Positions 1 to 39,694 of a stretch of 39,694 nucleotides of DNA are shown one piece after another. The translations under genes and the position numbers were made by a program. Every line of letters begins with the position of its first letter. Positions within the stretch are counted from its first letter, which is position 1. This stretch comes from Clostridiales bacterium (GTDB lineage Bacteria; Bacillota; Clostridia; Christensenellales; Aristaeellaceae): NCBI GenBank assembly GCA_016930575.1, contig JAFGGL010000064.1, positions 1 to 39,694 on the forward strand, written 5' to 3'. The notes beneath the pieces are model-generated. The model searched no databases and was not told where the DNA came from. It saw only the letters and a program-made list of their open reading frames with translations.

Positions 1-1892
1 AGGCTCACCACCACGCCCTCGGGCTGTTCCAGCGTCAGGATGTTCATCACGTCTTCAACTGTCAGCGGCTCGAAGTAAAGCTTGTCGCTGGTGGTGTAAT
101 CGGTGGAGACGGTCTCCGGGTTGTTGTTGATGATGATCGCCTCGTATCCCGCCTCCCGGATGGTCCAGATGGCGTGGACGGTGGAGTAGTCAAACTCCAC
201 GCCCTGCCCGATGCGGATGGGGCCCGAACCCAGCACCACGATCTTCTTTTTATCGAAGACGATACTCTCGTTCTCCTCCTCGTAGGTGGAGTAGAAGTAG
301 GGCACGTAGCTTTCAAACTCGCTGGCGCAGGTGTCGATCATCTTGTAGACCGGCATCAGGTTCTCGCGCCGGCGGAAGCGGAAGATATCCTTCTCCGTCT
401 GCCCCCACATCTGCGCGATGTATTTGTCGGAGATTCCCAGGTGTTTGGCGGCGCGCAGCACCTCCGGGTCGTCCTTGCCGTTGACGAGCATCGCTTCGAA
501 GAATACGATGTTTTTGATCTTCTCCAGGAAGAACATGTCGATCATCGTTTCGTCGTGGATGCGCTGAAGAGTCGCGCCGATGCGGATGAGTTGCGCGATG
601 GCGAAAATCCGGTCGTCCGTCGCGGTGCGGATATAGGTATACAGTTCCTCCGCGTCCATGCCGGAGAACTTGGGCATGTGCAGGTGGCTGACGCCGATCT
701 CCAGCGAACGCACGGCTTTGAGCAGGCTTTCCTCCATCGTGCGCCCGATGGCCATCACCTCGCCCGTCGCTTTCATCTGCGTGGAGAGGGTGTTTAAGGA
801 CCCTTCCAGCTTGTCAAACGGAAAGCGCGCGATCTTGGTGACCACGAAGTCCAGCGCGGGTTCGAAGCTCGCCGGGGTGTTGGCGAGCTGGATCTCGTCC
901 AGGCGCAGCCCCACGGCGATCTTGGCCGATACGCGCGCGATGGGGTAGCCGCTGGCTTTACTGGCAAGGGCGGAGGAACGGCTGACGCGCGGGTTGACCT
1001 CGATGAGGTAATACTGGAAGCTGACGGGGTCTAGCGCGAACTGGATGTTGCACCCGCCCTCAATCTTCAGCGCGTGGATGATCTTAAGCGCGGAGTCGCG
1101 CAGCATCTGGTATTCCTTGTTGGTTAAAGTCTGGCTGGGGCACACGACGATGGAATCGCCCGTGTGCACGCCGACGGGATCGAGGTTTTCCATGTTGCAG
1201 ACGGTGATGGCGGTGTCGTTTGCGTCGCGCATGACCTCGTATTCGATTTCCTTATAGCCCTTGATACTCTTTTCCACCAGCACCTGATGGACGGGGGAGA
1301 GCTTCAGGGCGTTTTTCATCAGCGGAAGCAGTTCTTCCTCGTTGTCGGCAAAGCCGCCGCCCGTGCCGCCCAGCGTGAACGCGGGCCGCAGGATAACCGG
1401 ATAACCGATGTCCTCCGCCGCCTTTTTACCTTCCTCCATGGACGTTGCGATCATGGACGGCAGCACCGGTTCGCCCAGGTATACGCAGAGCTTCTTGAAC
1501 TCGTCGCGGTCCTCGGCTTTGTTGATACTGTCGAAACTCGTGCCCAGGATCTCCACCTGGCATTCTTCCAGCACACCCTTTGTATGCAGGCGCATGGCGA
1601 GGTTGAGCCCCGTCTGCCCGCCGAGGCCGGGCAGGATGGCGTCCGGGCGCTCAAAGCGCAGGATCTTCGCCACGTATTCCAGCGTCAGCGGCTCCATGTA
1701 CACCTTGTCGGCGATATTCGTATCGGTCATGATGGTGGCGGGGTTGGAGTTGACGAGGATCACCTCGTACCCTTCCTCGCGCAGCGCCAGGCAGGCCTGC
1801 GTGCCCGCGTAGTCGAACTCCGCCGCCTGGCCGATGACGATCGGACCCGAGCCGATGACCAGCACGCGCTTGATATCCGTCCGCCTAGGCAT
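1..1892 (-). CDS. carB: Carbamoyl-phosphate synthase large subunit (C-terminal part outside window)
   Basis: Makes carbamoyl phosphate from bicarbonate, ATP and the ammonia delivered by CarA, for pyrimidine and arginine synthesis. Translation from ATG at 1892 starts [17 protein letters not shown] and gives 630 codons with no stop before the window edge; the family is about 1,070 residues, so roughly 60% is present. Seen: the N-terminal ATP-grasp (carboxyphosphate) half with [17 protein letters not shown] near residues 15-31, the middle oligomerisation region, and the start of the second ATP-grasp half, with [20 protein letters not shown] beginning near residue 552. The C-terminal allosteric domain lies off the edge. 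The start overlaps the carA stop by 8 bases (ATGCCTAG), implying translational coupling. The reading frame is the same at both ends checked, so there is no net frameshift. Confidence 0.97.
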
Positions 1893-2982
1893 GCCGCTCA
1901 CCCGCCTTTGCCATCATCCCGATGAACCGGTCGAACAGGTGGGTGGAGTCCTGCGGGCCGGGCGCGCTTTCGGGGTGGTACTGTATGGAGAAGAGCTGAT
2001 CTTCCTCGCAGGCTAACCCTTCGGCGGTCAGGTCCAGCAGGTTTTGATGGGTGAGGGTGAGGCGCGTATTTTGTAAACTGTCCACGTCCACGGCGTAGCT
2101 GTGGTTCTGGCTGGTGACGGCGATTTTGCCCGTACGCAGTTCCTTCACCGGATGGTTGCCGCCGCGGTGGCCGAACTTCATCTTGTAGGTCCTGGCGCCA
2201 TAGGCCAGCGCGATCAGCTGGTGCCCCAGGCAGATGCCGAAGATTGGCAGCCTGCCCCTGAGCTCCCTGACCGCCTGGATCACGTCGGGGACGTCCTCCG
2301 GGTCGCCCGGGCCGTTGGAGAGGAAAAGACCGTCGGGTTTAAATTTCATGATATCTTCCGCCGTGGCGTCGTAGGGCACGACGACGGCAGAGCAGCCACG
2401 GCGGTTGAGTTCGCGGATGATGTTTAATTTGATGCCGCAGTCCACGCAGACCACGGTGAATTTCGGGTTTTTAATATCCGAACGCCATGGCTGCTTACAC
2501 GAAACGCGGGAGACCGTATCGCGCGGCAGCCGGTAGGCGCGGATTTTTTCAAGCGCTTCCTCGCGGCTGACTTCCGGCGCGCACAAAATCGCGCGCTGGC
2601 TGCCTTCGTTTCTAATCATGCGGGTGATCTTGCGGGTGTCCACGCCCTGGATGCCGGGGATATCGTACGCTTCCAGCAGCTGGCTCAGGGTTCCGGTCGC
2701 GCGGAAGTTGGAGGGGAGATCGTTGTATTCGCGCACGACCATCGCGCCCATGGTGGGGATTTTGGTTTCGTGGTCGTCGTCGCATACGCCGTAGTTGCCG
2801 ATCAGCGGGTAGGTCATCACCACCATCTGCTCGGTGTAACTGGGGTCGGTGACGATCTCCTGGTAACCGACCATGGAAGTGTTGAACACCATCTCGCAAA
2901 GTATTTCCCTGACCGCGCCGAACGACGCGCCGGAAAACTCCGCGCCGTTTTCCATCACCAGTTTGCGGCTTTGCTTTTCCAT
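1885..2982 (-). CDS. carA: Carbamoyl-phosphate synthase small (glutaminase) subunit
   Basis: Glutamine amidotransferase subunit that hydrolyses glutamine and channels ammonia to CarB. The 365-residue length is normal. The N-terminal CarA-specific domain spans roughly residues 1-170; the class I GATase domain follows, with nucleophile Cys251 in FGICLGHQL and the His336/Glu338 pair in QYHPES. ATG at 2982 has a strong ribosome site (GGGAGGTGAG, about 5 bases upstream). The start lies 28 bases inside the end of pyrC, and the stop overlaps carB, so pyrC-carA-carB is one coupled transcript. Nothing is odd in the sequence. Confidence 0.97.
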
Positions 2983-4232
2983 ACGATCTCACCTCCCATC
3001 ATCGTCAGTATGCAGTCGCCCGTGACCTTCATCCCGTCAAAGGGCGTAGCATGTCCTTTGGACAGGAATTCGGCGGGCTTTATAACCCATTCCCGGTCAA
3101 GGTCGAGCACTGCAAGGTCGGCGGGCTGCCCCGCTTCCAGCGTCCGCTCCGGCAGGCCGAAGCGCTTGCGCGGATTATCGATCATCAGCTCCAACAGCTT
3201 TTCAAGCGCCAGGATGCCGGTTTTGACCAGCCCCGTATGTAGCGCCGCGAACGCGCACTCCAGCCCCACAACGCCCATCAGGCTGCCCTTCAGCCCGCCC
3301 GCCTTTTCCGCGTCGGTATGCGGCGCGTGGTCGGTGGCGATCATGTCGACCGTGCCGTCCAAAAGCCCTTCGATCAGCGCTTCCCGATCCGCTCTGGCGC
3401 GGATAGGCGGGTTCATCTTGAAGCGCCCATCGTCGCGCAGGTCCTCGTCGCACAGCAGCAGGTAGTGCGGCGCGGTCTCGCAGCTTACGTCCGCGCCTTC
3501 GGCCTTCGCCCGGCGGATCAGCGCGACGCTTTCCTTCGTGGAAACGTGGCACATATGGTACTTGCAGCCGGTTTCCTTCGCCAGCTTCAAATCGCGCTCC
3601 AGCTGCCGCCATTCGCTTTTGGAGGAGATGCCCTTGTGCCCGTGACGCCTGCAGTATTCCCCGTCGTGGATAAAGCCGCCGGTCAGGAGGCTGTCGTCTT
3701 CGCAGTGCGCGGCGATCAATTTACCGGTCTTCTTTACCTGCTCCATCGCGCCGCGCATGGCGCTTGCGGACTGCACGCCGCGCCCGTCGTCGGAAAAGCC
3801 CGCGACGTACGGCGCAAGCGCCCTGAAATCCACAAGCTCGTTTCCCTGCTGCCCTTTGGTGATGCAGGCGTAGGGTACGACGTTGATGCAGGCGTCCCGC
3901 AGAATGAGTTTGCGTTCTTTGTCCAGGTGTTCCATGCTGTCCGGCGGCGGAGAAAGGTTCGGCATGGCGCATACGTCGGTATACCCGCCGCGCGCCGCCG
4001 CGCGCGTGCCTGAAAGAATGGTCTCCTTATATGAAAAACCCGGCTCCCGCAGATGAACGTGAACATCTGCGAAACCGGGAATGACAACTTTGCCTGAAAG
4101 GGAAAGAACGGACGCTTCGCTTCCTTCAGGCGGTGACAGAAGAGGAAACAGCTTGCCCTGCCGGATCATCAGATCGTTTTGCAGGAGCGTTTGCTTTCTG
4201 TAAAGCATGGCTCCTTTGAGCACAGTGTCCAA
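2955..4232 (-). CDS. pyrC: Dihydroorotase (type I), TTG start proposed
   Basis: Zinc amidohydrolase that cyclises N-carbamoyl-aspartate to dihydroorotate. Seen: the metal-binding DVHVHLREPG (His58 and His60 from the proposed start), then MPN, AAHCEDD, MCHVSTKE and ATDHAPHT, all typical of the family. I choose TTG at 4232 because GGAAGGAG stands 8 bases upstream and because the resulting TVLKGAMLYR aligns with the usual N-terminal strand (LLIKNARL type). A downstream ATG at 4208 has AAAGGAG only 2 bases away, and an earlier in-frame TTG at 4274 falls on the expected transcription start. The protein is 425 residues, normal length. It is the first gene of pyrC-carA-carB. Confidence 0.94.
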   Translation of the reverse strand: MDTVLKGAMLYRKQTLLQNDLMIRQGKLFPLLSPPEGSEASVLSLSGKVVIPGFADVHVHLREPGFSYKETILSGTRAAARGGYTDVCAMPNLSPPPDSMEHLDKERKLILRDACINVVPYACITKGQQGNELVDFRALAPYVAGFSDDGRGVQSASAMRGAMEQVKKTGKLIAAHCEDDSLLTGGFIHDGEYCRRHGHKGISSKSEWRQLERDLKLAKETGCKYHMCHVSTKESVALIRRAKAEGADVSCETAPHYLLLCDEDLRDDGRFKMNPPIRARADREALIEGLLDGTVDMIATDHAPHTDAEKAGGLKGSLMGVVGLECAFAALHTGLVKTGILALEKLLELMIDNPRKRFGLPERTLEAGQPADLAVLDLDREWVIKPAEFLSKGHATPFDGMKVTGDCILTMMGGEIVWKSKAANW

Positions 4233-4280
4233 ACGTTCGCGCTCCTTCCCCCCGGAATGCCATCCTATATTCAACTGTGT

Positions 4281-4309
4281 ATTATACGGGATGATAACAA
4301 TCTTGTCAA
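4281..4309 (-). promoter_or_regulatory. Sigma70-type promoter of the pyrC-carA-carB operon
   Basis: Read on the minus strand there is TTGACA (plus 4304-4309), a 17-base spacer and TATAAT (plus 4281-4286), a full consensus match. Transcription should start near 4274, leaving a leader of only about 40 bases before the TTG start of pyrC. That is too short for a PyrR-type antiterminator/terminator pair, and I see none. The 4233-4479 stretch otherwise shows no gene or clear terminator for gpsA. Confidence 0.88.
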
Positions 4310-4479
4310 TGACGAAATGATTGAATATTATGCGCGATTAATTACCATATATTGCGGTTATACGGAATATTATCGTGAGCGCACCCCAAATAAAGGCGCG
4401 GCGAATGCGGTACGCGGTATCCAGAATGGCGAATATTTATTCACGTTCAGGTATATTTGAGAAACCCTGTACTGTAAAT

Positions 4480-5520
4480 TCAGGAAAACTGCGCCGTGGT
4501 GAACCGCTCGAACGGGATGCCGCCGGCCGCTTCCCCGCGCAGCAGGCTTCCTACGTGCATCAGCAGCGGGAACTCTTTTTTCGAGAGCTTGCCTGCCTTG
4601 ATGGCTTTGGAAACCGCGCCGACCAGGCGTCCGGCGATCACGACGGATTCCAGCGTGACGCCGCTGAGTTCCTCCATCGCTTCCGCAAATGGCATGCCGC
4701 GCCCCAGCAGCGTGCCGAGCTTGCGCGTACGCCCGCCGAACACCGTGACGTACAAATCGCCCGCGCCGTAGACGATGTTGTCCGCGCCCGCGCCTACATA
4801 GCGCAGGATCGCGGCCATCTCCCGCACGCTCTGCCCGAAGAGGGCGGCCTGCGGGTTGTACACCGGGGGACAGCCAACGCCTTTCTCCTTTTCGGCCGCT
4901 CCCACGGCCAGCGTCACGCCCAGGGCGTAGGCGTTTTTCATCGCAACGGCGCATTCCACGCCCAGTACGTCGGCGGAAAGGCTGACGTGGTAATAGTCCG
5001 TCGCGAACATTGCCTTCAGTTTGCGTAAAACGGCGGGATCATGCCCGCAAAAAACCACGGCGCTGTGGCGGCGCTCCGCCAGCTCGTAGCTGGTGCAGGG
5101 CCCGCCGATGGCGCTGAAGGACAGGCGACCGCCGGTTTTTTCCGTATAATAATCGGGAAACGCGCTCAGCGTTCCGTCGGCATGGTCAAACAACCCCTTG
5201 GTCACCGACAGCACCGGTACGCCGCCGGGGATATGGGGGATGACCGCGTCTAAAAACCAGTCCACGCCGAAGCTGGACACGCCGCAGATCACCGCGTCGG
5301 CTCCGGCCAGCGCTGTTTCCAGATCCTCGATTTGATAGTACGCAACGCCGTCCGGCAGCGTCCGTTTCATCGTGAGGTGTTCGCTGCGCGCGCGCGCGTG
5401 GGTGATGATCTCCCGGTCCAGATGGGTGCCCACGATGCGCACCGTATGCCCGTTGTCCCTGGCGGGGATGCTCATGGCCGAGCCCATCATGCCCGCGCCG
5501 ACGATTGTGATGATGCTCAA
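4480..5520 (-). CDS. gpsA: NAD(P)-dependent glycerol-3-phosphate dehydrogenase, TTG start
   Basis: Reduces dihydroxyacetone phosphate to sn-glycerol 3-phosphate, the backbone for phospholipids. The N-terminal Rossmann motif IVGAGMMGSAM is at about residues 6-16; a catalytic-lysine region AMKNAYALG and the C-terminal GAGDLYVTVFGGRTRKLG are visible. I place the start at TTG 5520 because AGAGGAG lies 8 bases upstream and the Rossmann strand then begins at once; an upstream in-frame ATG at 5550 lacks a ribosome site. The protein is 346 residues, usual size. It is monocistronic, transcribed away from gap. The GPCTSYELAERRHS segment replaces the more common GPSHAEE type, so it belongs to a divergent branch of the family; sn-glycerol-1-phosphate dehydrogenase is unlikely. 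Confidence 0.9.
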   Translation of the reverse strand: MSIITIVGAGMMGSAMSIPARDNGHTVRIVGTHLDREIITHARARSEHLTMKRTLPDGVAYYQIEDLETALAGADAVICGVSSFGVDWFLDAVIPHIPGGVPVLSVTKGLFDHADGTLSAFPDYYTEKTGGRLSFSAIGGPCTSYELAERRHSAVVFCGHDPAVLRKLKAMFATDYYHVSLSADVLGVECAVAMKNAYALGVTLAVGAAEKEKGVGCPPVYNPQAALFGQSVREMAAILRYVGAGADNIVYGAGDLYVTVFGGRTRKLGTLLGRGMPFAEAMEELSGVTLESVVIAGRLVGAVSKAIKAGKLSKKEFPLLMHVGSLLRGEAAGGIPFERFTTAQFS

Positions 5521-5535
5521 GTGAAACGCTCCTCT

Positions 5536-5551
5536 CATGTTTAAAAACATG
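5536..5551. repeat. Inverted repeat in the gpsA leader
   Basis: CATGTTT-AA-AAACATG is a perfect 7-base inverted repeat with a 2-base centre. It lies between the proposed gpsA promoter and its ribosome site. It could be an operator; no regulator is known from the sequence. Confidence 0.4.
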
Positions 5552-5567
5552 TTGCTTTACCAAGAAC

Positions 5568-5596
5568 AAAATACCGTATAATGAAAAACTATGCAA
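5568..5596 (-). promoter_or_regulatory. Probable gpsA promoter
   Basis: On the minus strand TTGCAT (plus 5591-5596) and TATTTT (plus 5568-5573) are separated by 17 bases, about 50 bases upstream of the TTG start. The -10 box is a moderate match. Other AT-rich hexamers nearby could serve instead. Confidence 0.45.
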
Positions 5597-5819
5597 GAAG
5601 TATAGTGATAGTATGTATTATGTGATTTTGAGAGGAAGTATACTACAAATTATTCTAATGGCAGCTTATATAGAGTATAAAGATAAATACTACATGAATT
5701 TAAATCAATATCACTAGGATATACATTCAGCTGGATTATATCGTAGGGAATAGATTTATCTGGAAGGATCTTTCAGGGATTTATCAGATACCACATTTTT
5801 ACAGAAACCCGTTTTCCGC
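5597..5819. other. AT-rich intergenic stretch between gpsA and gap, no gene seen
   Basis: This middle part of the 382-base divergent intergenic region is strikingly AT-rich compared with the flanking genes. I see no convincing ribosome site with an open frame, no tRNA-like fold and no clear riboswitch motif. It may hold further regulatory sites for the two divergent genes. Confidence 0.6.
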
Positions 5820-5848
5820 TTGCATTGGAAGCATGTTTTGAGTACAAT
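5820..5848 (+). promoter_or_regulatory. Promoter of gap
   Basis: TTGCAT (5820-5825), a 17-base spacer and TACAAT (5843-5848) lie 55 bases upstream of the gap start. Four of six bases match the -35 consensus and five of six the -10. Transcription would start near 5855, inside the adjacent inverted repeat. Confidence 0.75.
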
Positions 5849-5850
5849 AG

Positions 5851-5879
5851 ATTGGGTTGACACCCAATGAACGATCATT
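5851..5879. promoter_or_regulatory. Two overlapping inverted repeats at the gap transcription start (operator-like)
   Basis: ATTGGGT-TGAC-ACCCAAT (5851-5868) is a perfect 7-base inverted repeat with a 4-base loop. It overlaps a second one, AATGA-ACGA-TCATT (5866-5879). They sit directly downstream of the -10 box, where a repressor would block initiation, or they could form a 5' hairpin in the mRNA. No cggR-like regulator gene is adjacent, so the binding factor is unknown. Confidence 0.5.
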
Positions 5880-5902
5880 GCACATAGAGGAGGAGAATAT
5901 TC

Positions 5903-6925
5903 ATGGTCAAAGTAGCAATCAACGGTTTCGGCCGCATCGGCCGCCTTGCTTTCCGCCAGATGTTTACCGCGGAAGGATATGAAGTGGTTGCCATCAACGA
6001 TCTCACCAGTCCCGCGATGTTGGCGCACCTGCTGAAGTACGATACGGCGCAGGGCCCCTACTGCGGCAAGCTGGGTGAGAACCTGCACACCGTGGACTCC
6101 ACGGACGACAGCATCATCGTAGACGGCAAGGAGATCAGGATCTACGCCATCAAGGACGCTGCGCAGGCGCCCTGGGGCGAGCTGGATATCGACGTGGTGC
6201 TGGAGTGCACCGGCTTTTACACCAGCGAGGAGAAGAGCCAGGCGCATATCGACGCGGGCGCCAAAAAGGTGATCATCTCCGCGCCTGCCGGAAAAATGAA
6301 GACCATCGTCTTCTCCGTAAACGAAGATACCTTGACCAAAGACGACAAGATCATCTGCGCCGCGTCCTGCACCACCAACTGCCTGGCGCCCATGGCGTAT
6401 GTGCTCAACAAAACCTATCCCATCCAGTCGGGCATCATGACCACCATCCACGCCTACACCGCCGACCAGATGCTTTTGGACGGCCCGCACCGCAAGGGCA
6501 ACCTGCGCCGCGCCCGCGCCGCCGCGCAGAATATCGTACCCAGTTCCACCGGCGCCGCCAAGGCCATCGGCCTGGTGATTCCCGAGCTCAACGGCAAGCT
6601 GATCGGCTCCGCCCAGCGCGTACCCGTTTGCACCGGTTCCACCACCATTCTGGTCTCGGTAGTCAAGGGTAGGGACGTGACGGTGGAAAGCGTCAACGCC
6701 GCGATGAAGGCCGCCGCCTCCGAAAGCTATTGCTACAACGAAGAGGAGATCGTATCCTCCGACGTGATCGGCACCAAATACGGCTCGATCTTCGACGCGA
6801 CGCAGACCATGGTGACTAAACTCGGCGAGGATACATACCAGGTGCAGACCGTAGCCTGGTACGACAACGAGAACAGCTACGCCTCGCAGATGGTACGGAC
6901 CATTAAATACATGGCCGAGCTGTGA
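5903..6925 (+). CDS. gap: Glyceraldehyde-3-phosphate dehydrogenase, type I
   Basis: Glycolytic enzyme that oxidises and phosphorylates glyceraldehyde 3-phosphate with NAD+. The 340-residue protein has the N-terminal NAD-binding INGFGRIGR, then Asp33 in INDLT, which favours NAD over NADP. The catalytic ASCTTNC motif holds Cys156 and the partner His183 lies in TIHAYT; the C-terminal [12 protein letters not shown] is typical. ATG at 5903 has an AGGAGG-type site 8-10 bases upstream. The gene stands alone, without pgk or tpiA following, and ends at a large palindrome and a terminator. Confidence 0.97.
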
Positions 6926-7060
6926 TAATCCAGCCCGTCCATAATACCCAATCTGCGGTGTTGGCTGCGTCGGGCTCGAGCGTCACTTACGGACATGTAA
7001 GCTCAGCTCTCGCCCTCCTTGCCGTCTAGCATCTTGGGCATTCTGAACAGGCTGGCATTA
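6926..7060. repeat. Large imperfect palindrome directly after the gap stop codon
   Basis: The 135 bases after the gap stop form one long imperfect inverted repeat. The outer arms 6930-6951 and 7034-7055 agree at 18 of 22 positions when one is reverse-complemented, with a further TAAT/ATTA pair outside. The apex is CTTAC-GGACAT-GTAAG (6986-7001), flanked by imperfectly pairing GGGC...GCCC arms. No open frame is present. It resembles a dispersed palindromic element or a structured 3' RNA, and has a similar counterpart at 31109-31273. Confidence 0.7.
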
Positions 7061-7085
7061 CCCCAGGATTCTAGAAATTATATAC

Positions 7086-7113
7086 AAAAGGCTGCCGGTT
7101 CCGGCAGCCTTTT
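7086..7113. terminator. Bidirectional intrinsic terminator between gap and lplA
   Basis: A perfect 13-base stem, AAAAGGCTGCCGG (7086-7098) with CCGGCAGCCTTTT (7101-7113), gives a GC-rich hairpin with A and T tracts at its feet. It can stop transcription from gap on the plus strand and from the gcv operon on the minus strand. Confidence 0.9.
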
Positions 7114-7128
7114 GCTTACGTGTTTATT

Positions 7129-8178
7129 TCAGGTCGTATCCCCGTCCGCTTTTTGATATGCGCTGCGGTCGCCGGCGCGGATGTGGCTGCAGATCAGCGA
7201 GCCGATGTCGCTGACGACCTGGCGCAGGTTCTCGTCCTTGATCATGTCCTGCTTTTGCCGGAGCCTGGCCGTGATGGAGGACACCAGCGACGGCGAACCG
7301 ATCAGCGACTGCTCCAGCACCGAGAACAGCCCCGCGTCCATCGCGTCGGTGAAGAACTTCGCCTCTCGTATCATGCCGTTTTCAATCAGCAGGTTGACGC
7401 TGATGCCGCCCCAGGGGAAGCTTTCTCTTACCGTAAAGGTGTAAGGCACTTCCTTGGGGAAGATCCACGCGGCGCTGCGGTATTGCTCGGCCAATTTGGA
7501 GATGGTCGGCTGATCCATCATCTTTTCATCCAGGATCGCCGGCGCGTGGCCGTAGACCTTGGCAAACGCCCGAAACAGCGCCGCCTGCAGCCCGTCTATG
7601 GTGATATCGGGCGCGATGGATTTCAAATTCACCACGCGGGAGGGCACGCTTTTCACGCCGCGGTTTTGCAGCTTCTGCTGGTCGGCGGTCAGGTACTGGT
7701 CCATCACGCTCATATCGGCGTTAACCAAAATCGTGCCGTGGTGATAGGCGTTGTGCCCGGAGGTGTAAAACGCGTTGCCGGAAAACTTGCGCTCGCCGAT
7801 GTGCAGATCGTTGCGCCCGGACTGCACGGCCTTGAGGCCGTAGCTTGAGACAGCCGTTTGAATCACGGACAGCTGCCTTGGGATATTGAAGTCGGCCCTG
7901 GGCACGAGGAAGGTGAAATTCATGTTCCCCAGGTCGTGGTACACCGTGCCCCCACCGCTTAATCGCCTGGCGATTTTGCCGCCGTCGCCCAGGAAATCCT
8001 TCACGCGGCATTCGTACCACGGGTTCTGGTTACGGCCGCATACGATGGTATGCGCATTCTGCCACAAATACAGGATCGCCGTATCTTCGGGCAGCGTGTC
8101 CAGAAGCTGCTTTTCTATAGCAAGGTTGCGGTAAGGGTCCGTGCTGCGGGCGATGATGCAGGCAGTGCGTCTGATCAT
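7129..8178 (-). CDS. lplA: Lipoate--protein ligase
   Basis: Attaches lipoate, through lipoyl-AMP, to a lysine of lipoyl-domain proteins. The 349-residue protein has RRLSGGGTVYHD at 71-82 and ERKFSGNAF around 129-137 with the likely catalytic Lys131, followed by HHGTILVN; a C-terminal accessory domain completes the usual length. Its ATG at 8178 lies 5 bases after the gcvPB stop, with a GAGGG ribosome site. Being the last gene of the glycine-cleavage operon, its most likely substrate is the GcvH encoded upstream. No lipA or lipB is present, which fits salvage of lipoate, but this is inferred from the window alone. Confidence 0.94.
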   Translation of the reverse strand: MIRRTACIIARSTDPYRNLAIEKQLLDTLPEDTAILYLWQNAHTIVCGRNQNPWYECRVKDFLGDGGKIARRLSGGGTVYHDLGNMNFTFLVPRADFNIPRQLSVIQTAVSSYGLKAVQSGRNDLHIGERKFSGNAFYTSGHNAYHHGTILVNADMSVMDQYLTADQQKLQNRGVKSVPSRVVNLKSIAPDITIDGLQAALFRAFAKVYGHAPAILDEKMMDQPTISKLAEQYRSAAWIFPKEVPYTFTVRESFPWGGISVNLLIENGMIREAKFFTDAMDAGLFSVLEQSLIGSPSLVSSITARLRQKQDMIKDENLRQVVSDIGSLICSHIRAGDRSAYQKADGDTT

Positions 8179-8183
8179 GTGTT

Positions 8184-9602
8184 TTATCCCTCGGTCTTTT
8201 CGTCGTTTGCTCTCCAGCGCAGGATAGGATTGCGGGCGGCTGTGACTTCGTCGGGCCTCCCGATCACGGCGTCGTGCGGCGCGGAGCGCAGAGCTTCGGG
8301 GTCGCGCTTGATCTCTTCGAGGATTTTGATCAGGGCGTCCGCCGCGCGGTCCAGCGTCTCCCTGCTTTCGGTCTCCGTCGGCTCGAGCATCAGCGCTTCG
8401 GGAACGATCAGCGGGAAGTACATCGTGGGTGGATGGATGCCGTAGTCGATCATCCGCTTGGCGGCGTCCAGCGCGCGCACGCCGTACATCTCCTTGACGG
8501 GCTCAAGCGTCAGCACGAATTCGTGCATGCACCGCCGGTTCGCCGCCGCCGTGTAACCCGCGTCCGTGAGGCGCTTTTTCAGATAGTTGGCGTTAAGTAC
8601 GGCGTGTTCCGCTACGCTTTTCAGCCCCGCGTCGCCTAGAAACCGGATGTAGGCAAGCGCCCGCACCATCACGCCGAAATTGCCGTGGAAAGCCTTGAGC
8701 CGAAGTTGCGCGCCCTGCGTTTCGGGCAGGAAGGGGGCGAGGCGGGCTTTCACGCCCACCGAGCCGGCGCCCGGGCCGCCGCCGCCGTGCGGCGTGGAGA
8801 ACGTCTTATGCAGGTTTAAGTGTACCACATCAAAGCCCATGTCGCCAGGCCTGGCCGCGCCCAAAACCGCGTTAAGGTTCGCGCCGTCGTAGTACATCAG
8901 CCCGCCGGCCTTGTGCACCATGTCTGTGATTTGAAGGATATCGGTCTCAAACAGCCCCAGGGTGTTGGGATTGGTCATCATCATACCCGCGACCTCATCG
9001 GAGAGAAGGGTTTTCAGATCGTCTAAATCCACGCAGCCGTCCGGGCGGCTTTTGACGCTTAAGACGGTAAAGCCCGCCATCGCCGCGCTGGCCGGGTTGG
9101 TGCCGTGCGCGCTGTCCGGCACGATGATCTTCGTGCGCTGTGTTTCGCCGCGCGTTTCGAAATGCTTTTTGACGAACAGCATGCCCGCGAACTCCCCGTG
9201 CGCGCCTGCGGCGGGCTGCAGGGTAAACGCGTCCATGCCCGTGATGCGGCAGAGGCTTTCCTTGAGTTCCTCCATAACCGCCTGCACGCCTTCTGTCGCA
9301 TAGGCAGGCGCCAGCGGGTGGATATTCGCAAAGCCCGGCAGCGCGGCGGCGGCTTCGTTCACGGCGGGGTTGTATTTCATGGTGCAGCTGCCCAGCGGAT
9401 AGAATCCGCAGTTCACGCCGAAGGTCTTCTGCGCAAGCTCCGTATAATGGCGGTCCACGTCGCACTCGGCAAGCTCCGGGAATATCGGCGGCACGGTGCG
9501 CCGCACGGGAAGGGTGTATTCCGGCACGTCGGGCTTCGGAATCACGGCGGTGCCGCGCCCCGGGCGGCTCTTCTCAAAGCTCAGCATACTTACTTTACGC
9601 AC
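8184..9602 (-). CDS. gcvPB: Glycine dehydrogenase (decarboxylating), subunit 2
   Basis: PLP-bearing half of the P-protein of the glycine cleavage system; with GcvPA it decarboxylates glycine and passes the aminomethyl group to lipoylated GcvH. The PLP lysine is Lys266 in HLNLHKTFSTPHGGGGPG; SCTMKYNP and SAHGTNPAS are also typical. I use GTG at 9602, preceded by GGGAGGTG at 7 bases; ATG at 9587 is a possible shorter start. At 472 residues the length is normal. The start overlaps the gcvPA stop by 8 bases, so the two halves are coupled and probably made in equal amounts. Confidence 0.96.
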   Translation of the reverse strand: MRKVSMLSFEKSRPGRGTAVIPKPDVPEYTLPVRRTVPPIFPELAECDVDRHYTELAQKTFGVNCGFYPLGSCTMKYNPAVNEAAAALPGFANIHPLAPAYATEGVQAVMEELKESLCRITGMDAFTLQPAAGAHGEFAGMLFVKKHFETRGETQRTKIIVPDSAHGTNPASAAMAGFTVLSVKSRPDGCVDLDDLKTLLSDEVAGMMMTNPNTLGLFETDILQITDMVHKAGGLMYYDGANLNAVLGAARPGDMGFDVVHLNLHKTFSTPHGGGGPGAGSVGVKARLAPFLPETQGAQLRLKAFHGNFGVMVRALAYIRFLGDAGLKSVAEHAVLNANYLKKRLTDAGYTAAANRRCMHEFVLTLEPVKEMYGVRALDAAKRMIDYGIHPPTMYFPLIVPEALMLEPTETESRETLDRAADALIKILEEIKRDPEALRSAPHDAVIGRPDEVTAARNPILRWRANDEKTEG

Positions 9603-10914
9603 CTTCGCACACCTCCCGCACCAGTTTGACAGCTGTATCCAGCTGCGCCTTTGACGCCTTCTCGGTCACGCACCAGAGCATCCCGCCCTTGACAGACAGG
9701 CCGCTTAAGATACCGTGACCGTGCAGCGCGGCCTCGACGGCTTCCGGATCAGGCAGATCGGTGACGAACTCGTGGAAGAACTCGCCCTTGTGCCGCAGGG
9801 ATACGCCGCCGATCCTGCACAGTTCGTCCGCGAAATAATGCGCCTTGCTGACACAGCTTTGCGCAACGGCGGCGACGCCCGTAAGTCCCATATAGGTAAG
9901 ATAGATGGACGCGGTCAGCGCACAGTGCGCGTGGTTGGTGCAGATGTTGGAGGCTGCCTTTTCGCGCCGGATGTGCTGCTCGCGCGCCTGTAGGGTGAGC
10001 ACGAAGGCGCGCTGGCCCTGCGCGTCGGTTGTCTGTCCCGCGATGCGGCCGGGCAGCCTGCGCATAAGCGCCTTCGTGCAGGCCATGAAGCCTGCGTGCG
10101 GCCCGCCGTACGCCATCGGCAGCCCGAAAGGCTGCACGTCGCCGCAGACGACGTCCGCGCCGAGTTCCCCGCCGCCTGGAAGCAGCGCGAGCGTCATCGG
10201 ATTGACGCCGAGGACGCATTTCACACCCGCGTCCTTCGCGGCGGCAAACAGCGTGGGAACGTCTTCCAGCAGCCCGAAGTAGTTGGGCTGTCGGATATAC
10301 AGGCTCGCGACGTCGTCCGCCAGCATGGTTTTCAATGCGTCCGGATCCGTGCGCCCGTCCTTCAGCGGCACTACGCGCACTTCGGTATCCGTGCCGTAGC
10401 CGTAGGTCCGCATCACGGCGATAGTGTCCGGGTGCGCGGCTTCCGAGACCAGCGCCACAGTGCGCCTGCGCTCGCGGCACATCACGGCGGCTTCGGCGGC
10501 GGCAGTGGCGAAATCGTACACGCCCGCGTTGGACGCGTCCATGCCCGTCAGCTCGCAGATCAGCGTTTGGTACTCGAAGATCGCCTGCAGCACGCCCTGG
10601 GATAGCTCCGCCTGATATGGCGTATAGGCCGACAGGAATTCCTTTTTGTTCGCGAGCTGCTTAACGATGGGCGGGATGAAATGGTCGTAACAGCCAGCGC
10701 CCCGAAGCGTCAGACCGTATCGCGTATTGCGGGCGGCCAGGGTTTCCATTTCCCGCAGGGTCTCCATCTGCGAAAGGCCCGGACGCTCGTCCGCGGGCAC
10801 GCCGCGCTTCACGCTGTCCGGGATATCTTTGAATAGCTCATCAAGGGATGTTAACCCAAGCGACTTGAGCATCGCCTGCGTTTCCTCGGGGGTGTGCGGG
10901 TGGTATTGGCTCAT
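9595..10914 (-). CDS. gcvPA: Glycine dehydrogenase (decarboxylating), subunit 1
   Basis: The partner half of the P-protein, homologous to GcvPB but without the PLP lysine. The 439-residue protein begins with the usual helical arm (MSQYHPHTPEETQAML) and has SAYTPYQAELSQGVLQAIFE, the signature of this subunit, near residues 95-114, plus GGPHAGFMACT in the middle. Split P-protein genes are typical of Bacillota, Thermotogota and archaea. It follows gcvH by 12 bases and overlaps gcvPB. No frameshift or missing part is seen. Confidence 0.96.
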   Translation of the reverse strand: MSQYHPHTPEETQAMLKSLGLTSLDELFKDIPDSVKRGVPADERPGLSQMETLREMETLAARNTRYGLTLRGAGCYDHFIPPIVKQLANKKEFLSAYTPYQAELSQGVLQAIFEYQTLICELTGMDASNAGVYDFATAAAEAAVMCRERRRTVALVSEAAHPDTIAVMRTYGYGTDTEVRVVPLKDGRTDPDALKTMLADDVASLYIRQPNYFGLLEDVPTLFAAAKDAGVKCVLGVNPMTLALLPGGGELGADVVCGDVQPFGLPMAYGGPHAGFMACTKALMRRLPGRIAGQTTDAQGQRAFVLTLQAREQHIRREKAASNICTNHAHCALTASIYLTYMGLTGVAAVAQSCVSKAHYFADELCRIGGVSLRHKGEFFHEFVTDLPDPEAVEAALHGHGILSGLSVKGGMLWCVTEKASKAQLDTAVKLVREVCEGA

Positions 10915-10926
10915 ACTTTTCCTCGT

Positions 10927-11304
10927 TTACAGCGTATCGCAGTATTTCTTGTAGGCGTCTGCGTCCATCAGTTCGGCGCGTCCGGTGATGTTTTCCACCT
11001 TCGCAAACCACGCGCCGTACGCCGATTCGTTGATTCTTTCCGGCGCGTTGAGCAGCTCTTCATTCACTTCCGCCACCGTGCCGGTCACGGGCGCGTACAC
11101 GTCGCTGACGGCCTTCACGCTCTCCACGTCCGCAAACATCTTGCCGGCGGTGATCTCGTCGCCGACCTCCGGCAGGTTGGCGAACACCAAATCGCCCAGC
11201 TCGTGCTGCGCGTAATCGGACAGGCCGACCCGCGCCGTCGTATCGCCTAAAAACTCCACCCACTCGTGGCTCTTGGTATAAAGCAATCCCTGTTTGATTT
11301 CCAT
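10927..11304 (-). CDS. gcvH: Glycine cleavage system H protein
   Basis: Lipoyl carrier that shuttles the aminomethyl and reducing equivalents among the P, T and L proteins. The 125 residues cover the full family length. The lipoylated lysine is Lys64 in [20 protein letters not shown] near the N-terminus and the C-terminal [10 protein letters not shown] helix region are typical. ATG at 11304 has AGGAGGT about 7 bases upstream. It lies 12 bases after gcvT. LplA, at the end of the operon, is the obvious modifying enzyme. Confidence 0.97.
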
Positions 11305-11316
11305 AACCTTGACCTC

Positions 11317-12402
11317 CTACTTCTTATGATAGAACGGCAACGGCACGATCTTTGCGTCCACGGGGTTGTTGCGAATGACGACCTGTACCGTTTGACCGGG
11401 CTCCTGCCAGGCAGCGTCCACCAGCGCCATCGCCACCGCGCCCATGGTGGGGCAGTGCGTGCCGCTTGTCGTCATCCCGATCTCCTTGCCGCCTGCGATG
11501 ACCGGGCAGTGTTCCCGCGCGATGCCGCGCCCCGTGATCTTCAGCCCGATGCGCGCGCGCCGGGGTTTTCCCATTTCCAGCAGGGCACGCCTGCCGATGA
11601 AATCGTCCTTGTCCATCTTCACGAAGCGGTCAAGCCCCGTCTCAGGCGGCGTGACCGTATCGTCCATCTCGTGGCCGTACAAGGGCATCGCGGCTTCCAG
11701 CCGCAGCGTGTCGCGGCAGCCCAGCCCGCAGAGCTGCAGGCCGAAGTTCCTGCCGTGCCGGTAGAGCAGGTCGAACAGCTTCTCCCCGTCTTCCGCCTTC
11801 ACGTACAGTTCAAACCCGTCCTCGCCCGTGTAACCGGTGCGGCTGATGAGGCAATCCATCCCGTCCAGTTTCACAGAATCGATGAACGAGTAATACTTCT
11901 GCGGCAACTGGTTCGTGATCGTTTGCATCATCCGCTCCGCCCTGGGGCCCTGCAGGGCAAGCTGGCAGATGCCGTCGGAGATGTCTTCGATCTCCGCGTT
12001 CCCAAAGCGGCTGATGAAGATGTGCGCCACGTCCTTGTGGCGGTTCGCGGCGTTGACGACCATCATGTAGTCGTCCTGCGCCTTGCGGTAGACCAGCACG
12101 TCGTCGATCACGCCGCCTGAAACGTTGAGCATCGGGCTGTAGCGCACGCGCCCGTCCGCAAGCGTGGAATAATCGTTGCACAAGAGGCGTTGGATGTTGC
12201 TTAAGGCGTCCGGCCCTTTGAACGTCACCTCGCCCATGTGGCTGACGTCAAACAGCCCCACATTCTCGCGCACGGCGCGGTGCTCGCCGATAACGCCCGC
12301 TTCGTACTGCACGGGCAGCAGGAAGCCCGCGAACGGCACCATCTTGCCGCCGTGTTCCACATGCCGGCCGTATAGCGGCGTTTTTTGCAATTCTTCCGTC
12401 AT
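11317..12402 (-). CDS. gcvT: Aminomethyltransferase (glycine cleavage T protein)
   Basis: Transfers the methylene group from GcvH-bound aminomethyl to tetrahydrofolate, releasing ammonia. The 361-residue protein from ATG 12402 starts MTEELQKTPLYGRHVEHGGK, the normal N-terminus; the catalytic Asp is expected at Asp100 in GGVIDDVLVY, and SRTGYTGEDGFELY is the folate-site motif. AAAGGAG lies 7 bases upstream. The frame stays open further upstream, but that part is the riboswitch, so it is not coding. gcvT is the first gene controlled by the glycine riboswitch. Confidence 0.97.
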   Translation of the reverse strand: MTEELQKTPLYGRHVEHGGKMVPFAGFLLPVQYEAGVIGEHRAVRENVGLFDVSHMGEVTFKGPDALSNIQRLLCNDYSTLADGRVRYSPMLNVSGGVIDDVLVYRKAQDDYMMVVNAANRHKDVAHIFISRFGNAEIEDISDGICQLALQGPRAERMMQTITNQLPQKYYSFIDSVKLDGMDCLISRTGYTGEDGFELYVKAEDGEKLFDLLYRHGRNFGLQLCGLGCRDTLRLEAAMPLYGHEMDDTVTPPETGLDRFVKMDKDDFIGRRALLEMGKPRRARIGLKITGRGIAREHCPVIAGGKEIGMTTSGTHCPTMGAVAMALVDAAWQEPGQTVQVVIRNNPVDAKIVPLPFYHKK

Positions 12403-12418
12403 GAATACGCTCCTTTCA

Positions 12419-12455
12419 GGAAAAAGTAAAGGCACAAAGCCTATCGCTTTGCGCC
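12419..12455 (-). terminator. Expression-platform terminator of the glycine riboswitch
   Basis: On the minus strand GGCGCAAAGC (plus 12446-12455) pairs with GCTTTGTGCC (plus 12431-12440), giving nine Watson-Crick pairs and one G·U, and is followed by TTTACTTTTT. It lies between aptamer 2 and the gcvT ribosome site, so glycine binding probably prevents its formation and turns the operon on. Confidence 0.82.
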
Positions 12456-12635
12456 TCTGTATCGGAACCTGAAAGTTTCTCTGCCAAAGCAGATTGCCTC
12501 TTCGGTGCAGAGTGTACCTCTGCTTTCCAGAGTTTCGTCGGGCCTGGGTCCTTTTGCCTGAGAGCTTATGCGTTTTGCCCCTTCGGCGGCGGTTGTGCCG
12601 CGCTCTCCCCAAACCTTCAACCGAGTTTCGGTATT
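12456..12635 (-). promoter_or_regulatory. Tandem glycine riboswitch upstream of gcvT
   Basis: Two aptamers are readable on the minus strand. Aptamer 1 (about 12546-12611) has GGGGAGAG, CCGAAGGGGCAA and the conserved GCTCTCAGGCAAAAGGAC. Aptamer 2 (about 12457-12535) has ACTCTGGAAAGCAGAG, CACCGAAGAGGCAA and CTTTCAGGTTCCGATACAGAG split by the usual loops. A short leader helix before aptamer 1 (ACCGAAACTCGGT, about 12620-12632) may belong to the P0 kink-turn. Known glycine riboswitches of this type turn on gcv operons when glycine is plentiful. Together with both flanking promoters this accounts for the 447-base gap between gcvT and glnS. Confidence 0.95.
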
Positions 12636-12649
12636 CAATTCACATGCTC

Positions 12650-12678
12650 AGTATAATTCTGTGCTTTTCGCTTGTCAA
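12650..12678 (-). promoter_or_regulatory. Promoter of the gcv operon
   Basis: On the minus strand TTGACA (plus 12673-12678) and TATACT (plus 12650-12655) are separated by exactly 17 bases. The predicted start is close to 12643, just upstream of the riboswitch leader helix. Confidence 0.88.
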
Positions 12679-12794
12679 TCGGAAAAAAACATATAGTTGG
12701 GTTATTGTCGGGAAATCTGGAATGTTGTGGTTACGGTTTGTATGCAAGCCCTGTATAACGAGGGGAGCGCGGTTGTCCGGATTCGCGTTATTGC

Positions 12795-12823
12795 TTGTCA
12801 ATTAAGGGATTTCCCTATATAAT
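12795..12823 (+). promoter_or_regulatory. Promoter of the glnS-gltX-leuS operon
   Basis: TTGTCA (12795-12800), a 17-base spacer and TATAAT (12818-12823) lie 26 bases before the glnS start. The spacer holds a small inverted repeat AGGGA-TT-TCCCT. The leader is under 25 bases, so there is no room for a T-box. The stretch 12679-12794 between the two divergent promoters shows nothing else. Confidence 0.82.
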
Positions 12824-12849
12824 AGTGAAAAATCTGGGAAAGGAAGGCG

Positions 12850-14544
12850 ATGGGCATGGAAGCACCCGTGAAGAAGACGAATTTCATCTGGGATTTCATC
12901 GACGAAGACTTGGAGACCGGGCGCTGCCAGCAGGTGCTCACCCGTTTTCCGCCCGAACCCAACGGCTATCTGCACATCGGCCATTGCAAGGCCGTGGCGG
13001 CGAACTTCGTGACGGCCGAGCATTACGGCGGCAAGTGCAACCTGCGCTTTGACGACACCAACCCCGAGAAGGAAGAGACCGAGTATGTGGACGGCATCCA
13101 GGAGGATATCCGCTGGCTCGGCTTCCGCTGGAACGAGCCTGTGCGCTTTGCCAGCGAGTATTACCAGTCCTGCTATGACATCGCCGTAGACTGGATCCGG
13201 CGCGGGCTGGCCTATGTGGACAGCCTGACCCCCGAGGAAGTGCGCGAGTACCGCGGAACGCTGACCGAACCGGGCAAAAACAGCCCGTACCGCGACCGTA
13301 CCGTGGCAGAAAACCTGCGCCTGTTTGAGGAGATGAAGGCGGGCAGGCATGAAGAGGGCAGCATGATCCTCCGCATGAAGATCGACATGGCGAGTCCCAA
13401 CATGAACATGCGCGATCCCGCCATGTACCGCATCCTGTTCCGCGAGCACCACCGTACGGGGAAACAATGGTGCATCTACCCGATGTACGATTATTCCCAC
13501 CCCATCGGCGACGCGATCGAGGGCATCACCCACAGCCTGTGCTCGCTGGAGTACGAGGATCACCGCGTGCTGTACAACTGGGTGGTGGAGCATGCTAAGG
13601 ATATGCTACCCGGCAGGCCGCGGCAGATTGAGTTCAGCCGGTTGAACATCACGCGCACCGTCATGTCCAAACGCTACCTGCGCATGCTGGTGGAAAAAGG
13701 CATCGTTGCCGGGTGGGACGATCCGCGCATGCCTACGCTATGCGCCATGCGGCGGCGCGGGTACACGCCCGAAGCCGTCCGGGATTTCATCGACCGCATT
13801 GGGCTTGCGAAGGCTGACAGCGAGGTGGACTTCGCGCTTTTGGAGCACTGCGTGCGCAATTCACTGAGCGAAACCGCGCCCCGCGCCATGGCGGTGCTGC
13901 GCCCGCTGAAAGTGGTGCTTTTAAACTGGCCCGAGGGGAAAACCGACGAACTGCCCGTGGAGAACCATCCCGGGCATCCCGAGATGGGCGAACGCACGGT
14001 GACCTTTGGAAGAGAGCTGTATATCGAGCGCGAGGATTTCATGGAAGTGCCCGCGCGCAAGTATTTCCGCCTGTTCCCGGGCGGCGAGGTACGGCTGAAG
14101 GGCGCCTACATCATCAAAGGCGAAAGCTGCGAGAAGGACGAGAACGGAAACGTTACCTGCGTGCACTGCTCGGTGGACCTTGCAAGCCGCAACGGAAGCG
14201 CGGGCGCGCTGCGCAAGGTGAAGGGCACGCTGCATTGGGTAAGCGCGGCTGAAAGCCTGCCCATGGAAGCGCGCGTTTTCGAACCGCTTTTGGATGAGCA
14301 GATCCTCGAAGGCGAGGAGCGCAGGGATTTTCTGGAGATGCTCAACCCGAACAGCCTGGAAGTCTGCCATGGTTTTATGGAAAAATCCCTTGCGTCCGCC
14401 AAGGCAGGGGACACCTACCAGTTTTTAAGAATGGGCTACTTCTGCAAGGACAAGGATTCCACGGCCGATTTGCCGGTGTTCAACCACACTGTGAGCCTGC
14501 GGGATACCTTCTCAAAGGTGATGAAAGGATCGAACGATGACTGA
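12850..14544 (+). CDS. glnS: Glutaminyl-tRNA synthetase
   Basis: Class I synthetase charging tRNA-Gln directly. The 564 residues match the family. The HIGH box is LHIGH at 41-45, after TRFPPEPNGY, the GlnRS signature; the second ATP box is VMSKR at 271-275, followed by the C-terminal beta-barrel anticodon-binding domains with FRLFPGGEVRL. Two in-frame ATGs (12850, 12856) share the AAAGGAAGG site, so the exact start is uncertain by two residues. Many Bacillota lack GlnRS and use GatCAB; its presence here does not exclude GatCAB elsewhere. It overlaps gltX by 8 bases. Confidence 0.96.
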   Translation: MGMEAPVKKTNFIWDFIDEDLETGRCQQVLTRFPPEPNGYLHIGHCKAVAANFVTAEHYGGKCNLRFDDTNPEKEETEYVDGIQEDIRWLGFRWNEPVRFASEYYQSCYDIAVDWIRRGLAYVDSLTPEEVREYRGTLTEPGKNSPYRDRTVAENLRLFEEMKAGRHEEGSMILRMKIDMASPNMNMRDPAMYRILFREHHRTGKQWCIYPMYDYSHPIGDAIEGITHSLCSLEYEDHRVLYNWVVEHAKDMLPGRPRQIEFSRLNITRTVMSKRYLRMLVEKGIVAGWDDPRMPTLCAMRRRGYTPEAVRDFIDRIGLAKADSEVDFALLEHCVRNSLSETAPRAMAVLRPLKVVLLNWPEGKTDELPVENHPGHPEMGERTVTFGRELYIEREDFMEVPARKYFRLFPGGEVRLKGAYIIKGESCEKDENGNVTCVHCSVDLASRNGSAGALRKVKGTLHWVSAAESLPMEARVFEPLLDEQILEGEERRDFLEMLNPNSLEVCHGFMEKSLASAKAGDTYQFLRMGYFCKDKDSTADLPVFNHTVSLRDTFSKVMKGSNDD

Positions 14545-16021
14545 TATCCGCACGCGCTTTGCCCCAAGCCCCACCGGTTATATGCACCTGGGCGGCCTTC
14601 GCACGGCGCTGTATGCCTACCTGTTTGCCAGGCAGCGCGGCGGGGCGTTCATCCTGCGCATTGAGGACACCGACCAGGAGCGCGAAGTTCCCGGCGCCGT
14701 CGAATTGATCTACGAAGACATGCACAAGGCGGGGCTTGATTACGACGAAGGCCCCGACGTCGGGGGAGACTACGGGCCGTATATCCAGAGCGAACGTAAA
14801 GATAAATATCTGCCATTTGCTATGGAGTTGATAGAAAAAGAGAAGGCATACCCTTGTTTTTGTACAAAGGAAGAACTACAGGAAAGGCGTGACGCAGTGA
14901 CGGCCAAGGGCGAGCAATGGAAGTATGACAAGCATTGCCTGCATATCTCCAAAGACGAGGCCAAGCGCCGCATGGAAAGCGGAGAGCCGTATGTAATCCG
15001 CCAGAACATCCCGGAAGATGGGAAGTCACAGTTTGATGACTTAGTTTTTGGTAGTGTCGGTGTTGACCGAAAAGTTTTGGACGATAACGTACTCATTAAA
15101 ACAGACGGTTTACCAACATACAACTTTGCCAATGTTATCGATGACCACCTAATGCAGATATCGCATGTAATACGCGGAACTGAGTATATGAGCTCAACAC
15201 CTAAGTATAATATGTTGTATGAAGCCTTTAATTGGCAGCCACCAATATATATGCATCTGCCAGTTGTCATGAAAGATGCCACTCGAAAACTGTCAAAACG
15301 CCATGGTGACCCGGGTTTTGAAGATTTGCTGCAGCAAGGGTACTTACGTGACGCGATCATTAACTTTATTGCATTATTAGGCTGGGCGCCAAAAGATAAT
15401 CGTGAGTTTTTTACTTTGCCCGAACTAGTTAAAGCTTTCGATGTCAAAGGAATATCATTATCTTCATCAATCTTTAATATTGATAAGCTAAACTGGTTCA
15501 ACTCCGAATACATCAAAAAGATGGACTTTGAGGAGTATCTCGTCATGGTCACCCCGTGGTTTGACAAGGCGCTGAAAGGCAAGGGTATCGACTACCGCCG
15601 CCTGGCGGAGCTGATGCACAGCCGCACCGAGGTCTTCAGCCTCGTGCCCGGTATGGTCGGGTTCCTTGCCGAACTGCCGGATTATTCGATCGACCTATAC
15701 TCCCATCAAAAGATGAAAACGGACCCCCTCCTAAGCCTTAAGGTACTCAAGCTCGCCCTTACCACGGCGGCGGCTTTGCGGGATTTCTCGGAGGACGCCC
15801 TCAAGGAAAGCCTGATGAAGCTGGCTGCCGAACACGGGTGGAAGACCGGGCAGGTGATGTGGCCGGTGCGCGTGGCGCTTTCGGGGCTTTCGTCCACGCC
15901 GGGCGGCGCGACGGAGATCGCGTACCTGCTGGGCAGGGAGGAAACGCTGCAAAGACTGGCAATCGGGATTAATTTCCTGGAGCAGTACTGCAGCATGCAC
16001 AACATTCATCTTGACGAATAA
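14537..16021 (+). CDS. gltX: Glutamyl-tRNA synthetase with two AT-rich internal tracts
   Basis: Class I synthetase charging tRNA-Glu. The HIGH-equivalent is MHLGG at 16-20 after RFAPSPTGY, and the KMSKS-equivalent is KLSKR at 251-255, followed by HGDPGFEDL. At 494 residues it is full length and in frame. It starts inside the end of glnS (ATGACTGA overlap). The base composition changes sharply inside the gene: 14791-14880 has 36% GC by count and 15061-15480 has 39%, while the parts before, between and after have 57-67%. Codons in the AT-rich parts end in A or T much more often than elsewhere in the operon. The protein itself looks normal throughout, so the gene is probably a functional mosaic. 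Confidence 0.96.
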   Translation: MTDIRTRFAPSPTGYMHLGGLRTALYAYLFARQRGGAFILRIEDTDQEREVPGAVELIYEDMHKAGLDYDEGPDVGGDYGPYIQSERKDKYLPFAMELIEKEKAYPCFCTKEELQERRDAVTAKGEQWKYDKHCLHISKDEAKRRMESGEPYVIRQNIPEDGKSQFDDLVFGSVGVDRKVLDDNVLIKTDGLPTYNFANVIDDHLMQISHVIRGTEYMSSTPKYNMLYEAFNWQPPIYMHLPVVMKDATRKLSKRHGDPGFEDLLQQGYLRDAIINFIALLGWAPKDNREFFTLPELVKAFDVKGISLSSSIFNIDKLNWFNSEYIKKMDFEEYLVMVTPWFDKALKGKGIDYRRLAELMHSRTEVFSLVPGMVGFLAELPDYSIDLYSHQKMKTDPLLSLKVLKLALTTAAALRDFSEDALKESLMKLAAEHGWKTGQVMWPVRVALSGLSSTPGGATEIAYLLGREETLQRLAIGINFLEQYCSMHNIHLDE

Positions 16022-16035
16022 AGGAGTACATCAAC

Positions 16036-18462
16036 ATGCAAAATAAAGAATGCAAGCCCTACGATCCGAAAACCATCGAAGCGAAATGGCAGAAACGATG
16101 GGCGGACGAGGGCACATTTGAAGCGCAGTACCCGTCCGATAAACCCAAGTTTTACGGGCTGATCGAGTTCCCGTACCCCTCGGGCGCCGGCCTGCACGTG
16201 GGGCACCCGCGTTCCAACACCGCGATGGACATCATCTGCCGCAAGCGCCGCATGGAGGGCTACAACGTGCTCTATCCCATCGGCTACGACGCCTTCGGCC
16301 TGCCCACGGAAAACTACGCCATCGCCAACCATATCCACCCCGCGAAGGTGACCCGGGACAACATCGCGCGCTTCCGCTCGCAGCTTAAGCGCCTCGGGTT
16401 TTCCTTCGATTACTCCCGCGAGGTGGACACCACCGATCCCGACTACTACAAGTGGACGCAGTGGATCTTTTTAAAGCTCAACGAGCACGGCCTGGCCTAC
16501 AAGCACGAGATGCCCATCAACTGGTGCACAAGCTGCAAGGTGGGGCTGGCCAACGAGGAAGTCGTCGGCGGCGTGTGCGAGCGCTGCGGCGGCGAGGTTG
16601 TGCGTAAGGTGAAAAGCCAGTGGATGCTGCGCATCACCGAGTACGCACAGAAGCTGCTGGACGGGCTGGATACGGTGAATTTCATCGACAAGGTCGCCAT
16701 CCAGCAGCGCAACTGGATCGGGCGCTCGGAAGGCGCGGAGGTCGATTTCAAGATCGTCGGCAGGGACGAGAAGCTGCGCGTGTTCACCACGCGCCCGGAT
16801 ACGCTGTTCGGCGCGACGTACATGGTATTGAGCCCCGAGCATCCGTTGATCGATGCCTACAAGGGCGATATTAAAAATTACGGCGAGGTCGCGGAGTACC
16901 GCGAGCAAGCCGCCAGGAAGAGCGACTTCGAGCGCACCGAGATGAACAAGGATAAGACGGGCGTTGAGATTAAAGGTCTGTGTGCAGTCAACCCTGTTAA
17001 TGGTGAAGAAATCCCAATATGGATTAGCGACTACGTGCTGATGAGCTACGGCACCGGCGCGATCATGGCCGTGCCGGGGCACGACACGCGCGACTACGAG
17101 TTCGCCAAGACCTTTGATCTCCCCATCGTGGAGGTCATCGCGGGCGGCGATATATCGCAGGAAGCGTATTCGGACGTCGAGGACGGCATTTTAGTCAACA
17201 GCGGGTTTTTAAACGGCCTGCCGGTGAAGGAAGCCAAGGAAACCATCACCGCATGGCTGGTAGAAAAAGGCCTCGGGGAGAAGAAGGTCAACTACAAGCT
17301 GCGCGACTGGATCTTCAGCCGCCAGCGTTACTGGGGCGAGCCCATCCCCATGGTGCTCTGCGATACATGCGGCGCGGTGCCCGTGCCCGAGGACCAGCTG
17401 CCCGTAGTGCTGCCGGCGGTGGAGGATTACGAGCCGACCGATACCGGCGAAAGCCCGCTTGCGAAGATGACGGACTGGGTGAACACCGCCTGCCCCCAAT
17501 GCGGCGGCCCCGCCAAGCGCGAGACCGACACCATGCCCAACTGGGCGGGGTCGAGCTGGTATTTCCTGCGCTACTGCGACCCGCACAACGACAAGGCATT
17601 CGCCGATTACGAGAAGCTTTCATACTGGATGAATGTCGACTGGTACAACGGCGGCATGGAGCACACCACGCTGCACCTTTTGTACAGCCGCTTCTGGCAC
17701 CGCTTCCTCTACGATATCGGGCTGGTGCCGTGCCCGGAACCCTACCAAAAGCGAACTAGTCACGGCATGGTGCTGGGCGAGACCGGGGACAAGATGTCCA
17801 AATCCCGCGGCAACGTCATCAATCCCGACGAATACGTAACGGAAATCGGCGCCGACGCGACGCGCATGTATGAGATGTTCATGGGCGCGTTCGACCAGGC
17901 CATTCCGTGGAACCCGAACGGCGCGCGCGGATGCCGCCGCTTCCTGGACCGCGTCTGGCGCTTGATGGACATGCTCAACGACGGCGAAGGCTACCGGAAA
18001 GCCCTCACCCCGCTGATGCACGAGACCATCAGGAAGGTCGGCGACGATTACGAGGCGATGAAGTACAACACCGCCATCGCCCAGATGATGACGCTCGTCA
18101 ACGAATTCTACGCGGCGGACGGCTGCACGAAGGGCGAGTTGAAAACGCTGCTGCTGCTGCTCTACCCCGTGTCCCCGCACATCTGCGAGGAGATGTGGGA
18201 GGCGATGGGTTTCGGTTCCGGCATGACTTTTGAACCCTGGCCGGAGTACGACGAAGATGCCATGAAGCGCTCCGAGGTAGAGATCGCCATCCAGATCAAC
18301 GGCAAGGTGCGCGGGCGCATCATGATCGACCCCGAAATGACCAGAGAACAGGCCGCCAGGGAGCTGCCTGAACATCAGCAGGTGAAGGCGCTGGTCGGGG
18401 ACCGCGGCATCGTCAAGCTGATCTTCGTACCGGGCAGAAACTGCAACATCATCGTGAAGTAG
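16036..18462 (+). CDS. leuS: Leucyl-tRNA synthetase
   Basis: Class I synthetase charging tRNA-Leu, bacterial type with an inserted editing domain. The 808 residues are normal. Seen: HVGH at 54-57 after FPYPSGAGL, a zinc-type pair C164-C167/C181-C184 (CTSC and CERC), the editing-domain TTRPDTLFG near residue 255, a second Cys cluster (CDTC and CPQC), and KMSKS at 586-590. It begins 14 bases after gltX with an AAAGGAG-type site, so it shares the glnS transcript. A short patch at 16971-17030 is only 42% GC by count, a small echo of the gltX mosaic. Confidence 0.97.
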   Translation: MQNKECKPYDPKTIEAKWQKRWADEGTFEAQYPSDKPKFYGLIEFPYPSGAGLHVGHPRSNTAMDIICRKRRMEGYNVLYPIGYDAFGLPTENYAIANHIHPAKVTRDNIARFRSQLKRLGFSFDYSREVDTTDPDYYKWTQWIFLKLNEHGLAYKHEMPINWCTSCKVGLANEEVVGGVCERCGGEVVRKVKSQWMLRITEYAQKLLDGLDTVNFIDKVAIQQRNWIGRSEGAEVDFKIVGRDEKLRVFTTRPDTLFGATYMVLSPEHPLIDAYKGDIKNYGEVAEYREQAARKSDFERTEMNKDKTGVEIKGLCAVNPVNGEEIPIWISDYVLMSYGTGAIMAVPGHDTRDYEFAKTFDLPIVEVIAGGDISQEAYSDVEDGILVNSGFLNGLPVKEAKETITAWLVEKGLGEKKVNYKLRDWIFSRQRYWGEPIPMVLCDTCGAVPVPEDQLPVVLPAVEDYEPTDTGESPLAKMTDWVNTACPQCGGPAKRETDTMPNWAGSSWYFLRYCDPHNDKAFADYEKLSYWMNVDWYNGGMEHTTLHLLYSRFWHRFLYDIGLVPCPEPYQKRTSHGMVLGETGDKMSKSRGNVINPDEYVTEIGADATRMYEMFMGAFDQAIPWNPNGARGCRRFLDRVWRLMDMLNDGEGYRKALTPLMHETIRKVGDDYEAMKYNTAIAQMMTLVNEFYAADGCTKGELKTLLLLLYPVSPHICEEMWEAMGFGSGMTFEPWPEYDEDAMKRSEVEIAIQINGKVRGRIMIDPEMTREQAARELPEHQQVKALVGDRGIVKLIFVPGRNCNIIVK

Positions 18463-18489
18463 AGTATCAACGGTTTCAAGGGAGTATGT

Positions 18490-19383
18490 ATGCAACAGCA
18501 AAACATCCTTACAGTCGACAAAGTCAGCCGTTCCTTCGGCAAGACACGGGCGCTGAAGGAGTTCAGCATCAGGATCCCCAGGGGACAGATCGTCGGCCTT
18601 CTTGGGCGCAACGGCGCGGGCAAATCTACGCTTCTGCGTATCGTCGGCGGCATGCTCAGGCCGAACGCCGGCAAGGTGCGAATCAACGACAGGAAGGTGT
18701 GGGACAACGCCAGGGCGCTCGGGCAGCTTTGCATCATCGGCGATACGCCGGATTTCGGCAAGCTGTTAAAGGTCAAGGACCTGTTCTTCGTGTGCGCCGG
18801 GCTGTTCAAACAATGGGACAACGCGCTTGCCCGCGCGCTGGTGAAGCGCTTCGACCTGCCGGAAAACCGCAGGATCAAGACATTCAGCCGCGGCATGCAG
18901 ACCAGCCTCATGCTCACCGTCGGGCTTGCCAGCCGCGCGCCTTTGACCATCATCGACGAACCGAGCCTGGGGCTGGACGCGGTGATGCGCGAGCGCTTCT
19001 ACGATCTGCTGCTGGAGCAGAGTAGGAAGGACGAAGGCCGCACTTTCCTGATCTCCACCCACCTGATCGACGAGGTGGCGCGGACGCTTGATTACGCCGT
19101 GATGATCGACGACGGCAAGCTGCTTTGCGAAGGCACGGTGGAGGAACTGCAGAAAGGGACTTTGAGCGTCTCCGGCGACGCCGGGGTCGTCAGGGAGCTG
19201 ACAAAAGGCTGCAAGCTGCTCAAGGAGGAAGAGCTTGCGGGCACTTTGGTGCGCCATGTGCAGCTTGACGCGGAGACGATACAAAGCATCCGCAGCGACA
19301 AGCGCGTCCGCACCGCGCTCATCGGGCTGCAGAGGCTGTTCGTGTTCCTCACCGAGGAAAAGGAGGCGGAGCGCAATGGCTGA
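18490..19383 (+). CDS. ABC transporter ATP-binding protein (YtrB/ABC-2 type)
   Basis: ATPase subunit of a two-component ABC transporter. Walker A is GRNGAGKS at 39-46, the signature is FSRGMQ at 132-137 in place of LSGGQ, Walker B is TIIDE at 153-157, and the switch His is His191. The Q-loop region reads CIIGDTPDF without the usual glutamine, which is seen in some ABC-2 export ATPases. About 75 C-terminal residues form an accessory domain. ATG at 18490 follows GGGAG by 5 bases. It overlaps the permease gene by 8 bases. The substrate cannot be told; drug, peptide or lipid export are possible. Lying 27 bases after leuS, it may be read from the synthetase promoter. Confidence 0.9.
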   Translation: MQQQNILTVDKVSRSFGKTRALKEFSIRIPRGQIVGLLGRNGAGKSTLLRIVGGMLRPNAGKVRINDRKVWDNARALGQLCIIGDTPDFGKLLKVKDLFFVCAGLFKQWDNALARALVKRFDLPENRRIKTFSRGMQTSLMLTVGLASRAPLTIIDEPSLGLDAVMRERFYDLLLEQSRKDEGRTFLISTHLIDEVARTLDYAVMIDDGKLLCEGTVEELQKGTLSVSGDAGVVRELTKGCKLLKEEELAGTLVRHVQLDAETIQSIRSDKRVRTALIGLQRLFVFLTEEKEAERNG

Positions 19384-20158
19384 GTGGCTGCGGGCGGCGC
19401 GCCTGAAGGGCATCGCGCGCTACCAGTATAAGAACCTCGGGAGGCTCATTACCTGGGCGCTGCTGATCGTATTGACCGTGCAGATCCTTTCGCTGCTCAC
19501 GCCCTATGTCTTCGGCGACCCGTACCCGTTCGAGGGCATCGGCGCCAGTTTCGAGATCGTGTTCTTTGCGGCGTTCGTCACGGGCATCATCACCGCGGGG
19601 CGCTCCTCGCGCTTCCTGCTCAGGTTCGGCACTTCGCGCACGTCGGTGTGGCTGGGAAGCGTTTTCGGGCAGCTCACCGGCATGGTCGGGCTTTTGATCG
19701 GCACCTTCCTGCTCAATATGCTCATCGCCGCGCTGCTGTTCCCGCTTTCGAGCCTCCTGCCGCAGGGCTATTCCATGAGCGCGGCCCTATACCGGCACGA
19801 GCTGACGGAGGGGCTTAAGAACCTGCCGGACCTGCTGTTGTACACGCTGGAGTGGACGTCGATCTTCTACCTGTACGGGTGCATGCTGCGCCGCTTCAAG
19901 GCGCTGACGATCAGCTTTTCCATCGGCATACCGCTGATGTTCGTCATCCTGATGCTCATCCCCGCCGTGCGCGAGGGCTTGCAGGTGCTGCGCGGAGACG
20001 ACCAGGGCCAGATGATGATTTTGGGGCTGAAATGGCTGCAGATCCTGCAGGACATCCTCCGCTTCATCGAGGAGCATTGGGAGACCATCCAGCTGACAGC
20101 CGGGATCGCTAGTTTACCGTTGAGTTACATTGTGATGCGCGGTACCAAACAGCCCTGA
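19376..20158 (+). CDS. ABC transporter membrane subunit
   Basis: Partner permease of the preceding ATPase. From ATG 19376 (AGGAGG about 9 bases upstream) it encodes 260 residues starting MAEWLRAARLKGIARYQYKN. I see about six hydrophobic segments, around 20-42, 55-75, 95-125, 160-180, 190-215 and 240-255, consistent with an ABC-2-like exporter half. No known motif gives a substrate. The frame is open further upstream inside the ATPase gene, but that part is Ser/Arg-rich out-of-frame translation and is not likely coding. A terminator follows, so the operon ends here. Confidence 0.85.
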   Translation: MAEWLRAARLKGIARYQYKNLGRLITWALLIVLTVQILSLLTPYVFGDPYPFEGIGASFEIVFFAAFVTGIITAGRSSRFLLRFGTSRTSVWLGSVFGQLTGMVGLLIGTFLLNMLIAALLFPLSSLLPQGYSMSAALYRHELTEGLKNLPDLLLYTLEWTSIFYLYGCMLRRFKALTISFSIGIPLMFVILMLIPAVREGLQVLRGDDQGQMMILGLKWLQILQDILRFIEEHWETIQLTAGIASLPLSYIVMRGTKQP

Positions 20159-20181
20159 ACAGACAGACAATACATCCAGAT

Positions 20182-20209
20182 ACCGCCGCATATGCCGGCG
20201 GTTTCTTTT
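20182..20209 (+). terminator. Intrinsic terminator after the ABC permease gene
   Basis: ACCGCCG (20182-20188) pairs with CGGCGGT (20196-20202) across a 7-base loop and is followed by TTTCTTTT. It ends the glnS-to-permease transcription unit and separates it from maf. Confidence 0.85.
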
Positions 20210-20271
20210 CGTTTCTCGTTCCGAAGTCTATGCAACAAATTCTCCCGGGGGTGTACGCTCAAATCCCGATA

Positions 20272-20280
20272 TGGTATAAT
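20272..20280 (+). promoter_or_regulatory. Extended -10 promoter of the maf-mre operon
   Basis: TGGTATAAT is a consensus -10 (20275-20280) with the TGn extension at 20272-20274; the -35 position 17 bases upstream (TGTACG) is poor, as is common with extended -10 promoters. It lies 40 bases before the maf start and after the previous terminator. Confidence 0.7.
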
Positions 20281-20320
20281 GCAATGTCAATGTTTGTGTA
20301 TTACGGAAAGGGGAGAGGGC

Positions 20321-20902
20321 ATGGAAACCGCGCTGTCCGAAGCGCGCATGATTCTGGCGTCGGCGTCGCCCCGCAGGCGTGAATTAATGGCGTATTTCGG
20401 CGTTCCGTTCGCCGTGATCCCGTCTGCCGCGAAAGAGAAAGCCGACGGAAGCGGCACGGAGCAGGTGCAGAAACTTGCCAGGGATAAGGGCGCGGACGTT
20501 TTCAGCCGCAATCCCCAATACCCCGTGCTTTCGGCGGATACGCTGGTCTGCCTGGACGGCATGGTGCTGGGCAAGCCGCGCAGCCGCGCGGAAGCGGCCC
20601 GCATGCTTTCCATGCTTTCGGAGCGCTGGCATCAGGTGGTGACGGGTGTGTGCCTGTTTACGCCCGACGGCGCCATACGCGAGCGCCTGGTGACCACGAA
20701 CGTCCTGTTCCGCAAGATCAGCGAGCAGGAGATCCTCCGCTACGCCGCGACCAGGGAACCGATGGATAAAGCGGGCGCGTACGCCATGCAGGGCACCGGC
20801 AGCATGTTCATCGACAGGATAGACGGCAGCCCGTCCAACGTCATCGGACTGCCGCTGTGCGCGGTGAATGAACTGCTATCGGACGCAAGCCTTTATATAT
20901 AA
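20321..20902 (+). CDS. maf: Maf-family nucleoside triphosphate pyrophosphatase
   Basis: Hydrolyses non-canonical or selected nucleoside triphosphates; in Bacillus, Maf affects septation. The 193-residue protein from ATG 20321 (AAAGGGGAG upstream) has the hallmark ILASASPRRRELM near the N-terminus, LSADTLV with the catalytic Asp, and DKAGAYAMQG. The frame continues upstream, but that part covers the terminator and the promoter, which fixes the start at 20321. The gene heads the mre operon, a common neighbour arrangement. Confidence 0.95.
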   Translation: METALSEARMILASASPRRRELMAYFGVPFAVIPSAAKEKADGSGTEQVQKLARDKGADVFSRNPQYPVLSADTLVCLDGMVLGKPRSRAEAARMLSMLSERWHQVVTGVCLFTPDGAIRERLVTTNVLFRKISEQEILRYAATREPMDKAGAYAMQGTGSMFIDRIDGSPSNVIGLPLCAVNELLSDASLYI

Positions 20903-20936
20903 AGTTCGTAAACATATGAGATAGGATGTGCGATGC

Positions 20937-21965
20937 ATGGGATTTGTGGCGCGCGATTTGGGTATCGACCTGGGCACCAGCAACACGCTTGTATACGTGA
21001 AAGGCAAGGGGATCGTTGTCAACGAACCCACCATCGTTGTGGTGACCAGCGACCATAAACAGCGCGTCCGCGCCGTGGGCGACGATGCAAAGATCATGCT
21101 TGGCAGGACCACCGAAGGCATCACGGCCATCCGCCCGATGCGCGAGGGCATCATCTCGGATTTTGAAATGGCGCAGATCCTGATCCAGTATTTCATGCGC
21201 AAGGCCATCGGCTCCAGCTACCTGATGAAGCCGCGCACGTTTTTAAGCTGCCCGTCCTCCATTTCGCCCATCGAGCGCCGTGCCGTGCTGGAAGCCGCCA
21301 AATCCTCCGGCGCGCGCAAGGTGTACCTGGTGGAAAAGCCGTTCGCTTCAGCGCTTGGCAGCGGGCTGCCCGTGTTTGAGCCCAACGGCTGCATGGTGGT
21401 GGACATCGGCGGCGGCACGACGGACATCGCCATCATTTCACTTGGCGGCGTAGTGATCAGCCATTCCATCCGCGTCGGCGGCGTGAAGATGGACGAGGCC
21501 ATCGTCAACTTCATCAAGCGCGAGTTCAACATATTGATCGGCGACCGCACCGCCGAGGAAGTGAAGCTGGACCTGGGCGCGGCGCTGCCGATCAATGAGG
21601 AGCGCAGGGCGCGCATCCGCGGCCGGGACCTGATCACCAACCTGCCCCAGACCACCGAGATCTCCTCGGCGCAGATCTACGAGGCCATCCACGATCCATG
21701 CGTAGCGGTTTTAAGCGCCATCAAATGGCTGCTGGAACGCACGCCGCCGGAACTGACCGCCGACGTGATGCACAACGGCATCTATCTCACCGGCGGCGGC
21801 GCGCAGCTCTACGGCATGGACCAGATGATCGCCAGCGAACTGGGCATCCCCGTGCTTTTAGCCAAGGAGCCGGCCGACTGCGCGGTGCTGGGCCTTGGCA
21901 ACATCATCGAAAACTTCGATGTGCTCGAGCAGCTGGGGTATTCGGGCTTTTTGAAAGAAAATTAG
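20937..21965 (+). CDS. mreB: Rod shape-determining protein MreB
   Basis: Actin-like ATPase that forms membrane-bound filaments and guides lateral wall synthesis. From ATG 20937 it starts MGFVARDLGIDLGTSNT, the standard MreB N-terminus with the phosphate-1 loop; VVDIGGGTTDIA is phosphate-2, and YLTGGGAQLYGMDQ is the adenosine motif. At 342 residues it is full length. A GTG at 20928 is in frame but would add only three residues and has no better ribosome site. It lies 34 bases after maf and 31 before mreC. Confidence 0.96.
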   Translation: MGFVARDLGIDLGTSNTLVYVKGKGIVVNEPTIVVVTSDHKQRVRAVGDDAKIMLGRTTEGITAIRPMREGIISDFEMAQILIQYFMRKAIGSSYLMKPRTFLSCPSSISPIERRAVLEAAKSSGARKVYLVEKPFASALGSGLPVFEPNGCMVVDIGGGTTDIAIISLGGVVISHSIRVGGVKMDEAIVNFIKREFNILIGDRTAEEVKLDLGAALPINEERRARIRGRDLITNLPQTTEISSAQIYEAIHDPCVAVLSAIKWLLERTPPELTADVMHNGIYLTGGGAQLYGMDQMIASELGIPVLLAKEPADCAVLGLGNIIENFDVLEQLGYSGFLKEN

Positions 21966-21996
21966 GGGAAATACCCCCTGAACCGGAGGGCAATGA

Positions 21997-23217
21997 ATGG
22001 ACGGCAGCAAGCCGGATAGACAACCATCCAACCGCAATCCCCGTAGGTGGCGGCTGATCAGGCGCACCGTGATCGTGATCGTGGTGCTCGCTTTGCTTGC
22101 GCTTGCGGCCTCGCATTTATTCGCTTTGATCACGGGCAACGATACGCTGCGCGCGCCGGAGAACGGCGTCGCCACGGTGCTTACGCCGCTGCAGACCGGA
22201 TTTTCCAGCATCGTGGACGCGGTGGTGGATTACCTGCGCACCCTGAAGCTCCGCGCCAACATCGAGACCGCGTATAACGAGATCAAGCTGGAAAACGAAC
22301 AGCTTGTGTACCAGGCGATGCTGGCGGAGCAGCTGCAGTACGAGCTTGATGTGTATAAGGACCTTTACGGCGAGATCTCCATCAACGAAAGCATGAACCC
22401 GGTCATGGCGACCGTCATCAGCCGCAGCGGCGGCAACTATTTCTCGGTGTTCACCATCAACAAGGGCACAAGCGACGGCGTGGCGGACTTTATGGCCGTC
22501 ACCATGGACGGCGCGCTGGTGGGCTATACCTACAACACAAAATCGACCAGCGCCAATGTCCGCACGATCATCGACAGCGACGCCAGCATCTCCGCGCTGA
22601 TCTCCTCCACCCGCGACCAGGGCACCGTACGCGGCACCCTGGGCGTGGACGGCTCCGCCATGTGCCGCATGTACTACCTGCCGGAGGACCACCTCCCGCG
22701 CCCGGGCGATACGGTGGTGACCTCGGGCGTGGGCATGGGCTTTCCCAAGGGCATCCCCATCGGCACCGTGCGCGAATCCACGCGCGGCATGGAGGCGAAC
22801 AAAAGCTACGTGGTGATTGAACCGATCGCAGATTTTGAGCATATCGAGTATGTGATCGTCCTGCGTTACCAGCCGGTTGCCGAAGCCATCACCTCGCAGG
22901 ACGTCTCCGAGGATCTGGCGCTGGTGCCGCTGGAGACCGCGCGCCCGATTCCCACCATCCAGATCGGCTCGGACTTCTTCCAGCTTGCGCCGACGCCCGA
23001 ACCTACCGAAAGCATACCGCTTGAAACCACGGGGGTCGACGGCACGGTGATCACGATCACGCCGACGCCTGCGGGCGGAACCGATTCTATCGAGTACAAC
23101 GTACCCAATGCGACGGAAGAAAATACCAATCCTTACGGTTACACACTCCCGCCCACCGCGTCGCCGACGCCTACGGTTCCCCCGCTGGAGCTGACTGTGG
23201 AGGATGATGCCGATTGA
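21997..23217 (+). CDS. mreC: Rod shape-determining protein MreC with long Pro/Thr-rich tail
   Basis: Bitopic membrane protein that links MreB to the PBP2-RodA synthase. Seen: a basic cytoplasmic tip, a transmembrane segment at about 22-48 (VIVIVVLALLALAA), a coiled-coil stretch about 75-120, and the two-barrel MreC domain with ISRSGGNYFSVFTINKG and TSGVGMGFPKGIPIGTV. After the core (near residue 300) come about 100 extra residues rich in Pro, Thr and Glu, with repeated TPxPTE and TPTPAG-like motifs. This tail should be extracellular and could be a wall linker. mreD begins within its stop codon. Confidence 0.93.
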   Translation: MDGSKPDRQPSNRNPRRWRLIRRTVIVIVVLALLALAASHLFALITGNDTLRAPENGVATVLTPLQTGFSSIVDAVVDYLRTLKLRANIETAYNEIKLENEQLVYQAMLAEQLQYELDVYKDLYGEISINESMNPVMATVISRSGGNYFSVFTINKGTSDGVADFMAVTMDGALVGYTYNTKSTSANVRTIIDSDASISALISSTRDQGTVRGTLGVDGSAMCRMYYLPEDHLPRPGDTVVTSGVGMGFPKGIPIGTVRESTRGMEANKSYVVIEPIADFEHIEYVIVLRYQPVAEAITSQDVSEDLALVPLETARPIPTIQIGSDFFQLAPTPEPTESIPLETTGVDGTVITITPTPAGGTDSIEYNVPNATEENTNPYGYTLPPTASPTPTVPPLELTVEDDAD

Positions 23218-23768
23218 TCAAAAAAGGGATACAGTTCACCGTGCTGGTTTTTATCACGTATCTGCTGCAGGCGACGGTCGCCAGTCACGTGGCGATCGCC
23301 GGCGTCGCGCCGAATTTCGCCATCGCGGTGATCGCCGCCGTCAGCATCGCGCTCGGGCGCAAATACACGTTCGTCATCTCGCTGGCCGTCGGCTATATGC
23401 TGGAGATTATGCTGCCGGCGCTGGATTACATTTACCTGATTCTCTACCCGGTGTGCGCAATGCTTGGCGCGCTTTTCTTTGCCGACAAGAGCGAGCGCAG
23501 GATGGAGGAGGAGCGCAGCACGGGCAAAAAGGCGCTGCGGCTTCCCGCGCATGTCCGCACCATGCTTTGCGCGCTGTTGAGCATCCTGGTGTTTGAAACC
23601 GTCAACCTGCTCTATGTCTACCTGAGCGGCATCCGCCCGGATATGGGGCATTACGGCCGCGCGCTGATCTCCGCCGCGTACACCACGCTGCTTGCCGGGC
23701 TTTTGCAGTTTCCCATCCGCCGCTGGTTCGGCATCCACAGGCTGAAAAAAGCGCCGGAAATCTCCTAG
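23214..23768 (+). CDS. mreD: Rod shape-determining protein MreD, TTG start
   Basis: Small polytopic membrane protein of the elongation complex. The 184 residues contain about five hydrophobic segments (near 8-30, 33-52, 53-72, 75-92 and 120-140, with more towards the end), normal for MreD. The start is TTG at 23214, overlapping the mreC stop (TTGA), with GGAGG 10 bases upstream; nearby ATGs at 23204-23209 are in another frame. A charged stretch around residues 95-110 (DKSERRMEEERSTGKK) forms a cytoplasmic loop. mrdA follows after 18 bases. Confidence 0.9.
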   Translation: MIKKGIQFTVLVFITYLLQATVASHVAIAGVAPNFAIAVIAAVSIALGRKYTFVISLAVGYMLEIMLPALDYIYLILYPVCAMLGALFFADKSERRMEEERSTGKKALRLPAHVRTMLCALLSILVFETVNLLYVYLSGIRPDMGHYGRALISAAYTTLLAGLLQFPIRRWFGIHRLKKAPEIS

Positions 23769-23786
23769 ATGTTGGAAGGGTAACGC

Positions 23787-26354
23787 ATGCTCTCACGAAA
23801 GAACCGCGATCAGATGCGGCAGGGCTACAACCTGCCGGTACGGTACCTGGCGTTTCTGGGTATCGTGATCGTGATGTTCGTATATCTGATCGCGGGCATT
23901 GCCGGGCTGCAGCTGAGCGGGAGCTATGAGTACCAGGAGACCGCGGAAACCAAGAAGACGACCAAGATCACCCTGCGCGGCAGCCGCGGCATGATCACCG
24001 ATTCCGACGCCGTCATCCTCGCCAGAGATGAAATGATCTATAACGTCACCTTCTACCGCGACGCCTCCCAGAACACGAAGACGGCCTATACGGCGTTTAC
24101 CGCCGCCATCTCCGACGCCATCGACATCATCGAGAGAAACGGCAGCGAACTGAGCGTGGATTTCGTGATTCGCCGCAGGGAAGAGACGGAGGATGAGACC
24201 GAGGCCAATTCGGGCGTCGAAATCGGCGACTGGGAGTTTTATTTCGGCTCCGGCGTATCCGAAGCCGTGCTGCAGACGCGCCAAACCCAGTGGCGCAACA
24301 ACAATTATTTCACCGTCACCGGCGTGCCCACCGCCGCCGCCGCGATGGAAGAACTGAGAAAACGGTATCAGATCCCCGACGATATGAGCGAGGAGAAGAT
24401 GCTCAAGGTCATGGCGGTGTACTCCGAAATGCAGATGAACCTTTATCTCTCCCAGCCCGTCGTCATCGCCGAGGACGTGCCTTACGAGACCGTCATCGAG
24501 ATCGAGACACGTTCCATGAACATGCCGGGGCTTGAGATCGCGGTGGGCACCAAGCGCGTATATCCGCGCAGCACCCTTGCCGCGCAGGTGATCGGCTATA
24601 TCGGCCCCATACCCTCCATCGCCAAATGGGAAGAGCTGAAGACCAAGGGCTACAAGTACTCCGATACCATCGGGCTGGACGGCATCGAGTCGTCGATGGA
24701 GGACTGGCTGACGCAAAACAACGACGCCAGGCAGGGCTACCGCATCGTCGAGCGCGACAACGTAGGCAAGATCACGCGCGAGCTTTCCTACGTGGAACCG
24801 CAGGACGGCAACAACGTCAAGCTCACCATCAACGCAAGTTACCAGCAGCAGGCCGAGCGCGCCCTGGCTTACAATGTATCCGAAACACGCGCGTCGCAGG
24901 AAAAGAAGCTGATGGACAACACCTGGCTTGAAACCAACCGCGCCGACATCGAAAGCCGGAACTGGGAGAAATACCCGCTTTCGCTGGCCGACCGCGCCGC
25001 CATGATGGTCATCGACATGGACGGGCGCGTGCTCGCCATGGCCAACTATCCCACCTATGATCTGAACGCGCTGATCTCGGGCGGGGAGGCCAGCATCGAG
25101 ATCCTGGCGGATGACCGCAACCTGCTGATGAACTACTGCATCCACGCCCGCGCCTTGCCGGGATCGATCTTCAAGATGGTCGCGGGCCTGGGCGCGTTGA
25201 TGGAGGGCGAGCTGAAGACGGACGAAACGATATCCGACGGCGGGCTGTTCATGATCTACACCAAGGATCCCAACACCGCGCCGAAATGCTGGATTGCGGC
25301 GTCGCTTCGCTATAAGCACCAGTATCAAACCATCGTGCAGGGCATCTCCAACTCCTGCAACTTCTTCTTCTACACGTTGGGGGACAGGCTGGGCGAAGAC
25401 CGGCTGTACCAGTACGCGTCCGAGTTCGGGCTCACCAGCCGCACGGGTGTGGACCTGCCCGGCGAGGAGCGCAGTGTGGTCGGCAACCAAACCAGCCTCT
25501 ACGATCCCACCAAGGCGGTGGACGAAGCGTCGCAGGATACCGCCCTTCCCATCATCGTGTTCAACTCCGTCAAAAAGCATCTGCGCAACCAGGGCGCAAT
25601 CCGCAATATCACCTACGACGATGAAAGCCTCAACCGCTGCGTGAAGCGCCTGATGGATATGGCTGTCAACACCGGGCAGGACGACTGGGTGGTTTCCATC
25701 CGCCCCATTCTGATGGAAGAGCTCAATATGTCGCGCGAGATGGTGTACCTGCAAGAGGTCATCGGCGATATTTATACCTACCTAAACGATATCAAATGGG
25801 GCGGCGCGCAGACCATCATGGTCGCCATCGGGCAGTCCATCACCACGCTGACGCCCGCGGCGGTCAGCCGTTACGTTGCGACGCTTGGCAACGGCGGCGT
25901 TGTAAACAACCTGATGATCGTGGACAGTATAACATCCCCCGAAGGCGATATTTTAAGCCAGCGGACGCCTACGGTGTTGAATACCTTTGTGGTGGAAGAC
26001 GGCGAACATACCGTGCAGGAATACCTGGACCTGATTCTGGAAGGCATGAAAGGCGTTGTTGACGAAAGCGGCACCGCAAAGAAATACTTCGAGGATTGGA
26101 AATACAAAGATAACGTCGCGGCGAAAACAGGGACTGCCGAGATTACGGCGATCGATTTGGAGAACAACTCCTGGTTTGTTATGCTCGCGCCGTATGACGA
26201 TCCGGAGATCTGCGTGGTCGTGTTCATCCCCGCCGGCCTCAGCGGCGGCATGGCAAGCCTTGCGGCGCGCGAATTCGTCGGCTGGTATCTGGACCAGAAG
26301 ACGCTGCGGACCACCGATGCCGGCTTCCCCGGCGGCAACATGCTGGCACCGTAG
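23787..26354 (+). CDS. mrdA: Penicillin-binding protein 2 (class B transpeptidase of elongation)
   Basis: Cross-links new peptidoglycan in partnership with RodA. Seen: an N-terminal membrane anchor at about 20-43, the dimerisation/pedestal region with RGSRGMITD near 64-72, and the transpeptidase domain with SIFK (Ser460, Lys463), SCN (Ser523-Asn525) and KTG (Lys780). At 855 residues it is longer than E. coli PBP2 (about 630). Part of the excess is an insertion of about 90 residues (roughly 578-670) between the second and third motifs, predicted mostly helical, and an enlarged pedestal (about 95-235). All catalytic residues are intact. It lies within the mre operon, 11 bases before minD. Confidence 0.93.
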   Translation: MLSRKNRDQMRQGYNLPVRYLAFLGIVIVMFVYLIAGIAGLQLSGSYEYQETAETKKTTKITLRGSRGMITDSDAVILARDEMIYNVTFYRDASQNTKTAYTAFTAAISDAIDIIERNGSELSVDFVIRRREETEDETEANSGVEIGDWEFYFGSGVSEAVLQTRQTQWRNNNYFTVTGVPTAAAAMEELRKRYQIPDDMSEEKMLKVMAVYSEMQMNLYLSQPVVIAEDVPYETVIEIETRSMNMPGLEIAVGTKRVYPRSTLAAQVIGYIGPIPSIAKWEELKTKGYKYSDTIGLDGIESSMEDWLTQNNDARQGYRIVERDNVGKITRELSYVEPQDGNNVKLTINASYQQQAERALAYNVSETRASQEKKLMDNTWLETNRADIESRNWEKYPLSLADRAAMMVIDMDGRVLAMANYPTYDLNALISGGEASIEILADDRNLLMNYCIHARALPGSIFKMVAGLGALMEGELKTDETISDGGLFMIYTKDPNTAPKCWIAASLRYKHQYQTIVQGISNSCNFFFYTLGDRLGEDRLYQYASEFGLTSRTGVDLPGEERSVVGNQTSLYDPTKAVDEASQDTALPIIVFNSVKKHLRNQGAIRNITYDDESLNRCVKRLMDMAVNTGQDDWVVSIRPILMEELNMSREMVYLQEVIGDIYTYLNDIKWGGAQTIMVAIGQSITTLTPAAVSRYVATLGNGGVVNNLMIVDSITSPEGDILSQRTPTVLNTFVVEDGEHTVQEYLDLILEGMKGVVDESGTAKKYFEDWKYKDNVAAKTGTAEITAIDLENNSWFVMLAPYDDPEICVVVFIPAGLSGGMASLAAREFVGWYLDQKTLRTTDAGFPGGNMLAP

Positions 26355-26365
26355 GAGGCAAAGAA

Positions 26366-27169
26366 ATGATCAAAACCTGGATGATCGCCTCCGGCAAGGG
26401 CGGCGTGGGGAAATCCACGCTGGCGGCCGCGCTAGCCGTCGCGCTGGTTCGCGAAGGCAAGAAAACCGTACTGATGGACATGGATATCGGGCTTCGGAGC
26501 CTGGATATCCATCTGGGGATGGAGAACAGCGTCGTGTACGACGTGCTGGACTATGCGCGCGGGGACTGCAGGCTGAGCGAGGCGGTGCTGACGCATCTGA
26601 GCATGCCGCAGCTCGGGCTGCTGCCGGCGGCGCAGCTTGGCACGGCCGGGGAGATCGACGGCGAGATCATGGATAAGATTTTCCGCAAGCTTTTGAAACA
26701 TTATGAGTACGTGCTCGCGGACGCGCCCGCCGGGCTGACGCGTGGAATCGAACGTATCCTTGGGAGCGCCGAAAACACCCTATTGATCGTTACGCCCGAC
26801 GACGTATCCGTCCGCGACGCCGAGCGCGTGATCGAGCTTTGCCGCGAAAAGGACAAACCTGCGCCGCTGTTGATCGTCAACCGCGTCATCCCCGCGCTGG
26901 TGCAGTCGGGGGATATGCACAGCCCGCAGACCATCGCCGACATGCTGGACGTGCCGCTGCTGGGCTACGTGCCCGATGATACGGAAGTTATCAGGGCCCT
27001 GCACGGGCACCGGACCGTGATGGATACGGACTGCCCGGCTCGCAGGGCTGTTGAGCGCATCGCAAAGCGGCTGACCGGCTGCGCGGTGCCGCTTATGGCC
27101 ATTGCGCCGCCGCAGCGGAAACGAAGCGGATGGTTCAGCCGCAGACGGGGAGGTGAGCTGCCGAAATGA
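26366..27169 (+). CDS. minD: MinD-like septum-site ATPase without adjacent MinC or MinE
   Basis: ParA/MinD family ATPase with the deviant Walker A KGGVGKST at 11-18 and MDMDIGLRSLDIHLGME, the MinD-type switch region; DAPAG near residue 125 stands in Walker B. The C-terminus (RKRSGWFSRRRGGELPK) is basic with aromatic residues, as expected for a membrane-binding tail. At 267 residues it is normal. It lies between mrdA and rodA and overlaps rodA by 4 bases. In many Clostridia minC and minE share this position; neither is here. It could be a true MinD whose partners lie elsewhere or a MinD paralogue serving elongation. Confidence 0.85.
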   Translation: MIKTWMIASGKGGVGKSTLAAALAVALVREGKKTVLMDMDIGLRSLDIHLGMENSVVYDVLDYARGDCRLSEAVLTHLSMPQLGLLPAAQLGTAGEIDGEIMDKIFRKLLKHYEYVLADAPAGLTRGIERILGSAENTLLIVTPDDVSVRDAERVIELCREKDKPAPLLIVNRVIPALVQSGDMHSPQTIADMLDVPLLGYVPDDTEVIRALHGHRTVMDTDCPARRAVERIAKRLTGCAVPLMAIAPPQRKRSGWFSRRRGGELPK

Positions 27170-28362
27170 TGAACGAATCCCGAAGGTCCAAGGCGCATTT
27201 TGACTGGTTCCTCGCGGCGCTTGCCGTTGCGCTTGCGGCGTTTGGCGTGCTCAGCGTGTCCGTCGCCACGTTTTCCACCTCGGCCGAGACCGAGGACACG
27301 CTTTTAAATTACATCGTGGCCTCGTACTACGGGCTGCGGCAGGCGATCTTCTTCCTCATCTCGCCGATCGTCATCGGGTTTGTCACCTTTTTCCCGCACG
27401 ATTTCATCCGCAGGCGCTCGCAGGTGTTCTACCTGTTCGCCTGTTTCCTGCTGATGATCGCGCTGGGCGGCAAGGCCGCGGGCGTCAAGGCGTGGATCGA
27501 CACGGTGTGGGGGTATACCCTGCAGCCGTCGGAGTTCGTGAAACTCGCCTGCATCATCACGACCGCGAAATACCTGGAAAAAACCGATAACCCCCTGGGC
27601 ACGGTGAAATCCACGCTGCGGCTCGCACTGCTGATGGGCATACCCTGGGCGCTGACGCTTTTGCAGGGCGAGACCGGCTCGGTGCTGGTGATGATCTTCA
27701 CCTTCGCCGTGATGATGTACTTCGGCGGCATCCGGTTGAAGGTCATGGGCGGGATCATCGCCGCCGGTGTACTGGTGCTTATCATCCTGTACGGCGTCAT
27801 CATGGCGTCGGGCATCGACGATTACCGCATCACGCGCATCCTTTCGTTCGTTAATCCCGAGCTTGTGGATGCCAACGCGACCTATCAGGTCACGCAGTCC
27901 AAGATCGCCATCGGTTCGGGCGGCCTGAGCGGCATCGGCACCTTCGTGCAGGGCAGCTTCAGCCAATTAGATTACGTGCCCGAGGATTATACGGACTTTA
28001 TCTATTCCACCATCGGCGAGGCCTTCGGGTTCTGGGGAAGCCTGTCCGTACTCGGCGCATATCTGCTGATGATACTTCGGATGGGGTATCTGGCCTTCTT
28101 TACGCAAGAGCGCTTCGGGCAGATGGTGATACTCGGGGTGATGGGCATGATGCTCTTCCACGTGTTCCAAAACGTGGCGATGACAATCGGGCTGATGCCG
28201 ATCACGGGCATCCCGCTGCCGTTCCTGAGCTACGGGGGCTCGAACCTCGTCACGAACATGGCCGGAATCGGGCTGGTGCTCAATATGGTCATGAACCGCA
28301 GCGTGACCAGCATGAAGGGCCTTACCCCGCAGACCCGCGTCAAGGGACGGTACACGGGATGA
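27166..28362 (+). CDS. rodA: RodA, SEDS-family peptidoglycan glycosyltransferase
   Basis: Polymerises lipid II together with PBP2. The 398 residues hold about ten transmembrane segments. Conserved parts: QPSEFVKL after the third to fourth segment, the extracellular loop FVPEDYTDFIYSTIGEAFG-like stretch near residue 275 (here YVPEDYTDF) with the acidic catalytic region, and PLPFLSYGGSNLV near residue 350. The usual QPDLG motif reads QGETG, as in some other clostridial members of the family. ATG at 27166 overlaps the minD stop and thpR overlaps the rodA stop, so all three are coupled. Confidence 0.94.
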   Translation: MMNESRRSKAHFDWFLAALAVALAAFGVLSVSVATFSTSAETEDTLLNYIVASYYGLRQAIFFLISPIVIGFVTFFPHDFIRRRSQVFYLFACFLLMIALGGKAAGVKAWIDTVWGYTLQPSEFVKLACIITTAKYLEKTDNPLGTVKSTLRLALLMGIPWALTLLQGETGSVLVMIFTFAVMMYFGGIRLKVMGGIIAAGVLVLIILYGVIMASGIDDYRITRILSFVNPELVDANATYQVTQSKIAIGSGGLSGIGTFVQGSFSQLDYVPEDYTDFIYSTIGEAFGFWGSLSVLGAYLLMILRMGYLAFFTQERFGQMVILGVMGMMLFHVFQNVAMTIGLMPITGIPLPFLSYGGSNLVTNMAGIGLVLNMVMNRSVTSMKGLTPQTRVKGRYTG

Positions 28363-28877
28363 TGCGGCTGTTCATCGGGCTGGGACTGCCGAACAACGCC
28401 AGGGACGCATTGTATAACGCTGTGTCCGCGCTTGGCGTTCGGGGACGGATGACGCGCAGGGAGAACTACCACGTAACGCTTGCGTTTCTGGGCGAACACG
28501 ACGAAAAGCTGAACCCGGTGGAAAGCAGCATCACTGCGGCGGCTCAGACCTGCGCGCCATTTGCATTGACGGTGACGGGCTTCGGGTTCTTCGGCAGGCG
28601 GGACAGCGCGCTGCTGTATGCGAAGCTGCAGGCTTCCCGACCGCTGCAAACGCTGGCCGATACCCTGCGCACGCTGCTGTCCGAGGCGGGGGAGCCGTTT
28701 GACGATAAGCCCTTCGCCGCGCATATCACGCTCATGCGCAAGGCCGACCTGACGGCGGCCGATCTCCAAACGCCGCCGCCAGTCGCCTTTACCGCCGATC
28801 GCCTGACGCTTTACCACTCCGCCCGCGTCCAGGACGTCCTCCGCTACCGCCCGGTTTTCGAGACAAAACTGGGGTGA
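28359..28877 (+). CDS. thpR: RNA 2',3'-cyclic phosphodiesterase (ThpR/LigT family)
   Basis: 2H phosphoesterase that opens 2',3'-cyclic phosphates on RNA. The 172 residues contain the two HxTx motifs, HVTL (about residues 43-46) and HITL (about 127-130), each followed by hydrophobic strand residues, and the N-terminal MRLFIGLGLP typical of the family. Two adjacent ATGs (28359 and 28362) are possible starts. It is the last gene of the mre operon, overlapping rodA by 4 bases; a link between this activity and cell elongation is not established. Confidence 0.92.
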   Translation: MMRLFIGLGLPNNARDALYNAVSALGVRGRMTRRENYHVTLAFLGEHDEKLNPVESSITAAAQTCAPFALTVTGFGFFGRRDSALLYAKLQASRPLQTLADTLRTLLSEAGEPFDDKPFAAHITLMRKADLTAADLQTPPPVAFTADRLTLYHSARVQDVLRYRPVFETKLG

Positions 28878-29146
28878 AATCTTTTAGGGCTGTCCGCCCC
28901 TATTTCCACTCGGTTTCATTGTCGTAGGTTTTACTATCGTTTACCTGCTCTGTGAAACCTCCCAACTCCGGTTCGTTAGCCGCTATACGGCTGTGCCACA
29001 CAGGGCACACACTCGCCTTCGTTGCCCCCGATCAGGGGCAGTGCCCCTGAACCCCACATCAAAAGCCGCGCGACGCGCGGCTTTTATGATGGGTCAAGGG
29101 CAATCGCCCTTGTCGGGGTTATAGGGGTGAAATCCCTAAAACCTCG
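28878..29146. repeat. Convergent intergenic region with several hairpins
   Basis: The 269 bases between thpR and the thioredoxin-like gene hold no gene but several stem-loops: TGTGCC/GGCACA near 28992-29008, AGGGGCA-G-TGCCCCT (29034-29048), a terminator (29061-29085) and AAGGGC-AATC-GCCCTT (29096-29111). The 11-base sequence GGGGTGAAATC occurs at both ends, at 28871-28881 and 29124-29134, in direct orientation. It could be a small non-coding insertion or just stacked terminators. Confidence 0.6.
29061..29085. terminator. Bidirectional terminator between the mre and ars-like operons
   Basis: AAAAGCCGCGC (29061-29071) pairs perfectly with GCGCGGCTTTT (29075-29085) across a 3-base loop. The A and T tracts let it work for both converging operons. 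Outer bases (CCACATC / GATGGG) extend the pairing imperfectly. Confidence 0.9.
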
Positions 29147-29593
29147 TCAGTCCTTCGCGTTGCGTACGCTCCGGATGGCGTCGGTGGCCTGCGCGGGGGT
29201 GAGAACGCGGCCGGAGGAGACGACCCTGCCGTCCACGACGAGCGCGGGGGTGGACATCACGCCGAAGGCGGCGATGGCGGCCATATCGGAGATAAGTTCC
29301 ACCGTGTCCTCCATGCCGAGGGATTTGAGCGCTTCCTGCGCGTTGTCCGCCAGCTTGTGGCAGTTCCTGCAGCCGCCGCCCAGCACCTTTACAGAGCTTT
29401 TGTGTTCTTCTCCGGGTGCGCAGCAATCGTCGTCGCAGCAGCAACAGGAATCCGTGTCCGTCTCCCCGGGCGCGCAGCAGTCGCTGTCGCCGTTGCAGCA
29501 GGGTTCGGCTTCCGCCTTCTCGGTTACGCAGCAATCCTTGTCGTCGCAGCAGGGTTGGTTTGCCGTTTGCCTTTTGAAATGGAACAATGCCAT
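29147..29593 (-). CDS. Thioredoxin-like protein with N-terminal Cys-pair repeats
   Basis: Two parts are visible. Residues 1-60 hold 14 cysteines, arranged as CCDDKDCC, CCNGDSDCC and CCCCDDDCC blocks separated by short linkers, often CAPGE. Residues about 65-148 are a small thioredoxin-like domain (redox-active disulfide protein type) with Cys75-x-x-Cys78 in GGGCRNCHKL and the cis-Pro loop MSTPALVVDG. I take ATG at 29593 because AAAGG lies a proper distance upstream; ATG at 29602 would touch the site directly. It is the last gene of the arsR-permease operon. The Cys/Asp repeats look like a soft-metal or arsenite binding region; this role is inferred. Confidence 0.85.
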   Translation of the reverse strand: MALFHFKRQTANQPCCDDKDCCVTEKAEAEPCCNGDSDCCAPGETDTDSCCCCDDDCCAPGEEHKSSVKVLGGGCRNCHKLADNAQEALKSLGMEDTVELISDMAAIAAFGVMSTPALVVDGRVVSSGRVLTPAQATDAIRSVRNAKD

Positions 29594-29612
29594 AGTTTTC
29601 ATCCTTTCGAAT

Positions 29613-30617
29613 TTAAAGTATCAGCGTTTGAATTGCGTTGAAGAAATAACCCACGAGGATAATGCCGGCGGTGCAGATGCCGATGAACAGCGCCAGAAGC
29701 TTCGGTTTCACGGCCTTGCGCAGCATGATGATCGACGGCAGCGAAAGCGTGGTGACCGCCATCATGAACGCGAGGATGGAGCCCAGCTGTGCGCCTTTCC
29801 CAAGCAACGCCTCCGCGATCGGGATGGTGCCGAAGATATCGGCGTACACCGGTACGCCCACGAGCGTCGCAAGCACGACGCCGAAGGGGTTGTCGTTTCC
29901 CAGGGCCGTCGTGATCCACGCTTCGGGTATCCAGTTGTGGATGACCGCGCCGACGCCCACGCCGATCAGGATATAGGGAAACACTTTTTTGAAGGTCGCG
30001 GCCAGCTGTTCCCTGGCGTACCGCAGCCGGTTTCGCCTCGTCAGATCGGGGGAGGCGATATCCACGCTTCCGGCCGTGAGGATGAAACTCTCCACGTACT
30101 TTTCCATGTGCAGTTTTTCGATGAGCGTGCCGCCGATAACCGCGACGACCAGCCCGACGATCACGTAGATGATCGCCACGTTCGCGCCGAAGATGCTCAT
30201 GAGCAAAAGCAGCGAACCCAGATCGACCATCGGCGAGGAGATCAGGAAGGAAAACGTCACGCCCACGGGCAGCCCGGCCGAGGAAAACCCGATGAACAGC
30301 GGGATGGACGAACACGAGCAAAAGGGCGTGACCGTGCCAAGCAGCGCCGCGACGACGTTCGCGCCGACGCCGTGGAAGCGGCTTAGGATTTTTTTGCTGC
30401 GCTCCGGCGGGAAGTAGCTCTGGATGTAGCTGATGACGAAGATCAGCAGGCATAAAAGCAGCGTGATCTTGATCACGTCGTACAAAAAGAACTGCAGGCT
30501 GCCCGTCCAGCGGCTGGCCGTGTCCAGCCCGACGCCTTCAAGCGACGCGCGGATCAGCGACCGCAGCCAGTCCATGCCCAGTAGCTGCCGTTGGATGAAG
30601 TCCCAAACGCTTTGCAT
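29613..30617 (-). CDS. ArsP/DUF318-type permease
   Basis: Polytopic membrane protein, 334 residues, with about eight to ten hydrophobic segments and the family hallmark TPFCSCSSIPLF (Cys100 and Cys102), followed by GLPVGVTFSFLISSPMVD and, in the second half, GVPVYADIFGTIPIAEALL. Members of this family export methylarsenicals or are placed in metal-resistance operons; the exact substrate is not readable. ATG at 30617 lies one base after the arsR stop, so the two are coupled. The thioredoxin-like gene follows after about 19 bases. Confidence 0.88.
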   Translation of the reverse strand: MQSVWDFIQRQLLGMDWLRSLIRASLEGVGLDTASRWTGSLQFFLYDVIKITLLLCLLIFVISYIQSYFPPERSKKILSRFHGVGANVVAALLGTVTPFCSCSSIPLFIGFSSAGLPVGVTFSFLISSPMVDLGSLLLLMSIFGANVAIIYVIVGLVVAVIGGTLIEKLHMEKYVESFILTAGSVDIASPDLTRRNRLRYAREQLAATFKKVFPYILIGVGVGAVIHNWIPEAWITTALGNDNPFGVVLATLVGVPVYADIFGTIPIAEALLGKGAQLGSILAFMMAVTTLSLPSIIMLRKAVKPKLLALFIGICTAGIILVGYFFNAIQTLIL

Positions 30618-30618
30618 A

Positions 30619-30942
30619 TCAGGCGTCCCCGCATGCGCAGCCGGCGGAGCAGGCGGATTCGGTTTCCTTCGTCGTCGTCAGCGTTTTCAAATAATCGACC
30701 GCCTCCGCGCTGCCCCCGGCGCTGATGCGGTAATGCGCCCACTTGCCCTCCTGCCGGTTGACGACGATGCCCGATTCGCACAGGATCTTCATGTGGTAGG
30801 ACAGGGTGGACTGGCCCATGGAAAGGAGCTCGAGCAACTCGCAGGCGCATTTCTCTCCGTCCTGCAATATCCCGATGATCTTCAGCCGGTTTTCGTCGCA
30901 GAAGGCCTTGAAGCGCTTGGCCTGCGCCGCGTAATCGTTCAT
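30619..30942 (-). CDS. arsR: ArsR-family metal(loid)-sensing repressor
   Basis: Winged-helix repressor of 107 residues from ATG 30942, chosen because GGAGGG lies 7 bases upstream; ATG at 30957 has no site. The recognition helix region is GQSTLSYHMKIL. A CxC pair in GEKCACELLELL sits where As(III)-sensing ArsR proteins carry their ELCVCDL motif, and the C-terminus adds CSAGCACGDA with three more cysteines. It should release its operator on binding arsenite, antimonite or a similar soft metal. It heads the operon and its promoter carries a long palindrome, consistent with autoregulation. Confidence 0.92.
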   Translation of the reverse strand: MNDYAAQAKRFKAFCDENRLKIIGILQDGEKCACELLELLSMGQSTLSYHMKILCESGIVVNRQEGKWAHYRISAGGSAEAVDYLKTLTTTKETESACSAGCACGDA

Positions 30943-30965
30943 ACGTAAACCCTCCATACATCAAA

Positions 30966-31008
30966 AAGTTTCGATATATAGAATACACTATATATCGAAA
31001 CTTGTCAA
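30966..31008 (-). promoter_or_regulatory. arsR operon promoter with 38-base operator palindrome
   Basis: On the minus strand TTGACA (plus 31003-31008), a 17-base spacer and TATTCT (plus 30980-30985) form a strong promoter. A perfect 16-base inverted repeat, AAGTTTCGATATATAG with its complement, spans 30966-31003 around a 6-base centre. It covers the spacer and the -10 box, so ArsR bound there would block polymerase. ATATATCGAAACTT half-sites are of the kind ArsR proteins bind. Confidence 0.9.
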
Positions 31009-31108
31009 TACGTTTTCAGACTGCCTGAAAAACCTAATCTGCTTTGTCAACCATCAACTTCTTCGACGTGTTGCAGCTATGCTTTTTGATACTTCAGATA
31101 TTTCAATG

Positions 31109-31273
31109 GCTAGGTAAACGCTGATGAAAACGCGCATGATGGCAAATCAGATTTTCGCTGGATAGGGCCTGCGGAACCCGAAGTAGTAGCAGCGCTACGT
31201 CGAGGGTTTCGCAGGCCCAAGATAGCGGAAATATGGTTGCTAGCTTGTGTGTTTTTACTAGCGTTTATCTAGC
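31109..31273. repeat. Large imperfect palindrome next to the LytTR gene stop codon
   Basis: A 165-base imperfect inverted repeat. The outer arms 31109-31145 and 31237-31273 agree at 28 of 37 positions; six of nine mismatches would be G·U pairs in an RNA read from the plus strand. The inner arms 31165-31179 and 31204-31218 agree at 14 of 15, and the apex is GTAGC-AGC-GCTAC (31186-31198). It ends 4 bases from the response-regulator stop. There is no open frame. With the arsR promoter it fills the 335-base gap 30943-31277; 31009-31108 shows nothing else. Confidence 0.75.
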
Positions 31274-31277
31274 GAGA

Positions 31278-32039
31278 CTAACGGAACATCTCCGCCAGTT
31301 CCTCGTATTTCGCGTGGGTGATCAGCGCGTCCTGCTTGATGCCCTCCATACGCACCACGTAGGTCCAGCGCCCGTAGGGGGTGATATCCTTGATGTGGTT
31401 GAGGTTGATGATATAGCTCTTGTGCGAGCGGAAAAACACGTCGCCAGGCAGGCGGTCCTCCATTTCGCCCAGCGAATCGCCGGTCGCGTAGCGCCCGCCG
31501 TCCCTGGTATAGAGCACCGTGGCGCGGTCCTCGCGCTGCACCAGCAGCAGGTCGTTGAGGTCGATAAACGCGCTGCCCTCGCGGTGCTTGAGCATCAGCC
31601 GCCCGTCCAGAGGTTTGCGGTCGGCGTTGACGGCTCTGGAAAACGCCGGGACGGCGGAGGATAGCGTCAGGCTGTCGCTGACGCGCGACAGGGTCTGCAG
31701 CATCCGGTCCATCCTGAAAGGCTTCACCAGATAGTCAAACGCGTACACCTCGAAGGCTTCGGACATGTACTTGTTGTGCGCCGTCACGAAGATGATGACC
31801 GTCGCCGGGTTCATATCCTGTATTTGGCGCGCGCATTCCACGCCGTCGATCCCGGGCATCTCCACGTCCAGAAACACGACGTGCGGTTTGAGTTCCTCAA
31901 ATTTGCGCATGGTCTCTTCGCCGTCCGCCGCTTCGCCTGCCAGCGCGAAACCGTCGGCTTTATCGATGACATGGCGCAGGACGCCCAGCATATCGGCGTC
32001 GTCGTCGGCGATCAAAACCCGAAAGGGTTCTTTGCTCAT
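31278..32039 (-). CDS. LytTR-family response regulator
   Basis: Two-component transcription regulator of 253 residues. The receiver domain (about 1-120) has the acidic pocket ADDDAD at 11-16, the phosphorylated Asp58 in FLDVEMPG, and the switch Lys in YLVKPF near 105. The C-terminal LytTR DNA-binding domain (about 145-250) has FIDLNDLLLVQRED and FFRSHKSYIINLNHI. ATG at 32039 has GGAGG 7 bases upstream and overlaps the stop of the preceding gene (ATGA). No sensor kinase gene is adjacent, so it is an orphan here. Its target is unknown; LytTR regulators often control wall, peptide or membrane functions. Confidence 0.93.
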   Translation of the reverse strand: MSKEPFRVLIADDDADMLGVLRHVIDKADGFALAGEAADGEETMRKFEELKPHVVFLDVEMPGIDGVECARQIQDMNPATVIIFVTAHNKYMSEAFEVYAFDYLVKPFRMDRMLQTLSRVSDSLTLSSAVPAFSRAVNADRKPLDGRLMLKHREGSAFIDLNDLLLVQREDRATVLYTRDGGRYATGDSLGEMEDRLPGDVFFRSHKSYIINLNHIKDITPYGRWTYVVRMEGIKQDALITHAKYEELAEMFR

Positions 32040-32536
32040 CGGCTTGCCTCCGGCCGTCTCAGCACTTCGGACATCACCACGGCCTGCAGCAGTGCGTTAC
32101 GATTGAAGCTTTCGGGCAGGATTTGAATATCGGACGCCTGATCGGCGCCATAGGGAGGCTCTGCGAGATCGTAGGCCTCGGTTTCATAACCGGCCCCCTC
32201 GGTGGGTGTAGCGTCCAGGCTTCCCTTATACGCGGTGAATTGGTTTTCCAGATCCACGGATGGCACGATGGGCGTGTATTCCGTCATCCTGGCGTTCGGG
32301 TCGCCGCCCTCCTGAAAAACCGGCTTGGGAAAGGGTTTCTGTATGGGCGGGAAGCGGAAATCCTCGCGTTTCGGGGCGGGTTTGGGCGCAGGCTTTGGAG
32401 CGGGGCTCGGTTTCGCAGCCTCGAATTGCTCCTGCGTCTGCGTCTGCGCTTTCTTGGCGGTGCCCGACAGCTTTTTGATGATATTGACCACCGCGCTGAT
32501 CACGAAAAAGATGATGACAAGAGAAAAAATGTCCAC
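32036..32536 (-). CDS. Single-pass membrane protein with Pro-rich linker, unknown function
   Basis: I do not recognise a named family. From GTG 32536, which has GAGGTG 6 bases upstream, it encodes 166 residues; an earlier GTG at 32545 would lie directly against the site. Seen: an N-terminal membrane segment (IFSLVIIFFVISAVVNII), a Gln/Lys-rich stretch, a repeated APKPAPKPAPK linker near residues 45-57, an acidic middle, and a short C-terminal helix NALLQAVVMSEVLRRP. Short membrane proteins ending in such a helix occur beside floA in some Clostridia. It lies between floA and the coupled LytTR gene, so it may link FloA microdomains with signalling; this is inference. Confidence 0.8.
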   Translation of the reverse strand: MDIFSLVIIFFVISAVVNIIKKLSGTAKKAQTQTQEQFEAAKPSPAPKPAPKPAPKREDFRFPPIQKPFPKPVFQEGGDPNARMTEYTPIVPSVDLENQFTAYKGSLDATPTEGAGYETEAYDLAEPPYGADQASDIQILPESFNRNALLQAVVMSEVLRRPEASR

Positions 32537-32556
32537 AGTATTCACCTCGCTTGTCA

Positions 32557-32585
32557 GGCAGGGGACGGTTGAACCGTCCCCTGCC
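32557..32585. repeat. Perfect REP-like hairpin between floA and the small membrane protein gene
   Basis: GGCAGGGGACGGT (32557-32569) pairs perfectly with its complement (32573-32585) across 3 bases. Neither side has a T tract, so it is a poor terminator. The GGGGACGGTT...AACCGTCCCC form is like known dispersed palindromic units in Bacillota. In the mRNA it could protect the floA message. Confidence 0.75.
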
Positions 32586-32597
32586 GAAAGAACATGA

Positions 32598-33650
32598 TTA
32601 CTTCTTGTCTTCCTTGGGCGCGGCCGGCTTGGTGGGCGCGGTGGCTTTGGCGATGCCGTCGCGCATATCGGTGTCGGCGATCACGTTGCGCATTCTATAA
32701 TAGTCCATCACGCCGAGCTTGCCTTCCCTGAGCGCCTGGGACAGCGCCTTGGGCACTTCGGCCTCGGCTTCGATCACGCGCGCGCGCATCTCCTGCACGG
32801 AGGCCTTCATTTCCTGCTCGCGTGCGACGGCCATGGCGCGGCGTTCTTCGGCGCGCGCCTGCGCGATGCGCAGGTCGGCCTGTGCCTGGTCCATCTGCAG
32901 TTGTGCGCCTACGTTTCGGCCCACGTCCACGTCTGCGATGTCGATGGAGAGGATCTCGTACGCGGTGCCGGCGTCCAGACCCTTGTTGAGCACGGTGCGG
33001 CTGATGAGGTCGGGGTTCTCCAGCACCTGCTTGTGGGTTTCCGCCGAGCCGACGGTCGTCACGATGCCTTCGCCGACGCGGGCGATGATGGTTTCTTCGC
33101 CGGCACCGCCGACCAGCCGTTCGATGTTGGTGCGAACGGTCACGCGGGCCTTGGCGCGAAGCTCGATGCCGTCCTTTGCGATGGCGGCGACGATGGGCGT
33201 TTCGATGACCTTCGGGGTGACGGACATCTGCACGGCCTGCAGCACGTCGCGGCCGGCAAGGTCGATGGCCGACGCCTTTTCAAAGGGCATGGCAATGTTG
33301 GAACGCTGCGCAGCGATCAGCGCGTTGATGACGCGGTCCACGTTGCCGCCCGCCAGGTAGTGCGTTTCCAGTTTGGGAAGCGTAACATCCAGCCCGGCTT
33401 TTCGCGCCTTGATCAGCGGGTCCACCAGCCGCTTTGGCGGGATGCGGCGCAGCCGCATGCCGATCAGAGAGGAGATGCCCACGTGTACGCCGGAGGCCAG
33501 CGCGGTAATCCACAGGCCCAGCGGCACGAAGCGCAGGAACACGGAGATCAGGATGATGGCGAGGATGATCGGGATGATGACCCATAACGCGGAGGCCAGG
33601 GCATCGGACGATGTCGACGTGGCGGATAACGCCAATAGGGATTGAATCAT
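32598..33650 (-). CDS. floA: Flotillin-like protein FloA
   Basis: Membrane scaffold protein that forms mobile clusters affecting fluidity, secretion and wall synthesis. The 350 residues have an N-terminal hydrophobic hairpin (about 20-45 and 48-65, [20 protein letters not shown] region), the SPFH-like domain with [20 protein letters not shown], and a coiled C-terminal region rich in Ala, Glu and Arg ([20 protein letters not shown]) before a Lys/Pro-rich tail. ATG at 33650 has AAAGGAG 7 bases upstream. It follows nfeD by 28 bases, the classic pairing. Confidence 0.96.
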
Positions 33651-33678
33651 AGTTTATGCTCCTTTCGGTTGTTGTATA

Positions 33679-34194
33679 TTAATGTTTTTGTACGTCGGTT
33701 TTGCGAACGATCACGCGCAGCCCGTCCACACGGATGACGCGCACGGGCGTTCCTTTGGGGATGAATTCAGCATCCGAGACGACGTTGAGTTTCACGCCCT
33801 CGATCTCCGCCATGCCCACGGGGCGCAGCGTGTTGGTGACGACGCCTTCCTTGCCGATGAGCACTTCCATGTCCTCATTGGCGGCGTTGTAGCCTTCGGA
33901 AGCGGTTTCCGCCCTGTTGAGCACAAACGGGGATTTGGAGAGCCGTCCCTTGGTCGCGGAGCGCAGCGTGATGGAGATTACGACCCCGACCAGCGCAAGC
34001 ACCACGATGGTCAGGCCCAGCGCGGCAAACGGGCCGTGGTTGATGAACATCAGCGCGATGCTGACGCCTTCGACCACCAGGCCGGAGATGCCGGCGATGC
34101 CAAACCCGGGCATGAACACCTCGATCACCAGCAAGCCCGTTCCCACGATGAAGAACAGGATGATGGCGAGGTCTGTTGACAGGAAATCTATCAT
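33679..34194 (-). CDS. NfeD-family membrane protein
   Basis: Short NfeD-type protein (171 residues from ATG 34194; GGGAGGG about 7 bases upstream). It has about three hydrophobic segments (8-30, 33-52 and 60-85) and a C-terminal soluble OB-like domain from about residue 100 with GKEGVVTNTLRPVGMAEIEG. It lacks the N-terminal serine protease of long NfeD proteins. Such proteins accompany flotillins; here floA is next in the operon. An in-frame ATG at 34239 would add 15 residues but overlaps the promoter. Confidence 0.9.
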   Translation of the reverse strand: MIDFLSTDLAIILFFIVGTGLLVIEVFMPGFGIAGISGLVVEGVSIALMFINHGPFAALGLTIVVLALVGVVISITLRSATKGRLSKSPFVLNRAETASEGYNAANEDMEVLIGKEGVVTNTLRPVGMAEIEGVKLNVVSDAEFIPKGTPVRVIRVDGLRVIVRKTDVQKH

Positions 34195-34229
34195 AATTTG
34201 TCCCTCCCGGTATAGTTTCGGATGCAACC

Positions 34230-34238
34230 ATTGTAACA
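34230..34238 (-). promoter_or_regulatory. Extended -10 promoter of the nfeD-floA operon
   Basis: On the minus strand TGTTACAAT gives a -10 TACAAT (plus 34230-34235) with a TGn extension. The -35 is weak. It lies about 36 bases upstream of the nfeD start. Confidence 0.55.
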
Positions 34239-34333
34239 TATACCCATAAACGATGCGCTTTAAACCGTATGAACACCGCCATAATCCGGCTGAAACGTCC
34301 TTTGAACGTGCAGTGTAAGCAGTTGATACTGTG

Positions 34334-34912
34334 CTATGAAAGCAAATCGGGATAGGCGCCTTGCTGCAAAAGTTCTTTGCGCACCATTTTCAGATCCGCC
34401 CAGGTCTCGTGCTTGCGGCGCGGATCGCGCAGGAGCGCCGCGGGGTGGAAGGTCGCCATGATCCGGATGTCGCCGCGCTGATACCACTGCCCGCGGCACT
34501 GGGTGATGCGGTAGTTCGGCCCGAGCATCACCCGCACGGCCGTCGCGCCCAGCAGGAAGATGACTTTGGGCTTCACCAGCGCGATCTGCCTGAGAAGATG
34601 CGGGCGGCAGGCGTCGAGTTCGTCCGGCCTGGGAGTGCGGTTTTGCGGCGGCCGGCACTTGACGGCGTTGCAGATGTACACGCGCTCGCGCGGCAGGTCG
34701 ATGGCCGCGAGCATGTTGGTCAAAAGCTCTCCGGCGCGGCCCACGAAGGCTTCGCCGCGCTTGTCTTCCTGCTCTCCGGGTCCCTCGCCGATCAGCATCA
34801 GCGGCGCTTTGGGGTCGCCCTGCCCCAGTACCTTCTGGATACACCCTTCGCACAGCGCGCATGCCGTGCAGCCGGATACCTGGTCGGCGAGCTGTGCCCA
34901 TGAGACGCGCAT
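34334..34912 (-). CDS. Uracil-DNA glycosylase, family 4 (iron-sulfur type)
   Basis: Removes uracil from DNA. The 192 residues contain the [4Fe-4S] ligands Cys15-x2-Cys18 and Cys86-x15-Cys102, the catalytic loop GEGPGEQEDKRGEAFVG near 42-58, and the C-terminal motif FHPAALLR. Two extra cysteines (21 and 24) extend the first cluster site. ATG at 34912 follows AGGAGG. The gene ends a minus-strand run that begins upstream with trmL; the 54-base gap before it carries an inverted repeat GAATTCC/GGAATTC (34930-34936 and 34956-34962). Confidence 0.94.
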   Translation of the reverse strand: MRVSWAQLADQVSGCTACALCEGCIQKVLGQGDPKAPLMLIGEGPGEQEDKRGEAFVGRAGELLTNMLAAIDLPRERVYICNAVKCRPPQNRTPRPDELDACRPHLLRQIALVKPKVIFLLGATAVRVMLGPNYRITQCRGQWYQRGDIRIMATFHPAALLRDPRRKHETWADLKMVRKELLQQGAYPDLLS

Positions 34913-34966
34913 GAAAAACCTCCTGCTATGAATTCCGATCTTTCGCGTTCAGGCTGGAATTCGCAT

Positions 34967-35278
34967 TTACCGGAAAGGCGCCGTGATGACGGAGAGCGAC
35001 TGGGAAAGGTCGCGCTGCACCCAGTTGAACAGGCCGAACAGCAGCGCGGTGAGCATCAGGATAACGGCAATTCCCACCAGCATGCTGACGAGGTCGAACA
35101 CGCTCATCGCGATGCGGAATTTATGCTCCGAATCCAACTCCTCGTCCAGATCGTAGTCGGCGTAATCCTCGTGCTCGTCGTATTCTTCATATTCGCCGGC
35201 ATCGTTCAAATCGGTATATTCGGCGTCTTCATCCCAGTTGCCGCGGTTGTAGGATGAACCGTGGTTGTTGTTCCTCAT
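34967..35278 (-). CDS. Small acidic, tyrosine-rich membrane protein, unknown function
   Basis: I do not recognise this family. The 103 residues divide into an Asn/Gly-rich start, a strongly acidic Tyr-rich region about 15-52 (YEEYDEHEDYADYDLDEELD), and a hydrophobic segment at about 60-85 (VSMLVGIAVILMLTALLFGL), ending WVQRDLSQSLSVITAPFR. AGGAGG lies about 8 bases before the ATG. It begins 15 bases after the trmL stop. A cytoplasmic acidic tail on a single membrane helix is the likely topology. Confidence 0.75.
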   Translation of the reverse strand: MRNNNHGSSYNRGNWDEDAEYTDLNDAGEYEEYDEHEDYADYDLDEELDSEHKFRIAMSVFDLVSMLVGIAVILMLTALLFGLFNWVQRDLSQSLSVITAPFR

Positions 35279-35293
35279 GCACAGCCCTCCTGC

Positions 35294-35809
35294 TTATATG
35301 CTGTCCATCCAGGGCAAATGGCTGTCGTCCCGCCCGGTCAGGCTGCCCTGCGGCTGCAGTGCGGGAAAACCAAGCTGGCGAAGCGCTTCGTACAGGACGA
35401 TCGCAACGGAATTGGACAGGTTCAGGCTGCGGGCGCCCTCCCGCATCGGGATTCGGACGCTGCGGCCGTACGCCTTTTTCAGAAGGCTTTCGGGCAGCCC
35501 CTTCGTTTCGCAGCCGAACACCAGAAAATCATCGGCCTTATAGCGGATATCGGCGTATGACTTTGCCGCCTTGGTGGACAGAAAATAGAAATCTGCCTTG
35601 GGATAGGCTTTCAGCAGTCCTTCAAATCTGTCGTAGGTACGGTAGGTGACCATGTCCCAGTAGTCCAGCCCTGCGCGCTTGAGATAACGGTCGGAAAGCG
35701 AGAAACCCAGCGGCTTGATCAGGTGCAGCGTGCAGCCCGTGGCCGCGCAGGTGCGTGCGATGTTGCCGGTGTTCTGGGGGATCTCGGGGTTGTACAAAAC
35801 GACGTGCAT
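35294..35809 (-). CDS. trmL: tRNA (cytidine(34)-2'-O)-methyltransferase
   Basis: SPOUT-class enzyme methylating the wobble ribose of tRNA-Leu species. The 171 residues start MHVVLYNPEIPQNTGNIART, the family hallmark; the knotted C-terminal SAM site shows FGCETKGLPESLL, IPM and RSLNLSNSVAIVLYEALRQ. ATG at 35809 has GGAGG 7 bases upstream. Its own promoter overlaps the recG stop. No anomaly is seen. Confidence 0.95.
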   Translation of the reverse strand: MHVVLYNPEIPQNTGNIARTCAATGCTLHLIKPLGFSLSDRYLKRAGLDYWDMVTYRTYDRFEGLLKAYPKADFYFLSTKAAKSYADIRYKADDFLVFGCETKGLPESLLKKAYGRSVRIPMREGARSLNLSNSVAIVLYEALRQLGFPALQPQGSLTGRDDSHLPWMDSI

Positions 35810-35829
35810 AGTGTTTCCTCCGTCAGACT

Positions 35830-35859
35830 ATTGTACATCGTTTATTCCTTATAGGTCAA
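35830..35859 (-). promoter_or_regulatory. Promoter of trmL overlapping the recG end
   Basis: On the minus strand TTGACC (plus 35854-35859) and TACAAT (plus 35830-35835) are separated by 18 bases. The -35 overlaps the recG stop codon (35856-35858). It allows trmL and the genes after it to be expressed apart from recG. Confidence 0.65.
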
Positions 35860-37868
35860 CTGACGGACACGTCTCCGAGAGACTGTTGCAATAATGAATT
35901 CGCCTGTGCCGCAAGCGTTTGATATGCGGGCTGCAGGGCCTTGTTTTCCGAAAGTTCCTGCGCGCAGGCCGCGGCGTCGTGCAGGAGTTTTACGCTGAAC
36001 AGCTCCGCGCCGCCCGTCCACAGCCCCGCGCCGTGCTGCTGCGTGCCCAGGAGCTCGCCGGGGCCGCGCAGTTCCAGGTCCCTTTGGGCGATCTCGAATC
36101 CGTCGTTCGTGTGCGTCAGCGCATGCAGGCGATCGTTTTCCACGCCGACGAGAAAACAGCTGCTTTCCTTTGCGCCGCGCCCCACGCGCCCGCGAAGCTG
36201 GTGCAGCTGCGCCAGCCCGTAGCGCTGGGCGTCCTCCACGATCATGATGGTGGCGCCGGGCACGTTCATGCCAACCTCGATCACGGTGGTCGCGATCAGG
36301 GCCGAAAGCTTTCCGGCCGCGAATGCATGGAGCACCTTCGCCTTTTCTTCAGACGGCTGCCGCCCGTGGGTTACGCCGACGGGAATGCCGCGCAACGCGC
36401 CCTGCGCGAGTTCCCAGTGCAGGCTTTCCACGGCCTTGAGCTGCGCCTTGCCCTCGTCCTCCTCGATCAGCGGGCACACGATATACGCCTGATGCCCCCG
36501 TTCCAGTTCGGCGCGAAGGTAACGGTACATATCCGCGCGCTTTTCCTGCGGTACGATACGGGTCTTCACCGGCGTGCGTCCGGGCGGGAGCTCGTCCACC
36601 ACCGACACGTCCAGGTCGCCGTACATCATCAGCGCGAGCGAGCGGGGGATGGGCGTTGCGGACATGACCAGCAGGTGCGGGGCGGCGGCGGTGCCGCTTC
36701 CTTTTTGGATCAAGCGCGTTCTTTGCGACACGCCGAAGCGGTGCTGCTCGTCGGTGATGCACAGGCCGAGATTGCTATACCTGACGTTTTCGGAGATCAG
36801 CGCGTGCGTGCCGATCACGACCTGCCATGCTCCGCTCCGGATGTTTGCAAGCGCGTTTTTCCGCTCCGCCGTCTTCATACCCGACAGCAGCAGCCCGCAG
36901 CGGACGCCCTGCGGTTCCAGGAGCTTCTTTGCGCTTTCAAAATGCTGCCGCGCCAGGATCTCCGTGGGCGCCATGAACGCCGCCTGGCATCCCGCACGGG
37001 CGCACAGCGCCATCGCGCCGAACGCGATCGCCGTTTTGCCGCAGCCGACGTCGCCCTGCACCATCCGCGCCATCGCTTCGGGCTTGCGCATATCGCCGGT
37101 GATCTCCGAAAGCGTTCTTTTCTGCGCCCCGGTCGGCGCAAAGGGCAGCGTGCGCCAATACGCGTCCTCCGCGCCCTGTGCGATGGAAAGCACCTTTCCG
37201 TCCTTGCGGCGGCGCTTGAACTGCCGCACGGCGATCTGGTACAGCAGCAGCTGCTCAAAGGCGATGCGCCGCTGCGCCTGCGCCACGTGCGCCATGGTAT
37301 CCGGCCTGTGCAGGATGCGTACGGCCAGGGCGGAGGGCATGAGAGCGTATCGCTGAAGCATCGCTTCGGGCAGCGTTTCTTTGCAGATGGCGTCCGCGTC
37401 TTCCAGCAATTGCCCGATCAGCGTTTCGCGCGTCTTGTTGGGGATTCCCTCGATGGCGCGGTAGACCGGCACGATGCGCATGCTGTCTTCCAGGCGGGGA
37501 TTCGTCAGCTGCAGGCTGGTTTTGAAGCGTTCCACCTTGCCGTACATCAGGAAGCTGTCCTTTTTTTGCAGCAGCTGCCGCATCCACGGCTGGTTGAACC
37601 AGCAGCCGGTCAGCCCGCCGGTATCGTCGGTGAATTTGCAGGTCACGCGTGACAGCTTTCCGTGGTAGTAGATCTTGGGCTCGCCCTGTTTCCGCAGCCG
37701 GAACGCCTGGTCGGCGCCGTGGCGCGCGTCGGCGACGCTCGTCAACGCGCCCATATCGCGATAGCGGCAGGGTACTGCGTATAAAAGATCACGCAGCGAG
37801 TGGATACCCGCTGCGTGCAGTGCTGTAAGCCGTTTTGGTCCGATGCCACGAAGAGAAGAAAGTTCCAC
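35856..37868 (-). CDS. recG: ATP-dependent DNA helicase RecG
   Basis: Branch-migrating helicase that remodels stalled replication forks and recombination intermediates. The 670 residues have an N-terminal helix-hairpin-type GIGPKR, the wedge OB domain (about 60-140), Walker A GDVGCGKT at 272-279, the DEQH box at 373-376, VMSATPIPRS, and the C-terminal TVIEVGMNVP and QLRGRVGRG. The start is GTG at 37868, 2 bases after the fakA stop, with a weak ribosome site, so it depends on coupling. The order yloU-fakA-recG is common in Bacillota. Confidence 0.96.
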   Translation of the reverse strand: MELSSLRGIGPKRLTALHAAGIHSLRDLLYAVPCRYRDMGALTSVADARHGADQAFRLRKQGEPKIYYHGKLSRVTCKFTDDTGGLTGCWFNQPWMRQLLQKKDSFLMYGKVERFKTSLQLTNPRLEDSMRIVPVYRAIEGIPNKTRETLIGQLLEDADAICKETLPEAMLQRYALMPSALAVRILHRPDTMAHVAQAQRRIAFEQLLLYQIAVRQFKRRRKDGKVLSIAQGAEDAYWRTLPFAPTGAQKRTLSEITGDMRKPEAMARMVQGDVGCGKTAIAFGAMALCARAGCQAAFMAPTEILARQHFESAKKLLEPQGVRCGLLLSGMKTAERKNALANIRSGAWQVVIGTHALISENVRYSNLGLCITDEQHRFGVSQRTRLIQKGSGTAAAPHLLVMSATPIPRSLALMMYGDLDVSVVDELPPGRTPVKTRIVPQEKRADMYRYLRAELERGHQAYIVCPLIEEDEGKAQLKAVESLHWELAQGALRGIPVGVTHGRQPSEEKAKVLHAFAAGKLSALIATTVIEVGMNVPGATIMIVEDAQRYGLAQLHQLRGRVGRGAKESSCFLVGVENDRLHALTHTNDGFEIAQRDLELRGPGELLGTQQHGAGLWTGGAELFSVKLLHDAAACAQELSENKALQPAYQTLAAQANSLLQQSLGDVSVS

Positions 37869-37870
37869 GC

Positions 37871-39517
37871 CTATTCCACAGAGATCAGATAATAGTACAG
37901 CGGCTGTCCGCCCCTGTGCATCTCCACGTCGCAGTCGTGGAACAGCGAGGCCAGATCGTCGGTCAGGCCCTGCGCGTCCTCCTCGGATACGTCGCTGCCG
38001 TAATACACGGTGATCAGCTCGTCGTCCGCGGTGACGATCTTCTGCATCAGTTCCTTGGCGACGAGCTTGGGATCGCTGCCTTTTTCGTCCACTTTGCCGT
38101 TATTGAGCCCCAGGATATCGCCCTTTTTGATCTTCAGGCCCGCGATTACACTGTCGCGCACGGCATAGGTCACGGTGCAGGTGCGCACGCGTTGGGCGGC
38201 CTCACTCATATTCTTCTCGTTTTCTTCGTCGTCCGCGCCCTCCTGGTAGGCGATGATCCCCGCGATGCCCATGGCTACGTTTTTGGTGGGGATGACATAC
38301 ACATGCTTGCCCTCGGCGAGCTCAGCGGCTTTCTGCGCCGCAAGGATGACGTTTGAATTATTGGGGAAGACGAAGATGCTGCTCGCATTGATTTTGGCGA
38401 GGCCCTCGGAGATATCCTCGATGGACGGGTTCATCGTCTGTCCGCCCTTGACGATCTGGTCTACGCCGAGGTCCCTGAAAATCGCGTCGAAGCCTTCGCC
38501 CACCGATACCGCCAGGATACCCGTCGGCTTGGGCGGCTTTTTCTTCTGGTTTTCCTCCTGCTCGACCGCCTTGTCGCGGCGTTGCTGCAACATGTTTTCG
38601 ATCTTCAGGTCTGCCAACTCGCCTAATGCGGCGCCGTAGTTCAGGGCTTTGCCGGGCTCGTTGGTATGCACATGGATATGCACCAGCGAAAGGTCGCCGA
38701 CAACCAGCACGCAGTCGCCGATGCGGTTGAGTTTCCGGCGGAAGGTATTGATGTCTTCCTCGCCCACTTCGGGGAGCAGGTTCTGGATGAGGAATTCCGT
38801 GCAGTACGCGTATTTGATCTCACCGAGCTGATCGTGGTCGTCTTTGAACATCACTTCGCCGTCGGCGGAAAAATCGAGAATCTCTTTGGGTACTTCCTCG
38901 CCGCGCAGGGCTTTCTGGTATCCCATGTAAATCAATAAAAGCCCGCGTCCGCCCGCGTCCACGACGCCTGCCTGCGTCAATGCCGGAAGCATCTGCTGGG
39001 TCTTTTTAAGTATCACTTCGCCCGCGGCGAGGATAACGTCAAACAGCGCGTCAAAATCCTCGGGCGCCTTTTCGGCCTGTTTCACCGCTTCTTCCGCGAT
39101 GACGCGCGCGACGGTGAGGATGGTGCCTTCCTTGGGTTTCATCATGGCCTTGTAGGCGTATTCGGAGCCGGACTTAAGCGCCGCCGCGAACTGCATGGGT
39201 GTAACGCGTTCCAGGCCCTCCAGGCCGTGGGCGAACCCGCGGTACAGCTGCGAGGTGATCACGCCGGAGTTGCCGCGCGCGCCGCGCAGCGCACCCTTGG
39301 CCATTGCGTCGGCCGCCTCGCCCGCGTGCACGAAGTCCTTCTGGCTGACCTCGCGGATCGCGGCCGTCATCGTAAGCGACATATTGGTGCCCGTATCGCC
39401 GTCGGGTACGGGGAAAACGTTCAAAGCGTCTACCGCGTCCCGGTTATTTTCAAGCATCGCCGCGCCCGCCATGACCATATCGCGCAGCAGAAGGCCGTCA
39501 ATCATCTTGATCTGCAT
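37871..39517 (-). CDS. fakA: Fatty acid kinase catalytic subunit FakA (DAK2/YloV family)
   Basis: ATP-dependent kinase that phosphorylates fatty acids bound to FakB proteins. The N-terminal DAK2 domain shows NVFPVPDGDTGTNMSLT with the metal-binding aspartates; the middle has VDAGGRGLLLIYMGYQKAL, and the C-terminal DAK1-like domain shows FVFPNNSNVILAAQKAAEL. At 548 residues from ATG 39517 (GGGAGG 8 bases upstream) it is normal; a TTG at 39520 is also in frame. It follows the Asp23 gene by 23 bases and is coupled to recG. No fakB is in the window. Confidence 0.95.
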   Translation of the reverse strand: MQIKMIDGLLLRDMVMAGAAMLENNRDAVDALNVFPVPDGDTGTNMSLTMTAAIREVSQKDFVHAGEAADAMAKGALRGARGNSGVITSQLYRGFAHGLEGLERVTPMQFAAALKSGSEYAYKAMMKPKEGTILTVARVIAEEAVKQAEKAPEDFDALFDVILAAGEVILKKTQQMLPALTQAGVVDAGGRGLLLIYMGYQKALRGEEVPKEILDFSADGEVMFKDDHDQLGEIKYAYCTEFLIQNLLPEVGEEDINTFRRKLNRIGDCVLVVGDLSLVHIHVHTNEPGKALNYGAALGELADLKIENMLQQRRDKAVEQEENQKKKPPKPTGILAVSVGEGFDAIFRDLGVDQIVKGGQTMNPSIEDISEGLAKINASSIFVFPNNSNVILAAQKAAELAEGKHVYVIPTKNVAMGIAGIIAYQEGADDEENEKNMSEAAQRVRTCTVTYAVRDSVIAGLKIKKGDILGLNNGKVDEKGSDPKLVAKELMQKIVTADDELITVYYGSDVSEEDAQGLTDDLASLFHDCDVEMHRGGQPLYYYLISVE

Positions 39518-39540
39518 CAAAAAATCCTCCCGAGCCGATA

Positions 39541-39694
39541 TCAGACGCGAACGCCCTCAACGGAAATGTTCACGCGGCGGATCTTGATACCCGTCATATT
39601 CTCAAGCTTGTAACGTACCGTTTCCACGATCACCTTGCAGACCTCGCCGATGGAGATGCCGTACTCGACGATGATAAAAAGATCCACGTCCAGC
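39541..39694 (-). CDS. Asp23/Gls24 (YloU) family protein, N-terminal part outside window
   Basis: Fifty C-terminal codons are visible before the TGA at 39541-39543, reading LDVDLFIIVEYGISIGEV onward to VNISVEGVRV. The alternation of VxLxIxxxYG and a final VNISVEG strand is typical of Asp23 proteins, which lie beside fakA in Bacillota and are linked to envelope stress and fatty acid metabolism. The start lies beyond the window edge. Confidence 0.88.
   Translation of the reverse strand, partial: LDVDLFIIVEYGISIGEVCKVIVETVRYKLENMTGIKIRRVNISVEGVRV

Follow-up and report, generated by a model that had tools for sequence, protein, structure and literature searches.

In bacteria that expel arsenite through the ArsAB pump, the small protein ArsD binds As(III) via cysteine ligands. 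It delivers As(III) to the efflux pump (PMC6205960). Another class of exporter, ArsP, acts on trivalent arsenicals that are methylated; anaerobic methylators have been proposed to make these compounds as weapons (PMC11653729). The ArsP of C. jejuni exports methyl-As(III) when expressed in E. coli (PMC6205960); thus, a dedicated partner is not strictly required and can at most improve export. The ArsR repressors of such systems have been divided into classes, and in an atypical protein, ArArsR, two of the three cysteines typical of type 1 are present (PMC11868830).

A thioredoxin of the TIGR00412 family, called redox-active disulfide protein 2, has already been reported in ars operons, where a role as a reductant was proposed (PMC2963123). 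The structurally characterized member of the family, MTH895 (PDB entry 1ILO), is a protein of 77 residues that consists of the domain alone. In ars operons of paddy-soil anaerobes, an Orf2 labeled as "thioredoxin family protein" is drawn with arsR, arsP, acr3, and arsM (PMC12124457); its likeness to the protein described here lies in the gene names of the figure legend. In the SAO system, redox selenoproteins are found in one operon with organometal handling (PMC13188914). We rate the thioredoxin family, its place in ars operons, and ArsP as known, and the variant with a cysteine tail as new: in the CC-licensed papers searched, no description of the tail or of its start motif was recognized.

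The operon and its cysteine-tailed thioredoxin

The window, i.e., the whole stretch of 39,694 nucleotides analyzed here from a Clostridiales bacterium, contains an operon in the order arsR-arsP-trx, with intergenic gaps of 1 and 19 bases (Table 1). The last gene, trx, has the domain of MTH895, to which it adds a tail of 67 residues with 14 cysteines.

Table 1. Features of the arsR-arsP-trx operon, with positions in the window.
Feature	Description	Position	Strand	Basis
trx	Thioredoxin-like protein of the MTH895/ArsE family with a cysteine tail; 148 aa and stop codon	29147..29593	-	
Start motif	MALFHFKRQ	29567..29593	-	Starts of relatives
Cysteine block	14 cysteines, Asp-rich, residues 15-58, cysteines all in adjacent pairs	29420..29551	-	
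Redox motif	CRNC, residues 75-78	29360..29371	-	
Thioredoxin-fold domain	TIGR00412/PF13192, mostly pLDDT above 90 in model	29150..29392	-	
arsP	ArsP_1 permease with PFCSCS motif	29613..30617	-	
arsR	Repressor of the ArsR/SmtB type with KCAC in the DNA-binding domain and CSAGCAC as C-terminal tail	30619..30957	-	
Probable ArsR operator	Perfect 16-bp inverted repeat overlapping promoter-like TTGACA-17-TATTCT	30966..31003	-	
Probable operon terminator	Strong hairpin downstream of trx (folded with flanks)	29061..29085	-	

The tail cysteines (residues 15, 16, 21, 22, 32, 33, 39, 40, 50-53, 57, and 58 in the 148-residue numbering) each adjoin another cysteine, and ten aspartates are interspersed among them. 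Beyond the tail, the protein has only C75 and C78, which form the C75-R-N-C78 motif of the second domain. With the window's 31 large open frames as background (1.49% Cys), the binomial probability of 14 cysteines in 74 residues is 5e-12, and Cys adjacency in the tail, 8 as compared with 2.9 in tail shuffles (P = 0.0008), is likewise too high; together, these tests exclude chance. The initial annotation, which had described a paired 14-cysteine tail mixed with Asp and fused to a CxxC domain, was right about the open reading frame, its coordinates, and the implied start at 29593. An AGGA sequence is located 8 nt before this ATG, and the same AGGA abuts an earlier in-frame ATG at 29602. The second ATG is the better start because of this spacing and because most N-extended relatives begin with M-x-L-F. 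The M-x-L-F and the basic residues in these relatives may constitute a membrane-contact peptide.

Tandem Repeats Finder detected no repeat array in the DNA that encodes the cysteine block. A frame artefact or CAG-repeat DNA was ruled out as the source of the tail by the TIGR00412 match in the same frame, by the lack of a tandem array, and by the conservation of the layout in relatives. The protein does not group with the metallothioneins, since no metallothionein model of Pfam or NCBIfam matched at E 0.01 and a thioredoxin domain follows the tail in the same chain. A plasmid search returned eight records, none of which spanned 80% of the query, and a single-protein scan of the genome contigs found nothing.

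The second domain matched the NCBIfam model TIGR00412 (MTH895/ArsE family thioredoxin-like protein) with 82.5 bits (cut-off 62; residues 71-138 of the translation, P0001), and the Pfam model PF13192 (Thioredoxin_3) matched the C-terminal part with 77 bits. By this family membership and the AlphaFold2 model, it is predicted to be a thioredoxin fold with a CxxC site. In the model, 76 residues, all in the domain, have a pLDDT of at least 90 and the tail falls mostly below 50; as the tail aligns poorly, these low values are no proof of disorder. 1ILO was the sole match in a PDB sequence search at E 0.01 and the best match in Foldseek (TM 0.79 by target length, 36% identity). Chains of ArsD appeared low in the Foldseek list, i.e., 3kgk at rank 33 (E 0.026) and 3ktb at rank 46. 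With an identity of 15-17%, the similarity to ArsD amounts to a resemblance of the thioredoxin-like fold and no more; furthermore, ArsD serves the ArsAB pump, whereas the operon in the window contains no arsA.

The permease next door, on the same strand upstream, had been called ArsP-like, and this is confirmed by a match of 212 bits to PF03773 (ArsP_1; cut-off 32.3). It could be assigned to no named NCBIfam transporter; SaoE and SO_0444, the best of these (models of SaoE and of Cu/Zn exporters), remained far below their cut-offs. As implied by the family name, it is presumably a permease for trivalent organoarsenicals. The repressor had been described as a CxC ArsR sensor. The CxC stands: the sequence KCACELL in the DNA-binding domain provides two of the three R773-type cysteines. 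The description needs correction in that the third position is a Leu, which places the protein outside type 1 (equivalents of Cys32, Cys34, and Cys37) and makes it resemble ArArsR, and in that three further cysteines are present within the last ten residues. Such a short cysteine tail is common in ArsRs of trx operons (for example, the window, L125, L145, and L128) and perhaps forms a second arsenical site. The core pattern of the inverted repeat in front of arsR occurs only once in the 2.35-Mb host genome; promoter-like sequences are no more numerous in the operon region than in shuffles (1 vs. 1.2), and the operators of relatives are unlike that in the window.

Tails, active sites and neighboring genes of relatives

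TIGR00412 proteins above the cut-off were found in 17 of 150 genomes of the host family, in 31 of 297 of the order, and in 226 of 398 of the phylum. The named relatives represent the 80 best among at least 574 confirmed matches, and the phylum loci are the best 30 matches from the 226 genomes over the cut-off. Among the matches listed, 148 distinct proteins have the CxxC, and 102 of them an extension of at least 22 residues. After cleaning, the N-extended set comprised 95 proteins: 74 named records, 20 from other genomes, and the window protein. One set of 95 contains L067 and not L048, the others the reverse, and the neighborhood set of 96 contains both; the window protein is always included. 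Seven entries (six distinct proteins) without CxxC among the 175 thioredoxin matches were left out of these counts, and the presence of CxxC in 95 of 95 is, therefore, true by construction; among the matches listed, 95 of 97 distinct N-extended proteins have it.

The tails measure 26-78 residues up to the CxxC and contain 0-14 cysteines among the matches listed, the window having the most; some are linkers of Ala, Gln, Pro, and Glu. At least three cysteines are present in 84 of the 95 tails and a CC in 78, whilst eight tails, again among the matches listed, have none. Over this set, the tails contain 422 cysteines in 4517 residues (9.3%), whereas the core after the CxxC contains 13 in 6388 (0.2%). 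When the starts are anchored on the Phe, a Met is found three positions before it in 90 of 95 and a Leu one position before it in 85 of 95 of the listed proteins, with lysines following. Sorting by motif yielded 72 proteins of an HVTDF type, mostly with four cysteines (CCCGGNC), 18 of an EYxTD type with 3-11, and five of neither type, the window among them (95 proteins among the matches listed). A tree broadly repeats these groups, although it is rough, with few columns and unsettled bootstrap; the window protein, with the highest Cys count, stands alone on a long branch, and its tail may thus have its own history. In an analysis of codons and positions in 56 of the 72 proteins, in which the cysteines at positions 0 and 2 are fixed by the anchor, the independent positions 1 and 6 were Cys in 80 and 77%, respectively, among the matches listed. 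The cysteine codons in the tails vary between TGC and TGT.

Among the best 80 of 574, the N-extended proteins are mostly from Clostridia; exceptions include a Collinsella and a Streptococcus as well as MAGs of Thermotogae and Succinivibrionaceae. The cysteine-tailed, mostly clostridial proteins of such operons, e.g., those of L125, L145, and L135, share the M-x-L-F start, the Cys-rich tail, the CxxC domain, and the arsP operon with the window. The other tailed relatives among the matches listed have 0-11 tail cysteines, often as CCCG, whereas the 14 in the window protein form CC pairs mixed with Asp. A search for the same architecture beside DUF318 permeases, as proposed in the initial annotation, showed that it recurs: a cysteine tail on a thioredoxin together with an ArsP_1 permease and a CxC ArsR. 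The tail in the window is an extreme case of a tail found in many clostridia, i.e., a variant and not a one-off.

Natural variants separate the parts of this architecture. Seven of the eight N-extended proteins without tail cysteines are encoded within 150 bases of arsP, and six of the eight are from the window's own family. The reading in the initial annotation, a metal(loid)-binding chaperone for the permease, is therefore supported in part: as a refutation, it had named homologues that have the same operon role but no Cys repeats, and 8 of 95 N-extended homologues are free of tail cysteines and yet in arsP operons. The basic role can do without these cysteines, and the repeats are an elaboration. 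Relatives without any tail also occur with arsP: of the 41 for which 1.2 kb or more of upstream sequence is available, 39 have it, and 23 directly follow it (among the matches listed; L041, L156, and L159, tailed proteins in which the CxxC search matched the tail, and the cut L132 are left out). The bond between thioredoxin and ArsP is, therefore, general and the tail an addition. Conversely, six distinct relatives have no CxxC; in five of them (L064, L071, L072, L074, and L075), CC takes its place at the active site. Two of the six, L064 and L050, are N-extended, and both keep tail cysteines. L064 (1402-1743) begins with M-K-L-F, has two CC pairs in the tail, matches TIGR00412 with 78 bits, and is located in an arsR-arsP-trx operon; this combination fits thiol binding better than plain reduction. 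In L050 (3624-3998), the tail contains four cysteines and the active site none, and its 5.7-kb contig has no arsP or arsR match; the same genome (G022) has a second copy, L034, with a Cys-free tail in arsR-arsP-trx. Together, L064 and L050 show that tail and redox site are separable in nature, which favors a binding role for the tail, whilst L050 indicates that the tail need not serve ArsP.

Neighboring genes were counted within 6 kb on the same strand in the 84 N-extended loci that span 5 kb or more (10 kb or more in 55), using HMMs built from the window, L135, and L174 genes; the gene behind the arsC-like HMM itself does not reach the NCBIfam cut-off (85 of 215 bits). Among the matches listed, arsP was found at 83 of these loci, arsR at 80, an arsC-like gene at 45, ferredoxin at 23, acr3 at 19, ccdA at 8, and arsM at 1. 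The sole locus without arsP, L131, begins 130 bases before the match. At 39 loci, including the window, no arsC-like gene was found within 6 kb, some of the loci being cut short. As arsP is nearly always present and the window and 38 other loci have no arsC-like gene nearby, ArsP is probably the usual partner. The distance between arsP and trx is at most 150 bases in 63 of the 91 loci with arsP among the matches listed; elsewhere, further genes intervene. Some loci are clear ars operons with Acr3, arsC-like, ferredoxin, CcdA, or ArsM proteins; according to NCBIfam, the L135 operon encodes a true ACR3 (386 bits) and the L174 operon an arsenite methyltransferase (357 bits). All 81 ArsRs read contain the CxC, and 83 of the 91 ArsP homologues read contain PFCSCS. 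At least two cysteines follow the wing in 61 of the 81 ArsRs, and 31 have a CC in the last 15 residues; there is a weak correlation between the numbers of tail cysteines in the thioredoxin and in the ArsR (Spearman 0.30, P 0.007, kinship ignored).

Several loci show additional features. A ferredoxin-like protein with a below-cut-off match to a DF-family (seleno)protein is encoded near trx in 25 of the 96 N-extended loci, and a ferredoxin-like gene is often positioned between arsP and trx (L135, 4158-4922; L130, L137, L043, and others). In L147 (5432-6613, 7588-7962), the Cys-tailed trx is followed by a gene for a CobW-family GTPase and a second, tail-less trx, with a desulfoferrodoxin gene farther away. 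The arsenite methyltransferase in L174 (3298-4095) itself has a CCC...CC block near its N-terminus.

In the host genome (2.35 Mb, 95.2% complete), Acr3 had no match, and neither ArsC nor ArsM was found above the cut-off: one match of 25.6 bits to ArsC reads as a low-molecular-weight phosphatase, and the best match to ArsM reached 51 of 263 bits. One ArsB-family (PF02040) protein exceeded the cut-off with 62 bits; there are no ars genes in its 4.2-kb locus, and we read it, from its sequence, as a probable general anion permease. A second full ars system was not found in this genome. Since Acr3, ArsC, and ArsM are all lacking in this sense, serving an ArsC is unlikely in the host. Electron donation to ArsC as the sole role was rejected for this organism, which has no ArsC over the cut-off and no arsC-like gene near the trx of the window. 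As the host has no genes of its own over the cut-off for arsenate reduction or methylation, we infer that the operon is aimed at a toxin from outside.

Possible roles of tail and domain

The explanation that we tentatively prefer, at a probability somewhat below even, is that the protein is a cytoplasmic partner of ArsP in an ArsR-controlled operon, with a tail that captures and a CxxC that relays or keeps reduced. The hydrophobic-basic start MALFHFKR would hold the protein near the membrane, where the flexible tail of vicinal dithiols may capture a trivalent arsenical, the likeliest being methylated or other organic As(III) in need of two thiolates. By thiol exchange, the CxxC domain could pass the arsenical to the Cys-Ser-Cys motif of the exporter ArsP and might, as a thioredoxin, keep the thiols of tail or exporter reduced. 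The need of MAs(III) for two ligands has been described (PMC11868830).

The best rival to capture and relay is a plain reductant, which we consider unlikely. The protein would be dedicated to passing electrons to the thiols of ArsP or to pentavalent organoarsenicals, with a thioredoxin-type ArsC as another acceptor in other species, and the tail would be redox ballast or a switch. Such a role agrees with the near-universal CxxC of the distinct N-extended proteins (95 of 97), with the Cys-free tails that keep their place in the operon, with the arsC-like, ferredoxin, and ccdA genes at 45, 23, and 8 of the 84 loci, and with the ArsC-linked redox role proposed for redox-active disulfide protein 2, alongside CcdA and thioredoxin genes (PMC2963123). 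However, it leaves the CC and CCC motifs of the tails unexplained and does not suit the 39 loci without an arsC-like gene, the window included, the lack of an ArsC over the cut-off in the host, or the six distinct relatives without CxxC, among which L064 is Cys-tailed in an arsR-arsP-trx operon. A soft-metal sponge is still less probable. In that case, the tail would buffer Cd, Zn, Cu, Hg, or As(III) in the manner of a metallothionein, without directed hand-over, and the permease would export such a metal or none in particular. The arsenic-type CxC of the ArsR and the occurrence of related tails in operons with ACR3, arsC-like, and arsM genes argue against it, even though Asp-rich CC pairs would suit the binding of thiophilic metals, the permease matches the Cu/Zn exporter and SaoE models below their cut-offs, and a second ArsP_1 gene of the host adjoins a gene for a ZnuB-like permease. 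That the tail is neutral and of low complexity, a mere linker from the start motif to the domain, is very improbable: the wide variation in length (26-78) and Cys number (0-14) and the Ala/Gln/Pro/Glu tails would be expected of a linker, but not the retention of at least three cysteines in 84 and of CC in 78 of 95 proteins, the Cys density of 9.3% as compared with 0.2% in the core, or the cysteine codons that vary while the residue stays.

A more specific version of capture and relay, in which tail and domain together constitute a dedicated metallochaperone for ArsP, may be considered, though with distinctly less confidence. A membrane-proximal arm of vicinal dithiols would collect trivalent organoarsenicals and pass them via the CxxC to the CSC of the permease, and clostridia would tune the capacity by cysteine pairs (0 to 14 cysteines). 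To our knowledge, no dedicated metallochaperone has been known for this class of permeases. Since the thioredoxin recurs, differs in its number of tail cysteines, and is mostly encoded close behind arsP, it is a natural candidate for carrying such thiol-reactive compounds through the cytoplasm to the pump. The 14-cysteine form offers the strongest case for a binding test, with the Cys-free relatives and the CxxC-free L064 as ready controls.

Further ArsP_1 sequences and a dispersed repeat in the host

Besides the gene in the window, the host has a second intact ArsP_1 gene (L195, on contig C28 of genome G000), the one beside the ZnuB-like permease gene, with FPVCECAI instead of PFCSCS. A fragment of an ABC ATPase gene is also located beside it; perhaps, the permease fold has been put to a use related to zinc here. 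Two short pieces of ArsP_1 are present on contig C2. Downstream of the operon in the window, at 29033-29054, there is a palindromic element, CAGGGGCAGTGCCCCTGAACCC, which recurs in the host. The CAGGGGCAGTGCCCCTGAACCC pattern was found at 16 distinct sites in the genome and at none in the backward control, as in a REP-like dispersed repeat, and two of its copies bracket both ArsP_1 pieces on contig C2.
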